A stretch of 62,682 nt of DNA from Patescibacteria group bacterium. Its GTDB lineage: Bacteria > Patescibacteriota > Saccharimonadia > Saccharimonadales > Saccharimonadaceae. Both the position numbers and the translations under genes were made by a program. The stretch covers positions 1 through 62,682 of the forward strand of contig SCSZ01000022.1 in assembly GCA_004322265.1 (NCBI GenBank). Direction: 5' to 3'. The notes below the pieces were generated by a model. It was not told where the DNA came from. It searched no databases and saw only the letters and a list, made by a program, of their open reading frames with translations. Positions 1 through 62,682 of this stretch are shown piece by piece. Position 1 is the first letter of the stretch, and each line of letters starts with the position of its first letter.

Positions 1-336
1 GCAAATATTTTTATAGAAAAGAAGGAAGCGCATGACTTATTTCCACACCAACGCGTTTTTACAAACGAAACAGTACGATTTAAGAAGCCGCACCCAGAAG
101 TATATGATCGAGCATTTGCATCCTTGGGCCTAGAAGATGCACAGAGACGAGCAACCCTAGGAGTTGAGGATGATCCTAAAGGTGTTAAGTCTGTCGTTGG
201 TGCAAGTTTATTCTCCGTTGCTATTACAACACGATTTTCTCGTGATCATCTGATGAGCCTCGACGTACCTCCTGCTGTAGTTGGACATTCATATGCTGAA
301 CTTGGAGAAATATTCAAACTTCCTAGACAATTATAG
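1..336 (+). CDS. HAD-like hydrolase, C-terminal part (start lies before the window)
   Basis: The reading frame is open from base 1, so the N-terminus with the catalytic DxD motif is missing. What remains fits the second half of a beta-phosphoglucomutase-like HAD phosphatase: 'KKPHPEVYDRAFASLGL' matches the conserved Lys-Pro-x-Pro motif III, and 'GVEDDPKGVKSVVGA' matches the motif IV acidic pair (E-D-D) followed by the usual G-V-x-A-A-like segment. The substrate cannot be read from this part. A TTG at 124 is only an internal codon, not the start. The next gene begins 24 bp downstream on the same strand. Confidence 0.7.
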   Translation, partial: ANIFIEKKEAHDLFPHQRVFTNETVRFKKPHPEVYDRAFASLGLEDAQRRATLGVEDDPKGVKSVVGASLFSVAITTRFSRDHLMSLDVPPAVVGHSYAELGEIFKLPRQL

Positions 337-360
337 ATAGAAGCTTGCTATCATGAATGT

Positions 361-801
361 ATGGTAGCAAATAAAACTTTACGTATGGCTGCAAGCGCGA
401 CACTACACTGTCTCATTGGCTGTGCGATTGGTGAACTCATTGGTGTTACGATTGGCACACACACGGGGATAGGTAGAGAAAACACAGTATTTTTGGCAGT
501 CGTGCTATCGTTTGTGTCAGGCTATACATTCTCCGTAATACCGATTATTAGAATGGGTATGAAATTCTGGGCAGCGCTCAGACTGATACTAGCAGCTGAT
601 ACAGTATCGATATTGACTATGACCATTGTGGATAATATCTGTATGTTACTGATACCAGGTGCTTTTGATAAGGATTTATCCCACCCAGTGTATTGGTTGT
701 CTAGAATTGTCGCAATGTCGGCTGCCTTTATAGTTGCATGGCCAGTGAATTATTATTTGTTGAGCAAGGGTAGAGGGCACGCATTGCACGGACACCACTA
801 A
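361..801 (+). CDS. DUF4396-family integral membrane protein
   Basis: The 146-residue protein has about four hydrophobic segments (near 10-30, 42-62, 75-95 and 113-134) and the features of the DUF4396 family: 'ATLHCLIGCAIGE' in the first helix, 'LRLILAADTVSI' and 'EIVDN'-like 'TIVDNICMLLIPGA' in the middle, and 'VAWPVNYYL' followed by a His-rich tail (GHALHGHH). The conserved His and Cys residues in the membrane suggest metal or redox chemistry, but the function of the family is not known to me. No good Shine-Dalgarno precedes the ATG. Confidence 0.75.
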   Translation: MVANKTLRMAASATLHCLIGCAIGELIGVTIGTHTGIGRENTVFLAVVLSFVSGYTFSVIPIIRMGMKFWAALRLILAADTVSILTMTIVDNICMLLIPGAFDKDLSHPVYWLSRIVAMSAAFIVAWPVNYYLLSKGRGHALHGHH

Positions 802-805
802 GCTA

Positions 806-834
806 TTTACAATAGTTAGTTTTACTGGTATAAT
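806..834 (+). promoter_or_regulatory. Promoter of 844-1143 (TTTACA, 17 bp, TGG-TATAAT)
   Basis: TTTACA at 806-811 and TATAAT at 829-834 are separated by 17 bp, with an extended -10 TG. The -10 ends only 9 bp before the ATG at 844, so transcription should begin at or within a few bases of the start codon. No Shine-Dalgarno fits between them. Confidence 0.75.
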
Positions 835-843
835 ACGTTTACT

Positions 844-1143
844 ATGGTACGAGTATCAGAATACGCCGATGCAAGATTCGAACAAAAACTTTTTGTTACA
901 CCCCCAGTTGAGATTGGCGAGCATGTAATTAATTCGTTTGGTAAACTAGCAGCAATTGCTGCCATGGGACATGGTGCTGACTCTACAACAATAGATCGCT
1001 TAAGCCAAGAGGCCGATCACACTCTCGAAATGTTATATGAATCTGGTGGAGCCAAAGGTTTGCCTCAATACTTAACAAACGTTGCATCGCGTGATGAACC
1101 TCCGCTATACACACCAGACACGCATACGTTTTTCAGCCACTAA
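844..1143 (+). CDS. Hypothetical protein, 99 aa
   Basis: I do not recognise this protein. It is soluble in appearance, with a predicted helical middle ('EHVINSFGKLAAIAAMGHG', 'TTIDRLSQEADHTLEMLYES') and a Pro/Thr-rich tail ending in His. The ATG lies 9 bp after a consensus -10 box, so the message is probably leaderless, and this spacing supports the start. It stands alone: the following gene has its own -10 box immediately upstream. Confidence 0.55.
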   Translation: MVRVSEYADARFEQKLFVTPPVEIGEHVINSFGKLAAIAAMGHGADSTTIDRLSQEADHTLEMLYESGGAKGLPQYLTNVASRDEPPLYTPDTHTFFSH

Positions 1144-1170
1144 ATACGCACATCCTGGTATAATAGACTT

Positions 1171-1368
1171 ATGCAAAAAATAGCTACACGAGTGTTTATT
1201 ATTTCGTCGGTCGCATTCGGTGTATTTGGGATCCTAATGATATTAACTCCTCAAGAGCCACAGCTTCTTTATACAATCATTCAAAAACTGCTAGCAATAA
1301 GTTTGTTTATTGTCCTACCGTCCTTTGCACTTGCGGTTGCTGCTAGATTCTTGAATACAAAGCACTAG
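1171..1368 (+). CDS. Small two-helix membrane protein, 65 aa
   Basis: The protein consists almost entirely of two hydrophobic segments (about 8-25 and 37-58) joined by a short polar turn. No family is recognised. A TATAAT box with upstream TGG lies at 1159-1164, six bases before the ATG, pointing to a leaderless transcript starting on the start codon. The gene is followed after only 5 bp by the YqfO-like gene, so the two may be co-transcribed. Confidence 0.5.
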   Translation: MQKIATRVFIISSVAFGVFGILMILTPQEPQLLYTIIQKLLAISLFIVLPSFALAVAARFLNTKH

Positions 1369-1373
1369 ATCAA

Positions 1374-1697
1374 ATGAACAAAAGGGTAATGATCATTGTG
1401 AACGTGCCCGTCGATGAGTCTGACGCCATGCGGGATGCTATTGGCAAAGCCGGTGGTGGCAAATTAGGTAACTATAGTTTTTGTAGCTTTTCGGTCAGCG
1501 GCATAGGCAGATCATTGCCAAATATGAATGCGAATCCAACGATCGGCGTCCCTGGACACCTTGAAATGATAGATGAAGAACGTATTGAGGTTTCATGCGA
1601 TGAGGCTGATGCTCGCGAAATAGTAAGAGTCATCCGAAAAACATCTACCTATGAAGAGCCTGCAGTGTTTGTTTATCCATTAATTGATGTTGGTTAA
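1374..1697 (+). CDS. Stand-alone YqfO/NIF3-insert domain protein (CutA/PII-like fold)
   Basis: The 107 residues match the CutA-like domain that is inserted in the larger YqfO/NIF3 proteins: an initial strand 'VMIIVNVPVDESDAMRDAI', the signature 'GGGKLGNYSFCSFSVSGIG' (family G-x-G-x-I-G-N-Y-x-x-C-x-F), 'NPTIGVPG' and a C-terminal 'YEEPAVFVYPL'. Here it exists without the metal-binding NIF3 half. The domain is thought to bind a small ligand or act in metal homeostasis; the true role is unknown. The gene sits directly upstream of a TTG-initiated hydrolase (3 bp gap), so an operon is likely. Confidence 0.75.
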   Translation: MNKRVMIIVNVPVDESDAMRDAIGKAGGGKLGNYSFCSFSVSGIGRSLPNMNANPTIGVPGHLEMIDEERIEVSCDEADAREIVRVIRKTSTYEEPAVFVYPLIDVG

Positions 1698-1700
1698 GTT

Positions 1701-2450
1701 TTGGCGAGACTTAGAAAGCACTACAAAGACTCTGGTACTGGTGAAAAAGTTGTAATCTTATTGCCAGGGTTTCCAGCGTCATTAAGGTACTGGACGAGCA
1801 CTCAACGCTATCTGATAGGTGAGGGTTATCGAGTTATATCAATTGACTTATTGGGCTTAGGCGCAGCACCAAAACCACGCAGAGCGAAGTACGACTACGC
1901 GGATCACATAGACTACACTTACAAGGTCATTGAAGGCTTAGGCCTCGACAAAAATGTATCAATCATTGGTCATTCGATGGGGGCACTTTTGGGAGCTCGA
2001 TACGCAGTGGAGTATCCGAGTAAGATTAACTCTTTAATACTACTAAATCCGCCTCTTTATATGAGCGAAGAGGAGGCGTACGAAACGTTACGAGATACCG
2101 GTAGGTTATATCGATTTATGCTAGATTCAAAGTTTCGCGGAATAGCTTGGACATTTGCTCGAATCGCTACATTGGGCATCATTGCACGCCATACTCGTAT
2201 GTCAAGAGACTCCACGCTTAGTAATATCGTACAATCAGCAGAGATCTTCACTGATTTAGACGCTATACAGACGCCTACGTTACTACTTGTTGGGCTAAAG
2301 GATAGACCTGAGTATTTAAAAAACATACGATCCCATACGTTTGCCAAAAACATCGTCGTCAGGATAGAAAACGTTTCACACCATTCGCCACTTTTTTATA
2401 AAACACTCCTCAGACCACTAATAACAGATTTCCTCAGTCGTAATATTTAA
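1701..2450 (+). CDS. Alpha/beta hydrolase
   Basis: This 249-residue protein has the alpha/beta hydrolase layout: the oxyanion strand 'VVILLPGFPASLRYW' near residue 18, the nucleophile elbow 'GHSMG' near 96-100, a cap region around 120-180, the acid in 'LLVGLKDRP' and a terminal His in 'VSHHSPLF'. The fold class (BioH/esterase/haloperoxidase type) is clear, the substrate is not. The start is TTG at 1701, three bases after the YqfO-like gene and without a strong Shine-Dalgarno, so translation may be coupled. Confidence 0.8.
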   Translation: MARLRKHYKDSGTGEKVVILLPGFPASLRYWTSTQRYLIGEGYRVISIDLLGLGAAPKPRRAKYDYADHIDYTYKVIEGLGLDKNVSIIGHSMGALLGARYAVEYPSKINSLILLNPPLYMSEEEAYETLRDTGRLYRFMLDSKFRGIAWTFARIATLGIIARHTRMSRDSTLSNIVQSAEIFTDLDAIQTPTLLLVGLKDRPEYLKNIRSHTFAKNIVVRIENVSHHSPLFYKTLLRPLITDFLSRNI

Positions 2451-2456
2451 TTGAGA

Positions 2457-3494
2457 CTATCGTTTTTTTAAAGCAAAGTCCTTGAGACTACCAAGAGAGT
2501 CTAATATATGATGTCCGATTTCTCGACGTTTAGCTTTACCGCGTATAAACTCAACAGCTCGTGCACTAATTCCTTTCTCATTAAGAAGCTCTAGTATTGA
2601 TTCGACATCACTCTTATTTGAGACAGTGCTATCCTCGGCGACATAAAAAGATATATCCGCGTCCTGAAGACCTATACCATCGGCTGTCCTGTCTTGAGCT
2701 GCTCTTATAAAGGGAGTGTGTATTCCCCACCTGAGTCCCTGAGCGCCAAAGTATAGTGGTAAAAATTGTCGCCTGGTTAACATGGCATGAATACGCCTGT
2801 CTTCGTCAGATACTAAATCCGCAGGTTTTACGCTACCATGTCCTATTTCGCTATTTTCATTTAGATACTTCAAGCGTCTCGGTTGTTCAATCTTGGTAAG
2901 ACTTGAGGCTAGCTTAATCGGTGCAAGCGGACCTTTGTCGCCAAAAATGTTTACATTATCAATAAAGTCTACAGCACTAACTTTGACCTTTGGTTCAAAA
3001 ACTTCCTGGGCAACTGATAGCAACATTCCCGTAACAGGTGCAGATGCTTGCGAAAATGCCAAAAACCGTACATCCTGACCATTACTAAGACCAACTGTGT
3101 TATTGATTGCATTAAGTTGCGTAGTCGCATTAGGAACATAATCTCCCCAGAACGCCGCAATTGAGTTCTTAATTGCTTGCAAACTAAGCTTCGTTCTTGG
3201 CGAATTACCAATATTAGGTTCTCCAACCCAAGTTACTTCGCTCTCTGTAGTCGTTGCAATAACAGATAATTGAACCTTTAAGAAATCATCAGGACGCTGA
3301 TTATGCGAGGCTGGAACAATTACGGTATGGCTGGCACCTTCAGGGCTAACATGAACTACATCTACATGTTGACCATCAGAGCTTTCATAAGTGTAGTCAG
3401 TTATCTGTAAATTATCGGCAGTATAACCAATTTCGTCGCTCGACATACCAGACCATGCCAGATGATCTAGCTCCATGGACTCAAATTCCGACAT
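2457..3494 (-). CDS. Hypothetical protein, divergent alpha/beta-hydrolase-like
   Basis: The 345-residue protein is not recognised with confidence. Its order of motifs resembles an alpha/beta hydrolase: 'TVIVPASHNQRPDD' as an oxyanion-type loop, 'VRFLAFSQASAPVTGML' as a degenerate nucleophile elbow (S-Q-A-S in place of G-x-S-x-G), 'ISFYVAEDSTVS' as a strand plus acid and 'REIGHHILDSL' as a terminal His. The ATG lies 7 bp after a TGG-TATAGT -10 box on the minus strand (3502-3507), so it is probably leaderless. It converges with the hydrolase at 1701-2450, ending 7 bp away. Confidence 0.5.
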   Translation of the reverse strand: MSEFESMELDHLAWSGMSSDEIGYTADNLQITDYTYESSDGQHVDVVHVSPEGASHTVIVPASHNQRPDDFLKVQLSVIATTTESEVTWVGEPNIGNSPRTKLSLQAIKNSIAAFWGDYVPNATTQLNAINNTVGLSNGQDVRFLAFSQASAPVTGMLLSVAQEVFEPKVKVSAVDFIDNVNIFGDKGPLAPIKLASSLTKIEQPRRLKYLNENSEIGHGSVKPADLVSDEDRRIHAMLTRRQFLPLYFGAQGLRWGIHTPFIRAAQDRTADGIGLQDADISFYVAEDSTVSNKSDVESILELLNEKGISARAVEFIRGKAKRREIGHHILDSLGSLKDFALKKR

Positions 3495-3566
3495 AAACCA
3501 TACTATACCACGATTTGAATATTCGTCGGATCAGCTAAATTGGTAGTGGCTTGCTATGATAGATAC

Positions 3567-3929
3567 ATGAAAGTTAAGCTTGTCGCTCACAAAGCCTACA
3601 ATGCACTAGACGGTATATTCACTGATCGCGAAGCCTGGATGTTGTTTCGAGCTGCTGCATTTGCCGAGACGTTTGGTTGGACATGTCTGATTGTCGGTAT
3701 TTTGGCTGTTGCAATGAAATGGCCGTATAACTCGGCGTATATTGCGGTTGCGGGTAGTATCCACGGTATTTTGTATCTGTTTTATCTATTTATTGTCATC
3801 TTTGGTCATCGATCACTGAAGTGGAGTGTGTGGCGATTTATATTTGCGGAGTTAATCAGCGTCGTACCATATGGCGCGCTAGCATTCGAGCAATGGGTCG
3901 CTCATCGTCGAAAAAGTGGTAGAATTTAA
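3567..3929 (+). CDS. DUF3817-family membrane protein
   Basis: The 120-residue product has three hydrophobic helices and the DUF3817 pattern: 'FRAAAFAETFGWTCLIVG', 'MKWPYN', 'GSIHGILYLFYLFIVI' and 'ISVVPYGALAFEQW'. The function is unknown; members are small inner-membrane proteins. The start is placed at the ATG at 3567 because a TGC-TATGAT box (3555-3560) ends 6 bp before it; a longer frame opening at 3540 would run through the promoter. Three bases separate it from the next gene, which has its own -10 box. Confidence 0.75.
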   Translation: MKVKLVAHKAYNALDGIFTDREAWMLFRAAAFAETFGWTCLIVGILAVAMKWPYNSAYIAVAGSIHGILYLFYLFIVIFGHRSLKWSVWRFIFAELISVVPYGALAFEQWVAHRRKSGRI

Positions 3930-3932
3930 TGC

Positions 3933-4355
3933 ATGAGCAGCATGGGTAATAAATCTAAGAACTTACTTATAGTTACCACCCTCATTGCAGTAGTTGGCAT
4001 CGTTACCATCGGTACTATATGGGGTGCCTCGTTATATTTTAATAGCCAATACGCAAACGAACACGGTGGATGTATGCCTGGACAAGTTAACCATAAGGTT
4101 GTAATACAAAATGACAAGGTATCACCAAGTAGCACGGTCGGACTTCACTGTGAGACACTGACAATCACGAACCAGGACGATATAGCGCGCGAGGTTGCGT
4201 TCGGTCCTCACGAAGACCATGTCGCCTATGACGGGATTAGGGAAGAACTACTTACCAAAGGTCAAAGTCTGACGGTTACGTTAGTACAAACAGGAAATTT
4301 TAGGTTCCATGATCACGAACACGATGAAGTTCAAGGTACGTTCGTAGTTAAGTAA
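3933..4355 (+). CDS. Membrane-anchored cupredoxin-like protein
   Basis: Residues 10-33 form one N-terminal membrane anchor ('LLIVTTLIAVVGIVTIGTIW'). The rest (about 50-140) is an all-beta domain of cupredoxin type ending in 'GNFRFHDHEHDEVQGTFVV', which resembles the Tyr/Phe-x-x-His-Asp-His loop and final strand of EfeO/nitrosocyanin-like cupredoxins. Two Cys (near 47 and 69) could form a disulfide. It is probably exported and may bind Cu or Fe. A TGG-TAGAAT box at 3920-3925 lies 7 bp before the ATG. The neighbour is a VIT1-like metal transporter. Confidence 0.65.
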   Translation: MSSMGNKSKNLLIVTTLIAVVGIVTIGTIWGASLYFNSQYANEHGGCMPGQVNHKVVIQNDKVSPSSTVGLHCETLTITNQDDIAREVAFGPHEDHVAYDGIREELLTKGQSLTVTLVQTGNFRFHDHEHDEVQGTFVVK

Positions 4356-4392
4356 TTCGGGTAAACCCTCATAACTTTGCTATATTGAATAT

Positions 4393-5106
4393 ATGAACAA
4401 ACCCACTCACTATGAACCACATCACGCAAAACAGCTTGGTTCACGTTCCAACTGGTTGCGCGCAGCCGTCCTTGGTTCAAATGACGGTATCGTATCGATC
4501 GCAGGACTGGTTGTTGGCGTGGCTGGTGCAACAAACTCAAAACTTATCATACTAGCCGCAGGTGTTGCAGGAATTCTAGCCGGAGCTCTATCTATGGCGG
4601 CAGGGGAGTACGTCTCTGTCAGCACTCAGCGCGATATTGAAAAGTCTTTACTTCATAAAGAACGTGAGGAGCTGAACAATCAACCAGACGAAGAGCTTGA
4701 CGAGTTAGTTGGCCTATACGAGGCAAAGGGGCTTAAACATAGCACAGCACGTATGGTCGCCAATGAATTAACTGCAAAGGACGCTTTTGCTGCACATGTT
4801 GATGCTGAGCTGAATATTGATCCGAACAATCTTACAAATGCTTGGCACGCTGCTTACGCGTCTGCCATCGCTTTCTTTATAGGATCAGTTATACCTCTGG
4901 TATTTGTAATGTTACCGATTGGCTCACTGACTATTCCTGTAACATTTTTATCTGTTGTCGTAGCACTGACCGTAACGGGATATCTGAGTGCAAAACTTGC
5001 AGGAACTGCAATCTTGAAATCGATTTTGCGCGTTGTCATTGGAGGTGCGCTTGCAATGATCATTACTTACACAATCGGTACGCTATTTGGTGTGTCTCAT
5101 TTATAA
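4393..5106 (+). CDS. VIT1/CCC1-family transporter (Fe2+/Mn2+)
   Basis: The 237-residue protein matches the VIT1/CCC1 family: 'NWLRAAVLGSNDGIVSIAGLVVGV' with the conserved Asp-Gly in the first helix, 'AGALSMAAGEYVSVSTQRD' in the second, a soluble acidic helical middle (about 85-135) for cytosolic metal binding, and three further membrane helices after 'NAWHAAYASAIAFFIG'. It would export or compartmentalise Fe2+ or Mn2+ at the cell membrane. A TGC-TATATT box at 4381-4386 ends 6 bp before the ATG. The preceding cupredoxin-like gene suggests a small metal-handling group. Confidence 0.85.
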   Translation: MNKPTHYEPHHAKQLGSRSNWLRAAVLGSNDGIVSIAGLVVGVAGATNSKLIILAAGVAGILAGALSMAAGEYVSVSTQRDIEKSLLHKEREELNNQPDEELDELVGLYEAKGLKHSTARMVANELTAKDAFAAHVDAELNIDPNNLTNAWHAAYASAIAFFIGSVIPLVFVMLPIGSLTIPVTFLSVVVALTVTGYLSAKLAGTAILKSILRVVIGGALAMIITYTIGTLFGVSHL

Positions 5107-5148
5107 GAAACATAAGCACGTGATTAACCAAATGCTATAATGACTACA

Positions 5149-6744
5149 ATGGATACAAATACTCCAACCAGTCTCGGTGTACTCCTTAAGGATGCGACAG
5201 ATAATATTGCCCTTCATGACCAGGTTGATAAGGTTGTTAGTAGTGAGCAGACACTTCATGTACAGGACATGGGTAATGGCCTACTATTTGTCTATGAACA
5301 GCTCCGTAATGTTTCTGAAAATATCGAGAATCACCTTATATTCCAAAGTGCAATCCGCCGTTTTTTTAAGCGCAGTATTTCATTCGGTTTTAATAAGGAA
5401 CCAAAGGGGCTTGCTCAAGAGCTAGTCATTGAGCTGACGCAAGCCGAATATCTTAAAAATGATTCAACGCCGCTCACTAAGTTATCAACGATTGACGACT
5501 ATATTCGCGAGCACTATGAGACGTACTGGCATATTGTTAAACATTATAAGAGTGTCCGACCAGAAATAGCTCAAAAGTGGACTCTTGATATCCTCACTGT
5601 TAAAACGGAACAATCATTTAATAACCCTGTCAGATTGCTATCGTTTGCCGCTTTTACTTATTCGTATTTTAGTGAATTAGTCAACGTCCACGATTTCATC
5701 GTTGAGGGTGAAAAAGTCCACGAAGCCGATTACTCAACGCTTTTATATATTGCTATTCACAAATCACTACTAAAATCTAACGACGCCAACGTACGAAGCG
5801 CACTATTTGGACTTTATGGTATTTCTAATGATGACGTTGAACATTTGGTAGAGTTCAATAAAAAGTTCGACTATCTTAGTAGCCTAAAGACTACAGCCAA
5901 AATATCGCGTATCCTTAGTCGTAATGGTGCGCCCCTACGTATCTTGCGTGCGACATTCTTTAGCAAAAACAAGGAGTCTCACGGCGCAAGAATCGAGAAT
6001 CGCTCACACATTCTAGGCCAAGTCGAAGCACAAATAACCGAGGAGTACGGTCAAGTCCAAAAAACCGTGCGAGCCGGTGTGATCAAAAGTATCATTTTCT
6101 TGCTCATCACCAAGGCGTTAATTGGTCTTATCGTCGAAATACCGTATGACCTCGCAGTTACAGGCGCAATTGTCATATTCCCGCTGGTTATCAACTTGAT
6201 TTTCCCACCTCTATTTATTGCGTTCACCGCATTGACATTTAGGATGCCCTCAAACGCAAACAAGAAAGCCATCGTCGACTACATTGAAAGCATGCTATAT
6301 CAAACAGGGCACGATAAACCTGCGCTCAAATTTTTTGCATCGACCGGACGATCATACTTCTTTAACACCGTCTATGCAATTATGTTCATTGGTGTATTCT
6401 ACCTGCTAGCAAAGGAACTATTATTTAACTTGCACTTCAATATTGTTCAAGCGCTTATCTTCTTCGCATTCCTTTCAACCGCAAGTTTCTTAGGTTATCG
6501 TTTAACACTTCAAATCAAAGAGCTCGAAATAGTCAGCCGTAATCAAGGCTTTATCGCGCTGATACGCGACTTCTTATACGCGCCATTCATCTTTGTTGGA
6601 CGCAAGATATCCTATCGTTTCGCCAGGATGAATATCATAGCTCAGCTACTTGATATCGTTATTGAATTACCACTTAAGACAGTTCTACGCATGATGAGGC
6701 AATGGTCTACGTTCCTTAATAATAAAAAAGATGAGCTACTTTGA
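5149..6744 (+). CDS. Large conserved membrane protein of CPR type, unknown function
   Basis: The 531-residue protein has a long soluble N-terminal half (1-310, mostly helical) and about four membrane helices between 315 and 460. It ends in a basic amphipathic segment ('IELPLKTVLRMMRQW'). Proteins with this layout recur in CPR genomes, but I know no function. The start is set at the ATG at 5149: the ATG at 5140 overlaps the TGC-TATAAT box (5136-5141), whereas 5149 lies 7 bp after it. The stop overlaps the next start by 4 bp (TTGA), so the two genes are translationally coupled. Confidence 0.65.
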   Translation: MDTNTPTSLGVLLKDATDNIALHDQVDKVVSSEQTLHVQDMGNGLLFVYEQLRNVSENIENHLIFQSAIRRFFKRSISFGFNKEPKGLAQELVIELTQAEYLKNDSTPLTKLSTIDDYIREHYETYWHIVKHYKSVRPEIAQKWTLDILTVKTEQSFNNPVRLLSFAAFTYSYFSELVNVHDFIVEGEKVHEADYSTLLYIAIHKSLLKSNDANVRSALFGLYGISNDDVEHLVEFNKKFDYLSSLKTTAKISRILSRNGAPLRILRATFFSKNKESHGARIENRSHILGQVEAQITEEYGQVQKTVRAGVIKSIIFLLITKALIGLIVEIPYDLAVTGAIVIFPLVINLIFPPLFIAFTALTFRMPSNANKKAIVDYIESMLYQTGHDKPALKFFASTGRSYFFNTVYAIMFIGVFYLLAKELLFNLHFNIVQALIFFAFLSTASFLGYRLTLQIKELEIVSRNQGFIALIRDFLYAPFIFVGRKISYRFARMNIIAQLLDIVIELPLKTVLRMMRQWSTFLNNKKDELL

Positions 6745-7535
6745 ACGACCTAAGAAACGAAGCTGACTTTTTCAATACTATCGCCCCGAAGATACGACAG
6801 CTTGTTCAAAGTTTTCACGGCAAAGCATCAATTAGTGTCCAGAAAGCGGCTGCAGATTACGCTACAGAAGTAGATATTGCCGTTGAAAACCTTATTGTAA
6901 ACGAGATTGAGACTCGATTTCCAGGAGACTCGATTCTCGCCGAAGAGGGACATACTGATACCGAGATAGCAGATGGGCGAATCTGGATCATTGACCCAAT
7001 ATGCGGGACAGGCAATATAGGCAGAGGGCTTACGTGTTTTTGTACCAATATCGCACTTGCTTATAAAGGTGAGCTTATTGCATCATGCGTTATTGACTAT
7101 AGCCAAAACGATTATTTTTGGTCAATTGGAGGCGGAACTATATATCAGAACGAATCTGTATTTGTGCCAAAGCCTAAGGCAGCTGGCCTGGGTGTTGTTA
7201 TCGACATCGATATGGGTGCAGCTACCAAGCTTGATGCCGTAGAATTGCAAAAATACGCGAGTTTTGTGTCGCGCTTTATCAAGGATACTCCGTATATGGG
7301 ACAGTCGTTAGATAGTTCGCTTGGGTTTATGTACACGGCAATCGGCAAGCTCGATGGGTTTTTGAATGTATATAACCATCCTTGGGATATCTGTGCAGCC
7401 GCTTTCTTGATTAAGCAGGCCGGAGGCGTGATCACAGAGCTTGACGGCAGTATATGGAATATACAGTCAGTCGGTGCAGTTGCCGCAGGAGACGAAATGA
7501 TCCATAAAAAACTGCTAGAGACCTATAACCACTAG
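6741..7535 (+). CDS. Inositol-monophosphatase-family protein with altered metal site
   Basis: The 264 residues follow the IMPase/SuhB/CysQ fold: 'ADYATEVDIAVENLI' (N-terminal), 'SILAEEGH' with the metal-binding Glu, 'WIIDPICGTGNIGRG' and 'HPWDICAAAFLIKQAGG' near the C-terminus with the last metal Asp. The family motif is D-P-I-D-G-T; here the second Asp, a Mg2+ ligand, is Cys (near residue 95). Activity may be changed or lost. The start is TTG at 6741, overlapping the upstream stop, so it depends on coupling to the membrane-protein gene. Confidence 0.8.
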   Translation: MNDLRNEADFFNTIAPKIRQLVQSFHGKASISVQKAAADYATEVDIAVENLIVNEIETRFPGDSILAEEGHTDTEIADGRIWIIDPICGTGNIGRGLTCFCTNIALAYKGELIASCVIDYSQNDYFWSIGGGTIYQNESVFVPKPKAAGLGVVIDIDMGAATKLDAVELQKYASFVSRFIKDTPYMGQSLDSSLGFMYTAIGKLDGFLNVYNHPWDICAAAFLIKQAGGVITELDGSIWNIQSVGAVAAGDEMIHKKLLETYNH

Positions 7536-7570
7536 TTTAAAGCTGTCTGTGTTTGCTATAATATCCTCAT

Positions 7571-8380
7571 ATGGCTTATGGTTCTTTAAGACCTCGTGTA
7601 CTTCAGATTGTGGCGACGGTTGTACTCACAATACTCATCGGAGCCGTTTCGGTACTTGCAGTATTGTCATATCATTCGGCATTCGGAACCAGCGATCCGG
7701 CGTCTTGTCTTAGTGATCACTGTTTTTGTGAGGCTCCAAGTCTTAGTGGATTAGCGCAACCCATTAACGCAATCACATCCTTAGTGTTTGTCGTTTTTGG
7801 CGTATGGGTTCTTATGACAAGAGAGAAAATTGGCAAAAAGACCAAGGAGCGAGGTCTTGTGCTTGCGTTCGGTATAATACTTATTTACTTCGGGGTGTCT
7901 AGTTTCTTTTACCATGGCACGTTGTCATCGCTAGGGCAATTTCTCGATATCTTTTCACGATACGTTTTCGCAATCTTATTGTTAGTGGGGGCACTACTGC
8001 GTCGCAATCAGATTAAATTATTGCAAGCTGTGGTACTATTCATTGTTCTTAATATCGCATTTGGGCTGCTACAGCTTCATATACCCGAATCTCATCGACT
8101 CGTTTTCGGCTTGCTCCTACTACCTGGGATATTACTCGAACAACAACCTAAAACGACTGGATATAAATGGTTTAGTAAGCAAGTCAGATTCTTATATATA
8201 GGCATAGGCACCCTAACTGCAGGGTATATCTTCCGCATTCTTGATAGCTCTAGCGCGTTTTGTATGACGCACTCAGTCATTCAAGGTCATGCAATCTGGC
8301 ATATACTACTAGCGACGAGTGTCTATATGGTCATCTTACATTACAAACATACACCACATAAAATTAACTCTCAAAAATAA
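7571..8380 (+). CDS. Ceramidase/CREST-superfamily-like membrane hydrolase
   Basis: The 269-residue protein has about seven hydrophobic helices. It shows the CREST-type signature: 'CFCEAPSLSGLAQPINAITS' after the first helix, 'SSFFYHGTLSSLGQFLDIFSRY' holding the conserved Ser, His and Asp, and a late 'GHAIWHILLA' with two more His. In known alkaline ceramidases and adiponectin receptors these residues hold a zinc for amide hydrolysis. A bacterial lipid amide is the likely substrate; sphingolipids are not expected in CPR. A TGC-TATAAT box (7557-7562) lies 8 bp before the ATG. Confidence 0.7.
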   Translation: MAYGSLRPRVLQIVATVVLTILIGAVSVLAVLSYHSAFGTSDPASCLSDHCFCEAPSLSGLAQPINAITSLVFVVFGVWVLMTREKIGKKTKERGLVLAFGIILIYFGVSSFFYHGTLSSLGQFLDIFSRYVFAILLLVGALLRRNQIKLLQAVVLFIVLNIAFGLLQLHIPESHRLVFGLLLLPGILLEQQPKTTGYKWFSKQVRFLYIGIGTLTAGYIFRILDSSSAFCMTHSVIQGHAIWHILLATSVYMVILHYKHTPHKINSQK

Positions 8381-9250
8381 TTAATTAGAGAAAAAGGTAT
8401 CGGGATCAGGACCACCACGTTTGCCTGTTTCAAGTCCATTAATGGAGTTCATATCATCGGTAGTTAGTTCGAAGTCAAAGACATCAATATTTTGCTTAAT
8501 TCGGTCTTCGTGCACTGATTTCGGTATGACAATCAAGCCATTTTGAATATGCCATCTCAGTACAACTTGTGCTGGAGTTTTGCCGTACTGCTGTCCAATA
8601 GATAGGAGTATTGGCTGATCTAAAAGAGGCGAGTCGTGAGTGCTCCTACCGCCGGCACCCCCACTTCCACCAATCGGGCTCCACGATTCAATCGCAATAT
8701 TATGATCATTTGCGAACTTGCGCAGCTCTGTCTGCGGAAAGTATGGATGGAGTTCAACCTGATTGACAGCCGGTTGCACAGTAGCATGTTCCATAAGATT
8801 TTGCAGATGCGATATTTGAAAGTTACAAACACCGAGCGTCTTAACCCTACCTTGTTTGTGTAATTCCTCCATTGCTTTCCATGTTTCTAAATAAAGACCT
8901 TTTGATGGTTGTGGCCAGTGAATTAAGTACATATCGAGATACTCAAGATCAAGTAGTTTCATGCTTTCATCAAAGGCAGCGAGCGTTTTGTCATACCCCT
9001 GACTATCGTTACGTAGTTTGGTCGTAATAAACAACTCTTCCCGCGGGACGCCGCTTGCCTTGATCGCGCGACCGACGCCACCTTCATTACCGTATGCTGT
9101 AGCTGTATCGATTAATCTATAGCCTGCAGTAATTGCCGATAAGATCGCGGCCTCGACCTCTGAGCCATCATTTGCCTGCCAAACACCAAGACCAAGTTGA
9201 GGAATTGACAGCTTATTGTTTAAGATTATGTTAGGAACTACGCTAGACAT
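8381..9250 (-). CDS. Aldo/keto reductase
   Basis: The 289-residue protein is a typical NADPH-dependent AKR barrel. The catalytic tetrad is visible: Asp and Tyr in 'LIDTATAYGNEGGVGRAI', Lys in 'LFITTKLR' and His in 'MYLIHWPQP'. The cofactor end is 'VIPKSVHEDRIKQNIDVFDF'. It would reduce small aldehydes such as methylglyoxal in the cytosol (2,5-diketogluconate reductase-like subgroup). A clear Shine-Dalgarno (AAGGAGG) precedes the ATG, with TACAAT at 9271-9276 as a likely -10. It is divergent from purP, sharing a 44-bp spacer. Confidence 0.9.
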   Translation of the reverse strand: MSSVVPNIILNNKLSIPQLGLGVWQANDGSEVEAAILSAITAGYRLIDTATAYGNEGGVGRAIKASGVPREELFITTKLRNDSQGYDKTLAAFDESMKLLDLEYLDMYLIHWPQPSKGLYLETWKAMEELHKQGRVKTLGVCNFQISHLQNLMEHATVQPAVNQVELHPYFPQTELRKFANDHNIAIESWSPIGGSGGAGGRSTHDSPLLDQPILLSIGQQYGKTPAQVVLRWHIQNGLIVIPKSVHEDRIKQNIDVFDFELTTDDMNSINGLETGKRGGPDPDTFFSN

Positions 9251-9294
9251 TTAGTACCTCCTTGTATGTCCATTGTACAGATGGGAGGTGAGGG

Positions 9295-10368
9295 GTGTCA
9301 AACGAGCGATATTACAGTATACTATATCAATATAAACAAACCAGAAAGGGGATTGGTCTGAAACAATCTGATTACACCATTGCTACACTCGCTAGCCATT
9401 CATCGCTTCAAATACTTAAAGGCGCCAAAGATGAAGGGTTTAAAACAATTGCTATCTGTAAAAGAGACTCAGAGCACGTATATAAAACGTTTAATGTTGC
9501 TGACGAAATTATTGTTGTCGACGATTTCAGTGAACTAACAACGCTCGATAAACAGCTCAAAGATCAAAATGCCGTCTTGATTCCCCATGGTTCATTTGTA
9601 ACTTATCTGCAGATGGACAAATTAATGGATCTAAAAACAAATTATTTCGGTAATCGCAATATTCTTAACTGGGAAGTGGATCGTGGACAACAACGTAAAT
9701 GGCTGTCAAAAGCGAGCGTGATCCAACCAAAAATTTTTAAAACACCTGACGACATAGAAGGCCCGGTGATTGTTAAATTCTTTGGAGCTGCTGGTGGTAA
9801 AGGATACTTTCTGACACACTCACGCGAAGATTTCGATCGTAAGATAGCTCAACATCACGGTAAAGAATATATCTTGCAGGAGTATGTTGTCGGTACACCT
9901 GTGTATGCTCACTTCTTCCACTCGCCACTGACCGGTGAACTTGAAATCATGGGATTTGACAAAAGATACGAAAGTAACGTTGATTCCGTAGGCCGAGTGG
10001 CCGCCAAGGAACAAGTCGAACTAGAGATTGAAACATCGTACACAATTGTCGGTAATATGGGGCTGGTTGTTCGCGAGTCATTGTTGCCTGAAATTTACGC
10101 AATGGGAGAGCGGGTCGTCGAGGCCTCAAAGACACTTGATGGCGTAGGACTGTTTGGCCCATTCTGTCTAGAAACAGTCATTACACCTGATCTTAAAATG
10201 TATGTATTTGAAATTTCAGCTCGTATTGTGGCTGGTACAAACCCTTATATCAATGGTTCGCCTTATACGGATCTACGTTACAACGAACCAATGAGTACCG
10301 GGCGAAGAATTGCTCGCGAAATTAAACAAGCAATTGAACAGAATGAGACGGAGAAAATCTTCAAATGA
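9295..10368 (+). CDS. purP: PurP-like FAICAR synthetase, copy 1 (archaeal type)
   Basis: The 357-residue protein closely follows archaeal PurP, which makes FAICAR from AICAR, formate and ATP. It has the AICAR-loop His in 'TIATLASHSSLQILKGAK' (His near 35), 'VIPHGSFVTYL', the ATP-grasp glycine loop 'VIVKFFGAAGGKGYF' (about 157-171), 'YFHSPLTGELE'-type strand 'FFHSPLTGELEIMGFDKRY', 'GLFGPFCLET' and 'FEISARIVAGTNPY'. All core residues expected for catalysis seem to be present. GTG start with Shine-Dalgarno GGGAGG. It overlaps copy 2 by ATGA. In bacteria this step is normally done by PurH. Confidence 0.88.
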   Translation: MSNERYYSILYQYKQTRKGIGLKQSDYTIATLASHSSLQILKGAKDEGFKTIAICKRDSEHVYKTFNVADEIIVVDDFSELTTLDKQLKDQNAVLIPHGSFVTYLQMDKLMDLKTNYFGNRNILNWEVDRGQQRKWLSKASVIQPKIFKTPDDIEGPVIVKFFGAAGGKGYFLTHSREDFDRKIAQHHGKEYILQEYVVGTPVYAHFFHSPLTGELEIMGFDKRYESNVDSVGRVAAKEQVELEIETSYTIVGNMGLVVRESLLPEIYAMGERVVEASKTLDGVGLFGPFCLETVITPDLKMYVFEISARIVAGTNPYINGSPYTDLRYNEPMSTGRRIAREIKQAIEQNETEKIFK

Positions 10369-11492
10369 TAAGCCAAGCCGATATAGCAAAAGTACTCTCG
10401 GGATACGATCCTAAGAACATTCGAATCGGAAGCCTTGGCGGCCACAGCGCATTAGATGTCTGTCGCGGCGCAAAAAGCGAGGGTTTTGAAACTGTTGTCG
10501 TCGTACAAAAAGGTCGCGAAAAAACCTACAGCCAATATTACAAGACACGTGGCGATAAGGGTTGCGTCGATCATGTTATCGTCGTTGATAAATTTAGTGA
10601 TATTGTAAAACCTGAGATCCAAGAACAACTTCGCAAGCTTAACGTTATATTCGTACATAGTCGCTATTTTTGGGTGTATTGCAACTTTGACGAGATTGAA
10701 AATGATTTTATGGTCCCGATTCTCGGAACCCGTGAACTTGTACGTAAAGAAGAGCGCGACGAAGACAAGAACCAATATTTCTTACTCCAGGATGCAAATA
10801 TTCCAACTCCAAAGCAATATAGCGACCCCAAGGACATTAACGAGCTTGTCATTGTTAAACCAAGTGAGGCGGCAAGAGGCTACGAACGAGCTTTCTTCCT
10901 AGCTCATAACTACGACGACTACCTAAAACAAGGTGAACAAATGGTTAAGGCAGGTATTATCACCGACGAATCGCTAAAGTCCGCGGTCATTGAAACATTT
11001 ATTCTGGGTCCGCAACTCAACATTAACTACTTTTACTCACCGTTAACAGGTGAACTAGAGCTACTTGGCACCGATACTCGTCGCCAAACTAACCTTGATG
11101 GTTTGCTGCGTCTGACCGCTCCACAACAGATTGAAGTACTAAAACATGTCGAGCCAAAATTTATCGAAAATGGTCATCAAAGCGTTACGATCAAAGAATC
11201 ATTGCTCGAGCAGTCGTTTGCGGTCGGTGAACGTTTCGTCGAATCGACCAAACGTAATTATGCGCCAGGCATCATTGGTCCATTCGCACTTCAGGGTGCA
11301 GTTACAGCAGGTCCACCTAAGGAAGAGTTTGTTGTTTTTGACGTTAGTATGCGTATTCCTGGAAGCCCTGGCACGATGTTTACTCCGTACACCGGATATC
11401 TTTATGGCGATAATATGAGCGTTGGTCGTCGCCTGGCAAAAGAGGTACGTTCGGCCATTGATCTTGGACGCCTCAATGAGCTCGTATCCTAG
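10365..11492 (+). CDS. PurP-like protein, divergent copy 2
   Basis: The 375-residue protein is a paralogue of the preceding PurP with the same domain order: 'GSLGGHSALDVCRGAK' (His near 27), 'YFYSPLTGELELLGTDTRR', 'GIIGPFALQGAV' and 'FDVSMRIPGSPG'. The ATP-grasp loop differs strongly: 'VIVKPSEAARGYERAFF' replaces the glycine-rich 'KFFGAAGGKGYF'. It may be a partner subunit, a paralogue with another amide substrate, or an enzyme with changed nucleotide use. Some archaea also carry two PurP types. The ATG overlaps the copy 1 stop (ATGA), so equal co-expression is likely. Confidence 0.82.
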   Translation: MISQADIAKVLSGYDPKNIRIGSLGGHSALDVCRGAKSEGFETVVVVQKGREKTYSQYYKTRGDKGCVDHVIVVDKFSDIVKPEIQEQLRKLNVIFVHSRYFWVYCNFDEIENDFMVPILGTRELVRKEERDEDKNQYFLLQDANIPTPKQYSDPKDINELVIVKPSEAARGYERAFFLAHNYDDYLKQGEQMVKAGIITDESLKSAVIETFILGPQLNINYFYSPLTGELELLGTDTRRQTNLDGLLRLTAPQQIEVLKHVEPKFIENGHQSVTIKESLLEQSFAVGERFVESTKRNYAPGIIGPFALQGAVTAGPPKEEFVVFDVSMRIPGSPGTMFTPYTGYLYGDNMSVGRRLAKEVRSAIDLGRLNELVS

Positions 11493-11541
11493 TCCAGATA
11501 AGAGTGCGTATATTTCAACATATTTGGTATAATAATCCTAT

Positions 11542-12117
11542 ATGAAACCGCTCAGTCTAACGAACCCGCATCTGATTATTATGGTAGGAATCCCAGGATC
11601 GGGTAAGAGCTTTTTTGCTGAGCACTTTGCAAATACATTTAATGCACCGTTTATTAGCCACGATAAGATAGCAAAAGATATTGCAGGTGATAGTCAAGTT
11701 GACTCGACGACCGTTGTTCGTATTAGTAATTTTCTACTAGCAGAGTTACTCAAGTCTGGACAAACAATTATCTACGAAGGTCTGACAGATACACGTACTG
11801 CACGTCAAGTACTGGCTAAGATAGCTAGGGATATGGGCTACGAGCCACTTCTCGTATGGGTTCAGACTGAATCGCTTGCCGCTAAACAGCGAGCAACCAA
11901 GCCACAACGCGACAAATCAAACCTTACAGATGAGCAATTCGATACAATGCTTCATCGCTTTACACCACCAAGTATTATTGAAAAGCCAATTGTCATCAGC
12001 GGAAAGCATACGTACCCCAGCCAACTTAAGATCGTTTTAAAGCATCTGGCTGTCAATCGATCAGAGACAATTCCAGAGCGTAAAGTCATCGAAGGACGTC
12101 ATATAGCTGTTCGTTAA
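11542..12117 (+). CDS. P-loop kinase/ATPase (AAA_33-like)
   Basis: The 191-residue protein begins with a Walker A loop, 'MVGIPGSGKSFFAEHF' (near residues 13-28), followed by 'PFISHDKIAKDI' and 'GQTIIYEGLTDTRTARQVL', the pattern of AAA_33/zeta-toxin-like small-molecule or RNA kinases. The substrate is unknown. The lid region 'TKPQRDKSNLTDEQFDTM' supports a kinase. A TGG-TATAAT box (11528-11533) ends 8 bp before the ATG, so the transcript is probably leaderless. The next gene follows after 15 bp with its own Shine-Dalgarno, suggesting an operon. Confidence 0.75.
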   Translation: MKPLSLTNPHLIIMVGIPGSGKSFFAEHFANTFNAPFISHDKIAKDIAGDSQVDSTTVVRISNFLLAELLKSGQTIIYEGLTDTRTARQVLAKIARDMGYEPLLVWVQTESLAAKQRATKPQRDKSNLTDEQFDTMLHRFTPPSIIEKPIVISGKHTYPSQLKIVLKHLAVNRSETIPERKVIEGRHIAVR

Positions 12118-12132
12118 AGAAAGGTCTCTTCC

Positions 12133-12825
12133 GTGATCATTCAGGATGAAGAATTCGGCAAAGTTACTGTTCGTAGAAGTCCACGTGCGACGCAAATACG
12201 CATTCGAATTGCACCTGATGGTACGCTACGTGCATCAATCCCGCTTTATGCACCAATATTTCTTCTAAAACGCCTCCTCAAGTCGTCTCGAACTGAGCTG
12301 CGCACTCTTCTAAATCAAACCCAGCCAAACACTACCTACACAGACGGTATGCAGATTGGCAAAAGCCATAGCCTGCGGATTAAACCAATTATAACTGGAC
12401 CTCTCAAGATAAGTAGACATGGTCAGCACATTACCGTTGCACTGCCGCCTAACAAAACGATTGAGGATGCTGATGTCGCACGAAGAGTACGGGACAGTAT
12501 TATTGCGGCCCTACGACTAGAGGCAAAAAGCTATCTCCCAAAACGGTTGTCCTATTTATCAGATAAACTCGGTCTGACCTATACTAAAGTGCGCTTTTCG
12601 CACGCCAGTGGCAGATGGGGTAGCTGTAGTAGTGCAGGTACGATTAGTCTTAACATTGCTCTGATGAAATTACCCTTTGAACTTATTGACTATGTCATCG
12701 TTCATGAATTGTCTCATACAACGCACATGAACCACAGCACAGAGTTTTGGAAGCTCGTTGAATCCGGCGACCCAGAGTATAAAGCCCACCGCCGAGCATT
12801 AAAAGCTGAGAATCCTTCTATATAA
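12133..12825 (+). CDS. YgjP/DUF45-family metallopeptidase-like protein
   Basis: The 230-residue protein ends in the DUF45 (YgjP) zinc motif: 'RWGSCSSAGTISLNIALMKL' then 'IDYVIVHELSHTTHMNHSTEFW', which supplies H-E-x-x-H plus the third ligand in N-H-S-x-x-F-W. The N-terminal half is a beta-rich 'VTVRRSPRATQIRIRIAPDG' region typical of the family. It is a cytosolic zinc hydrolase; some members have been linked to nucleotide hydrolysis. GTG start at 12133 after an AAGAAAGG Shine-Dalgarno. Confidence 0.87.
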   Translation: MIIQDEEFGKVTVRRSPRATQIRIRIAPDGTLRASIPLYAPIFLLKRLLKSSRTELRTLLNQTQPNTTYTDGMQIGKSHSLRIKPIITGPLKISRHGQHITVALPPNKTIEDADVARRVRDSIIAALRLEAKSYLPKRLSYLSDKLGLTYTKVRFSHASGRWGSCSSAGTISLNIALMKLPFELIDYVIVHELSHTTHMNHSTEFWKLVESGDPEYKAHRRALKAENPSI

Positions 12826-12857
12826 ATAGCGTCCGTCCATGTATAATCAAGCATAAG

Positions 12858-14483
12858 ATGTATAAGGGTGGACCTAGTTACACGCCGCAAGCTGCGAAAG
12901 CAATCCGTTATGCAGGGTTGATTGTTCCTATTATTTTAATAGCGTATGGTTTTTATATTCGTGCTGGCAATGCCGACAACTTACATTACTTTGGTGATAT
13001 ACCATTCTATGCGATTTCGTTCTGGTGGCTATTCATCGGTATTATGCAGTTCATTGATCACAGCAAATCAAAAAGAGATTCAGCCCTACGACTAATTGGA
13101 TACCATCTTTTAGCGGCGGGATATTTACTGTTCGTCGCTGGCGTAGCAACGCCATTTGTTGCATTCTGGATCCTTCTACTCCTTGCATCGAACATATACT
13201 TCTCAAGAAGTGGCGTTAACCTCAGTATTTTGACCTTTTTAATAGTTGCCGGAGTAGATATATATTTTTGGCGAAGTGTTCCCATAATTATCGAATACGA
13301 CCTCATTACAATCGTCGCAATTGTCCTTAGTGGACTTGTAACTCTCAGTATTTCGAAATCGCAGGAAGTTGACCATGCGGAACTGCTTCTGAGCAAACGT
13401 CAAGAAACAATGCAACGTGATAGGGTGCTGACTATCGTTAATAATTTGGCGGATGCAATACTTAGCACCGATAAAGAGGGTATCGTAACAGTCTATAATG
13501 CCTCAAGCTTGATACTGCTCGATACTAATGATGATCTCGATGGACGACATATCGATGATCTTCTTCAGCTCGTCGACAAAGAAGGTAAGTCAGTAAGTCT
13601 ATTCGATCAGCTAAAGACAACCAAGGCAGCAGTAAGCCGTGATGATCTGAATTATACCTACAAGGACGGCGAAACAATCCGCCTTGCTGTAACATATTCA
13701 CCAATTAGAAGCAGTTACAGTCGTACCAAAAAAGCAGAAACACACGATGGTTACATTGTCATCATGCGTGATATTACGAAGTCGAAGAGTCTTGAGGAAG
13801 AGCGTGATGAATTTATTAGTGTTGTCAGTCATGAGCTAAGAACTCCAATAACAATTGTCGAGGGTACGATTTCAAATGTGCAGGTTATGATGTCGCATCC
13901 TGACCACACCAAACAAATGTTGTCTGACGCCATTGACATGGCACACGAACAGATTATTTACTTGGCCAAAATGGTTAACGATCTCAGTACACTATCTAGA
14001 GCTGAGCGTGGAGTAGCCGACGCGCCTGAGGACATTGATGTTCGTGAGATGATCCATAAACTACACGAAGAGTATGACAAAGAGGCAACCGCTAAAGGCC
14101 TACACTTTAATCTTGATCTAGGGGCAACCTTAGGACACGTTAGTACTAGCCGACTATACCTCGAAGAAATGCTGCAGAACTTTATTACCAATGCGATCAA
14201 ATACACCAAGACAGGTACTGTAACGCTGAGCGTCAAACAGAAACTCGGGGTGATTAAGTTCGCTGTAAAAGACAGTGGCATCGGTATCAGTAAATCTGAC
14301 CAAGGCAAAATATATCAAAAGTTTTATCGCAGTGAGGATTACCGTACTCGTGAAACCAGCGGTACAGGTCTAGGTCTATACGTAGCCGCCAAGCTTGCTC
14401 ATAAAGTTGGTACCAAGATCGAACTAGTTAGTCGTCTGAACCATGGTTCAACGTTTAGTTTTACTTTGCCCGTAAAGAAGTAG
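12858..14483 (+). CDS. Membrane histidine kinase with PAS domain (orphan)
   Basis: The 541-residue kinase has about six membrane helices in residues 15-160, a coiled segment, a PAS domain (about 185-305, 'VNNLADAILSTDKEGIVTVYN'), a HisKA box 'VSHELRTPI' near 322, an N-box 'NFITNAIKYTK' near 440, 'KDSGIGIS' and the G-box 'GTGLGLYVA' near 501. It is a class I sensor kinase. No response regulator is adjacent, so its partner lies elsewhere. TATAAT at 12842-12847 is 10 bp upstream of the ATG. Its last 23 bp overlap the convergent glycosyltransferase gene. Confidence 0.92.
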   Translation: MYKGGPSYTPQAAKAIRYAGLIVPIILIAYGFYIRAGNADNLHYFGDIPFYAISFWWLFIGIMQFIDHSKSKRDSALRLIGYHLLAAGYLLFVAGVATPFVAFWILLLLASNIYFSRSGVNLSILTFLIVAGVDIYFWRSVPIIIEYDLITIVAIVLSGLVTLSISKSQEVDHAELLLSKRQETMQRDRVLTIVNNLADAILSTDKEGIVTVYNASSLILLDTNDDLDGRHIDDLLQLVDKEGKSVSLFDQLKTTKAAVSRDDLNYTYKDGETIRLAVTYSPIRSSYSRTKKAETHDGYIVIMRDITKSKSLEEERDEFISVVSHELRTPITIVEGTISNVQVMMSHPDHTKQMLSDAIDMAHEQIIYLAKMVNDLSTLSRAERGVADAPEDIDVREMIHKLHEEYDKEATAKGLHFNLDLGATLGHVSTSRLYLEEMLQNFITNAIKYTKTGTVTLSVKQKLGVIKFAVKDSGIGISKSDQGKIYQKFYRSEDYRTRETSGTGLGLYVAAKLAHKVGTKIELVSRLNHGSTFSFTLPVKK

Positions 14484-15603
14484 CGGAGGCGATTACTGAA
14501 CGACCCTTCCAAGTGATACTGTGGCGCAGGTATCCAACAATACTAAACACAAGAAGTATGAACTCCTGGGCAATAATGTAAGGCCATAAGAGCGCACCGA
14601 CCCACCAGCCGCGCTTCCAAACCGTATCAAGGTACAGTGCATAAATGGCGACAAATACGCATAGTTGCCACGAGGCGGCTATTTGGATAACAGTCCAGCC
14701 ATCAAAAAAACCATCTATTACAAAAAATGTCGGTAAATTGAGCAAAATTAAAATTAACGCTGCGATCAACCCCTTGAACAGTCTTCCGCCCACAATGGGA
14801 TACAACAAACGGATACTTGTATCGACTTGCGATAGCCACTTTTTTTCAAAACTTACCCCGAGAAGCGGAGTACCTATCAAAAAACTATAAGCCTTTTTCT
14901 CGGCAAAATGTGCTGCCAGCGAAGACTCAGGCTGAATCACGTTTTTAATGGTGTTAAACCCGCCAAATTCGTCGATTAGTAGTTGGCGATTAATCATCCA
15001 CGCACTACTTGCTACAGCTGGTTTGCGACTACGGTGTAAGATTAGCTCCCAAAAGTAGCGCATTGATCCAAATAACACACTGGTACGCCAGTTATCAGTT
15101 CGAAGTGGCAGAACCGATATCATAGACGCCCTCTCTTGTCGCATATACGAAACAAGCTGCTCAATTGTATCTGGCTGGATCTGTGTATCGACATCCATAT
15201 AAAGTACGAGGGACCCACTGGCTTCGTCTAGTAGTCCCTGAAGTGCATGATTTTTACCGACCCAACCATCAGGTAACGGCGAGCCTTCAACAAAACGCAC
15301 ACCCGCATGCGCGAAAGACTTAATAAGGTATGATGTATTATCTGCAGAGTCGTCATCAAGTACAATAATCTCAAGCTTTGGGTATGTGCTAGCGATAACT
15401 TTCTCAAGACACTGCGACATAGCCGCAGTTTCGTTTCTGGCTGGAATACACACACTGACGCTTGGCATGTCTCTGAGCATACTTGGCTCACTCAGTAATC
15501 TTTTCATTTTGAAATGCTTGAACGCGTACATGAGTTTCCATGCGAAAAAAACGCTTAATAGTGTCAGTAAGACATAAAGAATGGATAGAATAAGCTCAAC
15601 CAT
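14461..15603 (-). CDS. Membrane glycosyltransferase, family 2
   Basis: A single N-terminal helix is followed by a GT-A domain: 'VSVCIPARNETAAMSQCL', 'LEIIVLDDDSADNTSYLI', 'GWVGKNHALQ' and the DxD motif in 'LVLYMDVDTQIQPD'. Three more helices lie at the C-terminus. The layout is that of HpnB/CrtQ-like transferases that modify lipid carriers or membrane lipids. The start is placed at the ATG at 15603 because a TATTAT box (15613-15618, minus) touches the ATG at 15612 but ends 9 bp before 15603. It overlaps the histidine kinase by 23 bp tail to tail. Confidence 0.85.
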   Translation of the reverse strand: MVELILSILYVLLTLLSVFFAWKLMYAFKHFKMKRLLSEPSMLRDMPSVSVCIPARNETAAMSQCLEKVIASTYPKLEIIVLDDDSADNTSYLIKSFAHAGVRFVEGSPLPDGWVGKNHALQGLLDEASGSLVLYMDVDTQIQPDTIEQLVSYMRQERASMISVLPLRTDNWRTSVLFGSMRYFWELILHRSRKPAVASSAWMINRQLLIDEFGGFNTIKNVIQPESSLAAHFAEKKAYSFLIGTPLLGVSFEKKWLSQVDTSIRLLYPIVGGRLFKGLIAALILILLNLPTFFVIDGFFDGWTVIQIAASWQLCVFVAIYALYLDTVWKRGWWVGALLWPYIIAQEFILLVFSIVGYLRHSITWKGRSVIASATSLRAK

Positions 15604-15624
15604 ATTGTACATATAATACCACGG

Positions 15625-15653
15625 TTGACGAGCACGCTATAAAGCGTTACAAT
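15625..15653 (+). promoter_or_regulatory. Promoter of secE-nusG (TTGACG, 17 bp, TACAAT)
   Basis: TTGACG at 15625-15630 and TACAAT at 15648-15653 are 17 bp apart. The predicted start near 15660 gives a leader of about 40 nt that contains a hairpin and the secE Shine-Dalgarno. Confidence 0.65.
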
Positions 15654-15664
15654 GCTACTTGACA

Positions 15665-15685
15665 GTCTGCATACGGCAGACTTTT
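15665..15685 (+). promoter_or_regulatory. Hairpin plus U-tract in the secE leader
   Basis: GTCTGC (15665-15670) and GCAGAC (15676-15681) form a perfect 6-bp stem with a 5-nt loop, followed at once by TTTT. It stands between the promoter and the secE Shine-Dalgarno (GGAG, 15691-15694). It may be a weak terminator/attenuator or a protein-binding site. Confidence 0.5.
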
Positions 15686-15700
15686 AAATTGGAGTAAATC

Positions 15701-15985
15701 GTGGCAACTGCACCAAAAAAGACCGTAGTTACAAAAATCGTCACAAAGAAAAAAACAAAGTTAGTCGTTCCTAAGCGTCCGACTCCTAAGTTTTTGAAGC
15801 CATTTGTCTCCTTAGGCGAATACTTTAAAGGCGCATGGTACGAACTACGTCAAGTCCGTTGGCCGAACCGTAAGGCTACGTGGAGCCTAACTGGTGCTGT
15901 TCTGCTTTTCACAGGATTCTTCGTCGGCCTGATCCTCCTACTCGACGTATTATTTAAGTTTATTTTTGAACAAATTTTAAAGTAA
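15701..15985 (+). CDS. secE: Preprotein translocase subunit SecE
   Basis: The 94-residue protein has a Lys-rich N-terminus, the conserved amphipathic stretch 'FKGAWYELRQVRWPNRKATW' and one C-terminal membrane helix ('GAVLLFTGFFVGLILLLDVLF'). This is the single-helix bacterial SecE, which clamps SecY in the Sec translocon. GTG start with Shine-Dalgarno GGAG. It sits directly before nusG, the usual bacterial order. The usual tRNA-Trp and rpmG upstream are absent. Confidence 0.93.
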   Translation: MATAPKKTVVTKIVTKKKTKLVVPKRPTPKFLKPFVSLGEYFKGAWYELRQVRWPNRKATWSLTGAVLLFTGFFVGLILLLDVLFKFIFEQILK

Positions 15986-15994
15986 GGAACCCGA

Positions 15995-16540
15995 ATGTCA
16001 CAAAACCGATATGATTCAACCCGCCAATGGTACGCCATCCACACGTATAGTGGCTATGAGGAAAAAGTAGCTGATAGCATTCGCCAGCGTATCAACGCTG
16101 TTGATATGGCCGACAAGATTTTTGATGTTATGGTTCCAAAAGAGAAACAAATTCAAATCAAAAACGGCAAACGTAAGGTCGTCGAAACAAAGATTTTCCA
16201 GGGTTACGCACTGGTTGAGATGAAACTTACTGATGAGACTTGGTATATTGTCCGTAACACGCCTGGCGTTACTGGCTTTGTTGGAACAGGAACTGAACCA
16301 ACACCCGTATCAGATAGCGAAATCAGCAAAATCAAGAAGCGTATGGGTGTCGAAGACCCTAAGCACCACATCGACTTTGAAGCCGGTGAAGTCGTTAGCA
16401 TCACAGATGGTCCATTCAAGGGATTTGACGGTGCTATTTCAGAGATTGACACCCAAAAGGGCAAGATTAAAGTTATGGTCAGTATGTTTGGCCGCGACAC
16501 CCCAGTGGAGCTTGACGCTTTGCAGGTTCGTAAGGTATAA
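15995..16540 (+). CDS. nusG: Transcription antitermination factor NusG
   Basis: The 181-residue protein has the NGN domain ('QWYAIHTYSGYEEKVADSI', 'VRNTPGVTGFVG') and a C-terminal KOW domain ('GEVVSITDGPFKGFDGAI'). It binds RNA polymerase and couples it to Rho or the ribosome. Length and order are standard. Shine-Dalgarno AAGGAA lies before the ATG. Its stop codon lies inside a TATAAT box that probably serves rplK. Confidence 0.95.
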   Translation: MSQNRYDSTRQWYAIHTYSGYEEKVADSIRQRINAVDMADKIFDVMVPKEKQIQIKNGKRKVVETKIFQGYALVEMKLTDETWYIVRNTPGVTGFVGTGTEPTPVSDSEISKIKKRMGVEDPKHHIDFEAGEVVSITDGPFKGFDGAISEIDTQKGKIKVMVSMFGRDTPVELDALQVRKV

Positions 16541-16541
16541 T
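16512..16541 (+). promoter_or_regulatory. Internal promoter at the end of nusG for rplK
   Basis: TTGACG at 16512-16517 and TATAAT at 16536-16541 lie 18 bp apart; the -10 contains the nusG stop codon. This would let rplK be transcribed independently of secE-nusG. Confidence 0.55.
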
Positions 16542-16554
16542 ACCCCAGTTACGC

Positions 16555-16582
16555 ACTAAATAAAGCTTCAAAATTATTTAGT
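16555..16582 (+). promoter_or_regulatory. Inverted repeat in the rplK leader
   Basis: ACTAAATAA (16555-16563) and TTATTTAGT (16574-16582) form a perfect 9-bp AT-rich stem with a 10-nt loop, ending a few bases before the rplK Shine-Dalgarno (AAGGAA). It could be a ribosomal-protein autoregulation site, but it does not show a clear L1-site sequence. Confidence 0.45.
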
Positions 16583-16598
16583 ACAAGGAAAGAATTAT

Positions 16599-17024
16599 AT
16601 GGCAAAAAAAGTTATCGGAAATCTTAAATTACGTATTCCCGCTGGTCGTGCGACAGCAGGTCCTCCAGTAGGCTCAACTCTCGGTCAATGGGGTCTAAAC
16701 ATGATGGATTTCATTAACCCATTTAACGACGCAACCAAAGAACTCCAAGGTAAAGATGTGATTGTTCACCTACAAGTCTTCGAAGACCGTACATTCGCAT
16801 GGAAGTCGCTTGGTCAACCCGTTGACGACCTAATCCGTGAGAAAACTGGCATCAAAAAGGGAAGTAGCAAGCCACACTCTGAAAAAGTTGGTTCAATTAC
16901 ACGTGCCCAGCTCGAAGAAATTGCTGAACTCAAAAGGGATCAGCTAAACGCAATTGACATGGACGGCCGAGTCAAGGTCATCGCTGGTACTGCTCGCTCA
17001 ATGGGCATTGAAGTCAAAGACTAG
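16599..17024 (+). CDS. rplK: 50S ribosomal protein L11
   Basis: The 141-residue protein has the L11 N-terminal domain ('LRIPAGRATAGPPVGSTLGQ', 'MMDFINPFNDAT') and the RNA-binding C-terminal domain ('KAGSIT'-like 'KVGSITRAQLEEIAELK', 'VKVIAGTARSMGIEV'). It builds the GTPase-associated centre of the large subunit. Unusually, rplA does not follow; it is 4.7 kb further on, behind three unrelated genes. Confidence 0.96.
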   Translation: MAKKVIGNLKLRIPAGRATAGPPVGSTLGQWGLNMMDFINPFNDATKELQGKDVIVHLQVFEDRTFAWKSLGQPVDDLIREKTGIKKGSSKPHSEKVGSITRAQLEEIAELKRDQLNAIDMDGRVKVIAGTARSMGIEVKD

Positions 17025-17053
17025 TTAATTCTCTTCCATTTTACTTATAAAAA

Positions 17054-17069
17054 GCTTATGATTATAAGC
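17054..17069 (+). terminator. Weak hairpin after rplK
   Basis: GCTTAT-GATT-ATAAGC forms a 6-bp stem with a tetraloop, 29 bp after the rplK stop, flanked by A/T-rich sequence. It may end part of the rplK transcript before the surface-protein gene. Confidence 0.4.
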
Positions 17070-17087
17070 AATTAAGTGGAGTTTACT

Positions 17088-18899
17088 ATGCGAGAAAACA
17101 AGAGCGACGAGGCCCAAGATGCTATTACTACCGATAGCGATGAGCCCCAAACTCTGCACACCTCACATACAGTCCCTCGAGTCGAAGAGCCTCAACCGAT
17201 TGATCTTCCAGTGAAGAAAAAATCTCACAAGAAGAAGCTAATCGTGATCCTCGTAATCACAGTTCTTGTTTTAGCAGCCCTCGCGGTTGGTGTATGGTGG
17301 TGGTTTACCCAAAAACAAACGACAAATATAGCCAAGAAAACGACACAAACCACAAAAGCCGCAACCGACAAAGTTGCTGCTCCTGATACGCTTGCAAGAT
17401 ACATCAAGCCAACTACAGGCGAAACTTGGACAGGCGTCTCAAAACCAATCGCTGATCCAGGCTATATTGTTAACACTGACTCAGGCACGACGACAAACTA
17501 TTATGAGGTTGGTAAGCACGGTGATAATGTAATCGTGATGGCGACAACGGCAGAAATAGGCCTTGACATTGAGTTGTTCGAACGTCAGCCGGACGGTAAA
17601 GCGATTTTTATTGCCCAGCCAAATGCTAACACCGACTATAGTTCTACTGATACGAAAGGTACTATCGACGGCTGGACGGCCGATCATTGGTCAAGTAACG
17701 TTACAATCAACAAGGACATTCATTATGACTCTCTGAGCCTGCCTACATCGTTATCTATTGGTAACGGTGAGTCGGTCAGTGCTCCAACGTACCCAACACT
17801 CGGCGACCAGATCAATGATTCTTCAACGGATAAATCAGTTACAATTACGACACTTCAGACACTTGGATCGAGTAAGCTGATTAAAATTGAGCGCAAGTAC
17901 GTCGATACCGGACTCACGGCGATCAACTACGCGGTAGATACTGCTATCGGTACTCGAATTAACATGATTTATACTCCGACAAACCTGACGGTTGATAAAT
18001 ATAGTTGGGATAATAGCACACCGACCTCTGGAATGATTGGCGGAATAGTAAGAGGCTGTGGGGCAATTGGCTCATCAGTCAGTCGAACGGATCTATTAAC
18101 TGACGCTGATTTCGTACCAGCTGGTAAGTCTGATACCGGCAAAACAATTTATGCATTTAAGGATTCTACCGCCAGTCTCCTTAAAGTCCTTTATGATGAG
18201 TATACAAGTTTTAACTCTTATGATGGTGCACCAGCGGTTGTTCCATTTGCAGATTTTCTTGCCAGTCACGCAGTTCTTGCGTATAAGTCTGCTAACAATG
18301 GCTGGTTGATATACTCACTCGATACATACGCCGCAGTTGGCGGATGTGGTAAACCGGTTATTTATCTATACCCAGCAAAAACAGAGACTGTCAGCGTCAA
18401 AGTAGGAGCTAGTGTAACTGCATCTGAGCCTCTCTACAGCCCAACGCAGGGCTGGAAGAATGTCGTGGCCACTCCGAGCGGTCAACTTACCTATAATGGA
18501 TTAAGCTATAGTTCGTTATTCTGGGAAGGAACAGGCTTTGGACAATATCCTGGAATAGTCAGTGGCACCGTTGTCCCATACGCGAAGGCGGCAAGTACTA
18601 TGCGAACCCAACTGTTTGCTCAAGGACTAAACATCAAAGAGACAAACGATTTTATGGACTACTGGCAAAGTCGCATCCCTCACAAGCCATATGTGCGTCT
18701 ATCCTGGTTAAATACCGCCCAGATGAACGAGTTGGCCCCACTCACCATCAGCCCACAACCAACTTCACTTATCCGCGTATTTTTGGACATGCGGGGACTA
18801 GACCAATCCGTCCCTATTCCTGCCCAAACTTTCGTGGCGCCAAATAGGGTTGGATTTACCGTTGTTGAATGGGGTGGGCTCCTACATACCAAGAATTAA
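17088..18899 (+). CDS. Single-pass surface protein with C-terminal 'KPVIYLYP' domain
   Basis: The product has 603 residues if it starts at the ATG at 17088, which follows a GTGGAG Shine-Dalgarno; a start at 17076 would include that site. An acidic cytoplasmic N-terminus (1-50) leads through a basic stretch to one membrane helix (about 51-72), then a Thr/Lys linker and a long extracytoplasmic region. Near residue 422 it has 'CGKPVIYLYPAKTETVSVKV', the mark of a domain I associate with CPR surface proteins, followed by a compact domain up to the end. The function is unknown. The next surface gene starts 4 bp later. Confidence 0.7.
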   Translation: MRENKSDEAQDAITTDSDEPQTLHTSHTVPRVEEPQPIDLPVKKKSHKKKLIVILVITVLVLAALAVGVWWWFTQKQTTNIAKKTTQTTKAATDKVAAPDTLARYIKPTTGETWTGVSKPIADPGYIVNTDSGTTTNYYEVGKHGDNVIVMATTAEIGLDIELFERQPDGKAIFIAQPNANTDYSSTDTKGTIDGWTADHWSSNVTINKDIHYDSLSLPTSLSIGNGESVSAPTYPTLGDQINDSSTDKSVTITTLQTLGSSKLIKIERKYVDTGLTAINYAVDTAIGTRINMIYTPTNLTVDKYSWDNSTPTSGMIGGIVRGCGAIGSSVSRTDLLTDADFVPAGKSDTGKTIYAFKDSTASLLKVLYDEYTSFNSYDGAPAVVPFADFLASHAVLAYKSANNGWLIYSLDTYAAVGGCGKPVIYLYPAKTETVSVKVGASVTASEPLYSPTQGWKNVVATPSGQLTYNGLSYSSLFWEGTGFGQYPGIVSGTVVPYAKAASTMRTQLFAQGLNIKETNDFMDYWQSRIPHKPYVRLSWLNTAQMNELAPLTISPQPTSLIRVFLDMRGLDQSVPIPAQTFVAPNRVGFTVVEWGGLLHTKN

Positions 18900-18903
18900 A
18901 GCT

Positions 18904-19974
18904 ATGAACTTGATTAAAAAGTATTGGAAATTATTACTTAGTATCGCTATCCCGATTGTTGTGGCAGGAATCACGTTGCTGATACTTACCGCTCTATTGC
19001 AGCACCCTAAAACCGCTATCGCACATGTATCAGGAACCAGCTCAACAACGAAATCTACAGAGACAAAAACAACCGCGACATCAGATAATAGCATTCCTAC
19101 ACCAGTGCCTGGACTACAGCTTGATACCAACAAAAAATATGGCGACAAATATGCCAGTGGTATTTTGCCTGTTGGCGACAACAAATACCTCACAGACTCA
19201 CAAAAAGTGGGCTATGTATATACATGTACAACACAATCGGGTCAAGGCGGAGCAGGTACCCGCGGTCCATGGTTTATGAATAATAATACTGAATATGATG
19301 TTAACAAAAAGGTCGCTGTGAATGGCTCTGTCAGTTGGAAGGGAAGCTATAGTATGGTGATCAGTGGCTCTAATCGAGTCATTACAACCAACGACCTACC
19401 AATTAACCATACAACTGGAATTTTTCCTATAGCGTCATCCGACCCCGCCTACCTATACGACAGAAATCCTAATACAATCAAAGCGCAAACGTTTGTTTAC
19501 ACCCTAGTAGCAACACCGACGGCTGCATCATCACCAGGCTGCTTGAACGGTGGAGTTATTGGCGTTATGACAACTGGGGTGGCGTTATTTGATGCATTTG
19601 ACGCTGGTGGACGAGACGCTGGTGCATGGGAAGTCCAGGATAGTTGTAGTGGACATCCTCAACAAGAAGGGCAGTATCACTATCACAGTCTGAGCAAATG
19701 TATCACCGACATCAATATACAAACCGTTATTGGTTACGCAATCGACGGGTATCCTATTACAGGGCCGACCATCGCGAGTGGAAACGTTCTAACAACAAAT
19801 GATCTCGATGAATGTCATGGTATCGTCAGTCAAATCAATCTAGACGGTAAACTAATGACAAGCTATCACTACGTGATGACACAGGACTTTCCGTATTCGA
19901 TTAGTTGTTATCATGGAACTGCCACAACGGCACCAGGTGCAGTAAAGGGGCAGGGCTTGCCACCTAAAGCCTAG
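18904..19974 (+). CDS. Membrane-anchored YHYH-domain protein
   Basis: The 356-residue protein starts with a membrane anchor or uncleaved signal ('KLLLSIAIPIVVAGITLLIL'), then a Ser/Thr/Lys linker, then a YHYH domain: 'GQYHYHSLSKCI' near residue 256, 'GYAIDGYPITGP' and 'SYHYVMTQDFPYSISCYHG'. Several Cys suggest disulfides outside the cell. YHYH proteins are secreted or surface proteins of unknown role. The start is the ATG at 18904 rather than an upstream frame that would overlap the preceding gene. It ends with a 4-bp tail-to-tail overlap with the FAD oxidase gene. Confidence 0.8.
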   Translation: MNLIKKYWKLLLSIAIPIVVAGITLLILTALLQHPKTAIAHVSGTSSTTKSTETKTTATSDNSIPTPVPGLQLDTNKKYGDKYASGILPVGDNKYLTDSQKVGYVYTCTTQSGQGGAGTRGPWFMNNNTEYDVNKKVAVNGSVSWKGSYSMVISGSNRVITTNDLPINHTTGIFPIASSDPAYLYDRNPNTIKAQTFVYTLVATPTAASSPGCLNGGVIGVMTTGVALFDAFDAGGRDAGAWEVQDSCSGHPQQEGQYHYHSLSKCITDINIQTVIGYAIDGYPITGPTIASGNVLTTNDLDECHGIVSQINLDGKLMTSYHYVMTQDFPYSISCYHGTATTAPGAVKGQGLPPKA

Positions 19975-21680
19975 AAATGTTCACGAATGTGCGAGAAACT
20001 GTAGTCCCAGGTAGCGTTAGCCTTTTTGTGTGGGTTAAAGATGTGTTGGGGGTCAAAGATGTTCTTGGTTTCGCGGAATAAATGAACGATCTTGGGTCCA
20101 TACATTCGCTCCAACCATGGACCTCGGACGAGTCCATCATTATGTTCACCACTAATCGAACCTTTGTATTTCAAAACGAGATTATCTACCTCTGTCATAG
20201 CAGGTAGTAGTTTCTTGCGATCTTTAGGATCTTCCAGCTTCATTAATGGAATGATATGGAAATTACCATCACCCATATGACCGGAGATAGTAGCAAATAG
20301 TTTATATTTTTTGATAATCTTGCGAATCTTTGGAAAGAACTCGACCAAGTGCTCTGGGTTAACAACAAAGTCATCAATGAACGGCGCTGTGTGCTTGTCT
20401 TTTACCTTTGTACGCAGTAATTGAAAGCTATAGCGGCGCATAATCCAGAATTTCTCGCTCATTCCCTCTGTTGGATCTTCTTCAAAGCCGTTAATCTCAT
20501 ACCTTGCACGAAGTGGTCCCAGGTCCTTATGAAGCGATTTTATCTTTTCACGGACTTCATGCTCGGTTTCACCGGTAAATTCAACCATGAGTACAAGCTT
20601 TGGAAAACCTTTTAGTAACTGTATACCGTCAGGAATAAGCGTAAATAACAGATGAATGAATCTTTTTGGACCAAGCATTTTGAGGAAGCTTGGCATGAAT
20701 CGTATACTCAGCCATAACGTCTGGTCATCAAACCCCTCAAATGTTGCAGGTTTATGTTCCAAAACTTTGTTAATGAGCTCACCAATGTCCTCAATATCTC
20801 GAAGGAATAGTACCAAAAGACCAGAATGCTGCGGACGAGGTACAAGATCAAAGGTCGCCTCAGTAACGAAACCGAGCGTTCCTTGTCCACCGATGATTAC
20901 CTGCGTCAGATCGAATATGCCAGTCTCACGATCCCATACGTCCCACAATCGATAACCAGTTGAATCCTTGGTTACGTGTGGCTTGGCAGCCTTAATGGCG
21001 TCATAGTTTGCCTCTATTAGTTCAAATAAATCCTTATATATCTTGCCCTCAAAGTCGTTTTGGCTCATTTTTGCATCAAGTTCGGTCCTATCTAGCGGCC
21101 TAACGATCCGTTCAATACCATCGGCAAAAACAAAACGTAGGTGCGGAACGTACTTTTGCGTTTTGCCGAATTCAAGAGACTTTTCGCCACCTGAATTATT
21201 ATTAATCATGCCTCCAACTGAACACAGATCTCGACTAGCTGGAAAGCTTGGCAAAAGCACACCATGTTTAGCCGCCTTAACGTCAAGATCTTTAAATAAA
21301 AGACCCGGTTGAACCGTTGCTCTCTTAGGACCGATATCGATAAGTGTATTAAGATGGCGTTTGAAGTCGACGATAATCGAATCATTGATCGCAGCACCAG
21401 ACATGTCCGTACCGGCACTTCGTGCCGTCAACGACAGATGAGGATGAGCTTTTTTATGTTCAGCGACGAATTTAACAAGCGTTTCAACATCCCTGGCATC
21501 ATTTGGTGCGACGATAAGTTCAGGTTTGATCTCGAACATCGATGCATCGTGTGAGTAAAACTCAAGCGACGCATTACTGTCGTCCAACTCACCACTAAAT
21601 CCAGTCTCTTCTATTTTCTTTTTCAAGTTTTCCATATAGTCTTCATCATAATGGTTATGGTAGGTGAATGCAACCGTCAT
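19971..21680 (-). CDS. FAD-linked oxidase (GlcD / D-lactate dehydrogenase type)
   Basis: The 569-residue flavoprotein has an N-terminal FAD_binding_4 (PCMH) domain ('LTARSAGTDMSGAAINDSII', 'RATVQPGLLFKDLD', 'CSVGGMINNNSGGEKSLEFG') and a C-terminal FAD-oxidase_C domain ending in 'ISGHMGDGNFHIIPL' and 'SGEHNDGLVRGPWL', the usual His/Glu/Asn active-site region. It would oxidise a 2-hydroxy acid such as D-lactate or glycolate. No Fe-S partner subunit is adjacent. Shine-Dalgarno AAGGAG precedes the ATG. The gene lies against the ribosomal-protein genes around it. Confidence 0.85.
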   Translation of the reverse strand: MTVAFTYHNHYDEDYMENLKKKIEETGFSGELDDSNASLEFYSHDASMFEIKPELIVAPNDARDVETLVKFVAEHKKAHPHLSLTARSAGTDMSGAAINDSIIVDFKRHLNTLIDIGPKRATVQPGLLFKDLDVKAAKHGVLLPSFPASRDLCSVGGMINNNSGGEKSLEFGKTQKYVPHLRFVFADGIERIVRPLDRTELDAKMSQNDFEGKIYKDLFELIEANYDAIKAAKPHVTKDSTGYRLWDVWDRETGIFDLTQVIIGGQGTLGFVTEATFDLVPRPQHSGLLVLFLRDIEDIGELINKVLEHKPATFEGFDDQTLWLSIRFMPSFLKMLGPKRFIHLLFTLIPDGIQLLKGFPKLVLMVEFTGETEHEVREKIKSLHKDLGPLRARYEINGFEEDPTEGMSEKFWIMRRYSFQLLRTKVKDKHTAPFIDDFVVNPEHLVEFFPKIRKIIKKYKLFATISGHMGDGNFHIIPLMKLEDPKDRKKLLPAMTEVDNLVLKYKGSISGEHNDGLVRGPWLERMYGPKIVHLFRETKNIFDPQHIFNPHKKANATWDYSFSHIREHF

Positions 21681-21777
21681 AGTTGCAAATTAACTCCTTA
21701 AATGCTACTATACGAGCATAACAATCAATGTTGGAAGGCCTAAGAAGCCGTTACTACCACAGAAAGGGTTAACACCT

Positions 21778-22791
21778 ATGGCCAAGAAAGCCGATTTACT
21801 GGTTGAAGCTAAAGCTTTGAACCTAGAAGTAACAGACAAGAATACAATTGCTGAGATAGAAGCAGCTATCGCTGGTGTATCAACACCAGTCGTAGAGGCT
21901 GCTACTACTGAGGACGGATCTGCACCAGAAGTAGCAGACGTAAAACTAGCCAAAAGTGGTAAACGAAGCGAAAAAGCTATCGCCGAAGCTGAAGCGAAGA
22001 TCGCCAAGGAAGAGCGTAAAGCATCTGGCGACACCGCTCCTCAATCCGAGGAAGCCGCTGCCAAGCAAACTAAGGGTCCACGCCCTGTTACTCGTCCGAT
22101 TATCGAACGACGCGGTAAAGCATATCAAAAAGTCGCTAAACTCGTCGAGAAAGACACCATCTACTCACTTGCAGATGCATTGGATCTTGCGACCAAGACT
22201 AGCCCAAGCAAATTTGACGCTAGCGTCGAAATCCACGTCAAATTAGGCGTTGACCCTCGCCAAGCAGATCAAAACATTCGTGCAACGGTATCACTTCCAA
22301 ACGGTACGGGTAAAACAATCCGTGTTGCCGTATTCGCTCCTGAAACAGATCACGCAGCTGCTAAAAAAGCAGGCGCTGACGTTGTTGGCGATGAGACATT
22401 CCTCGCTCAACTTGATAAAGAGAATATCGATTTCGACGTTCTCATTGCGACGCCGGCGTACATGCCACGTCTTGGTAAATATGCAAGGCTCCTAGGTCCT
22501 CGTGGACTTATGCCTAACCCTAAGAGTGGATCGGTTGCAATCGATGTAGCGAAGGCTACCCTTGAGGCTAAAGCCGGTAAAGTTGAATACCGCGTCGACA
22601 AGCAAGCAATCGTTCACCTTTCAATTGGTAAAGTCAGTTTCGGCGCTACTAAGCTCGCTGAGAATGCAAAAGCGTTCTTCGATAGCCTACAAAGCCAAAA
22701 GCCATCAAGTCTTAAATCTGCATACGTTAAATCAACCAGCATCAGCACCACCCAAGGTCCTGGTATCAAGGTTGAGAACGTTACAAACTAA
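21778..22791 (+). CDS. rplA: 50S ribosomal protein L1 with long N-terminal extension
   Basis: The last 230 or so residues are ordinary L1 ('KAYQKVAKLVEKDTIYSLAD', 'VKLGVDPRQADQNIRATVSL', 'LGPRGLMPNPKSGSV', 'FGATKLAENAKAFFDSL'). In front is about 105 extra residues. The first 32 ('KADLLVEAKALNLEVTD...') look like a SAP/HeH/Rho-N-type helix-extended-helix fold; the rest is a charged Ala/Glu/Lys linker. Standard L1 has about 230 residues. Shine-Dalgarno AAAGGG before the ATG supports the long start. Confidence 0.93.
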   Translation: MAKKADLLVEAKALNLEVTDKNTIAEIEAAIAGVSTPVVEAATTEDGSAPEVADVKLAKSGKRSEKAIAEAEAKIAKEERKASGDTAPQSEEAAAKQTKGPRPVTRPIIERRGKAYQKVAKLVEKDTIYSLADALDLATKTSPSKFDASVEIHVKLGVDPRQADQNIRATVSLPNGTGKTIRVAVFAPETDHAAAKKAGADVVGDETFLAQLDKENIDFDVLIATPAYMPRLGKYARLLGPRGLMPNPKSGSVAIDVAKATLEAKAGKVEYRVDKQAIVHLSIGKVSFGATKLAENAKAFFDSLQSQKPSSLKSAYVKSTSISTTQGPGIKVENVTN

Positions 22792-22819
22792 CGCTTTTAC
22801 GACAGTTAAAGTAATCTAA

Positions 22820-22901
22820 CGGGTGGCGCGAGGCGGGGCAACACCCACTTCGAGTCTGGTAGACCAGCGAGAAGTAGGGGTGGACCGAGCGACAGGACCC
22901 G
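22820..22901 (+). repeat. Repeat A, copy 1 (82 bp, GC-rich, structured)
   Basis: An 82-bp element bounded by CGGGT and ACCCG. It is identical to copy 3 (59072-59153) and differs at six positions from copy 2 (51690-51771). A nested hairpin is possible: CACCC, CTTC and CTGG pair with CCAG, GAAG and GGGTG, closed by CGGGT/ACCCG. It is far richer in GC than its surroundings and has no ORF. It lies between rplA and thyA, ending 97 bp before thyA. Confidence 0.85.
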
Positions 22902-22998
22902 GCTAATATGTAAGTTTTGACGTGACCCGAGGCGATTCGTATTGAGTGCAAAATGACTTCCAATATGTCATACTAGAGATACTAAGAACGGGGGACAC

Positions 22999-23919
22999 AT
23001 GCGACAATATCTTGACCTACTGCGGGATATAAAAACGAACGGAATACAAAAAACCGACAGGACAGGCACCGGTACTATTAGCGTATTCGGCCGCCAACTT
23101 CGCTACGATTTGTCAGAGGGTTTTCCAGCCGTCACAACAAAAAAATTATTTATGAGAAGTGTCGTACATGAATTACTGTGGTTTTTGCAAGGCAGCGGTA
23201 ATATCGAGTATCTCGCGAAAAATGACGTTCACATCTGGGATGAATGGCCTTACAAAGCCTATTTACTGGCTAATAAACAGCCAGTTCCAGACGCATCAAG
23301 TGAGGAGTGGCAAACTGGTATAAAAGAGTTTATCGGTAAGGTAGCAACTGATCATGATTTTGCGATGAAATGGGGAGACCTAGGACCTGTCTATGGAGTT
23401 CAATGGCGACACTGGCCAGACGGTAACGGTGGTGATATCGATCAGATCGAAAAAGCGATCAACATGATCAAAACCAACCCAGATTCGCGTCGCAATATTG
23501 TCAGCGCCTGGAACGTAGCCGAAATCGACGAAATTGTTCGAATTGGCGGCTTGCCACCATGCCATAATATGTTTCAGTTCTATGTCCGAGACGGCAAATT
23601 AGACCTTATGCTTTACCAGCGAAGCGCCGATACGTTCCTGGGCGTACCATTTAATATCGCCTCATACTCGCTGTTATTATCTATGGTTGCGCAGGTTACA
23701 GGCCTCGAACCTGGTGAGTTCGTCCACACACTCGCAGATACTCATATCTACTTGAATCATCTCGAACAAGTCGACGAGCAACTCTCACGTACTCCACGTG
23801 CGCTACCAAAACTAAAACTGAATCCAGCTGTAAAAAGCATCGATGACTTTACATTCGACGACATCGAATTAGTTGACTACGACCCATACCCACCAATCAA
23901 AGCGCCTATCGCTGTTTAG
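22999..23919 (+). CDS. thyA: Thymidylate synthase
   Basis: The 306-residue protein is a folate-dependent ThyA: '[20 protein letters not shown]' (phosphate-binding Arg loop), '[17 protein letters not shown]', 'WDEW', the catalytic Cys in '[14 protein letters not shown]' near residue 188, '[19 protein letters not shown]' and 'HIYLNHLEQ'. It methylates dUMP with methylene-THF, giving dihydrofolate, which the neighbouring reductase recycles. Shine-Dalgarno GGGGGA. It overlaps the dfr gene by 4 bp tail to tail. Confidence 0.96.
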
Positions 23920-24398
23920 CGACGTTTGTAGACAACAAAATCGTAGTTATACTTGTTGGCATCATCCTTATCGTGATGTTCACGACTAACTTCTTGCCAT
24001 ACATTTAGATCAGTCGCTGGGAAGAAAACTTCGGCGTTAAATGCTTCATCTACCTCTGTAACAAGCAGCTGATCAACCGTATCGAGTGCGATTTCATAAA
24101 TCTGTCCGCCACCAATAACATAGACGTCATCGCTAGTGGCCATCTGGTACGCCTCGTCCAAGCTACGAACAACCGTAAAACCTTCAACCGGTTCTAAATC
24201 ACGACTAATGACGATATTCTGGCGATCAGGCAGCGGGCGACCGAGTGATTCATACGTCTTTCGACCCATAATAATACTATGACCGGTTGTCACTTCCTTA
24301 AAATGGCGTAAATCAGCAGGCAAATCACGCGTCCACAAGAGGTCATTAGCGGCACCAATTCCGCGGTTTTTGTCATAGGCTACGATAATACTTTTCAT
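23916..24398 (-). CDS. folA: Dihydrofolate reductase
   Basis: The 160-residue protein has the DHFR features: '[19 protein letters not shown]' with the Trp loop, '[36 protein letters not shown]' type core (Asp27 equivalent in 'PADLRHFK'), and '[11 protein letters not shown]'. It regenerates tetrahydrofolate for ThyA and for formyl transfer. A TATAAT box on the minus strand at 24417-24422 and a GGGAG Shine-Dalgarno lie upstream. The gene is convergent with thyA rather than co-directional. Confidence 0.95.
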
Positions 24399-24491
24399 AT
24401 ACTCCCATGGTAGCAGATTATAGTAACGGAGTCCTCTGGCATGTTACAATCGATGTAATACCAGGGAAAAAACTAGGGGAGATGTGCATAC

Positions 24492-25211
24492 GTGAGTGTC
24501 TATAGTAATACCGAGATTAAGGCTGCGATTAAAGATGGAACGATCGTCTGTGTGCCATTTAACGACAAATACGTATCAGAGGCGAGTTTGGACTTTACCC
24601 TAGGACATTATTTTTACAAACAAGAATACGAAGAACAATCACGTGTCTACAATCCATTTGTTAAAACCGACGTTGACCGCTACTTTAAGGGTCCGCTTGA
24701 GGCAATTCCTCACAAAGAATGGTGCCAAAAAAACGGCTACGAGTTATTCGAGAATATCCCCGAAGACCACCCGATTATCGTCTTGCAGCCCGGTGAGCGT
24801 ATTCTAGCTCATACCCATGAGTTTATTGGTATTCGTGCACATGGTGGCGCTAGTGAGGTGAAGTCTCGTAGTAGCTGGGGGCGTAACGGCGTAGCAGTAT
24901 GTTTCGACGCCGGCTGGATCGATCCCGGATACATCAACCGTATTACCCTCGAGATTTATAACTTAAACCAGCACGAATCGGTTGTCTTGCCTGTCGGTGA
25001 ACGTATTGGGCAATTGATCTTTCACAAGACTGGTCCAGTTGAGGGTGATTATAGTGATGGTCGCGACGGTATCAGTGGTAAGTACCAACACACCTCAGAC
25101 CTCGACGAACTTATCCGTACCTGGAACCCAGAGCAAATGTTGCCCCGTGCCTACAAAGATTCCCGCAAGCCTGCACCAGTCATCGACCTACTTCCCAAAG
25201 GGATGAAGTAA
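24492..25211 (+). CDS. dcd: dCTP deaminase family protein
   Basis: The 239-residue protein shows the Dcd/dUTPase-fold motifs: 'SEASLDFTLG'-like 'VSEASLDFTLGHYF', 'HGGASEVKSRSSWGRNGVAV' with the catalytic Glu/Arg/Ser region, and 'DAGWIDPGYINRITLEIYN'. It is longer than E. coli Dcd (about 193) because of an insert around residues 45-85. It would supply dUTP or dUMP for ThyA. GTG start at 24492 with an AGGGGAG Shine-Dalgarno; TACAAT at 24445-24450 is a probable -10. tmk follows after 4 bp. Confidence 0.88.
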   Translation: MSVYSNTEIKAAIKDGTIVCVPFNDKYVSEASLDFTLGHYFYKQEYEEQSRVYNPFVKTDVDRYFKGPLEAIPHKEWCQKNGYELFENIPEDHPIIVLQPGERILAHTHEFIGIRAHGGASEVKSRSSWGRNGVAVCFDAGWIDPGYINRITLEIYNLNQHESVVLPVGERIGQLIFHKTGPVEGDYSDGRDGISGKYQHTSDLDELIRTWNPEQMLPRAYKDSRKPAPVIDLLPKGMK

Positions 25212-25215
25212 TAGT

Positions 25216-25890
25216 ATGGGCGTATTCGTTGCAATCGAAGGTGGCGATGGATCAGGCAAAGCAACCCAGTCTGCGCTCCTGGCTGAGTTTGCGCAAAACG
25301 AATTACATAAAGATGTACTAAAAGTTAGCTTCCCTCAATACGGCCAACCTTCAGCATACTATGCAGGTAAATATCTAGATGGTGCTTATGGAGATGTTAA
25401 CGCAGTTCCAGCAGACCTAGCGAGCTTGACGTATGCCATAGATAGATTTGCTGCAAAAGACGCTATAACTTCACAACTTGCCAAAGACAACGGCATCGTT
25501 ATTGCAGACCGCTACGTAGCATCCAACTTGGCACACCAAGGTACAAAATTTGATAACGAAGCAGAACGACACGCATATTACGATCGAATGGTGCAGACTG
25601 AATACGGCACGCTCGGTATACCAAGGCCAGACATCAATATCGTCCTTATTTTGCCAACAGACCTTGCCCAAGCGAACGTCGATAAAAAAGACACTCGTCC
25701 GTACACGAACAAAAAGCGTGATATCCATGAGGCCGACCCAAATCATTTAGAGAAAGCAAAAGCAAACTACGAAGAACTTTGTCGGTTATATCCAAACGAA
25801 TTTACGGCAATTCAATGCGTTGATGAAAGCGGCATAATGCGACCAATTGAGATAATTCAACAAGAAATTCGTAACAAGTTAAACTTTTAA
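25216..25890 (+). CDS. tmk: Thymidylate kinase
   Basis: The 224-residue kinase has the P-loop 'IEGGDGSGKATQSALL', the 'LTYAIDRFAAKDAI' helix, the DR(Y) motif 'IVIADRYVASNLAHQG' and the 'DTRPYTNKKRDIHEADPNHLE' lid. The P-loop Lys-Ala variant (GKAT for GKTT) is common in archaeal and CPR enzymes. It phosphorylates dTMP to dTDP. It is the second gene of a dcd-tmk pair and completes the dTTP block with thyA and folA. Confidence 0.93.
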   Translation: MGVFVAIEGGDGSGKATQSALLAEFAQNELHKDVLKVSFPQYGQPSAYYAGKYLDGAYGDVNAVPADLASLTYAIDRFAAKDAITSQLAKDNGIVIADRYVASNLAHQGTKFDNEAERHAYYDRMVQTEYGTLGIPRPDINIVLILPTDLAQANVDKKDTRPYTNKKRDIHEADPNHLEKAKANYEELCRLYPNEFTAIQCVDESGIMRPIEIIQQEIRNKLNF

Positions 25891-25899
25891 AAGTAAAAT

Positions 25900-25942
25900 G
25901 AGCCCGTGCCCACGTCTATAAAAATAGCAGAGCACTGGGCTC
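25900..25942 (+). terminator. Hairpin after tmk
   Basis: GAGCCCGTGC (25900-25909) pairs with GCAC-T-GGGCTC (25932-25942) with one bulged T and a 22-nt loop, 10 bp after the tmk stop. There is no clear U-tract, so it may be a weak terminator or a 3' stabiliser. Confidence 0.5.
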
Positions 25943-25969
25943 GTTGGTGAGAGGGGAAATTGGCGCAAG

Positions 25970-26009
25970 CCTGCGGGATCGACAACTTCGTTGTCGTCGA
26001 TCCCGCAGG
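25970..26009 (-). terminator. Strong GC-rich hairpin after the 26012-26317 gene
   Basis: Seventeen base pairs can form between 25970-25986 and 25990-26009, with a 3-nt loop and a 3-nt bulge. It begins two bases after the stop codon of the minus-strand gene. A short T-run follows in the minus direction, so it fits an intrinsic terminator carried with that gene. Confidence 0.65.
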
Positions 26010-26011
26010 GG

Positions 26012-26317
26012 CTAGGCCGTGAAGGTCAGTGCCAGCCTGATTGCCGGAGTCTGGTCGCGAGCAATCTCGTCGGCCGGATACTGGGTCATGAGCTGACGAC
26101 AGACTGCACGACGCAGATCCTTCTTCTTGTAGCCCGTTGTGATCTTGAGATCACGAATGCCTTGCTTGTACTGCTTTTCGGTGGTGACGAGCTTGCGGCC
26201 CGCCAGGTTCATGCGGAACGACTTGACCTTGTAGTCGATGTCGGTCCACTCGTAGGCACCAGAAAGCCCCTCGATGAAGGGTTTCTTGCGTGGTCCCACG
26301 ACCGTAGTAATGCTCAT
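26012..26317 (-). CDS. Small basic protein with GC-rich codon use, unknown
   Basis: The 101-residue protein is basic, with Lys/Arg-rich motifs such as 'GPRKKPF', 'LAGRKLVTTEKQYKQ' and 'TGYKKKDLRRAV'. I recognise no family. Codons strongly prefer G or C at the third base (AAG, GTC, CTC, ACC), unlike nearby genes, which suggests recent transfer or strong expression selection. Start at 26317 is chosen because GAGAGGGAGA precedes it; an ATG at 26365 has no Shine-Dalgarno. A minus-strand TATAAT lies at 26399-26404. A matched hairpin terminator follows. Confidence 0.6.
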   Translation of the reverse strand: MSITTVVGPRKKPFIEGLSGAYEWTDIDYKVKSFRMNLAGRKLVTTEKQYKQGIRDLKITTGYKKKDLRRAVCRQLMTQYPADEIARDQTPAIRLALTFTA

Positions 26318-26444
26318 TTCTCCCTCTCCCACAGTACCGGATCTCGGTGCTGCGAAATGCATCATAAAAAGCGGATTTGCTCCTTACGACAAGTATCCAT
26401 TATACCGTACTAAGACACTTTCTGCCCAGAGACGCTAGAGCTAA

Positions 26445-26467
26445 TGTATACACTATACGCGTATACA
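26445..26467. promoter_or_regulatory. Palindrome upstream of the rplJ promoter
   Basis: TGTATAC (26445-26451) and GTATACA (26461-26467) form a perfect inverted repeat with a 9-bp spacer, 22 bp before the rplJ -35 box and between two divergent promoters. It looks like an operator for a dimeric regulator. Confidence 0.45.
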
Positions 26468-26489
26468 CCAGCCGTAGCGTAGAGCTTTA

Positions 26490-26518
26490 TTGACAACAAT
26501 AACGGAGATTGCTATACT
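26490..26518 (+). promoter_or_regulatory. rplJL promoter (TTGACA, 17 bp, TATACT)
   Basis: A perfect -35 TTGACA (26490-26495) and -10 TATACT (26513-26518) are 17 bp apart. This is one of the best promoters in the window. It gives a leader of about 205 nt before rplJ, in contrast to the leaderless genes around. Confidence 0.85.
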
Positions 26519-26621
26519 TTATCTAGACATTACCAAAGACAGTAGCGGTGAATGAGTCAATCAAACACTTAATCAGCTACCCAGGATAATATGTATCATG
26601 TAAAACATACATTGTTCGATG

Positions 26622-26659
26622 AGTCTTTGGCAGTGCGAGGTCCAAAGACTTTTTCTTTT
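26622..26659 (+). terminator. Terminator-like attenuator in the rplJ leader
   Basis: AGTCTTTGG (26622-26630) and CCAAAGACT (26642-26650) form a perfect 9-bp stem with an 11-nt loop, followed by TTTTCTTTT. It lies between the rplJ promoter and the rplJ start, about 72 nt before the ATG, so it should reduce read-through unless prevented. L10 leaders are known sites for autoregulation; this one would work by transcription attenuation. Confidence 0.7.
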
Positions 26660-26730
26660 CCCCTTAAGCTGCCTGTGTCGGTACATTCACAATTTGGTCG
26701 AATGAACATTAAATCAAAGAAAGGATTTTT

Positions 26731-27255
26731 ATGGCAATTACCCGCGATAAAAAGAACACTTTGGTTGCAGAGCTTAGCGCGTCACTAACGGCATCTAAAA
26801 TGGCTGTTTTTGCGTACTACCGTGGCCTCAACGTTGCTGACGTTCAGGAGCTTCGTGCTGCTGCTCGCGCTGCAGGCGTAACTATCACCGTTGTTAAGAA
26901 CCGACTTGTCCGTGTAGCCCTAGAGTCAATTGAGACTTATAAAGGCGTCGACACTTCGGCACTAACTGGACAGTTGCTCTATGCTATTAGCGACACTGAC
27001 GAAGTTGCTCCAGCTCAAGTACTAAGTACGTTTGCAAAAACGCACCCACAACTTGAATTCGCTGGTGCGTTTTCTGGAGAGGGCAAACTACTCAGCGCTA
27101 ATGACGTTAAATCTCTTGCGGGACTTCCAAGCAAGAATCAACTCATTGCCGAGGTTGTCGCCCAGTTACTTTCACCAGTACACGACATCACAAATGCTCT
27201 GTCTGGCAACTTACACAATCTACTCGATGGTGTAGCCGCCAAAGCAACCAATTAA
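26731..27255 (+). CDS. rplJ: 50S ribosomal protein L10
   Basis: The 174-residue protein has the L10 core ('FAYYRGLNVADVQELRAAAR', 'VTITVVKNRLVRVAL', 'LTGQLLYAIS', 'FAGAFSGEGKLLSANDVKSLAGLPSK') and a C-terminal helix for L12 dimers ('AQLLSPVHDITNALSGNLHNL'). It anchors the L12 stalk. Shine-Dalgarno GAAAGGA. Read from its own promoter with rplL, separate from rplK-rplA. Confidence 0.96.
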   Translation: MAITRDKKNTLVAELSASLTASKMAVFAYYRGLNVADVQELRAAARAAGVTITVVKNRLVRVALESIETYKGVDTSALTGQLLYAISDTDEVAPAQVLSTFAKTHPQLEFAGAFSGEGKLLSANDVKSLAGLPSKNQLIAEVVAQLLSPVHDITNALSGNLHNLLDGVAAKATN

Positions 27256-27286
27256 TCAATTAAGTAAATAATACAAGGAGGCTATT

Positions 27287-27667
27287 ATGGCTGACATTAA
27301 GAAAATCGCAGAAGAGCTAACAAAGCTTACTGTACTAGAAGTTAACGAACTAAAGAACATCCTTAAGGACGAATATGGCATCGAGCCAGCCGCTGCAGCT
27401 GTCGCTGTTGCTGGTCCTGCTGCCGGTGGTGAAGCTGCCCCTGCTGAGGACGCTAAATCTGAATTCACCGTAACATTGAAAGATGCTGGTGTTCAGAAAG
27501 TTGCTGTTATCAAGGCTGTTAAGGAAATCACTGGTCTTGGACTTGGTGAGGCTAAAGCAATCGTTGACGGCGCACCTGCACCTGTTAAAGAAAAAATCGG
27601 TAAAGACGAAGCTGACGCTGCCAAGAAACTGCTTGAAGAAGCAGGTGCTACAGTCGAACTTAGCTAA
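27287..27667 (+). CDS. rplL: 50S ribosomal protein L7/L12
   Basis: The 126-residue acidic protein has the N-terminal dimer domain ('[20 protein letters not shown]'), an Ala/Pro/Glu hinge and the C-terminal factor-binding domain ('[20 protein letters not shown]', '[10 protein letters not shown]', '[14 protein letters not shown]'). It recruits translation GTPases. A strong AAGGAGG Shine-Dalgarno fits its multi-copy stoichiometry. A symmetric terminator follows 40 bp after the stop. Confidence 0.97.
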
Positions 27668-27706
27668 TACCAATCATTCGATCAATTTGAATCAATCCAC
27701 ATTTTG

Positions 27707-27729
27707 CCACCCGAATAGGGTGGTATTTT
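27707..27729 (+). terminator. rplJL terminator
   Basis: CCACCC-GAATA-GGGTGG is a 6-bp GC stem followed by TATTTTG, with TTTTG/AAAA symmetry on the other side, 40 bp after the rplL stop. It can act in both directions. Confidence 0.75.
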
Positions 27730-27808
27730 GTAGGCAAAATATACAACACTTTTGTTTTGACCCCATAAAAGCATGTGGAAAAATTTTACTTAATTTGATG
27801 AGTCTGAG

Positions 27809-27840
27809 AATTAGCTGAGCAAAGGTCCGTCCTCTGCAGA
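27809..27840 (-). repeat. Repeat B, copy 1 (32 bp), inside the end of a coding region
   Basis: This stretch is identical, on the minus strand, to 32 bp of copies 2 (43345-43376) and 3 (51573-51604). Its core GCAGAGG-ACGGA-CCTTTGC can form a 7-bp hairpin with a 5-nt loop. Here it supplies the last codons and the stop of the gene at 27811-28494 (product end 'AEDGPLLS'). Confidence 0.8.
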
Positions 27841-28494
27841 GGGACTATCGGCATCAGTAAACAACTTCGGGTTCTGATTAAGCGTAGTGTTTAAGCCACT
27901 AAGGATCGGTAGCAGGCTTGAACGAGCCTTATGCAGTAAGCGTACTCGTCCTGCACGGGATTTGAGACGTGCGCTTAAGAGGTTATCAATATCAGCCTCA
28001 GGAAAATGTCGAAGATACCATTCATCCATCTTAACGGGCAAGCCAGCGTCGAGTCGTGCGGCGTCAACGGTGCGATCATCACCTAACCGAACAGGCTTGG
28101 TGCGTGTTCTTTCAATATATTTGAAAGAACTACCTGCAAGCGCCGAGACAGCAAATTTGCGACGCGTCATCACTGTTCGTTCAGCCCCGTACTGAACTTC
28201 ATACATGCTGAAATTAAGGGGAGTGCCCATAAAGCTTCCGTCATATCTTATACGATAATGAGCTTCACTTGTGAATGTCTCTGTTGATGCATGTTTATTA
28301 AAGGAGGTTTTCTTTTTATCAAGCTGTCCTGATGGAAATCCTGCAAGCCGCAGCAGGCTCATGCGTGCACCCATTGCAAATGATTCCTCATCTGTTGCAT
28401 CATATTGACCTATTGACCACATAACATCTTCTTCAGCCTGCAAAATGTCAGGTTTGTATTCTTCAAACACGTTGTCGTTAGATTCTACGCTCAT
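27811..28494 (-). CDS. Hypothetical protein whose C-terminus is encoded by repeat B
   Basis: The 227-residue soluble protein is not recognised. It has an acidic N-terminus, a beta-rich middle ('HYRIRYDGSFMGTPLNFSMY', 'MTRRKFAVSALAGSSFKYIE') and a basic helical region ('SARLKSRAGRVRLLHKARSS'). The start is the ATG at 28494: a TG-rich TATACT box (28504-28509, minus) ends 9 bp before it, so the mRNA is probably leaderless. The last seven codons and stop lie in repeat B, so insertion of the repeat may have altered the original end. Confidence 0.55.
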   Translation of the reverse strand: MSVESNDNVFEEYKPDILQAEEDVMWSIGQYDATDEESFAMGARMSLLRLAGFPSGQLDKKKTSFNKHASTETFTSEAHYRIRYDGSFMGTPLNFSMYEVQYGAERTVMTRRKFAVSALAGSSFKYIERTRTKPVRLGDDRTVDAARLDAGLPVKMDEWYLRHFPEADIDNLLSARLKSRAGRVRLLHKARSSLLPILSGLNTTLNQNPKLFTDADSPSAEDGPLLS

Positions 28495-28567
28495 ACTAAA
28501 TATAGTATACAATATTTTTGCCTTAAGTCCAATATAAATTACTCCCTACAGCAACTCGGAGTAAGCA

Positions 28568-28596
28568 TTGACAAAATAACGCTTGGTTGGTATATA
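28568..28596 (+). promoter_or_regulatory. Promoter of 28645-29928 (TTGACA, 17 bp, TATATA)
   Basis: A perfect TTGACA (28568-28573) lies 17 bp before TATATA (28591-28596). The start near 28603 gives a leader of about 40 nt with AAAGGA. Confidence 0.75.
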
Positions 28597-28644
28597 TAAA
28601 GGTAATACCACCCAAAAATAGACAAAAGGAAATTGCGAGTTACC

Positions 28645-29163
28645 ATGTCTGAATTACCAGAAAAACAAGTTAAACGATTACATTCCCTGATTCAAGAAGC
28701 AGAAACAAACCTAGCAGCAGCCAAAGAGCTCCTTATTAGTATCGTCGGTGATGACGGAACAGTCCTAACACCACGTTCATCACACCCTGATGAAGCGAGC
28801 GGTAAAGTCGTAGAGGGTGTATTTGATGGTCAAAAGATGGCCGGGCCTGATGGCAAAGAATATCCAGTACCAGCAAACTATGCCAGTAAGTCCAAGTTGG
28901 TTGAAGGTGATATCCTTAAACTAACAATTGCAGACGACGGCAGCTTTATCTACAAGCAAATTGGTCCAACAGAGCGTAAACAAATCATCGGTACACTTGT
29001 ACAGCACGATGGAGCCTATTACGTAGAAGCCAGTGGTCATGAGTATAGAATCTTGCTCGCGAGCGTTACATACTTCCGAATTGCCGAGGGAGACCAAGTG
29101 ACGATTATTGTCCCCGCAGACAACCTAGATGCCGAGTGGGCAGCGGTCGAAGCAGCTCTGTAA
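28645..29163 (+). CDS. Conserved hypothetical protein, two small beta domains
   Basis: The 172-residue protein has an N-terminal helix ('EKQVKRLHSLIQEAETNLAAAKELL'), then a beta domain containing 'GKVVEGVFDGQKMAGPDGKEYPVPANYASKSKLVEGDILKL' type strands (about 55-100) and another ending in 'YRILLASVTYFRIAEGDQVTIIVP' (about 130-155). The pattern suggests OB/SH3-like barrels. I believe similar proteins occur in other CPR genomes but know no function. The ATG at 28645 is preferred; a TTG at 28633 is closer to AAAGGA and cannot be excluded. Confidence 0.6.
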   Translation: MSELPEKQVKRLHSLIQEAETNLAAAKELLISIVGDDGTVLTPRSSHPDEASGKVVEGVFDGQKMAGPDGKEYPVPANYASKSKLVEGDILKLTIADDGSFIYKQIGPTERKQIIGTLVQHDGAYYVEASGHEYRILLASVTYFRIAEGDQVTIIVPADNLDAEWAAVEAAL

Positions 29164-29172
29164 TAACTCGTA

Positions 29173-29928
29173 ATGGTTACCTTCATCTCTGAGTCCGAAC
29201 GTGTTCGTCATCGTGTTATTGATGAGACACTTGATACGGCAAGAGAGATGCTTAGCGACACAGCCGTTGAGCGAAGCACTCTTGGTGAGTGGGCACTCGC
29301 TCAATTACATGTCATAGATTCCTATTTGTATGTCCCGAATATGTCTGGTAATAGATTAAGGACACAAAATAGATATATGAATGATAATTCTATCCCAATA
29401 TTTGCCGTCAAACCGGGTGAAGAAGTGGTGCTTGATAGCGCGATGCCAACAATGCACCGAGCCCAAAAAGACACATATAACACTTACGTAGAAAGTCTTG
29501 GTATTACACCTAGCATCGGTGAAACTAGTGCCGTAAATCTCCAGCTCAGCCGATCCTTTTCAGGTATTAATCATCCTCTTTCACTACCTGATGGGCTAAT
29601 AGGTGGCGTCTATCATGCAAACGCTGAAGTGGCCTTTGAAACCCCAGACCCAGATCCGGCAACTATTAGACGCGTAGTAGAAGGTTCACCCATCATGTTA
29701 CTGTCGACTACCGATCGAGATCCTATACAAAGAGCTAGCCGTCTCATTCATGATGTGCAACATGATCTTCAAATACTAGGTGAAGGTCCCATTGAACCAG
29801 CACTGTTACGTCATGTAGGGTTTAATAGGGAGGCAGAGGCTATACAGGTTACTCGGTCGCTTACAAAGGTATTATATCGATCAGCGGACAATCCACTACT
29901 CAGACGTAATCCCTCGCTCAAGAAATAG
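29173..29928 (+). CDS. Hypothetical protein, 251 aa
   Basis: I do not recognise this protein. It follows the preceding gene by 9 bp and is probably co-transcribed with it. It appears soluble. A His/Glu-rich helical part near the end ('ASRLIHDVQHDLQILGEG', 'HVGFNREAEAIQVTRSL') has the spacing H-D-x-x-H ... E-x-E-A that could bind a metal, but no known motif is matched exactly. The C-terminus is basic. Confidence 0.5.
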   Translation: MVTFISESERVRHRVIDETLDTAREMLSDTAVERSTLGEWALAQLHVIDSYLYVPNMSGNRLRTQNRYMNDNSIPIFAVKPGEEVVLDSAMPTMHRAQKDTYNTYVESLGITPSIGETSAVNLQLSRSFSGINHPLSLPDGLIGGVYHANAEVAFETPDPDPATIRRVVEGSPIMLLSTTDRDPIQRASRLIHDVQHDLQILGEGPIEPALLRHVGFNREAEAIQVTRSLTKVLYRSADNPLLRRNPSLKK

Positions 29929-30038
29929 ATTTCAAGATTTATATTGCACATATAAAGCAAAAGCGCTATAGTTATCTCATCACAGAGGTGAAAACAAAAA
30001 GTGTAAAAAAGACGGCATTATAGAAAACTCGTAGAGAG

Positions 30039-30090
30039 TATAATTGCCAGCAAGACATGAGAGAGTCGGGGAGTATAGGGTAATATAAAC
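30039..30090 (+). promoter_or_regulatory. Probable dnaX promoter region
   Basis: A TATAAT at 30039-30044 has no good -35 partner. A second AT-rich box (TAATAT, 30081-30086) lies just before the ATG at 30091, with GGGGAG and TAGGG as possible Shine-Dalgarno sequences. The rest of 29929-30038 has no gene or RNA that I can identify. Confidence 0.4.
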
Positions 30091-31539
30091 ATGGCACGAG
30101 CTTTGTATCGTAAATATCGTAGCAAAACGCTAGATGAAGTAGTGGGACAAAAACACGTTACCGATATCTTAGCGCAGGCAATTAAACGGGGACGTATTTC
30201 ACACGCCTATCTATTAACAGGCCCTCGTGGAGTAGGTAAAACATCTATTGCTCGTATCCTGGCACACGAAATTAACCAAATACCATACGACGAAGATGCA
30301 ACAAATTTGGATATCATCGAGATTGATGCAGCTAGTAACAACGGCGTCGAAGACGTGAGGGACCTTCGCGAAAAAGTGCAAATTGCACCAGTATCACTAC
30401 CTAAGAAGGTTTACATCATCGACGAGGTACATATGCTATCGAAGGCCGCCTTTAATGCTCTTTTAAAGACTCTCGAGGAGCCACCCGAGCACGTCGTGTT
30501 TATTCTCGCAACTACCGACGTCGATAAATTACCCGCCACAATCATCAGTCGTACACAGCGCTTTTCATTCAGGGCAATTGGGCCACAGGACGCTGTTAAG
30601 CACCTTCGGTTTATTGCAGACTCAGAGAAAATAAAAGTTGACGATGAATCGCTTGAACTGATTGCCCAGCGTGGAGATGGCAGCTTTCGAGACAGTATTA
30701 GCCTACTAGATCAGCTCGCTAGTGTCGCTGATAGCAAGACAGGTATCACCTCTGGGCTTATTGAAGCCTCGATTGGTCTTGCTCCTAAAAAAATCATTGA
30801 TGCTCTGCTCACAAGCGTCGAAGATCATGATATTGCAGTACTAGTACAACTTCTTGATAAAGCATTTGACCAGGGTATTAACGGCGTAATATTGTCCCAG
30901 CAGTTAACCGTCCGCGTTCGTGAACTAGTTGTTGAGAAGCCTCAATTGTTACCTCTTCTAGATAGCTTACTCGATGTTGCTAAAAGTGCTCAGCCAAACC
31001 TGAAACTACTAAGCGTACTTGGCACGGCCGCAACACCAAAAACTGTCGTAAAATCAGTCGCATTAGCCTCACCAGTGCTCGAAGTTACCGCCACAATTGC
31101 AGAGTTAGAGAAGAAAGCAACTCAAGCGAAACCGAAGGATCCTGAAGCACTATTATCCAAATCAGAAGATGACAAACAAGTTACACAAGAAGCCGAGGCA
31201 GACCGAGTAAAACAACCGAGTAGTACAGGATTCGATTCAAACGCCCTTATCGAGCACACCCGCAAGAACTACGTCGCCATCTACAGCGTCCTTTCCAAGT
31301 GCCATTTTGAGCTGGAGGGCGAAAAGTTAACAATCTATGCGGCAAATAAATTTTACAAGAAAAAGCTCGATGATGTTAAGTACTCTAGTCTGCTCTATAA
31401 AGCGCTAGAAGAGATTGGGGTTTATGGACTGACTATCCACACGATACCCACAGCGCCCCCTCCCAAAGATAGCCAAGCCGCGTCGGTTGCTGCTATTATG
31501 GGCGGAGGAGAAGAGGTAGTCGTCGAGGATGAGCGCTAA
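30091..31539 (+). CDS. dnaX: DNA polymerase III subunit gamma/tau, short, without zinc module
   Basis: The 482-residue clamp-loader ATPase has Walker A 'TGPRGVGKTSIARILA', Walker B 'VYIIDEVHML' with sensor 'LLKTLEEPPEHVVFILATTD' and the SRC-type Arg finger 'IISRTQRFSF'. Between 'RILAHEI' and 'DIIEIDAASN' the usual four-Cys zinc module is missing and the loop is shortened. A linker (about 350-385) leads to a small C-terminal domain. It overlaps dnaB by 11 bp, so the two replication genes are coupled. Confidence 0.94.
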   Translation: MARALYRKYRSKTLDEVVGQKHVTDILAQAIKRGRISHAYLLTGPRGVGKTSIARILAHEINQIPYDEDATNLDIIEIDAASNNGVEDVRDLREKVQIAPVSLPKKVYIIDEVHMLSKAAFNALLKTLEEPPEHVVFILATTDVDKLPATIISRTQRFSFRAIGPQDAVKHLRFIADSEKIKVDDESLELIAQRGDGSFRDSISLLDQLASVADSKTGITSGLIEASIGLAPKKIIDALLTSVEDHDIAVLVQLLDKAFDQGINGVILSQQLTVRVRELVVEKPQLLPLLDSLLDVAKSAQPNLKLLSVLGTAATPKTVVKSVALASPVLEVTATIAELEKKATQAKPKDPEALLSKSEDDKQVTQEAEADRVKQPSSTGFDSNALIEHTRKNYVAIYSVLSKCHFELEGEKLTIYAANKFYKKKLDDVKYSSLLYKALEEIGVYGLTIHTIPTAPPPKDSQAASVAAIMGGGEEVVVEDER

Positions 31540-32875
31540 AGAAGTTCCCGCGGGAAAAGTCCCACCACAAAACTTAGATGCCGAGAAAAGTTTACTCGGT
31601 GCAGTTTTGATTGACGAAGAAACGCTCGCCGATATTTCTGAACACGTAACGTTCAAGGACTTTTACGAAAAGCGTCATGCGATTATCTTTGCAGGCATGA
31701 TGCGTCTGTATGAAAAACACAAACCAGTTGACCTGTTGACCCTCACCGAGGAGCTTAAACGCAAGAACGAGATTGAGCTTATAGGTGGATCCGCCTACAT
31801 TACAGAGCTAACTAACTATGTCCCGACGGCCGCACATGCAGAAGCCTATGCGGAGTTAGTCGCTCAGAAAGCCGTTAGACGTCGCTTGATTAAAGCCAGT
31901 GGCGAGATATCGGAACTAGGCTATAACGAAGATACAACTACCCAAGAACTACTAGAAAAAGCGGAAGCAGAGTTATTTAGCGTCAGCGACCAATCCCTCA
32001 AGCAAGATCTTGTTAGTATCGAAAGTATCTTGACCGAAAGCTTCGACCGTATGGAGGAACTACACCGTAACAAGGGAACGCTTCGTGGGGTTCGCACTGG
32101 TTATCGCGATCTTGATAACATGACAGCAGGCCTGCAACGAAGCGACCTGATTATCCTAGCGGCCCGACCTGCAATGGGTAAGACGACACTAGTAACAAAT
32201 CTGGCTTATAATGTGGCGACAATTGCTAAGCAACCCGTGTTGTTCTTTAGCCTCGAGATGAGTAAGGAACAATTAGTCGACCGTATGCTTGCCGATGCAT
32301 CAGGAGTTGACGCCTGGAATATTCGCACTGGTAATCTATCCGACGATGATTTCTCTAAATTATCAGAAGCAATGGGTGAAATGGCCGAAGCACCAATCTT
32401 TATTGATGACACACCAGGCATGACGGTACTCGAAATTCGCACTAAAGCTCGTCGCGCAATGCATGAACAGCCGCTTGGTCTCATCATCGTTGACTACTTA
32501 CAATTGATGCAGGGGAGCGGGCGAGGCGACGGCAACCGCGTCCAAGAAGTCAGCGAAATTAGCCGTGGTTTAAAGCTTGTCGCGAGGGAGCTAAACGTAC
32601 CAGTCATTGCGCTGTCTCAACTATCTCGATCCGTAGAATCTCGCAGCCCTCAAATCCCGCAACTTGCCGACCTACGTGAATCTGGGTCAATCGAACAAGA
32701 CGCTGATATTGTTATGTTCATCTACCGCGAAGCGTACTATAACCCTGAAACAGAACGTGAGAATCTCACCGACCTCATCATCGCCAAACACCGTAACGGA
32801 CCGACGGGCAAAATTGAGTTATACTTCCATCCTGAACGACTTCGTTTCATGTCGCTGGACCGCAAACACGAATAG
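31529..32875 (+). CDS. dnaB: Replicative DNA helicase DnaB
   Basis: The 448-residue protein has the N-terminal DnaB domain ('PPQNLDAEKSLLGAVLIDEE', 'ITELTNYVPTAAHAEAYA') and the RecA-like C-terminal domain: Walker A 'LAARPAMGKTTLVTNL', 'VLFFSLEMSKEQLVDRMLA', Walker B 'LGLIIVDYLQLM' and 'ALSQLSRSVESR', ending in the Arg-finger/linker part 'LIIAKHRNGPTGKIELYF'. It unwinds DNA at the fork. No intein is present. ATG inside dnaX at 31529. Confidence 0.96.
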   Translation: MSAKEVPAGKVPPQNLDAEKSLLGAVLIDEETLADISEHVTFKDFYEKRHAIIFAGMMRLYEKHKPVDLLTLTEELKRKNEIELIGGSAYITELTNYVPTAAHAEAYAELVAQKAVRRRLIKASGEISELGYNEDTTTQELLEKAEAELFSVSDQSLKQDLVSIESILTESFDRMEELHRNKGTLRGVRTGYRDLDNMTAGLQRSDLIILAARPAMGKTTLVTNLAYNVATIAKQPVLFFSLEMSKEQLVDRMLADASGVDAWNIRTGNLSDDDFSKLSEAMGEMAEAPIFIDDTPGMTVLEIRTKARRAMHEQPLGLIIVDYLQLMQGSGRGDGNRVQEVSEISRGLKLVARELNVPVIALSQLSRSVESRSPQIPQLADLRESGSIEQDADIVMFIYREAYYNPETERENLTDLIIAKHRNGPTGKIELYFHPERLRFMSLDRKHE

Positions 32876-32901
32876 CCAGCGTGCTATAATCGATACAATA
32901 T

Positions 32902-34329
32902 ATGGGTATTGATATCACGTCGTTTTATATCTATCGCTGGCGCTATTATTTGGGTTACGGCCTGATTGCTCTTCTTTTGATTGGGCTTCTCATATTTGCA
33001 GGCCTTTACACCCCCGGCGGACTTTCAACCCAGGAAATGGATATAGTCGTCAAGACATCCGGCCTTGATCTGACAAGCATCACGAGTCTGGCGATCACAA
33101 ATTTACCTTTTCATATGCTACAGCTCGCGAGTATTAACTTGTTCGGCGTTACCGAGTTTAGTATTAAGTTGCCCTCGCTCGTTCTTGCTTTAATTTCAGC
33201 AGTGGGTTTAATACTCCTGCTCCAACGATGGTTTAAGCCTAATATTGCCGTGCTAGCCTCAATTATTGCCATTACGACTGGGCAATTTTTGTTTATTGCA
33301 CAAAACGGTACACCTGGAATCTTATACGTATTATGGTCTGTGTGTTTGCTACTACTGGGCACGTTGATTGCCAAGAAAGTAAAGTATCAGATGTTATGGC
33401 AGATATTATTTTTTGTCGTCGCCGCCCTCAGCCTATACACACCGCTTAGTATCTATGCGCTTATAGCCCTAGCTGTTGCGACGCTTTTACACCCACACCT
33501 ACGGTTCATCGTGCGACAGATGCCTAAGGCTCCGATTATATTTGCGGCCTTACTCGGTGTTATTATTGCTTTGCCCCTTATTCTAGGTATTTTACGCACT
33601 CCTGAGCTTGGCTTGACAATCCTAGGTATCCCAACCACATGGCCAAATATTTTAGCCAACGTCATGTTACTATCCCAACAATACGTCGGATTCTCGTTGC
33701 AAAGTACAACAGGGCTAATGACGCCAGTCTTTGGACTTGGATCAATGCTTATTATTGTTTTTGGTGTTTACAAATTAATCCGTACTCGCGAAAGTACGCA
33801 AAGTTATCTTATTATTATCTGGCTAATATGTCTCATCCCAATACTTGTTACGAATCCTAACTTTACAAGCGTAACATTTCTGCCGCTCGTACTGTTACTC
33901 GCCACTGGACTTGAAAGCCTGCTCGGCTACTGGTATAGGCTCTTTCCGCTCAACCCATATGCTCGACTAGCAGGACTGATCCCACTGGTTGTCTTAGTTG
34001 GCGTACTTGTGTTGTCTGGGCTTGAAAGATACGTCTATGGTTATCACTATGATCCCTATACGGTTGCCAACTTTTCACAAGATTTATCACTACTACCTAA
34101 GAACACTCAGCATCTTGTTGTAACAAACGATGAGCTGCCATTCTACCGGGTCGTAGCTGATCATCGTAAGGGCATGGACGTTGCCGTTACTGCGCCACTC
34201 ACTGGTACGTTCACTGTGTCCCACGATGCAAACACAACGACGTATCCTACATTTAAAATTCAAAGGATTGTAACTTCATCTGCATCTGTTCAGGCTGACC
34301 GCTTTTATGTCTACAAAAAGACGAATTAG
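32902..34329 (+). CDS. Multi-pass membrane protein, GT-C (PMT/ArnT)-like
   Basis: The 475-residue protein has about ten to twelve membrane helices and a short C-terminal extracytoplasmic domain (about 385-475). The first loop, 'LYTPGGLSTQEMDIVVKTSG', and 'NLPFHMLQLASINLFGVTEFSIKLPSLVLAL' match the start of dolichol-type glycosyltransferases (GT39/GT83), where an acidic residue in loop 1 is catalytic. The sugar donor and acceptor are unknown; cell-surface decoration is likely. TGC-TATAAT (32885-32890) lies 11 bp before the ATG. Confidence 0.65.
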   Translation: MGIDITSFYIYRWRYYLGYGLIALLLIGLLIFAGLYTPGGLSTQEMDIVVKTSGLDLTSITSLAITNLPFHMLQLASINLFGVTEFSIKLPSLVLALISAVGLILLLQRWFKPNIAVLASIIAITTGQFLFIAQNGTPGILYVLWSVCLLLLGTLIAKKVKYQMLWQILFFVVAALSLYTPLSIYALIALAVATLLHPHLRFIVRQMPKAPIIFAALLGVIIALPLILGILRTPELGLTILGIPTTWPNILANVMLLSQQYVGFSLQSTTGLMTPVFGLGSMLIIVFGVYKLIRTRESTQSYLIIIWLICLIPILVTNPNFTSVTFLPLVLLLATGLESLLGYWYRLFPLNPYARLAGLIPLVVLVGVLVLSGLERYVYGYHYDPYTVANFSQDLSLLPKNTQHLVVTNDELPFYRVVADHRKGMDVAVTAPLTGTFTVSHDANTTTYPTFKIQRIVTSSASVQADRFYVYKKTN

Positions 34330-34366
34330 TAACGTATACTGGAGTGAGTAATACAGGGAGAAAATC

Positions 34367-34657
34367 ATGGCTTTTGACCAAGTAAAAATGTTAAACAAGC
34401 TGCGTAAAGCACAGAGCGAGCTAAAAAAAGAAGTTATCGAAGTTGAGGCAGGAGATGGCGCTGTCGTTATTCAAGTAACCGGTGAACTAAAAATCAAGAG
34501 TATCAAAATTGATCCTGAACAGGTAGATCTAGAAGATATCGGCGAGCTAGAACACTGGATTGAAATTGCGATTCGCGATGGTCTAGCCAAGGCGCAAGAA
34601 GTTGCCGCAGAGAAAATGAAGCCGCTCATGGGCGGACTCGGTAGTCTAGGACTATAG
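34367..34657 (+). CDS. ybaB: YbaB/EbfC-family DNA-binding protein
   Basis: The 96-residue protein matches YbaB/EbfC: 'MLNKLRKAQSELKKEVIEVEAGDGAVVIQVTGELKIKSIKIDP' type core with alternating helix and strand, and a Gly-rich end. It forms nucleoid-associated dimers. TATACT at 34334-34339 and Shine-Dalgarno GGGAGAA precede it. It lies 9 bp before recR, the usual bacterial pairing. Confidence 0.93.
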   Translation: MAFDQVKMLNKLRKAQSELKKEVIEVEAGDGAVVIQVTGELKIKSIKIDPEQVDLEDIGELEHWIEIAIRDGLAKAQEVAAEKMKPLMGGLGSLGL

Positions 34658-34666
34658 GAGGCTTAC

Positions 34667-35281
34667 TTGGCACAACTTCTTCCATCGGCACTCGTTGAGG
34701 CCATTGATCAGCTCGGACGCCTCCCAGGTGTAGGTGCTCGCACTGCGGAGCGATACGCTTATTTTTTACTAAAGGCTGATACTAGTACGAGTGATAAACT
34801 GGCTCAAGCACTCACGAAACTGCACTCAGGTGTTAAAAGTTGCCCCATAACCTTCGCTCTTATTGATGCTGACGAAGATGTCTCACCACTGTATAGCGAC
34901 CCAGATCGTAATAAAAAGCTGATTGCGGTCGTTGAAGAGCCACTTGATATTATTGCTCTTGAGCGTACTGGCCAATTTAACGGCACGTATCACGTGTTAG
35001 GAGGCGCTATCAGCCCGATCGACGGCGTCGGCCCAGAACAACTACATATTCCAGAGCTATTAAAGCGCCTAGTTGACGATGAAGTAGAGGAAGTCATTAT
35101 TGCGACCAATGCCAGTGTAGAAGGTGAGTCGACCGCACTATTCTTACAGCGCCACATTCTCGACGAAGGAATAGAAGTAAAGATGACGAGACTTGCTCGT
35201 GGTATTCCGGTTGGTGTCGATCTAGAATATGCTGATCAAATTACCCTAACGCATGCTCTTGAGGGGAGACGCGCATTATGA
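34667..35281 (+). CDS. recR: Recombination protein RecR lacking the zinc finger
   Basis: The 204-residue protein has the helix-hairpin-helix 'LGRLPGVGARTAERYAYFLL', the Toprim domain 'KKLIAVVEEPLDIIALERTG', 'YHVLGGAISPIDGVGPEQLHI' and 'IIATNASVEGESTALFL', and the C-terminal 'TRLARGIPVGVDLEYAD'. The C4 zinc finger that normally lies between is gone: only one Cys (near 59) remains in 'KSCPITFALIDADEDVS'. It acts in RecFOR gap repair. TTG start at 34667 with AGGAGG. It overlaps pyrC by 4 bp (ATGA). Confidence 0.94.
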   Translation: MAQLLPSALVEAIDQLGRLPGVGARTAERYAYFLLKADTSTSDKLAQALTKLHSGVKSCPITFALIDADEDVSPLYSDPDRNKKLIAVVEEPLDIIALERTGQFNGTYHVLGGAISPIDGVGPEQLHIPELLKRLVDDEVEEVIIATNASVEGESTALFLQRHILDEGIEVKMTRLARGIPVGVDLEYADQITLTHALEGRRAL

Positions 35282-36327
35282 GTAATATGATACGCCTACC
35301 AGGTTTAATTGACATTCACGTTCACTTACGTGATCCCGGTCAAACTGAGAAAGAGGATTTTACGACAGGTACCAGTGCAGCACTAGCTGGTGGTTTTACG
35401 ACTGTTATCGACATGCCTAATAACGCTCAACCAATTACAACCATCGAACGACTCAAAGAAAAGCGCGAAATCGCGAGCAAAAAAGCCGTCTCAGATATCG
35501 GGTTTCACTATGGGTCGCTGGGCGATAACTTGGACACATTCGAAGAAGCTGCTAAATCTACTATCGGTTTGAAACTTTACCTCAACAATACGACGGGTGG
35601 CTACTTACTAGACGTCAAACACCTGCGCGAGATCTATGCCGCGTGGCCTAAGGAAAGCGTTGTATTACTCCATGTCGAAGAAGATGTGATTGATGTCGCA
35701 ATTGAGTCGCTCCAGGGCTTAAACAGGCCAGTTCACGTTTGCCACATGCCAAGCCGTGCAATCCTTGAGAAAATTATAGTAGCCAAACAACAAGGTCTCC
35801 CCGTAACGTGCGGTGTTTGTCCTCACCACCTATTCCTAACCAATGAAGACCTGGATCGACTAGGAGTATATGGTGATATGCTCCCATCACTTAAGACCAA
35901 GGCAGATCAAGAATACCTATGGGATCACCTTGATGATATAGATATTTTTGAATCCGACCATGCGCCACATACGGATGAAGAAAAACAAGCCGGAGCCCAC
36001 GGCGTACCGGGGCTTGAGACCACGTTGCCGCTATTACTCACTGCCGAAAAACAAGGTAGAATTACGCGTGAACAGATTATTGATAAATGTTTTACTGCAC
36101 CTGCACGAATCTTTAATATTCCGACAGATGATGATACCTATATCGAAGTCGATTTAGACGAATATGTTATCAAAAATGATGACCTGCTTACCAAGTGTGG
36201 CTGGTCGCCGTTTGCGGGTCAAACAGTAAACGGTAAGGTCAAAAAAGTTCATATTCGTGGTGAATTAGTATTTGAGAACGGTAAAGTAATTGCAAAACCT
36301 GGCTCAGGTAGAATCCTTAAAGACTAG
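35278..36327 (+). CDS. pyrC: Dihydroorotase
   Basis: The 349-residue amidohydrolase has the metal motif 'IDIHVHLRDPGQTEKED', 'AALAGGFTTVIDMPN', 'GLKLYLNNTTGG' with the Lys expected to be carboxylated, 'LLHVEED', 'HVCHMPS', 'GVCPHHLFLT' and the catalytic Asp in 'FESDHAPHTDEEK'. It cyclises carbamoyl-aspartate to dihydroorotate. It is shorter than the class I enzymes of about 430 residues. It is coupled to recR by ATGA. It overlaps pyrD tail to tail by 11 bp. Confidence 0.93.
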   Translation: MSNMIRLPGLIDIHVHLRDPGQTEKEDFTTGTSAALAGGFTTVIDMPNNAQPITTIERLKEKREIASKKAVSDIGFHYGSLGDNLDTFEEAAKSTIGLKLYLNNTTGGYLLDVKHLREIYAAWPKESVVLLHVEEDVIDVAIESLQGLNRPVHVCHMPSRAILEKIIVAKQQGLPVTCGVCPHHLFLTNEDLDRLGVYGDMLPSLKTKADQEYLWDHLDDIDIFESDHAPHTDEEKQAGAHGVPGLETTLPLLLTAEKQGRITREQIIDKCFTAPARIFNIPTDDDTYIEVDLDEYVIKNDDLLTKCGWSPFAGQTVNGKVKKVHIRGELVFENGKVIAKPGSGRILKD

Positions 36328-37396
36328 CTTTTACGTCTTGAGCCAAATATTGGTTCCACATTGCACCTGTAACCGACTGTACAAGATTAGCACCCGCTTT
36401 ACGATACTCATGAAACTCTATTGGACTCATCACACCACCCACACCAATAATTTCATAGGTGTAGCCTTTTTCACGTCTTAGCGTATCGAGACGCCTTACC
36501 ATATCAAGACCTGCCCATGTAATTCCTGCACCACAAATACCACTACGTAGTCGGCCTTTACCGGGTAACGCCTGAGTACCGTCTTCCTTAACGATTTCAC
36601 CGGCAAGCGTATTAATAGAGCTAATCGCTCCGATATAGGGGCTCACTTTTTCAACTATACGTTCGAGGAGGTCTTGTTGTTCTGGGGCGTAATAACCTAC
36701 TTTGATAACGAGCGGCGTATCGCCAATCGCTTCTTTGGTGAGCTTGCATATTTCGTATACAGCGTCGATTGAATAGCAGATAACACCTTCACTCGCAACA
36801 TTTGGGCATGACAGGTTGACTTCAATGACCTGCGCGCCAGATTCTTTTGCTTCGCGTGCAGCGAGTGCGAAATCCTCATAATACTCGGACGGTGTCATGC
36901 CTTCACGTATTGTTCCAACGACACTCATTATGAGCAGCTGCCCTGCGCCAACGCCTGCTATTGCGTGTGTAAGGTCATCCTGCCAAACGGATGGCCCATA
37001 GGACGGTACACCAAATGAGTTGGTGATTGAGAGTTCTCTTAAATTCTTAGGAAAGTTGCTACGTACAACGAACGGTTTCTTGAGACGTTCAAGCGTAATA
37101 TCGCCCTTTACGTCGATTGGCAGTACGTTAGGGAACGCGTTACTCGGAAATTCACCCGAACGTTGAGTTTTATATACCACGACATCGTAGCCGAGCTTAA
37201 ATGCTGCGTTGGTATGACGTGAAGTCGGTAGTGAACCAGCAGCGATACCAAATGGGGATTGAATAGGAAAGCCGAGGAAGTGGAACTTTGGCTCTACAGT
37301 TTCATCGCGATAATCTTTTTGGTCCATATTAAACGGTCCGTTCGCATAGTTGTCTTCGAATGTGCGAGCAGGGTCATAGAATAAGGCTTTAGTCAT
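36317..37396 (-). CDS. pyrD: Dihydroorotate dehydrogenase family protein
   Basis: The 359-residue flavoprotein has 'FLGFPIQSPFGIAAGSLPTS', 'ITNSFGVPSYGPSVW', 'VIEVNLSCPNVASEGVICYS', 'LVIKVGYYAPEQQDLL', 'INTLAGEIV' and 'YEIIGVGGVMSPIEFHEYRKAGANLVQSVTG', the FMN-barrel phosphate site. It oxidises dihydroorotate to orotate. No class 2 membrane-binding N-terminus is seen. A TATACT box (37404-37409, minus) lies 7 bp before the ATG. It is convergent with pyrC. Confidence 0.88.
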   Translation of the reverse strand: MTKALFYDPARTFEDNYANGPFNMDQKDYRDETVEPKFHFLGFPIQSPFGIAAGSLPTSRHTNAAFKLGYDVVVYKTQRSGEFPSNAFPNVLPIDVKGDITLERLKKPFVVRSNFPKNLRELSITNSFGVPSYGPSVWQDDLTHAIAGVGAGQLLIMSVVGTIREGMTPSEYYEDFALAAREAKESGAQVIEVNLSCPNVASEGVICYSIDAVYEICKLTKEAIGDTPLVIKVGYYAPEQQDLLERIVEKVSPYIGAISSINTLAGEIVKEDGTQALPGKGRLRSGICGAGITWAGLDMVRRLDTLRREKGYTYEIIGVGGVMSPIEFHEYRKAGANLVQSVTGAMWNQYLAQDVKASL

Positions 37397-37533
37397 ATCT
37401 AATAGTATACTACAGAGGACACAGCACTAAAAACTACTGATGTATATCGGAGTGCGTTAAGTTGATCGTTATATAGTTGAATCTGTTGTATTATAGTTAC
37501 TAAAGCGTAATACGGGAGACAACAAGAGACATA

Positions 37534-38358
37534 ATGACAAGTTTTTTTGACAAGCTAAATATTTCAATCGATCAAAATAACTCGCTCTTATGTGTCGGAC
37601 TCGACCCAGTTATTGACAAGCTTCCTAAGCACCTTCGTACCAGCCAGACGCCTTTGTTTGATTTTAACAAAGCCATTATTGACGCAACCGCCGAGTTTGC
37701 CTGTGCGTTTAAGCCAAATAGTGCATTCTACGAAGCCCTGGGTCCTAGTGGTATTGAACAGCTTAAACAAACCGTAGATTATATCAACCAGAATTATCCG
37801 AATATACCAACAATTCTGGACGCTAAACGTGCAGATATTGGTAGCACAAACGAAGGCTACACCGAATACGTCTACGACTACTTACAGATGGATGCGATCA
37901 CGCTGCACCCATATCTTGGCAGCGAAGCACTTGAGCCATTTTTAGCTTACAAAGATAAAGGACAGATCATACTGTGCCGAACATCAAATCCAGGGGCCGG
38001 TGAGTTTCAGGACTTACTGCTAGATGGTGCACCTCTCTACGAACATGTTGCCGAAAAGGTTAGAGATAAATGGAACGGTAACAATAACTGTCTCCTCGTT
38101 GTTGGCGCAACTTACCCATCAGAGATGAAAAAAATTCGCGAAATTGTTGGACCTAATATGATTTTTCTCGTTCCCGGCGTCGGCGCACAAGGTGGTAATA
38201 TCGAAGAAACAATGGAAGCAGGACTTGGACTCAATAGTCGAGGACTCATTATCAGCTCGTCGCGTGATATTATCTATGCTGGTAGCGATGAAGATTTTGC
38301 GCAGGCATCTGCGTTACGTGCGAAAGAAACTCGCGATGAAATTAATAAGTACAGATAA
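37534..38358 (+). CDS. pyrF: Orotidine 5'-phosphate decarboxylase
   Basis: The 274-residue protein is the longer PyrF type: 'SLLCVGLDPVIDKLPKHL', 'FACAFKPNSAFYEALG', the catalytic D-x-K-x-x-D in 'TILDAKRADIGSTNEGY', 'AITLHPYLGSEALEPFL', 'LLVVGATYPSEM' and 'IFLVPGVGAQGG'. It converts OMP to UMP. A TATTAT and a GGGAG lie in the roughly 45-bp leader. pyrE follows 11 bp later in the same operon. Confidence 0.95.
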   Translation: MTSFFDKLNISIDQNNSLLCVGLDPVIDKLPKHLRTSQTPLFDFNKAIIDATAEFACAFKPNSAFYEALGPSGIEQLKQTVDYINQNYPNIPTILDAKRADIGSTNEGYTEYVYDYLQMDAITLHPYLGSEALEPFLAYKDKGQIILCRTSNPGAGEFQDLLLDGAPLYEHVAEKVRDKWNGNNNCLLVVGATYPSEMKKIREIVGPNMIFLVPGVGAQGGNIEETMEAGLGLNSRGLIISSSRDIIYAGSDEDFAQASALRAKETRDEINKYR

Positions 38359-38369
38359 CAGGAGTTCGT

Positions 38370-38984
38370 ATGTCAGAAGTATCCCCACAAACCATTGAAA
38401 AAGTAGCTGCAGCAATGTTTGATAGCGGTCTATTAAAATTTGGTGAGTTCACACTCAAAAGTGGACTCGTTTCACCTTTTTATATTGATCTTCGCCAGGC
38501 ACAGTCATTCCCTGACACCTTTGCCGCCATTATTAATGCCTATGGTGAAATGCTCGCAGACGCCGATGAGTCAGTCTTTCTAGCTGGTGTTCCTGAGGCA
38601 GCAACGCCACTTGCAGCGGCACTTGGTTACAAACTGCACCGTAAGCTGTTACAGCCTCGTAAAGTCGTTAAAGACCACGGCACTAAAAGCTCTGTCGAAG
38701 GTGCGTTTGAGGAAGGCGATAAAGTCGTGCTCGTTGATGATCTAATTACGAAAGGTGATTCCAAGCTAGAGGCAATCGCCCAGGTAGAGGACGCAGGACT
38801 TGTCATAGAAAAATTCATTGTTCTGGTTGACCGTGAGCAGGGTGGACTTGATATGATTCGTGAAAAAGGCTACGTCATTGAAGCAGCCTTTGGTATTACG
38901 AAGCTCATTGAAAGTCTGTACGCGCAGTCTAAAATCACCAAGCAGCAGCACGACACAGTTCTCGATTTTATTAAGAACAACTAA
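38370..38984 (+). CDS. pyrE: Orotate phosphoribosyltransferase family protein
   Basis: The 204-residue protein has 'FTLKSGLVSPFYIDLRQAQS', 'VFLAGVPEAATPLAAALGY', the 'RKVVKDHGTKSSVEGAFEEG' flexible loop and the PRPP motif 'KVVLVDDLITKGDSKLEAI'. It joins orotate to PRPP to give OMP, the substrate of the PyrF encoded just upstream. Shine-Dalgarno AGGAG before the ATG. Confidence 0.95.
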   Translation: MSEVSPQTIEKVAAAMFDSGLLKFGEFTLKSGLVSPFYIDLRQAQSFPDTFAAIINAYGEMLADADESVFLAGVPEAATPLAAALGYKLHRKLLQPRKVVKDHGTKSSVEGAFEEGDKVVLVDDLITKGDSKLEAIAQVEDAGLVIEKFIVLVDREQGGLDMIREKGYVIEAAFGITKLIESLYAQSKITKQQHDTVLDFIKNN

Positions 38985-39049
38985 TTTTACCTAGTCATCT
39001 ATGAACTTCAGTATTGATTTTTATATCCGATTATTGTATAGATTATGTA

Positions 39050-39724
39050 ATGCCACTACAAGAATTCGAATCTTTTGCAATATCTCGCCCTGTTAGCGAG
39101 GATGATTGGACATACATTAATGCGTCCATTGTTGATATTCTTAAGATTCCACCTCAACAACATGCGCAAGAGTTTGGTCATAATGTCGTCTTGGCGCGTC
39201 GCCAAGAATTATATAGAATTATGCAACAGTCTGGTGTACTGAGCGACCATCCTGACAAAAACATCGATGCAATTCTTGAGCCACGTATAGCTTCATCACT
39301 TGCACCAGTTGAGGTACCAGTTGACGGCGTAAAGTTCTTTGGTGAGAATGAGCACTGGCGTAATGTGGCGCTCGTCGTCGGTGGTGAGGATGATACTTTA
39401 TCAAGTGAGCGTAGGACATATCTTGAACGCGCACGACTTCGCGCCGCAAAATCCGACCGCTTCGAATTTAATGTGACGCTCGCACGTGTACGACCAGAGG
39501 TTGCGACAGCCACATTTTTGGCTCAATTGTCGGCTGGTATTCCGTCGGTGATAACACTGAACCCCGTCATAACAACTGAGCAAAATCGTAGACGAACTCC
39601 TGGAGGACCTACTAACCCCGCTGATAATATTCTCCCTCCTATTTCGCGCATGACCAACAAGGATGTGCGTACGCTTCGTCCAATTCCACAAAGTCTTCTC
39701 GATTCTCTAAAGCCAAAACCTTAG
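39050..39724 (+). CDS. Hypothetical protein, 224 aa
   Basis: I do not recognise this protein. It is soluble, with an N-terminal helical part, a central 'WRNVALVVGGEDDTLSSERRTYLERARLRAA' region and a strand-rich part 'FEFNVTLARVRPEVATATFL' followed by a Pro/Arg-rich tail. The latter resembles strands of 2H-phosphoesterase folds, but no H-x-T/S pair is seen. The start is the ATG at 39050, 7 bp after TG-TATAGA (39037-39042); an ATG at 39014 would lie upstream of that box. Confidence 0.5.
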   Translation: MPLQEFESFAISRPVSEDDWTYINASIVDILKIPPQQHAQEFGHNVVLARRQELYRIMQQSGVLSDHPDKNIDAILEPRIASSLAPVEVPVDGVKFFGENEHWRNVALVVGGEDDTLSSERRTYLERARLRAAKSDRFEFNVTLARVRPEVATATFLAQLSAGIPSVITLNPVITTEQNRRRTPGGPTNPADNILPPISRMTNKDVRTLRPIPQSLLDSLKPKP

Positions 39725-39746
39725 TTTCATCTGATATACTTGAGTT

Positions 39747-40745
39747 ATGTTCGACAAAGCAAAAGAGCTGATTGAGGCTGCACAAAAAATTCTTGTTATT
39801 CAGGCCGAAAATCCTGATGGCGATTCACTTGGTAGTGCACTTGCACTCGAGGAGATTCTTAGCGATTTAGGCAAGACAGTTGTTCTGTACTGCGACGTCG
39901 AAACGCCTAAATATTTGCGTTACATCAATGGCTGGGATCGAGTGTCGCAAGAATTTGACACTTCTGCTGATCTTACGATTATTGTTGATACGAGCAGCGA
40001 CACGTTGATCGGTAAAGCCCTACAGATTCCTGGCGCGAGACATTTTCTGGAAACTCACCCTGTGCTTGTAATCGACCATCACCATGAAACAGCAGCAACA
40101 CTGAGTTTTGACCATACGCTCGTGGTCGAGGAAGCCGCCTCCAGTACAGAGGTTATCTACAAGATTGCTGAAACACATGGCTGGAATATTAATACCCAAG
40201 CAGCTGAAGACTTGCTCGCTGGGTTACTTTCAGACACTCTTGGGCTTTCGACACAAAACGTTGGTGAATCTGCATACTTGGTTGCGAGTAAGCTAGCTCA
40301 TCTTGGTGCATCGCCAGCAACTATCGAGGAACGTCGACGTGAATTTATGAAGAAATCTGCTGAGATATTAAAATACAAAGGTATTTTGATTGAGCGAATC
40401 GAATATTTCCTAGACGGTAAGCTAGCTGTCATTCGTATTCCGTGGGAGGAAATCCAGCAGTATAGTGATCAATACAACCCAAGTGTACTGGTGCTTGACG
40501 AAATGCGCCTGGTTGAAGGAGTTGAAATTGGCGTCGCCATCAAGACTTATCCGGATGGTAAACTGACCGGTAAACTTCGCAGTAATCTACCCATATCGAC
40601 AACAATCGCAGGCTTCTTTGGTGGCGGGGGACACCCATACGCATCAGGCTTTCGTGTCTATGAATCAATTGATAAAATAATTCCAGAATTAATTGATGCA
40701 ACTGACAAGGCATTACAGGAGCAGGAACATGCTGAGACTGCATAA
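39747..40745 (+). CDS. DHH/DHHA1 phosphoesterase (NrnA/RecJ-like)
   Basis: The 332-residue protein has the DHH-family order: 'ILVIQAENPDGDSLGSALAL' (motif I, with D-G-D-S), 'LTIIVDTSSDT' (motif II), 'VLVIDHHHETAA' (motif III), 'LLAGLLSDTLGL' (motif IV) and the DHHA1 substrate loop 'FFGGGGHPYASGFRVY'. It probably hydrolyses short RNA oligomers or cyclic dinucleotides and their products. TGA-TATACT (39735-39740) lies 6 bp before the ATG. It overlaps cysS by 17 bp. Confidence 0.9.
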   Translation: MFDKAKELIEAAQKILVIQAENPDGDSLGSALALEEILSDLGKTVVLYCDVETPKYLRYINGWDRVSQEFDTSADLTIIVDTSSDTLIGKALQIPGARHFLETHPVLVIDHHHETAATLSFDHTLVVEEAASSTEVIYKIAETHGWNINTQAAEDLLAGLLSDTLGLSTQNVGESAYLVASKLAHLGASPATIEERRREFMKKSAEILKYKGILIERIEYFLDGKLAVIRIPWEEIQQYSDQYNPSVLVLDEMRLVEGVEIGVAIKTYPDGKLTGKLRSNLPISTTIAGFFGGGGHPYASGFRVYESIDKIIPELIDATDKALQEQEHAETA

Positions 40746-42132
40746 TACACTGACCAGAAAAGTTGAAGATTTTAAGCCAATCGAGGCAGGTAAAGTCAAC
40801 TTATTCGTCTGTGGCCCGACCGTTTACGATCTGTCGCATCTTGGACACGCGAAAACATACGTCCAAGTGGATGTACTGGCACGAGTCATTCGTGCAAATG
40901 ACTACGAATTATTTTATTTGCAAAATATTACTGATATTGACGACAAAATTATTATTCGCTCCGCTGAAAAGAACGTAGACTGGCAAAAATTGCGCACAAA
41001 CTTCCAAGACGAATACATCAAAGATATGACAAGTCTCAATAATACCTCCGTTACCGAATACGCACGCGCAACGGATTACATCGACGACATCATTAGCCAA
41101 GTTACCAGACTGATCGATAACGGACACGCTTACGTAATCGAAAATGATGGTATTTACTTTGAAATTTCAACATTCCCCGATTATGGCAAATTATCTGGTC
41201 GAACGGATGTCAAAAAGGACGATGCCCAAACTCGTATCGATGAGAGTGAGGATAAACGTGGCTGGAACGATTTTTGTTTATGGAAGTTTTCTAAGCCTAA
41301 TGAACCTGTTTGGGATGCACCGTTTGGCGCTGGTCGACCTGGTTGGCATATCGAAGACACAGCTATAACCGAGCACTTTTTCGGACCACAATACGACGTG
41401 CACGGCGGGGCGGTTGATCTTATCTTTCCACACCACGAAGCAGAAATTACTCAGATGGAGTCGATCTCAGGTAAAGTTCCGATGGTTGGATATTGGGTAC
41501 ATACGGGCTTCCTCACTATTGATAGCGAAAAAATGGCCAAGAGTGCAGGTAACTTTTACACAATTCGTGAAGTGATCGAGAAAGGCTATGATCCGCTTGC
41601 CATTCGCTTGTTTATGCTGCAATCGCACTATCGTTCACCGATCAATTTCACATTTGAGAATTTAGACGCCGCCAAGAATCGTCTTGATAATTGGCGCAAT
41701 AGCGCGGCACTTCGCCACCAAACGCATGACACGCTTCAGGATGATGATAAAAAGAGTTCTGATGATAGATCAGTGTCGCTGTATGCAACGTCTCAGGCAC
41801 TCCTAGAGGCTTTAAATGACGACTTAAATACGCCAGCAGCTCTTACGATCATTGACGAAGCCTTTTCTCGACTTGCCTCGTCGCAGTTACAGGACATACA
41901 CCAGCATGCTCTCGTGGAGCTACTCGAAACGATTGACGCAACCCTTGGCATTGATCTGCTCAGCTCGACGCCTGATATTACCGACGACGCCAAGCGAATA
42001 ATACTAGCCAGGCAACACGCCCGAAATAATCAAGATTTCAAAGAATCCGACAAACTACGTACTGACCTACAGAAACTTGGCATAGCCCTGCGCGATACTC
42101 CTCACGGAAGTATTTGGGAATATTTAGTTTAA
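40729..42132 (+). CDS. cysS: Cysteinyl-tRNA synthetase
   Basis: The 467-residue enzyme has the first zinc Cys in 'VNLFVCGPTVYDLSHLGHAK' with the HIGH-type motif, 'VHGGAVDLIFPHHEAEITQMES', and the KMSKS-type 'SEKMAKSAGNFYTI'. The second zinc Cys of most bacterial enzymes (in 'HIECSAM') is Asp here ('HIEDTAI'). A DALR-type anticodon-binding helix bundle is at the end. The start is the ATG at 40729, preceded by AGGAG; an upstream ATG at 40693 lies deep in the previous gene. Confidence 0.94.
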   Translation: MLRLHNTLTRKVEDFKPIEAGKVNLFVCGPTVYDLSHLGHAKTYVQVDVLARVIRANDYELFYLQNITDIDDKIIIRSAEKNVDWQKLRTNFQDEYIKDMTSLNNTSVTEYARATDYIDDIISQVTRLIDNGHAYVIENDGIYFEISTFPDYGKLSGRTDVKKDDAQTRIDESEDKRGWNDFCLWKFSKPNEPVWDAPFGAGRPGWHIEDTAITEHFFGPQYDVHGGAVDLIFPHHEAEITQMESISGKVPMVGYWVHTGFLTIDSEKMAKSAGNFYTIREVIEKGYDPLAIRLFMLQSHYRSPINFTFENLDAAKNRLDNWRNSAALRHQTHDTLQDDDKKSSDDRSVSLYATSQALLEALNDDLNTPAALTIIDEAFSRLASSQLQDIHQHALVELLETIDATLGIDLLSSTPDITDDAKRIILARQHARNNQDFKESDKLRTDLQKLGIALRDTPHGSIWEYLV

Positions 42133-42135
42133 ATT

Positions 42136-43257
42136 CTAACTCTCAAGCTTGACAGTTTTTACAGTCTTTTCGTCATCGTTATGACGAGATTTACGTGCGT
42201 CAATATATTCCTCGATCAGGATCTTCACGACACCAGCAATTGGAATAGCAATAATACCGCCGACGATACCAAAGACATACAAACCAATCGTAACGGAGCC
42301 AAGAACAGCAAGTGCCGAGAGGTCAATTTTCTTCGACTGGATATGTGGGGCAATAAAGTTATTTTCGATCTGCTGATAAACCACAAAGTAGATAACGTAA
42401 ATAATCGCTGCAGGTACACTGTTAAAGGCGAGAAGTAGCGTAATGATAATACCGCCGATTGTTGCACCGAACATCGGAATGAGTGATAGAACAAAAGCAA
42501 TTGCTGCAGTCGGCATAGCAAGACTTGCCGGAATAATAGGGAAGATAAAGCTGAGGATAAATACCATCAGGCCCGCAGTTGTCGCATCAATCGCCGAAAC
42601 AGTTAGCTGACCGGTAACATAACCTGTAAATACACCGTACATGCGCCCAGCAACCTCTTTGTGTTTCATCATACGTGGTTCGTTACTGTATATACTCCAG
42701 AACTTTCTAACCCACGATGGTCCCTCGACAAGCATCAAGAAGGTAAGTACTAGAATCAAGATCATAGCTGTAAAGAAGCTAAATACAGACCCGATGCCAC
42801 TAAGTACGTTCTGTCCGACGCTGCCTGCCCACGATGACGCAGTATTATTAATCGATTTTACTGCTTGGTCAAGTTGAGGTTGTAGGTTGTACTTAGCAAT
42901 AAAGTCCCTTAGTGCGTGAACCTGAGTTGTCGCGTGATCTACCAGTGTTGGTACAGTCTGTGCGAATTTAGCTGTTTGCTGCACAATCGGCGGAATAACG
43001 AGGAAAATAACCGCGCCAAGGAGAATGATAACAACAAGATACGAAATTGCGGTCGCACCAACACGGCTTTTACCCGGCAGTCGGCGAGCTATTTTGGACA
43101 CAGGAATATTAAGGGCAAATGCCAAAAATAGTGAGATACCCAGAATCAAAAGAGCTATCCGAGCACTATATAACGCCAGCGCAACAAGCGCCAGACCAAC
43201 AATAACGAGCCAAAAACGAACAAATACATGTGTATCAATATCAATACGTGTTTTCAT
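42136..43257 (-). CDS. AI-2E-family transporter (PerM-like)
   Basis: The 373-residue membrane protein follows the AI-2E/PerM family: paired helices at the start ('FWLVIVGLALVALALYSARIALLILGISLFLAFALNIPV' region), a periplasmic helical insert (about 90-145), and the C-terminal helices with 'PIIPASLAMPTAAIAFVLSL' and 'NNFIAPHIQSKKIDLSALAV'. The transported solute is not known; members move autoinducer-2, Na+ or other substrates. TGA-TATACT (43264-43269, minus) is 6 bp before the ATG, so the gene is probably leaderless. It converges with cysS, 3 bp apart. Confidence 0.85.
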   Translation of the reverse strand: MKTRIDIDTHVFVRFWLVIVGLALVALALYSARIALLILGISLFLAFALNIPVSKIARRLPGKSRVGATAISYLVVIILLGAVIFLVIPPIVQQTAKFAQTVPTLVDHATTQVHALRDFIAKYNLQPQLDQAVKSINNTASSWAGSVGQNVLSGIGSVFSFFTAMILILVLTFLMLVEGPSWVRKFWSIYSNEPRMMKHKEVAGRMYGVFTGYVTGQLTVSAIDATTAGLMVFILSFIFPIIPASLAMPTAAIAFVLSLIPMFGATIGGIIITLLLAFNSVPAAIIYVIYFVVYQQIENNFIAPHIQSKKIDLSALAVLGSVTIGLYVFGIVGGIIAIPIAGVVKILIEEYIDARKSRHNDDEKTVKTVKLES

Positions 43258-43321
43258 GAGGCTAGTATATCATTTTTTGATCAGAAATAAGCAAAACGTC
43301 ATCATCAGTTGTACTCGTTTA

Positions 43322-43376
43322 CTTGACATTACCTCAGATCATTTTCTGCAGAGGACGGACCTTTGCTCAGCTAATT
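43322..43376 (+). repeat. Repeat B, copy 2 (55 bp)
   Basis: CTTGACATT (43322-43330), nine variable bases, then 37 bp (43340-43376) identical to copy 3. The GCAGAGG-ACGGA-CCTTTGC hairpin is intact. It lies in the divergent spacer between the AI-2E-like gene and the HxlR gene, 19 bp before the HxlR -35 box. Confidence 0.8.
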
Positions 43377-43394
43377 TTAAGATTTAATAGAGTT

Positions 43395-43427
43395 TTGACA
43401 AAAAACGCTACACAATGTATAGTGTAG
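43395..43427 (+). promoter_or_regulatory. HxlR-gene promoter with overlapping operator
   Basis: TTGACA (43395-43400), 17 bp, TATAGT (43418-43423). The inverted repeat CTACAC (43408-43413) and GTGTAG (43422-43427) with an 8-bp spacer covers the -10 box. It probably binds the HxlR product for autorepression. The start codon follows at 43433, so the transcript is nearly leaderless. Confidence 0.7.
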
Positions 43428-43432
43428 ATACT

Positions 43433-43753
43433 ATGACTACAGCACAAACATTAATTGGGTGCGTTGACAGCGCAACAGAAGTACTCGGAGACAAGTGGAC
43501 ACCACAGCTGTTACGATTCTTTATTAACGAAAAAACTGTTCGCTTCTGCCAATTACAGGATCTGACGGAAGGTATCAATCCTCGTACCCTTTCAGCACGT
43601 CTTACTCATCTTGAGGAACAAGGTATCATCGTAAAAAGCGCAACAAGTTCGTCAAGATGCGAATATAGCCTGACGGACAAGGGCTACGACCTACTGCCAG
43701 TGTTGCAAAACATGCAAGCATGGAGCGATAAATACGCCCCAGCGGCAGTCTAG
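43433..43753 (+). CDS. HxlR-family transcriptional regulator
   Basis: The 106-residue winged-helix protein has the HxlR signature: an early Cys ('LIGCVDSATEVLGDKWTPQLLRFF'), 'FCQLQDLTEGINPRTLSARLTHLEEQGII' as recognition helix and wing, and 'YSLTDKGYDLLPVLQNMQAW' as the C-terminal dimer helix. The family often senses electrophiles or oxidants through the Cys. The start is the ATG at 43433, because the ATG at 43415 lies in the promoter. The best target candidates are its own promoter and the divergent or downstream transport genes. Confidence 0.9.
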   Translation: MTTAQTLIGCVDSATEVLGDKWTPQLLRFFINEKTVRFCQLQDLTEGINPRTLSARLTHLEEQGIIVKSATSSSRCEYSLTDKGYDLLPVLQNMQAWSDKYAPAAV

Positions 43754-43793
43754 ATTTCAGTATTCTCTCAGCTTAGAGTTATATTATAGATAT

Positions 43794-44468
43794 ATGAGAG
43801 TTTTAATTATCGAAGACGAACACAAAATTGCTGGTGCCCTTAAAAAGGCGCTGGAACAAGAGAGCTACGCTGTTGACGTATCTTATGACGGTGATGACGG
43901 ATACGCCATGGCCACAACTGAGCCCTATGACGTCGCCATTATTGACCGCATGATCCCAGGGGAATACGATGGACTCGCCATTGTAAAGGCAATGCGTGAA
44001 GCCAAAATTCATACTCCAGTGTTACTACTGACTGCTATGAGTAACGTTCGCGACCGCACAAAGGGTCTTGATAGCGGCGCAGATGACTATCTGATTAAAC
44101 CATTTGCGCTCGAGGAATTACTTGCTCGCGTTCGTGCACTGCTTCGTCGCCCCGTTGAACAACAGTCAACACTCCTTACGGTAGGTGATCTGACACTCGA
44201 CACACTTAGCTACGTCGTGAAACGAGGTAACGATGAGATTAGCCTTACGAGTAAGGAGTTTGCGCTTCTCGAATATCTGATGCGTAACTCAGGACGACCG
44301 ATTAGCAAGGACGTTATCATTAGCCACGTATGGGATTATGATTCTGATATTTTGCCTAACACTGTCGAGGTATATATTAAGTACCTCCGTACCAAGATTG
44401 ATGCTCCTTATAAGACGGATATGATTCATACTATCCGTGGTTTTGGCTACAAACTAGAGGCAAAATAG
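43794..44468 (+). CDS. OmpR-family response regulator
   Basis: The 224-residue protein has a receiver domain ('MRVLIIEDEHKIAGALKKAL', phospho-Asp in 'YDVAIIDRMIPGEYDGL', Lys in 'GADDYLIKPFALEELLARV') and a winged-helix DNA-binding domain ('LTSKEFALLEYLMRNSGRPI', 'VEVYIKYLRTKI', 'IRGFGYKLE'). It directly precedes its histidine kinase (no gap) and an ABC exporter operon, which it probably controls. TATTAT at 43782-43787 lies 6 bp before the ATG. Confidence 0.95.
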   Translation: MRVLIIEDEHKIAGALKKALEQESYAVDVSYDGDDGYAMATTEPYDVAIIDRMIPGEYDGLAIVKAMREAKIHTPVLLLTAMSNVRDRTKGLDSGADDYLIKPFALEELLARVRALLRRPVEQQSTLLTVGDLTLDTLSYVVKRGNDEISLTSKEFALLEYLMRNSGRPISKDVIISHVWDYDSDILPNTVEVYIKYLRTKIDAPYKTDMIHTIRGFGYKLEAK

Positions 44469-45467
44469 ATGTTTCAATCGGCAACGCTAAAGCTAACAGG
44501 CTGGTACCTGTTGATACTGATGACTATTAGTATCCTCTTTAGTGGTGCGATTTTTGAGGTTACGACTAACGAAGTCAGTTCGCGCCTAGAACGGTTTGAG
44601 CATAACTTACAAATAGCTCCCGTGTCGCCTCAACAGCCGATTGACGTTCTAAGAGCAAACGAAATTAGTGTTGCATCACAGAATATTATCACCGGGCTTA
44701 TAGTAACCAATCTGGTAGTCCTAATACTTGGTGGGGGACTGAGCTATCTGCTTGCGCGTTTAACACTTCGTCCAATCAAGGAAATGCACGAGGCGCAATC
44801 GCGCTTCACTAGTGATGCAAGCCATGAGCTTCGAACACCGCTCGCTGCCATGAAAACTGAAATCGAAGTAGCGCTCCGAGATAAATCAGCCACTAAAAAA
44901 GACCTTGAGGTTATTATGAAAAGTAATCTAGAAGAAGTCGACAAATTGACCAACCTCTCACAAATGCTTCTCAACCTCTCTCGACTTGACCACGACAAGC
45001 TAAAATCAACACTAGTAAATCTGAAAGCTGTTACCTCCGATGTTATTCGTCGCCACAACGTACCATCTGGACGTATTCACGTAAAGGCATCCCAAAAGCC
45101 GACAGTTTTCGCTAACGAACCTGCTCTTGTCGAGTTGGTATCAATCCTCGTCGATAATGCATTAAAATACAGTCCGTCTGATTCTTTGATTGTCATTAAC
45201 ATATCTTCGCGTGGAGATAGTACAAGCTTTGAAATTATTAATACCGGTGATGGTATCGACGAGAAGAAACTGCCGTATATCTTTGATCGTTTCTATCGTG
45301 CGGATACCTCGAGAACAAATCGGGTTGGTTATGGACTCGGCCTTTCACTTGCAAAAAAAATTGTCGAACTTTCACAGGGTGAACTCTCCGTAACAAGTAC
45401 TCCTGGACAATCGACAATATTTACCGTATTGTTGCCTAGTTTTCAGCCGCGTTCAAGCAAAAACTAA
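44469..45467 (+). CDS. Sensor histidine kinase
   Basis: The 332-residue kinase has two membrane helices (about 8-28 and 73-97) around a short extracytoplasmic loop of some 45 residues, then the H-box 'TSDASHELRTPLAAMKTEIE', N-box 'LVDNALKYSPS', 'NTGDGIDEKKLPYIFDRFYR' and G-box 'GYGLGLSLAKKIV'. No HAMP domain is obvious. The small sensor loop suggests sensing within the membrane or through the adjacent ABC transporter. It starts right after the regulator's stop codon. Confidence 0.95.
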   Translation: MFQSATLKLTGWYLLILMTISILFSGAIFEVTTNEVSSRLERFEHNLQIAPVSPQQPIDVLRANEISVASQNIITGLIVTNLVVLILGGGLSYLLARLTLRPIKEMHEAQSRFTSDASHELRTPLAAMKTEIEVALRDKSATKKDLEVIMKSNLEEVDKLTNLSQMLLNLSRLDHDKLKSTLVNLKAVTSDVIRRHNVPSGRIHVKASQKPTVFANEPALVELVSILVDNALKYSPSDSLIVINISSRGDSTSFEIINTGDGIDEKKLPYIFDRFYRADTSRTNRVGYGLGLSLAKKIVELSQGELSVTSTPGQSTIFTVLLPSFQPRSSKN

Positions 45468-45523
45468 GATACTCTCTATATAGTGCGCCTTATATAAGCA
45501 CATAAATAAGGAGCTAAATCTAG

Positions 45524-46894
45524 ATGAACGTTGTAACAAGAGGAATTAAAAATGCACTAAGAAGTCCTATTAGAAGTGGTGCGATTATTTTAATGCTAGC
45601 GATTAGTATTGGGCTCGTCCTAGCAATGTTGGTCGCTAGAAGCAGCGTAGAGGCTAAAATCAATTCAGTAAAAGCAACGTCTGGAACGCTGGTTACAATT
45701 AGTCCCGCGGGAGTTAACGGCTTCGCAGGTGGTGGTAATCCACTAACAAGCGACCAGGTAGCTAAGATTTCGACAACCGCACATATTACCAGTAGCGTAT
45801 CGAGTCTCAGTGATCAATTGGGCACTAGTGATACGAACCTTACGTCCTCACTTGAACTTGGCAGTTTTGGTGCCAGACAACAGCGTTTTGATAGTAGTAG
45901 TGCCCCGAGTTTGCCCGCAGGAGACACGACAGGGTCAACTGATACAGCACGTCCCGCACCGACACCACGCATTAGTGTTACTGGGACAACTGACCCAAAC
46001 TCAGTATCCGCAACTGGTGGAACACTGACAATCTCAAGTGGGGCGAGTATTGATGGGTCAAGCTCAAGTAATGTCGCACTCGTTGGCACAGACCTCGCGA
46101 CCAAGAATAGTCTGAAAGTTGGCAGTACATTCACAGCATACGGCCAAACCATCACCGTTAGTGGCATCTTCTCAAGCGGTAATACATTCCTTGATAGTGG
46201 AATCATCATGCCCCTCAAGACAGTTCAGACACTCACAAGCCAAGCAGGTGCCGTCTCAAGTGTTAAGGCAACCGTTGATAGTAGCGATAATGTTAGCTCT
46301 ACTGTCAGTGCATTAAAGACAAGCCTTGGGAGTGCCGCAGACATTACATCCGAAGCAGAGCAAGCAGCTGCCAGCGTATCATCGCTGCAAAGTATTTCAA
46401 GCTTGGCACTTGCAGGCGTTATCGGTGCAACTATCGCGGGGGCGATCATAGTTCTACTCGCAATGATCATGGTCGTCCGCGAACGTCGCCGCGAAATCGG
46501 CGTCATCAAGGCGATTGGAGGCACGAACAGCAAGGTTATCGTGCAGTTTATGAGTGAAGCCTTAACGTTAACCATCATTGGGGCAATCGTCGGCCTGGGA
46601 TTAGGCGTGCTCGTCAGCGGACCTATGACAACTTCTCTCGTTCAAAATAGTCAATCAAATACGTCATCAACAACTGACGCAACTGGACCAAGAGGTGGCG
46701 CTGGATTCGTGAGGGCATTTAGAGGAGGCATTAACCAAATTGGTTCGAACCTGACACAGGTAACCGCATCTGTTACCCCGCAAACGTTCCTTATCGCCGG
46801 TGGCCTGACATTACTGATCGCCATTATTGGTAGTGCCATCCCGGCTTGGTTTATTGCTCGCGTTCGCCCAGCAGAAGTATTAAGGACAGAATAA
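45524..46894 (+). CDS. MacB/FtsX-type ABC transporter permease
   Basis: The 456-residue protein has one N-terminal helix ('GAIILMLAISIGLVLAMLVA'), a large extracytoplasmic MacB_PCD domain (about 40-290) rich in Ser/Thr, and three C-terminal FtsX helices including the coupling motif 'VVRERRREIGVIKAIGGTNSKVI'. A Gly/Asn/Thr-rich loop lies between the last two helices. It should work with the ATPase encoded 9 bp downstream as a mechanotransmitter or lipoprotein/peptide exporter. Shine-Dalgarno AAGGAG. Confidence 0.92.
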   Translation: MNVVTRGIKNALRSPIRSGAIILMLAISIGLVLAMLVARSSVEAKINSVKATSGTLVTISPAGVNGFAGGGNPLTSDQVAKISTTAHITSSVSSLSDQLGTSDTNLTSSLELGSFGARQQRFDSSSAPSLPAGDTTGSTDTARPAPTPRISVTGTTDPNSVSATGGTLTISSGASIDGSSSSNVALVGTDLATKNSLKVGSTFTAYGQTITVSGIFSSGNTFLDSGIIMPLKTVQTLTSQAGAVSSVKATVDSSDNVSSTVSALKTSLGSAADITSEAEQAAASVSSLQSISSLALAGVIGATIAGAIIVLLAMIMVVRERRREIGVIKAIGGTNSKVIVQFMSEALTLTIIGAIVGLGLGVLVSGPMTTSLVQNSQSNTSSTTDATGPRGGAGFVRAFRGGINQIGSNLTQVTASVTPQTFLIAGGLTLLIAIIGSAIPAWFIARVRPAEVLRTE

Positions 46895-46903
46895 GGAGTA
46901 TAT

Positions 46904-47575
46904 ATGTTAGTAGTTAAAAACCTCACCAAATCATTCAATAGCCCAAGTGGCAAAGTAACAGCGCTAAATGACGTTAGTCTTAGTATCAAAACAGGCGAGT
47001 TCGCCAGCATCATCGGCAAATCGGGAAGTGGCAAAAGCACCCTCCTAAGCATGCTCGGCGCTCTCGACGTACCAACGAGTGGTAGTATCGACGTCGATGA
47101 CATTGATATCGCAAAGTTGTCCGAGCATAAACAGACCTCCTATCGCGCCAAACAGATCGGTTTCGTGTTTCAGCATTATAACCTGATCCCAAACTTGTCC
47201 GCCTTACAGAATGTCATGCTCGCATTAGAGTTCGGCGGTACACCGGCAAGGCTTCGTAAAGGCCGTGCAGCACAGTTGCTAAGCGATGTCGGCATTGATG
47301 AAGACCAGCAAATGCGAAAGCCTTCACGTCTCAGTGGTGGACAGCAGCAACGTGTTGCTATCGCCCGAGCACTTGCAAATCACCCAGCAATCATTCTAGC
47401 TGATGAACCGACTGGGAACCTTGATAGCGAGACGGGCCAAAAGATATTCGATCTGTTACATGACCTATCACGCAGCGAAAACACGACAATTATTGCGGTA
47501 ACTCATGATATGGACATTGCGGGTAAAACCGATCGGACTTTTATTCTAAAGGATGGAAAAATTACAACAAAATAA
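46904..47575 (+). CDS. ABC transporter ATP-binding protein (LolD/MacB type)
   Basis: The 223-residue ATPase has Walker A 'IIGKSGSGKSTLLSMLGALD', the family's 'IGFVFQHYNLIPNLSALQNV', the ABC signature 'SRLSGGQQQRVAIARALANH', Walker B 'IILADEPTGNLD' and the H-loop 'IIAVTHDMDIA'. It pairs with the preceding permease. The RR-HK-permease-ATPase order is that of regulated envelope-stress or antimicrobial-export modules. Confidence 0.95.
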   Translation: MLVVKNLTKSFNSPSGKVTALNDVSLSIKTGEFASIIGKSGSGKSTLLSMLGALDVPTSGSIDVDDIDIAKLSEHKQTSYRAKQIGFVFQHYNLIPNLSALQNVMLALEFGGTPARLRKGRAAQLLSDVGIDEDQQMRKPSRLSGGQQQRVAIARALANHPAIILADEPTGNLDSETGQKIFDLLHDLSRSENTTIIAVTHDMDIAGKTDRTFILKDGKITTK

Positions 47576-47624
47576 TGCTTATGTCTCAGCATTCGTTCAG
47601 CATGCAGGACCATACTGAATTTAG

Positions 47625-47637
47625 TAGCAATGCTACA
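47625..47637. promoter_or_regulatory. Small palindrome before the Gre-like gene
   Basis: GTAGCA-A-TGCTAC is a perfect 6-bp inverted repeat about 33 bp upstream of the Gre-like start. It may be an operator. The 95 bp between the ABC ATPase and this gene hold nothing else that I recognise. Confidence 0.3.
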
Positions 47638-47670
47638 ACGAACATAAGTACACGAAAAGGAGGATTCACT

Positions 47671-48147
47671 ATGAACACCGCCACCAAAGAAAAAACACTT
47701 CTACTCAGTAAACGAGGTATGAAGGAGTTGAAACGTTCAATTGCCAGCCTGACACACGACCGCCAAAAGGCAATCCAAGAACTACATGAACTCGATAAAA
47801 TGAGCGATCGTGATACACGTTTGAACCATCTAGAAAAGCTTGCCCGACTCGACATCATCGAATCACAGCTTCAAGACAAGGAGCTTGCCCTCAAGTCTGC
47901 AAGGTTGATCCCAACCAGACGTGCTCGTATGCAAGTTGCTATTGGTTCGGTTGTTGATCTGATTGATACCCAAGGTCGGATCTTCCGCTATATGCTCGTT
48001 GATAGTATCGAGGCTAACCCGAGCGATGGGCGAATATCAATTGCAAGTCCACTCGGTCAAAACCTTCTTGGTAAAACCGTCCGCGACGTCATTGAATGGT
48101 CGGCCGGCCTTAAGCCAAATCGTCTTCAGCTGGTCAGCATCTCATAA
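47671..48147 (+). CDS. GreA/GreB-like transcription elongation factor family protein
   Basis: The 158-residue protein has an N-terminal coiled coil ('LLLSKRGMKELKRSIASLTH' to about residue 75) and a C-terminal FKBP-like domain ('AIGSVVDLIDTQGRIFRYML', 'ISIASPLGQNLLGKTVRDVIEW'). This is the GreA/GreB layout that reactivates backtracked RNA polymerase. The acidic tip residues are not obvious ('LDKMSDRDTRL' may supply them), so it could be a regulatory Gre paralogue. The ATG at 47671 has a perfect AAAGGAGG; a frame opening at 47575 is unlikely to be used. Confidence 0.8.
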   Translation: MNTATKEKTLLLSKRGMKELKRSIASLTHDRQKAIQELHELDKMSDRDTRLNHLEKLARLDIIESQLQDKELALKSARLIPTRRARMQVAIGSVVDLIDTQGRIFRYMLVDSIEANPSDGRISIASPLGQNLLGKTVRDVIEWSAGLKPNRLQLVSIS

Positions 48148-48209
48148 CATCCTTCTAAGCTAGACGTTACTCCACTCATGGCTTATTATTGTAGTAACGT
48201 ACAACAACT

Positions 48210-49916
48210 TTGGAGGATACCGAAATCGCACAACATAAATCAGCGCACGAACATGCCTCGGGCTTTACGGACAGACAAAAGAAAATAGCATTAACAGTCG
48301 TTGCAGCAGCATTCATTATGGATCTGCTAGATTCAACGATTGTTAATATTGCCATTCCTGCGATCCAAACAAATCTGCATGCCAGTTTTGCCTCAATTCA
48401 ATGGCTTGTTGCGGGATACCTACTAGCATTTGCGACCTTCCTGATTACCGGTGGACGCATGGGCGACGTCTTTGGTTACAAAAAGATCTTTATGATTGGT
48501 GTAGGTGGTTTCACAGTAGCATCACTCCTAAGCGGCCTGGCATGGAGTCCTGAGATTTTGATCTTTACTCGAGTACTACAGGGAGCCTCGGCAGCCATGA
48601 TGGTACCGCAGGTTATGTCGATGATGCAGATTATGTACAAGCCGAGCGAGAGAGGCGCAATTAACGGATTATTTGGTGCGCTTGGTGGGCTGTCGGCCTC
48701 ACTCGGGCCGGTCATTGGTGGGTTACTGATCCAAGCTAATCTATTCGGCCTTGATTGGCGTCCAATTTTCTTTATCAACGTACCAGTTGGTATCGTCGCA
48801 CTAATTCTGGCTTCTCGTTTCTTGCCTGAGGGTAAATCACCACACCCACTCAAGCTCGACATTATCGGTACAGTCCTCGTTGTTTTGACACTAAGCCTTC
48901 TTGTCTACCCATTGATTCAGGGGCGAGAACTAGATTGGCCAATCTGGACATTTGTCATGCTGGTCGCAGCAATTCCAGCCTTTGTTATATTCATTTGGTC
49001 TCAGCGTCGTAAGGACCGCAAAGATGGTTCAGCGCTTGTGCAGCCATCTCTGTTTAGAGTTAAATCGTTTGGCTCAGGACTCGTCATCAACCTTATCTTC
49101 CAGGTTGCGATGGCTGGATTCTTCCTGACATTTGGTATATTCACACAAATTGGACTTGGTTTTAGTGCAATTCATGCAGCCCTCACGGGTCTACCACTTG
49201 CAATTGGTATTACCTTCACGATGACGGTCCTGGGTAGGGCATTAATCCCTCGACTTGGTAGAAAAGCAATCATGATCGGCGCAGCAGGCATGGCTGCGGG
49301 AATGGGCATTCTAATCTGGCTTGTCTTTGCAATTGGCGTTGATATCAATAGTTGGCAAATTGCTCCTGGACTATTTGTTATGGGAATTGGTATGGGCTTT
49401 TTGTTTGGTGCCCTTTATACTGCCGTTCTTAACGGGGTTGATACCAAGCATGCTGGATCAGCATCGGGGACACTCAACGCAGTCCAGCAGGTAGGTGGAG
49501 CGATCGGTATCGCAATTGTTGGTGTTATTTACTTCGGTCAGTTATCAACCGGCAGCGCTATTCACTTTGATGAAGTCAAACCCCAAATTCAGTCCCAACT
49601 AGCCGCAGCCCACGTACCCGAAGCAGCACAGACAGCAATTGTAGACGGTGTAAAAAACTGTTTTGTTGATCGTTCCAAGGAAAAGGACTCAACAATCGTG
49701 CCTGCAAGCTGTCAAACACTTGCAAATACACCTGGTGGATCAGCTCAAATCACGACAATCATTACCGATGGCGTCAAAAAGGCAAATGCAACCAACTTCC
49801 AATACGCGTTCAGGTCAGCGATTATCTTTGAGGTGATTATTGTTGCCACGACTATTTGTCTTAGTTTCTTGTTGCCCAAAAAATTTCACCATGACGATAC
49901 AATTGTAGGAGCTTAG
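48210..49916 (+). CDS. MFS drug-efflux transporter, DHA2 (EmrB/QacA) family
   Basis: The protein has 14 predicted membrane helices and the DHA2 motifs: 'FIMDLLDSTIVNIAIPAIQ' (motif D1), 'AGYLLAFATFLITGGRMGDVFGYKK' (motif A), 'RVLQGASAAMMVPQV' (motif B) and 'GALGGLSASLGPVIGGLL' (motif C). A 60-residue loop with two Cys lies near the C-terminus. The start is uncertain: TTG at 48210 overlaps a GGAGG Shine-Dalgarno (48212-48216), while the best-spaced codon after it is ATC at 48225. No other in-frame ATG occurs before helix 1. Confidence 0.92.
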   Translation: MEDTEIAQHKSAHEHASGFTDRQKKIALTVVAAAFIMDLLDSTIVNIAIPAIQTNLHASFASIQWLVAGYLLAFATFLITGGRMGDVFGYKKIFMIGVGGFTVASLLSGLAWSPEILIFTRVLQGASAAMMVPQVMSMMQIMYKPSERGAINGLFGALGGLSASLGPVIGGLLIQANLFGLDWRPIFFINVPVGIVALILASRFLPEGKSPHPLKLDIIGTVLVVLTLSLLVYPLIQGRELDWPIWTFVMLVAAIPAFVIFIWSQRRKDRKDGSALVQPSLFRVKSFGSGLVINLIFQVAMAGFFLTFGIFTQIGLGFSAIHAALTGLPLAIGITFTMTVLGRALIPRLGRKAIMIGAAGMAAGMGILIWLVFAIGVDINSWQIAPGLFVMGIGMGFLFGALYTAVLNGVDTKHAGSASGTLNAVQQVGGAIGIAIVGVIYFGQLSTGSAIHFDEVKPQIQSQLAAAHVPEAAQTAIVDGVKNCFVDRSKEKDSTIVPASCQTLANTPGGSAQITTIITDGVKKANATNFQYAFRSAIIFEVIIVATTICLSFLLPKKFHHDDTIVGA

Positions 49917-49917
49917 C

Positions 49918-50577
49918 ATGAAGTACGTTTATGAGTCTGACACCGAGCCGGTCATCAATTACCTCGTCGAAACAATCAATGAGCGTCTCGTGGCAGGTAA
50001 TAAAGTCCTTTGGATATTATCCGGTGGTTCAGGTGGTAAGGTATGCGCAGAGGTCTCAAAGCGACTAACCGGTGATCTCTCAAACCTCATTACAACACTC
50101 AGCGACGAAAGATACGTCCCACTGGGTGATCCCGATGAGAACTGGAAACAGTTGATTGATTTTGGCTTCACAGTACCCGGAGCAACGACCTACCGACCAA
50201 TACAGGGCAAAGATCGCGAGACAACAACAGCAGAGTTCGGTGCATGGGTAGAGAAGCAATTTTCACTTGCCGACTACAAAGTTGGCCTATTCGGCATGGG
50301 CACGGATGGCCATACGGCGGGTATTAAGCCAGGCACGTCCGCTGTCGACGCCACCGGATGGGCAACCGCGTTTACCGGTAACGACTTCGAACGTATTACC
50401 ATCACCTTTGACGCAATCAAGCAACTTGACGAAGTAGTCGTTCAGGCAATGGGCGCTGACAAAACCGCTATTCTTGACTCACTTCTTCATGAAGATATAG
50501 AGATCAAAGTCCAGCCGGCTCAAGTACTAAAGTCAGTTGCAAAAAGCACAATATTTACGGATTATAAGGAGGCTTAG
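49918..50577 (+). CDS. pgl: 6-phosphogluconolactonase
   Basis: The 219-residue protein matches the SugarP_isomerase/DevB family: 'VLWILSGGSGGKVCAEVSKRL', 'TLSDERYVPLGDPDENWKQL', 'FGMGTDGHTAGIKPGTSAV' with the catalytic His, and 'ITITFDAIKQLDEVVVQAMG'. It hydrolyses 6-phosphogluconolactone to 6-phosphogluconate, the substrate of the Gnd encoded 2 bp downstream. No glucose-6-phosphate dehydrogenase gene is in the window. Shine-Dalgarno AGGAG. Confidence 0.88.
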   Translation: MKYVYESDTEPVINYLVETINERLVAGNKVLWILSGGSGGKVCAEVSKRLTGDLSNLITTLSDERYVPLGDPDENWKQLIDFGFTVPGATTYRPIQGKDRETTTAEFGAWVEKQFSLADYKVGLFGMGTDGHTAGIKPGTSAVDATGWATAFTGNDFERITITFDAIKQLDEVVVQAMGADKTAILDSLLHEDIEIKVQPAQVLKSVAKSTIFTDYKEA

Positions 50578-50579
50578 CC

Positions 50580-51488
50580 ATGAAAATCGTAATCTCAGGA
50601 CTTGGACGAATGGGTGGACAAATCGCTCAAAAATTAGCAGAAGGTGGCCACGAAGTAATCGCCAATAATCGTAGTCGTGATCCAATCGACGAGGCTGTAA
50701 CGCATGGTGCAGTTGCCGCCTACGAAAAAACCGACGTAGTTGCCGCATTTGATGGCCAGCCTGTTGTTCTGTGGATCATGATTCCTGCCGATGTGATTGA
50801 GAGTGAGCTCGACGCTTGGCTCGAAATCCTACCAACTGGCAGTATCATTATTGACGGTGGTAACAGCGATTATCGTGGCGACAAAGCTCGCGCCGATAAA
50901 GTGCACGCTACCGGTAGCGTTTTACTCGATATTGGCACCAGTGGTGGTGTATGGGGTTATGAAAATGGCTTTTCGATGATGGTTGGCGGCGACCAGACTG
51001 CCTATGAGGCTATTTCTAGCGCCCTAGACACGCTTTCGGCTCCTCGGGGTGGACATCAGCACTTCAGCACGAGTGGCAGTGGGCACTACGTCAAAATGGT
51101 TCACAACGCGATTGAATATGGCATGATGGAAAGTCTTGCTGAGGGCTATCGTATGCTTAAGGAAGGTCCATATAGCGACATCGATTTAGCCAAGGCCGGG
51201 GATATCTGGCAGCAAAGTAGCGTCGTAACCTCATGGCTCAATGATTTGACTCGTCAGGCCCTGCACGAAAATCCGACGCTCGATGGCATTGAGGGAGTTG
51301 TCGCAGAGTCAGGTGAGGCACGTTGGACGCTCGAAACAGCCAAAGAGCTTGGTATTCCACTGCCTGCTATCCAGACTTCATTTGATGTACGCCTCGCCTC
51401 ACAAAACGGTGAAATTAGCTTCGCAACCAAACTACTCGCTGCCATGCGTAACAAGTTCGGCGGACACAACATTGACGGCAAACAATAA
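50580..51488 (+). CDS. gnd: 6-phosphogluconate dehydrogenase, short (about 300 aa) type
   Basis: The 302-residue protein has the Rossmann start 'MKIVISGLGRMGGQIAQKLA', 'IIDGGNSDYRGDKARA', the substrate motif 'DIGTSGGVWGYENGFSMMVG' and catalytic Lys/Asn in 'GSGHYVKMVHNAIEYGMM'. It is the short form without the second half of the 470-residue enzymes; short forms often prefer NAD+. It yields ribulose-5-phosphate and CO2. Shine-Dalgarno AAGGAGG; coupled with pgl. Confidence 0.93.
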   Translation: MKIVISGLGRMGGQIAQKLAEGGHEVIANNRSRDPIDEAVTHGAVAAYEKTDVVAAFDGQPVVLWIMIPADVIESELDAWLEILPTGSIIIDGGNSDYRGDKARADKVHATGSVLLDIGTSGGVWGYENGFSMMVGGDQTAYEAISSALDTLSAPRGGHQHFSTSGSGHYVKMVHNAIEYGMMESLAEGYRMLKEGPYSDIDLAKAGDIWQQSSVVTSWLNDLTRQALHENPTLDGIEGVVAESGEARWTLETAKELGIPLPAIQTSFDVRLASQNGEISFATKLLAAMRNKFGGHNIDGKQ

Positions 51489-51499
51489 ATATATTCTGC

Positions 51500-51515
51500 C
51501 AAGGTCCGTCCTTTG
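51500..51515 (-). repeat. Fragment of repeat B, inverted
   Basis: CAAGGTCCGTCCTTTG is the repeat B hairpin core on the minus strand with one change, keeping the loop TCCGT (ACGGA on the other strand). It lies 11 bp after gnd and 54 bp from the inverted full copy 3. Confidence 0.6.
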
Positions 51516-51549
51516 TAAAAATATTCGTCAATAATATCGACGTTCTAAT

Positions 51550-51604
51550 CTTGACATTCTCTCTAAACATTTTCTGCAGAGGACGGACCTTTGCTCAGCT
51601 AATT
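51550..51604 (+). repeat. Repeat B, copy 3 (55 bp)
   Basis: CTTGACATT (51550-51558), nine variable bases and then 37 bp (51568-51604) identical to copy 2. The spacing between the two conserved blocks is the same in both copies, so the unit is at least 55 bp. Confidence 0.8.
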
Positions 51605-51647
51605 CTTAGTTTTTAATTTATAGATTTATAATTATCACACATAACTA

Positions 51648-51673
51648 AAAGAGCTCTCGGATGAGGGCTCTTT
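51648..51673. terminator. Bidirectional terminator between gnd and the 83-aa gene
   Basis: AAAGAGC, then CTC-GGAT-GAG, then GCTCTTT form a near-perfect 10-bp stem with an A-rich 5' side and a T-rich 3' side, so it can stop transcription from either direction. Confidence 0.75.
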
Positions 51674-51689
51674 GCTTGCAGCATATCTA

Positions 51690-51771
51690 CGGGTGGCGCG
51701 AGGTGGGGCGGCACCCACTTCGAGTCTGGTAGTCCAGCGAGAAGCAGGGGCGGACCGAGCGACAGGACCCG
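51690..51771 (+). repeat. Repeat A, copy 2 (82 bp, variant)
   Basis: This copy has the same length and the same CGGGT/ACCCG ends as copies 1 and 3, with six substitutions (C to T near position 15, AA to GG near 21-22, A to T in the apical loop, and two T to C near the 3' stem). The CTTC/GAAG and CTGG/CCAG stems are unchanged. It ends 14 bp after the stop of the minus-strand 83-aa gene. Confidence 0.85.
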
Positions 51772-51785
51772 TCCAATTAAGGCTC

Positions 51786-52037
51786 TTAGGCTGTAATGCT
51801 CAGTAGGGTCCAGTTGCCACCGCGGTTGTCGCTGCGAAGACGGAAGTTAGCACGGCCATCTGAAAGAGTCAGAATCTCAGCGATGCGGCCGCCGTGGCGT
51901 ACTAGGCAACGTAGGCCGGCGTCTAGAAAATCATAGGTTGCACCTTCGTATACCATACGGCGTGGGTAGGCTGCGAGGTCCTTTTTGAATCCCATTACTG
52001 GTACTATGACGAGTTCGTTTATTTCTGTTCGGTTCAT
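51786..52037 (-). CDS. Small conserved-looking protein, 83 aa
   Basis: The protein is not recognised. It has 'VIVPVMGFKKDLAAYPRRM', 'LDAGLRCLVRHGGRIAEIL' and 'ANFRLRSDNRGGNWTLL', which suggests a small beta-barrel with a basic face and a C-terminal strand. The ATG at 52037 is preferred because TTGGAGGA lies 8 bp upstream; an ATG at 52094 has no such site. TATATA and TACAAT elements lie upstream on the minus strand. GC content is higher than in the neighbouring gnd gene. Confidence 0.6.
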   Translation of the reverse strand: MNRTEINELVIVPVMGFKKDLAAYPRRMVYEGATYDFLDAGLRCLVRHGGRIAEILTLSDGRANFRLRSDNRGGNWTLLSITA

Positions 52038-52386
52038 TATCTGTATCCTCCAAGAGATTGTATTTTTATATAGGTAACGCAAAAATGCCGACACGAGGTA
52101 ATTGGTCGACGAACGGATTTAGGAGGAAGTGATTCAGAGAGGAAAACAAGCCGTTCTAATGTTTTCTGTTTACTGAATTACTGTTTGAGATTGTACGATC
52201 AACAGGGGCGCCTAGGAGCAAATGACTACTGGTGTGCATGCCGTCGCTAATTGTGAAGTAGAGTGACTTCTCGCATAAATCTGTGGGTAAAAAGGTGATG
52301 TTCACCAGTACCTACATGACTGTATTTAGTATACACCCAGGCAGGCAAATGATGTCAATACATAACCATCATAACTAGCCATAACC

Positions 52387-52415
52387 TTTACAAAAAGAGT
52401 TATTTATGGTAAAAT
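52387..52415 (+). promoter_or_regulatory. Promoter of the surface-protein gene (TTTACA, 17 bp, TAAAAT)
   Basis: TTTACA (52387-52392) and TAAAAT (52410-52415) are 17 bp apart. The start near 52422 gives a leader of about 128 nt, much longer than for native leaderless genes. Confidence 0.6.
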
Positions 52416-52436
52416 GAGGAGGTAAGTGCGATGCAC

Positions 52437-52464
52437 GTGGGAGCCAAGGGGCCCCTGGCTCCAC
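52437..52464 (+). promoter_or_regulatory. GC-rich hairpin in the leader of the surface-protein gene
   Basis: GGAGCCA (52440-52446) pairs with TGGCTCC (52456-52462), extended by outer GT/AC pairs and with a self-complementary GGGGCCCC loop. No U-tract follows, so it is more likely an mRNA-stability or regulatory structure than a terminator. Confidence 0.55.
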
Positions 52465-52549
52465 CTCGTACATTTTCACTCTCTACAACTCAGCTAGACA
52501 ATCCGTCTTTTTGAGAAATGCAATACAGCACAGAAAGAGGTGGTACCAG

Positions 52550-54550
52550 ATGGTACTGTCAATTGGGTCCGCGCGCAAGCGCGTACTAGCTGGGGTGGTG
52601 GCTCTCGTCTTCACGACGGGTGGCATCGGCCTAGCAGCGGGCGCGCCAGCGTTCGCAAGCAACATCGGCAACAGCAATGAGACTCCCTACTGGGAAGCTC
52701 AGTACCCCGGGACAGACTGCTTCAAGGACACCGGTGGTTCGATCGTCGGCAAGGACGTAGTCCTCACCGTCACGGACGCCGTCGTTCTCGTCGTCAACGG
52801 CGGAAGCAACGACCAGGTGTACCCGAACCCTGTCGCAGGACAGACCGGGTACGAAGCGCCGCTCAACAACGGGGGTCAGATCCCCGATGTGTCGCACTGG
52901 ATCTACTGCTCGCCGGTCACGCCGCCACCGCCAACACACGTCACGCCCGTCGCCCCTGTCTATACGCCGGGAACATGCGACGCGGTGGGCACGGTGGTCG
53001 CGACAGACACCACGCAGTACACCTGGGCAGCCAGTGGTACGACAGCAGCGACGTACGAAACGGCCTCGGCCGTGGGCAACGTCGTGCTCGATGGTCAGAC
53101 GGTCTACGGGCCGTACGATCTGAGCCAGCTGAGCGGTGATGCCTGTCCGGCACCGCCGACCGCCGTCAAGCCGGAGCCCCCGGTCCTCACGGTGGTCTGT
53201 GGCGCTAACAACGACACGGTCACAACTCCGGGAACCGAGTACAACAACGATCCCCAGGTCACGGAGACGGCCCAGTTCGTGTACGTCATCGACCCGCACG
53301 GAACGGACACGCCCGGAATCATCACGGTCGCTGCAACGCCGAAGGATGGCTTCACCGTCTCCCAGCCAGGGAGCGGTGACACGTACGTGATCGAGGACGC
53401 TGGAGACGCTCTCTGGACGTTCACGGACGCGAACACTGCCTGCCCCCCGCCGCCGCCCACCGCGATCGACTGTGTCGTCAACACGAGCATCCCGTGGAGC
53501 GCCGAACCAGGCGACCACAAGCCGGTCCAGGGCCCCAACGGCCTGGACTTCAAGGGAGCAAGTGTGGCCGCAATCGACTGGTACCTGCGAGTACTGTCTG
53601 GCAACGCACAGGGCATCACGTACCTGTCGGTGACCTACGCACCCGGCGGCACTGGGCAACCAGCCCAGGTCGTCGTGGAGGTTCTGGCGCCGTACTTCGT
53701 GACGCCGTCTGACCCCACCGGGTACGCGACGCTCAGCACGAACCTCGTGGCCCCGAGCGGCACGATCGATCTGCTGGCGCCGGGCATCGGCTGGTCGAGT
53801 ACGCACATCGCGAGTGGGCCCGGTTCGCTGGGTTCTCCCGAGTCCTACTCGGACCTCGTGAACCAGATCGGCGTGAACTCGCTGTTCTCGGCACCGTCGC
53901 TGCACCTGCTCACCAACAGCACGAGCGGGGATGTCAGCACGGTGGTGGCACTCAACTCGTCGTGCGGTAACAACGACTTCGTTCCCACGAAGCCGGCGGA
54001 CGACGTGAGCCACACGTCGACCACCACGGTGGACTGCACCAGCGACTCGCAGACCACGATCACCACGACGACGACCAAGCCGCAGGTCTGGGACGCCAGC
54101 GCAACTCCTCCGGGATACGCGACTGACACCAACCCCGCGGACTGGACGGTGACGGACGATTCGCCCGGTGTGACGGTGGCTCTGACGAGCGACCAGATCG
54201 CCGAGAGCTGCCCGGACAACGTGATCACCCCGACAGGACCCAGCTACACCGAGTCCTGCCAGGTCACGGGTGCGAACACGACCGACGCAGTCACCACGGG
54301 AATCACCTACGCCGACGTCCTCGTCGGTAACACGGTGACCACCACGGCGACGGCAGTTGCACCGTACGTCATCAAGTTCGGGGCACAGTCGGTCTGGGTT
54401 CACACCTTCACGGGCGGGAACGCGTCGGGCTGCTACCCGAAGGCTCTGGCTCTCACGGGCTCGAACTGGCCGTGGTACGCCTTCTTCGGTGCTGTGCTCA
54501 TGCTGGTGTTCGGGATTCGGATGGCCCGTCGCCACCACCTGAACACGTAG
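52550..54550 (+). CDS. Secreted, LALTG-anchored cell-surface protein of actinobacterial style
   Basis: The 666-residue protein starts with a signal peptide ('KRVLAGVVALVFTTGGIGLA' then 'APAFAS'), has several repeated beta domains that each end in a Trp-Thr-Phe-Thr-Asp plus Cys pattern ('LWTFTDANTACP'), Pro/Thr-rich spacers, and ends in 'LALTGSNWPWYAFFGAVLML' plus 'ARRHH', a sortase signal near residue 633. GC content and G/C-ending codons are much higher than anywhere around. Domains, anchor and codon use all resemble Actinobacteria. The start at 52550 has AGAGG upstream; a TTG at 52511 is less likely. Confidence 0.8.
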   Translation: MVLSIGSARKRVLAGVVALVFTTGGIGLAAGAPAFASNIGNSNETPYWEAQYPGTDCFKDTGGSIVGKDVVLTVTDAVVLVVNGGSNDQVYPNPVAGQTGYEAPLNNGGQIPDVSHWIYCSPVTPPPPTHVTPVAPVYTPGTCDAVGTVVATDTTQYTWAASGTTAATYETASAVGNVVLDGQTVYGPYDLSQLSGDACPAPPTAVKPEPPVLTVVCGANNDTVTTPGTEYNNDPQVTETAQFVYVIDPHGTDTPGIITVAATPKDGFTVSQPGSGDTYVIEDAGDALWTFTDANTACPPPPPTAIDCVVNTSIPWSAEPGDHKPVQGPNGLDFKGASVAAIDWYLRVLSGNAQGITYLSVTYAPGGTGQPAQVVVEVLAPYFVTPSDPTGYATLSTNLVAPSGTIDLLAPGIGWSSTHIASGPGSLGSPESYSDLVNQIGVNSLFSAPSLHLLTNSTSGDVSTVVALNSSCGNNDFVPTKPADDVSHTSTTTVDCTSDSQTTITTTTTKPQVWDASATPPGYATDTNPADWTVTDDSPGVTVALTSDQIAESCPDNVITPTGPSYTESCQVTGANTTDAVTTGITYADVLVGNTVTTTATAVAPYVIKFGAQSVWVHTFTGGNASGCYPKALALTGSNWPWYAFFGAVLMLVFGIRMARRHHLNT

Positions 54551-54616
54551 TGAGTAAGTGGTAAGACCTCGGTCAAACCACACCAAATCGCCGCTGGACG
54601 CCTCCAGCAAACCGCG

Positions 54617-54645
54617 CCCTGTCGATCATCGCCGTTGATCCAGGG
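54617..54645 (+). other. Hairpin downstream of the surface-protein gene
   Basis: CCCTG-TC-GATCA (54617-54628) and TGATC-CAGGG (54636-54645) can form a stem of ten pairs with a 2-nt bulge. It may be a 3' stabiliser ahead of the terminator 35 bp further on. Confidence 0.4.
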
Positions 54646-54679
54646 AAAAGAGGTTCTCTCTTAGGAGATAGAGAATCTA

Positions 54680-54704
54680 GGGCTCCGTCAAATCGACGGA
54701 GCCC
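54680..54704. terminator. Strong terminator between the surface gene and carB
   Basis: GGGCTCCGTC-AAATC-GACGGAGCCC is a perfect 10-bp stem followed by TTCTC on the plus strand. It ends the surface-protein transcript and, read on the other strand, the convergent carAB transcript. Confidence 0.8.
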
Positions 54705-54729
54705 TTCTCATATCCAGAAATAGTCGATT

Positions 54730-57700
54730 TTACCTAGGAACGTATTCTTGCCAGTATTTTGGCTGTACGTCCTTAAGCGCTGGGTCAGTGAGGCATCGTA
54801 GGAGCAATCGTCCCGTCTCAGGATTTGTCATCAGAGGCAAGTGATTATCGATCGCCAGACGACGAATAGTCGCACCATCGGTTGATATGTCCTGTGGCGT
54901 TGGAATATTAATCACAAGATCGAACTTTTTATCTAGGAGTGCCGAATGGACTGACGGCTCCTTGTGATCCGATATTTTGTAGAGTTTGGTCGTCTTAACA
55001 TCATGAGTCCTGAGGTAATCATGCGTCCCCTCGGTCGTGTAAATAGTCCAGCCATCAGCGACCAGTAGCGCTGCTTCCTCGACAAACTTGTGCTTTTGCT
55101 CGGTTGGTAGGCTGAGGAATAGGCGTTTACCGCCAATCTTTTGGTCAGTCGCGAGCCATGATGCGTAGAAGGCTTCCTCTAGATCGTCGCCAAAACAAGC
55201 AACTTCACCGGTCGAGGCCATCTCAACACCAGCGACTGGGTCGGCACCCTTCAGGCGGTTATACGAGAATTGAGGGTTCTTGACTCCAACATGATCGAGT
55301 TCGAGCGTTTGATAAACATTGTCGTTCTTGATACCGAGCATTGCATCCGTTGCGATGGCGATGAAGTTATGACCTGAGACCTTTGATACGAATGGAAATG
55401 AGCGAGAGGCGCGAACATTTGTCTCGATGACCTTTAGCTCGTTATCCTTAGCCAAAAACTGAATATTGAATGGTCCAGTGATATCGAGGTTCTTCACCAC
55501 AGCCTTGGCAATATTCTTGGCCTGACGAACAGTCTCAAGATATAGCTTCTGAGCAGGGTAGACAACCGTTGCATCCCCTGAGTGGACACCGGCATTTTCG
55601 ATGTGTTCAGAGATCGCGTAAATAACTAGCTTACCGTTCTGGGCGACTCCATCAATCTCAAGTTCCTTAGCGTTCAATATAAACCGAGAGATAACAACTG
55701 GATGATCAGGGGATAATTTAGCTGCCTCACCGAGGTACGTCTCGAGCTCTTTTTCGTCCTGGACAACATTCATCGCGCCACCGGATAGGACGTACGAAGG
55801 CCGAATCAGAAGTGGATAGCCAACCTCGAGACCAAATTTCTTGGCAGCCTTCAGGGTTGTAACCTCGGACCATTCGGGCTGATCAATACCTAAGCGATTA
55901 AGCATAGCAGAGAACTTTTGGCGGTCTTCGGCGTTATCAATCTGCTCAGCGATCGTACCTAGGATTTTATATTTTGCCTGCGACAGAGGAAGAGCAAGAT
56001 TATTGGCGATCTGTCCACCAACCGAGACCACAATACCGTGCGGTTGCTCGAAGTCAGCAATATCCTGAATTCGCTCGAGTGTTAATTCGTCGAAGTATAG
56101 ACGATCAGAACGGTCGAAATCAGTCGAGACAGTCTCTGGATTAGAGTTGATCATAATCGTTTTGTAGCCACGTTTAGACAGTGTCTTGGCAGTATTAACA
56201 GCCGACCAGTCAAACTCAACTGATGAGCCGATACAGTACGGTCCTGATCCGATGATTGCGATAGCCTTTTTACCAAGTGGCTTGATGTCATTCACGTTGC
56301 CATGGTAGGTAACATAGAGGTAGTTCGTCTCGGCATCAAACTCACCAGCAAGCGTATCAATTTGCTTGACCACCGGGACAATTCCCATTTTTATGCGAGT
56401 TTTACGGACGAGTTGCTCGGTCGTATCAATCAATTTAGCGATTGTTTTGTCCGAAAAACCTTTTTGCTTGGCGTTATAGAGTAGGTTCTGTTTCAAAGGT
56501 TCGGCTTGAAGTTGTTTTTTCGTCGCCTCGATCTCCGCAAGGTGTTTGAGGAACCATGGATCGATATATGATTGCTTATGAATCTCCTCAACACTCGCGC
56601 CCCTTGCCAGGACATCGGCAATCGCGAATAATCGTCGTTCGGTTGGGTATTTAATCTCATCCATCGGGTTATCTATTTCAAATGGGTGATCGGTAAAGCC
56701 ATTGGCGCCGATATTGAGAGACCTAATTGCTTTTTGAAGTGCCTCAGGAAATGATCGTCCAAGAGCCATGACTTCACCGACACTCTTCATTTCTGACCCG
56801 ATGTGGTGATCACTCGCCTTAAGTTTTGAGAGGTCCCAACGCGGCATTTTAACAGCAATATAGTCGAGCGCTGGCTCAAAGAAGGCAGTTGTCGTACCTG
56901 TTACGGCGTTCTTGATTTCGTGTAGACGTTTACCGAGCATTAACTTAGATGCAACAAAGGCGAGGGGATAGCCAGTCGCCTTAGACGCGAGTGCGCTGGA
57001 TCGAGACAGGCGCGCATTAACCTCGATCACACGGTAATCACCATCGGCTGGGTTAAGTGCGTACTGAATGTTACATTCGCCAATAATGCCTAAGTGATTA
57101 ATTGTCTTGATCGCCACTTCGCGCAGGCGATGATATTCTTCGTTAGTGAGAGTCTGGGATGGCGCAACCACGATGCTTTCACCAGTGTGAACACCCATTG
57201 GGTCAAAGTTTTCCATATTACAGACGGTGATTGTGTTGCCGTCGATATCACGAACGACCTCATATTCTACTTCTTTCCAGCCCGTCAGATATTCTTCAAT
57301 TAATACCTGTGAGACATTATTGAAAACTTCGCTGAGTTTACTTTTGAGGTCTTTTTCATTTGTAACCAGACCTGAGCCGAGCCCACCAAGGCTATAACCA
57401 GAGCGCATCATGATAGGATAGCCGATAGTTCGAGCCGCAACGAGAGCTTCCTTAACACTGTAGGTGGCGAGGCTACGAGCGGTGTGAACACCGATTTCAG
57501 CTAATTTATTCTTAAAGATGTCGCGGTCTTCGGTGGCCTTGATAGTCGAAACTGGCGTGCCAAGTACTTGAATACCTAGGCGTTTAAATACGCCAGCGTC
57601 ATGCAAATCAAGGCCGAGATTAAGGGCTGTTTGGCCACCAAAACTGAGTGCTACGGCATCTGGTTTTTCGCGCTCTAAGATTTTTGTGACGGTTTCTATA

Positions 57701-57897
57701 TTCAGGGGCTGGAAGTAGACACGGTCAGCCATGTCATCATCGGTTTGGACGGTTGCGATGTTCGGGTTGATCAGAACTGTAAAGATTTTCTCTTGTTTGA
57801 ATGATTTAATTGCCTGTGAGCCAGAGTAATCAAACTCACCGGCCTGGCCGATACGAAGCCCGCCCGAGCCCAAGATTACTACTTTTTTGATGTTCAT
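54730..57897 (-). CDS. carB: Carbamoyl-phosphate synthase large subunit
   Basis: The 1055-residue protein has both ATP-grasp halves: the first begins 'VVILGSGGLRIGQAGEFDYS', the second near residue 535 with 'AIAIIGSGPYCIGSSVEFDW'. Each half has the grasp loop ('IMMRSGYSLGGLGSGLV', 'LLIRPSYVLSGGAMNVV') and a C-terminal MGS-like allosteric domain. It makes carbamoyl phosphate from bicarbonate, 2 ATP and ammonia from CarA. Its ATG overlaps the carA stop (ATGA). The canonical N-terminal DIKK-type opening is retained ('MNIKKVVILG'). Confidence 0.97.
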   Translation of the reverse strand: MNIKKVVILGSGGLRIGQAGEFDYSGSQAIKSFKQEKIFTVLINPNIATVQTDDDMADRVYFQPLNIETVTKILEREKPDAVALSFGGQTALNLGLDLHDAGVFKRLGIQVLGTPVSTIKATEDRDIFKNKLAEIGVHTARSLATYSVKEALVAARTIGYPIMMRSGYSLGGLGSGLVTNEKDLKSKLSEVFNNVSQVLIEEYLTGWKEVEYEVVRDIDGNTITVCNMENFDPMGVHTGESIVVAPSQTLTNEEYHRLREVAIKTINHLGIIGECNIQYALNPADGDYRVIEVNARLSRSSALASKATGYPLAFVASKLMLGKRLHEIKNAVTGTTTAFFEPALDYIAVKMPRWDLSKLKASDHHIGSEMKSVGEVMALGRSFPEALQKAIRSLNIGANGFTDHPFEIDNPMDEIKYPTERRLFAIADVLARGASVEEIHKQSYIDPWFLKHLAEIEATKKQLQAEPLKQNLLYNAKQKGFSDKTIAKLIDTTEQLVRKTRIKMGIVPVVKQIDTLAGEFDAETNYLYVTYHGNVNDIKPLGKKAIAIIGSGPYCIGSSVEFDWSAVNTAKTLSKRGYKTIMINSNPETVSTDFDRSDRLYFDELTLERIQDIADFEQPHGIVVSVGGQIANNLALPLSQAKYKILGTIAEQIDNAEDRQKFSAMLNRLGIDQPEWSEVTTLKAAKKFGLEVGYPLLIRPSYVLSGGAMNVVQDEKELETYLGEAAKLSPDHPVVISRFILNAKELEIDGVAQNGKLVIYAISEHIENAGVHSGDATVVYPAQKLYLETVRQAKNIAKAVVKNLDITGPFNIQFLAKDNELKVIETNVRASRSFPFVSKVSGHNFIAIATDAMLGIKNDNVYQTLELDHVGVKNPQFSYNRLKGADPVAGVEMASTGEVACFGDDLEEAFYASWLATDQKIGGKRLFLSLPTEQKHKFVEEAALLVADGWTIYTTEGTHDYLRTHDVKTTKLYKISDHKEPSVHSALLDKKFDLVINIPTPQDISTDGATIRRLAIDNHLPLMTNPETGRLLLRCLTDPALKDVQPKYWQEYVPR

Positions 57898-58994
57898 AAT
57901 TTACCCCTAAACTTTTCAAATAGCCATGCTGTGTCGGTTGGACCAGGCGTTGCCTCTGGGTGGAATTGTACCGAGAAGAATGGCTTTGAAACATGTTCGA
58001 TACCCTCAACCGAGTCATCATTAAGGTTCTTGAATGATACTTTCCAGCCTTTTGGTAGAGATTTGCCATCAATTGCATAGCCGTGGTTTTGGCTGGTAAT
58101 GTAACCCTTGTTCGTCTCAATCTCTAGACATGGCTGATTATGGCCACGATGACCATACTTGAGCTTGTAGGTCTTGGCGCCAGCGGCTAGAGCCATGATT
58201 TGCGTTCCCAGACAGATACCAAAGACAGGGCGGCCGAGTTCTAGCGCCCTATGGGCGATCTCGATCGTAGGCTTGTAATCAGTCGGATCACCTGGACCGT
58301 TTGATAACATTACGCCGTCGTAATTCTCATTTGTGTAATCGTAGTCGTACGGAACACGCTTGACCTCAAGCCCTTGAGCGACAAGTGAGCGGACAATATT
58401 TTCTTTTGCACCACAGTCGACGAGAATTACTTTTTTCTTGCCACCCTTGTTATACGTAACAGGCGCGTCGATTGACACGAATTTTTGTTCGAGTTTGATA
58501 TCACTGATTTTAATAGGAATGTCTGAGATTGCGCCGCTCATCGTACCGCGAGTCCTTAGATACTTAGTGAGAGCCCGAGTATCCACGTCCGTCATAATTG
58601 GGATGTTCTGAGAGTGTAACCACTGGATAAGCGAGCGGTCGGATTTGGTATGGCTCCAGCCCGCAGCGGCTTCACTGACAATCACGCCCGCAACTTGGAT
58701 CTTGTCAGACTCGGTCGCGTTCACGTCGACGCCGTAATTACCGATCAGTGGGAAGGTGAACACTAATATTTGGTTCGAGTATGAAGGGTCAGTTAATGAC
58801 TCAGGATAGCCTGTCATACCAGTGTTAAATACCACTTCACCGCTAAAGCTACCGGTCTGCCAGTCGGGCGCAAGCCCGTCGAAAGCAGTACCGTCCGATA
58901 AGTATAATTTTGAGTTTTTGCTTACAAAAAAATCGCCCCCATTGGAGCGATTTCCGTGCGTAGTTTTGCTAGTTGTGATTGGCAACTTTGACAT
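57894..58994 (-). CDS. carA: Carbamoyl-phosphate synthase small subunit with N-terminal extension
   Basis: The 366-residue glutaminase subunit has 'LYLSDGTAFDGLAPDWQTGS' at its normal start, 'GEVVFNTGMTGYPESLTDPS', the nucleophile in 'VFGICLGTQIMALAAG' and 'FHPEATPGPTDTAWLF'. The start is the ATG at 58994 because a TACTAT box (59001-59006, minus) lies 6 bp upstream. This adds about 23 extra residues before the family start. No start codon lies after the hairpin that this stretch encodes (58926-58953). Translation is coupled to carB. Confidence 0.93.
   Translation of the reverse strand: MSKLPITTSKTTHGNRSNGGDFFVSKNSKLYLSDGTAFDGLAPDWQTGSFSGEVVFNTGMTGYPESLTDPSYSNQILVFTFPLIGNYGVDVNATESDKIQVAGVIVSEAAAGWSHTKSDRSLIQWLHSQNIPIMTDVDTRALTKYLRTRGTMSGAISDIPIKISDIKLEQKFVSIDAPVTYNKGGKKKVILVDCGAKENIVRSLVAQGLEVKRVPYDYDYTNENYDGVMLSNGPGDPTDYKPTIEIAHRALELGRPVFGICLGTQIMALAAGAKTYKLKYGHRGHNQPCLEIETNKGYITSQNHGYAIDGKSLPKGWKVSFKNLNDDSVEGIEHVSKPFFSVQFHPEATPGPTDTAWLFEKFRGKL
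58926..58953 (-). terminator. Terminator-like hairpin inside the carA 5' coding region
   Basis: Read on the minus strand, AAATCGCTCC, loop AATG and GGGGCGATTT form a 10-bp stem (one G-U), ending in seven Ts (58932-58926). It lies about 41-69 nt after the carA ATG, in frame, coding for 'SNGGDFFV'. The ribosome must pass through it, so it fits an attenuator governed by ribosome or polymerase speed. Confidence 0.7.
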
Positions 58995-59071
58995 ATTCAA
59001 ATAGTAGTCTAGCAAATACCAGCGGACAGCACAAGTACTTTTTTATATAGTAGATAGACACCAGTTTTGCA

Positions 59072-59153
59072 CGGGTGGCGCGAGGCGGGGCAACACCCAC
59101 TTCGAGTCTGGTAGACCAGCGAGAAGTAGGGGTGGACCGAGCGACAGGACCCG
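59072..59153 (+). repeat. Repeat A, copy 3 (82 bp)
   Basis: Identical in all 82 positions to copy 1, although 36 kb away, and in the same orientation. It lies in the divergent spacer between carA and purD, 71 bp before the purD start, as copy 1 lies 97 bp before thyA. Confidence 0.85.
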
Positions 59154-59224
59154 AACTAGACTTAGGTTACTTGCATTTAATACTTCATAAAAGTTAGAAT
59201 AAAGTGATTAATCAGGAGATATAC

Positions 59225-60514
59225 GTGAGCGAACGATCAGCACTCATCATTGGAAACGGCGGTAGAGAACACGCAATTGTAAAGTCGTTAGGTGAGGACG
59301 TGAAGATATTCGTTGCGCCCGGTAATGCTGGCACTGCAAAAATGTCAAACGTTACTAACATCGCACCTGATGACCCAGTTGCGTTTGCCCAAGATAACGG
59401 AATTGATTTTGCGATTATCGGACCGGATTCATACATTGCAGCAGGTCTGGCCGACAAATTTCGCGCAGTGGGCATTCCGGTATTCGGCGCCAGCCAGTCA
59501 GCGGGGCGACTTGAAAGCAGCAAAAGCTTTGCTTCTAGCTTTATGGAGCGACACGGAATCCCTCAACCTAAAAGTACAACCGTTCATAGCGCCAGCGAAC
59601 TTGCGGTTGGTACAGATCCATTATCAATTGTTCTAAAGGCAGACGGACTTGCACTTGGTAAAGGTGTAGTCCTACCTGAGACCAGCGAGGAAGCACAGAC
59701 AACGCTTAAAGAAATGCTCGAGGGTATAGGGTATGAAGGCGCAGGCAAGGAGGGTGTCGTTATTCAAGAGCGCCTCAGTGGTCCTGAAGTTTCGGCTTTT
59801 GCACTGACTGATGGCACTAACTTTGTGATGTTGCCATTTTCTCAGGACCATAAACGCCTAAAAACGGGGGACGTTGGGCCTAACACTGGTGGTATGGGAG
59901 CGTACGCACCACTTCCAGAATCTATTGTCAGTGCCGACCAAACAGCCAAGATTAATGAGATCGCCAAGAAAACTATCGACGGTATGAAAGCCGACGGCAC
60001 CCCATACCAAAGTGTTATCTATATAGGTTTGATGCTTGCCGAACAGCGGGGCGGTGATCCAGTCGTGATTGAATATAACGCTAGGTTTGGCGACCCTGAA
60101 ACACAAGTAATCCTGACACTCTTACAAGATGCAGGTGTCGATGTTTATGAATTACTAAAATCAACCGACAGTACACTTAATACGAGCTTGCTTGAAGGCA
60201 TTGCATTCAATAAAACTGCAATCACGGTCTGTGAGGCAGCAGACGGTTATCCAGAGAGCCCACGCAAGGGTGATGAAATCTTTGGCCTTGATGCGACGCT
60301 ACCTACAGGTGTTTTTATACATAACGCTGGAACAAAGCTGGAAGAGAACGGCAAAGTCGTAACAAACGGCGGACGAGTGTTGTACGTTACCTCTGTTGCA
60401 GCCAGTATCGATGAGGCGGCAGCCAATGCCTACAGTGTCATCGGCGACAGTGGTGTTCATTTCGACGGCATGCAGTATCGAACCGACATCGGTAAACAAG
60501 CGAGGGCAAAGTAG
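59225..60514 (+). CDS. purD: Phosphoribosylamine-glycine ligase
   Basis: The 429-residue ATP-grasp enzyme has 'ALIIGNGGREHAIVKSL', 'FAIIGPDSYIAAGLADKF', the grasp loop 'IVLKADGLALGKGVVLP', 'HKRLKTGDVGPNTGGMGAYA' and 'VIEYNARFGDPETQVIL'. It makes GAR, step two of purine synthesis. The start is GTG at 59225, preceded by CAGGAGA. The next gene, purN, begins at the last base of its stop, so the two steps are coupled. TAGAAT about 30 bp upstream is a possible -10. Confidence 0.95.
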   Translation: MSERSALIIGNGGREHAIVKSLGEDVKIFVAPGNAGTAKMSNVTNIAPDDPVAFAQDNGIDFAIIGPDSYIAAGLADKFRAVGIPVFGASQSAGRLESSKSFASSFMERHGIPQPKSTTVHSASELAVGTDPLSIVLKADGLALGKGVVLPETSEEAQTTLKEMLEGIGYEGAGKEGVVIQERLSGPEVSAFALTDGTNFVMLPFSQDHKRLKTGDVGPNTGGMGAYAPLPESIVSADQTAKINEIAKKTIDGMKADGTPYQSVIYIGLMLAEQRGGDPVVIEYNARFGDPETQVILTLLQDAGVDVYELLKSTDSTLNTSLLEGIAFNKTAITVCEAADGYPESPRKGDEIFGLDATLPTGVFIHNAGTKLEENGKVVTNGGRVLYVTSVAASIDEAAANAYSVIGDSGVHFDGMQYRTDIGKQARAK

Positions 60515-61134
60515 TGTCGGATCGTCCTAGACTGGCAATTCTCGGATCAGGTGGAGGTACAACCGCAGAGGCACTAATCCACGCGACCCAGAGTGGCGTA
60601 TTAAATGCTGACGTTGTCTTGGTTATCACCAACAAAGCAGATGCAGGCATTTTGCAAAAAGTTGAACGATTTAACAAAAATGGCCTCAACATAAAAACGT
60701 TAATTATTAATGGCGACACGCACCCTGGTGAGGCTGCACGCGGTGAACAAACACCGGCAGAAGCTCAGGCAATTTATAATGCCATTAAGGAAGCAGATGT
60801 TGATTTAATCTTACTACTTGGTTATTTGCGAAAAGTCATGCAACCACTGCTGGATCTACGAATCCTCAATACCCACCCTGGACTCCTGCCGATTACTCGT
60901 GGATACCACGGTGAAGACGTACAAGCGTTCGTCTTGGAACAACACCATGAGTTTACAGGCCAAACCCTGCACGAAGTCAACGAGGAGTATGATTCAGGAA
61001 AAACAATTGCTGAGCACAAATTACCCGTCATGCCATGGGACACAGTCGAATCACTGAATGTCGCCGTCCAGATTATGGAAAAAGCATATATTGGTGTTGA
61101 AGTCGATAACTACTTGAAGTCGATAACACCTTAA
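60514..61134 (+). CDS. purN: Phosphoribosylglycinamide formyltransferase, folate-dependent
   Basis: The 206-residue protein follows PurN: 'RLAILGSGGGTTAEALIHAT' (N-terminal phosphate loop), 'VLVITNKADAGILQ', the active-site 'LRILNTHPGLLPITRGYHGE' with Asn and His of the N-H-D triad, and 'FTGQTLHEVNEEYDSGKTIA' with the Asp. It transfers formyl from 10-formyl-THF to GAR. GTG start overlaps the purD stop by one base. Confidence 0.9.
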   Translation: MSDRPRLAILGSGGGTTAEALIHATQSGVLNADVVLVITNKADAGILQKVERFNKNGLNIKTLIINGDTHPGEAARGEQTPAEAQAIYNAIKEADVDLILLLGYLRKVMQPLLDLRILNTHPGLLPITRGYHGEDVQAFVLEQHHEFTGQTLHEVNEEYDSGKTIAEHKLPVMPWDTVESLNVAVQIMEKAYIGVEVDNYLKSITP

Positions 61135-61138
61135 TATA

Positions 61139-61167
61139 TTGCATTATTCATACGTTTGTGATATAAT
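61139..61167 (+). promoter_or_regulatory. Promoter of 61174-62352 (TTGCAT, 17 bp, TATAAT)
   Basis: TTGCAT (61139-61144) and TATAAT (61162-61167) are 17 bp apart, with TG one base before the -10. The -10 ends 6 bp before the ATG at 61174, a clear leaderless arrangement. Confidence 0.75.
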
Positions 61168-61173
61168 ATAGGT

Positions 61174-62352
61174 ATGAAACCACATACGTCTGAACAAGTA
61201 CTTGAAATGAAGAGTTTTGTTGATTCGCAGCCCTCTGTGGATCGTAAGACATATGCTCTTAATGGACTAGAGGTTATTTATACCACTGTTGATATGGGCA
61301 ACGTCAAACCATTTGATTATGCCGTTGCTGCATTTGTCACACCACGGGGAAATGGTGAACCAATTACTGATGCCGATTATGAGATTGCAGTGAGTAATGA
61401 CGTTCCCGAAGAGCTACAAGGTATATGGGCTTGGCATGAGCTGAACGACTTTGCTGTATTGGGGCATGAAGCAAGTGATCGATGTCTGACCTCAGAAAAT
61501 GAAATCGCTTCCAGCATGACTTCCGATCCAGAGCTATATCAGCGCTATCTCACTGTTCGCATACCATTTTATGAAGGTCTCGCAGCTTTTATTGTCCAAG
61601 ATCTTGCCCAAAAGGGAGATAGCTCAGTCTATAGCCCTGCAGACTTGAAAGGCTGTTATGATACAATTTTACTCTTGCAAAGCAAGCAAACTACATTTGG
61701 TAATGCAGAAAAAATATCAAATTTTTCACTCCTCGATGCTGCAAAAACAAAGCGCGTGGAGCTTAATACTTTCGCTGCCCAAGAAGCCATAAGGCTTCAA
61801 CAAGAAGCAGAACAAGATCGTATGACTAAAGAAAAAGAAGCCGTTATTAAAGCAGAGTTAAAACGAGAATCAGATAAAAATGCCGATGAATTTATAAAAC
61901 TGATGAAAAAGAATCTTGTAGATCCAGTAGACTTCTACGAGCAAGTGGAAGAAAAGACTTGGGAGTATTGGCATCACCATACAGAAGAAACCAGCTATTG
62001 GTATCATGCAAATCTGAATTCAATACTTATCGGAAAAGGGTGGATTATAAAAGTAGGTCACATATTGTTAACCGATGGTAAGACGTACACATATAGCACC
62101 GCAAGAAAACCAACAACCGGCGAAGCGACACAACTAAGACAAGGGACAGGACCAGGACCCGATGAGAGTTCAACGTCGTACAAAATAGGTAGGTCTATTA
62201 GCCCACAGGAAGCTCCCTATGCTGGCGAAGGCGCGTCCTTACTTGTAGACGCAATCCTAAAATTTGACGCAGATAAGCCCATTGCCAAAAAAACGTCTAA
62301 AGACCCTCCGGCATCCCCAACAGCCTGGGTTGGACGACCAAAAACTCGTTAA
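61174..62352 (+). CDS. Hypothetical protein with central coiled coil, 392 aa
   Basis: I do not recognise this protein. The first 200 residues include 'GIWAWHELNDFAVLGHEASD' (near 89-108), whose H-E ... H-E spacing hints at a metal site. Residues 200-250 are a charged coiled coil ('LQQEAEQDRMTKEKEAVIKA'). The part after 255 has a small domain ('WEYWHHHTEETSYWYHANLN', 'GKTYTYSTARK') and a Pro/Ser/Gly-rich disordered end. No signal peptide or membrane helix is seen. The ATG is 6 bp after a consensus -10. It is convergent with purB. Confidence 0.55.
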   Translation: MKPHTSEQVLEMKSFVDSQPSVDRKTYALNGLEVIYTTVDMGNVKPFDYAVAAFVTPRGNGEPITDADYEIAVSNDVPEELQGIWAWHELNDFAVLGHEASDRCLTSENEIASSMTSDPELYQRYLTVRIPFYEGLAAFIVQDLAQKGDSSVYSPADLKGCYDTILLLQSKQTTFGNAEKISNFSLLDAAKTKRVELNTFAAQEAIRLQQEAEQDRMTKEKEAVIKAELKRESDKNADEFIKLMKKNLVDPVDFYEQVEEKTWEYWHHHTEETSYWYHANLNSILIGKGWIIKVGHILLTDGKTYTYSTARKPTTGEATQLRQGTGPGPDESSTSYKIGRSISPQEAPYAGEGASLLVDAILKFDADKPIAKKTSKDPPASPTAWVGRPKTR

Positions 62353-62682
62353 TTATTTATAATTTTGAGCAATACGTCGGGCTTTTTCCGCCGCACGACC
62401 GATGTAGTATGTTTCAGGCTCTGAGATGATTTGCTTTTCGTGATCGGTAAATTTATTCCAGTATTCTAGTGCCTCAGCATCAGCTGTGATGACATCGACA
62501 AGCGGCGTGTTGCTCTCCATTGCCGAGTGAGCGAGGGCTTTGGACTTTTCGTGTGCGGTTGTATGGCCGTACTTTTCAAATAGTAAGTAAAGTGGCTCAG
62601 CGGCGATCGCACCTCCGGTTAATTTAAGGTTACGTTTCATGTTTTCTTCGTCGACTTCTAGTTTATTCATGATTGTGTTGAG
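62353..62682 (-). CDS. purB: Adenylosuccinate lyase, C-terminal part (start lies beyond the window)
   Basis: The frame stays open to the right edge, so only about the last 109 residues are seen. 'ENMKRNLKLTGGAIAAEPLYLLFEKYG', 'AHEKSKALAHSAMESNTPLVDVI' and 'EPETYYIGRAAEKARRI' type segments match domain 3 of PurB (the conserved 'NL..T.G' after the signature loop and the final helical bundle). An internal ATG at 62670 is not the start. PurB acts twice in purine synthesis, including the step that makes AICAR, the substrate of PurP. Confidence 0.78.
   Translation of the reverse strand, partial: LNTIMNKLEVDEENMKRNLKLTGGAIAAEPLYLLFEKYGHTTAHEKSKALAHSAMESNTPLVDVITADAEALEYWNKFTDHEKQIISEPETYYIGRAAEKARRIAQNYK

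Follow-up and report, generated by a model that had tools for sequence, protein, structure and literature searches.

The window analysed in this study, a stretch of 62,682 nucleotides, corresponds to contig C38 of a draft Saccharibacterial genome of 886,541 bases. Towards its end lie, in this order, gnd, a small ORF of 83 amino acids on the reverse strand, a gene for a predicted surface protein, and carB, which converges with the surface gene (Table 1). The surface gene is a single ORF that runs from an ATG at 52550 to a stop codon ending at 54550 and is preceded by the ribosome-binding site AAAGAGGTGG. A preliminary description made from the letters of the DNA alone had placed a GC-rich ORF with G/C-ending codons here, and both its coordinates and this base composition proved correct. 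GC is 0.64–0.66 across 52501–54500 as against 0.40–0.50 in most of the window, and the three codon positions of the gene have GC contents of 0.587, 0.545 and 0.821. Its GC3 ranks first among 170 ORFs of at least 150 amino acids sampled from the window and 16 further stretches of the genome, a ranking that covers this sample; the sample mean is about 0.41, which counts a few masked stretches as zero, and the next two values are 0.758 and 0.513. The gene with a GC3 of 0.758 (L062:9907-10440, on contig C23 of the same genome) is an orphan ORF for a basic product of 177 amino acids and is flanked by low-GC genes. Other secreted proteins of the genome have GC3 values of 0.35–0.51, so that high GC is not simply a property of surface proteins. 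Amino-acid composition was rejected as the source of the high GC because the effect sits in the third positions and is absent from the genome's other secreted proteins.

Table 1. Features at the surface-protein locus, in positions of the window
Feature	Position	Strand	Basis
gnd	50580-51488	+	
83-aa ORF (the small ORF)	51786-52037	-	Identical in G010; 52-87% in further genomes and genera
Candidate structured RNA	52076-52333	-	
Sigma70-like promoter of surface gene, TTTACA-N17-TAAAAT (native)	52387-52415	+	Read; conserved in G010, largely in G015
Leader hairpin GTGGGAGCCAAGGGG/CCCCTGGCTCCAC (native)	52437-52464	+	Read; near-identical in G010 despite its different gene body
387-bp block (RBS to about codon 122) common to G015 (UBA6039)	52532-52917	+	blastn, 89.7% DNA identity; pS 0.21
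GC-rich sortase-type surface protein, 666 aa	52550-54550	+	ORF; GC3 0.82; single copy in own genome
Signal peptide, predicted cleavage between APAFA and SN	52550-52657	+	Read from translation
Domain 1 (YWE...DVSHWIYC), actinobacterial family	52661-52915	+	Homology searches, alignment, tree
Domain 2, common to G617 (other genus) and actinobacterium G462	52952-53167	+	blastp
Domain 3 (ends WTFTDANTAC), common to G001	53168-53455	+	38% over 112 aa
Domain 4, part common to G010 (SGNAQG region); end approximate	53465-54010	+	38.6% over 57 aa, E ~1e-4
LALTG motif (54446-54460), transmembrane helix, basic tail	54446-54547	+	Read directly
Native 3' untranslated region	54551-54679	+	Alignment; G010 homology resumes at stop codon
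Terminator hairpin GGGCTCCGTC-AAATC-GACGGAGCCC (native), between convergent surface gene and carB	54680-54704	+	Read; alignment
carB	54730-57897	-	

Read by eye, the product consists of a signal peptide with a basic start and a hydrophobic core, several Cys-bounded beta-rich modules, and a C-terminal tail, LALTG-SNWPWYAFFGAVLMLVFGIRM-ARRHH, in which the motif is followed by a hydrophobic stretch and a basic end. The NCBIfam anchor models score this tail at 13 against a cut-off of 27 and at 11.5 against a cut-off of 15.9, so that the predicted sorting signal rests on anatomy. The cleavable signal and the LALTG tail with a basic end described previously are thus both seen as predicted features, while of the repeats said to end in W-T-F-T-D-x-x-x-A-C, LWTFTDANTAC is the single clear copy, and VWVHTFTGGNASGC, another Trp-rich end, only resembles it. 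Neither Pfam nor PHROGs returned a family for the protein. Two weak sequence matches in the PDB to influenza haemagglutinin (E 0.04) were judged to be due to chance, and a structure prediction for domain 1, made with three sequences, was of poor quality (pLDDT 50). The genome has six Pfam Sortase matches over cut-off, none of them adjoining the surface gene; these six sortase-like proteins score best with class C, class F or general models. A class E sortase (LAXTG type), for which the preliminary description proposed a search, was not found in the genome, where the best NCBIfam class E score is 51.4 against a cut-off of 160. A domain of the TICHRTDSVTNPY type is present in a low-GC, sortase-linked protein of the same genome (L009:2092-3351) and, at 61% identity, in a GC-rich gene of the Saccharibacterial genome G034 (L084:2803-5124), one module thus occurring in two base compositions.

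Between the small ORF and the surface gene lies a conserved minus-strand element. It begins at a -10-like TATACT, upstream of which lies TTGACA, and closes with a hairpin that has T residues behind it, an appearance that suggests a structured leader with a possible terminator. When 13 relatives were used to build a covariance model, the model detected the element in 63 of 195 genomes of the class, mostly as one copy per genome, and at all 20 loci inspected the element lies directly upstream of the same 83-aa ORF, for which Pfam, NCBIfam and PHROGs hold no family. Pair-keeping changes on both sides are seen in 28 of its 39 pairs, and none of 500 shuffles reached any of five measures; the alignment behind these counts was fitted to the model, and largely the same helices emerge when it is folded independently. 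Rfam searches of the window stretch at E values up to 10 returned no credible match for the element (two weak ones, to a CRISPR repeat and a human lncRNA, were far below their cut-offs), and none was found at the element in further relatives searched. We regard it as a candidate for a new structured RNA, about 250 nt long, that shows strong covariation and has its own promoter-like and terminator-like ends. The sole Rfam match at gathering threshold in the window is a ribosomal protein L10 leader (RF00557) at 26515-26665.

In the nearest relative that has the region, G010, the neighbouring genes and their order are unchanged, and the place of the surface gene is taken by a different GC-rich surface gene, which encodes a protein of 709 amino acids. 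DNA identity between the window and G010 is 87% from the small ORF to about position 52488, a stretch that includes the promoter, the leader hairpin and the initial portion of the leader; the homology ends 5' of the ribosome-binding site, returns at the stop codon and continues through the 3' untranslated region and the terminator. Since promoter, leader and terminator are conserved with a genome whose gene body differs, these elements are the recipient's. The gene had been described as a unit with its own promoter, leader hairpin and terminator; all three are present, but they are not part of what was acquired. On the alignment with G010, the foreign part is limited to the coding sequence, beginning shortly before the ribosome-binding site and ending with the stop codon.

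The beginning of this coding sequence has its closest counterpart in a more distant species, G015. The leader of the G015 gene differs from that of the window, and the 387-bp block that follows is common to both. Its synonymous difference of 0.21 compares with pS values of 0.72–0.83, that is saturation, in nine native gene pairs of the two genomes, and of 0.765 in the small ORF beside the surface gene, so that the block dates from long after the two lineages split. Protein identities place G010 nearer to the window's species (0.79–0.96 as compared with 0.29–0.86 for G015); together with the incongruence in pS, this indicates that the coding sequence and its flanks have different histories. Judged by synonymous divergence, these 387 bp were recently transferred between the two Saccharibacterial lineages, which are distant from each other, or both lineages received them from one source. 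The remainder of the coding sequence is, by its matches, a mosaic. Alignments by blastp that span domains 1 and 2 give 41.8% identity over 184 amino acids with G617 and 31% over 207 amino acids with G462, and the G001 protein that matches domain 3 comes from another contig, C92.

A GC-rich secreted protein encoded divergently from the small ORF was found at the same site in 14 genomes of two genera, namely in G000, G010, G015, G014, G004, G011 and G001 of the window's genus (g1) and in G034, G617, G551, G585, G606, G576 and G599 of genus g8. Their GC3 is 0.66–0.82 where it was computed individually. Any segment at all (E <1e-4) is shared by 15 of the 91 pairs of occupant proteins, in a comparison that takes one genome per species and includes several genes that are incomplete or partly masked. 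What these proteins have in common with the window protein are modules: domain 1 in G015, domains 1 and 2 in G617, domain 3 in G001 and part of domain 4 in G010. Many relatives carry the small ORF in other surroundings, and there it is without a GC-rich surface gene. In the genomes compared, the flanks follow the species and the coding sequence does not, and the occupants of the site in the two genera are GC-rich, predicted to be secreted and mostly unrelated to one another.

With regard to the origin of these coding sequences, domain 1 is present in 13 of 396 genomes of the order around Demequina and in 29 of 395 genomes of the class, as compared with only 6 of 344 genomes of the window's own Saccharibacterial family. 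The window's copy is 43% identical to that of Demequina (E 5e-13), and the Trp, Gly-Gly and SHxIxC positions are conserved. Maximum-likelihood analysis of 33 domains places the copy of G617 and the actinobacterial L070 as sisters (support 98/86), and trees that unite the Saccharibacterial copies are rejected by the AU test (p 0.017 for five copies, 0.034 for four). This tree is built on 110 columns, is unrooted, has many open forks and leaves open the nearest neighbour of the pair to which the window's copy belongs; the direction of transfer is consequently read from breadth of occurrence and composition. Likenesses to actinobacterial proteins are also seen in G014 at the same site (48% over 104 amino acids of its domain) and in G592 at a different site (40% over 291 amino acids). 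These comparisons give good support to the view that the family of the N-terminal domain has an actinobacterial distribution and that it came into Saccharibacteria on more than one occasion. The GC3 of the actinobacterial homologues is 0.89–0.93, above the 0.66–0.84 of the Saccharibacterial genes, which makes a direct recent transfer from a host unlikely. The most economical reading would be that such sequences entered repeatedly from actinobacteria and were then exchanged among Saccharibacteria, where they drifted in part to lower GC. Codon usage was considered as evidence for a donor and rejected, as native usage shifted toward G/C fits equally well as actinobacterial usage; in the comparison with actinobacteria that the preliminary description had suggested, codon choice beyond GC3 names no donor.

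Taken together, we consider it probable that the locus is a fixed expression site in which homologous recombination exchanges surface-protein coding sequences that trace back to actinobacteria, with the product displayed toward the host. The native promoter, leader hairpin, 3' untranslated region and terminator, located between gnd and the small ORF on one side and carB on the other, form the site, and what is replaced there is the coding sequence by itself, between a point shortly 5' of the ribosome-binding site and the stop codon, or parts of it. For such exchange, DNA may be taken up and then recombined at regions of homology, namely the conserved flanks and the shared modules. This is suggested by a comEC-family gene in the genome, by searches that found no mobile element at the site and by a transformable cultivated relative, Southlakia epibionticum, in which natural transformation depends on comEC and mutants have been made by recombination on flanking homology (PMC10633639). 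Once exported, the protein would be attached to the cell wall by a sortase of the genome and would presumably face the actinobacterial host as an adhesin or recognition protein; a swap would then change host fit. Display and host contact are proposed here because protein adhesins are among the envelope functions needed for epibiotic growth in S. epibionticum (PMC10633639) and because the known hosts of Saccharimonadales are Actinobacteriota (PMC12592800). Adhesion, mimicry, protection against phage or host, and receptor masking are putative roles that would all look alike at the level of sequence.

The preliminary description had proposed that one gene with its own promoter and terminator was taken directly from an actinobacterial host. 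The high GC and GC3 and the homologous N-terminal domain in Demequina and other Actinomycetes are in agreement with this, and part of the proposal stands: the synonymous incongruence argues for horizontal acquisition, the domain 1 family extends across Actinomycetes, and the Saccharibacterial copies do not form one clade. However, the control elements are native, the best actinobacterial match found is only about 41% identical, and it is in Saccharibacteria, at the same site and with equally high GC, that the closest relatives are found. As worded, the proposal is largely refuted and direct acquisition from the host is distinctly unlikely. Nearest homologues of equally high GC within Saccharibacteria, or an assembly break at the junctions, had been named as what would speak against the proposal; the former were found and the latter was not, since both junctions align to G010, a genome of two contigs with the same layout. 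An assembly artefact or contamination with host DNA could be suspected in a metagenome-assembled draft of 38 contigs with an estimated contamination of 2.8%, yet the layout is repeated in further genomes; several independent assemblies with the same arrangement make misassembly very unlikely, and we give this explanation next to no weight.

The recurrence of the same site, similar GC and the same general architecture across two genera could alternatively reflect vertical inheritance of an old and very fast-evolving surface gene, the GC of which is kept high by selection or biased gene conversion. This is unlikely given that a block with a pS far below that of native genes is found in a distant species and is absent from the nearest one, that the occupants mostly have no detectable homology, and that monophyly of the Saccharibacterial copies of domain 1 is rejected. 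A mobile element or phage that carries or delivered the gene, for instance as an integrase-mediated cassette, would account for occupants that differ between species at one site. We regard it as highly improbable, because the protein has no match in plasmid or phage collections (tblastn) or in PHROGs, there are no flanking repeats at the site and no tRNA in the window, and no integrase-like ORF was recognised by eye beside the gene.

How Saccharibacteria recognise and switch their actinobacterial hosts is an open question. A fixed expression site with exchanged coding sequences may tune host attachment, and it offers a named gene for host range as well as a way of reading likely past donors from the genome sequence alone. 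A bolder and rather doubtful extension would be that Saccharibacteria repeatedly take host-derived surface coding sequences or modules into a dedicated site and trade them across species by natural transformation, such that the occupant sets which host can be bound. Our searches of the open-access literature returned no report of the present site or of surface-protein coding-sequence swapping in Saccharibacteria; the transfer of genes between Patescibacteria and other bacteria has been reported in general terms.

Compared with LPXTG/LAXTG sortase-anchored surface proteins, the window protein has the same signal peptide, C-terminal LALTG, hydrophobic stretch and basic tail, in a genome that encodes sortases, and it differs in scoring below the anchor-model cut-offs in a genome with no class E sortase by the NCBIfam cut-off. 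A related high-GC surface gene with a neighbouring sortase is found in G015 (with a domain 1 that is 85% identical), in G034 and in G592. At these loci, two at the same site and the one in G592 elsewhere, a sortase-like gene with a raised GC3 of 0.57–0.66 lies directly 3' of the surface gene (L013:11354-12232, L084:2085-2831 and L108:5099-5872, respectively), whereas the window is without one. The sortase-like proteins of G015 and G034 diverge from known sortase classes.

The multidomain surface proteins of the Demequina type (for example that of Demequina sp. NBRC 110057, L005) have in common with the window protein the signal peptide, the Cys-bounded YWE...HWIxC domain and further Cys-bounded beta-rich modules. 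They differ in that they are often longer (up to 1396 amino acids), have a GC3 of about 0.9 and lie in an actinobacterial gene neighbourhood, and several of them, unlike the window protein, end in -YTG-COOH without a membrane anchor. The actinobacterial relatives at L005:9100-9176, L079:5059, L080:4912 and L081:3352 (also L072 and L076) end exactly in (T/S)YTG or YAG, and in the four checked no downstream frame encodes a membrane helix or basic tail; this ending could possibly be an unrecognised C-terminal signal.

In polymorphic surface-protein loci, cassettes are swapped by recombination. The present site resembles such loci in its conserved flanks, its variable centre and the modules common to otherwise unrelated variants. 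It differs from them in that no silent cassette copies were detected in its own genome, and in that the exchange would cross species and involve domains of actinobacterial type in a host-dependent epibiont.
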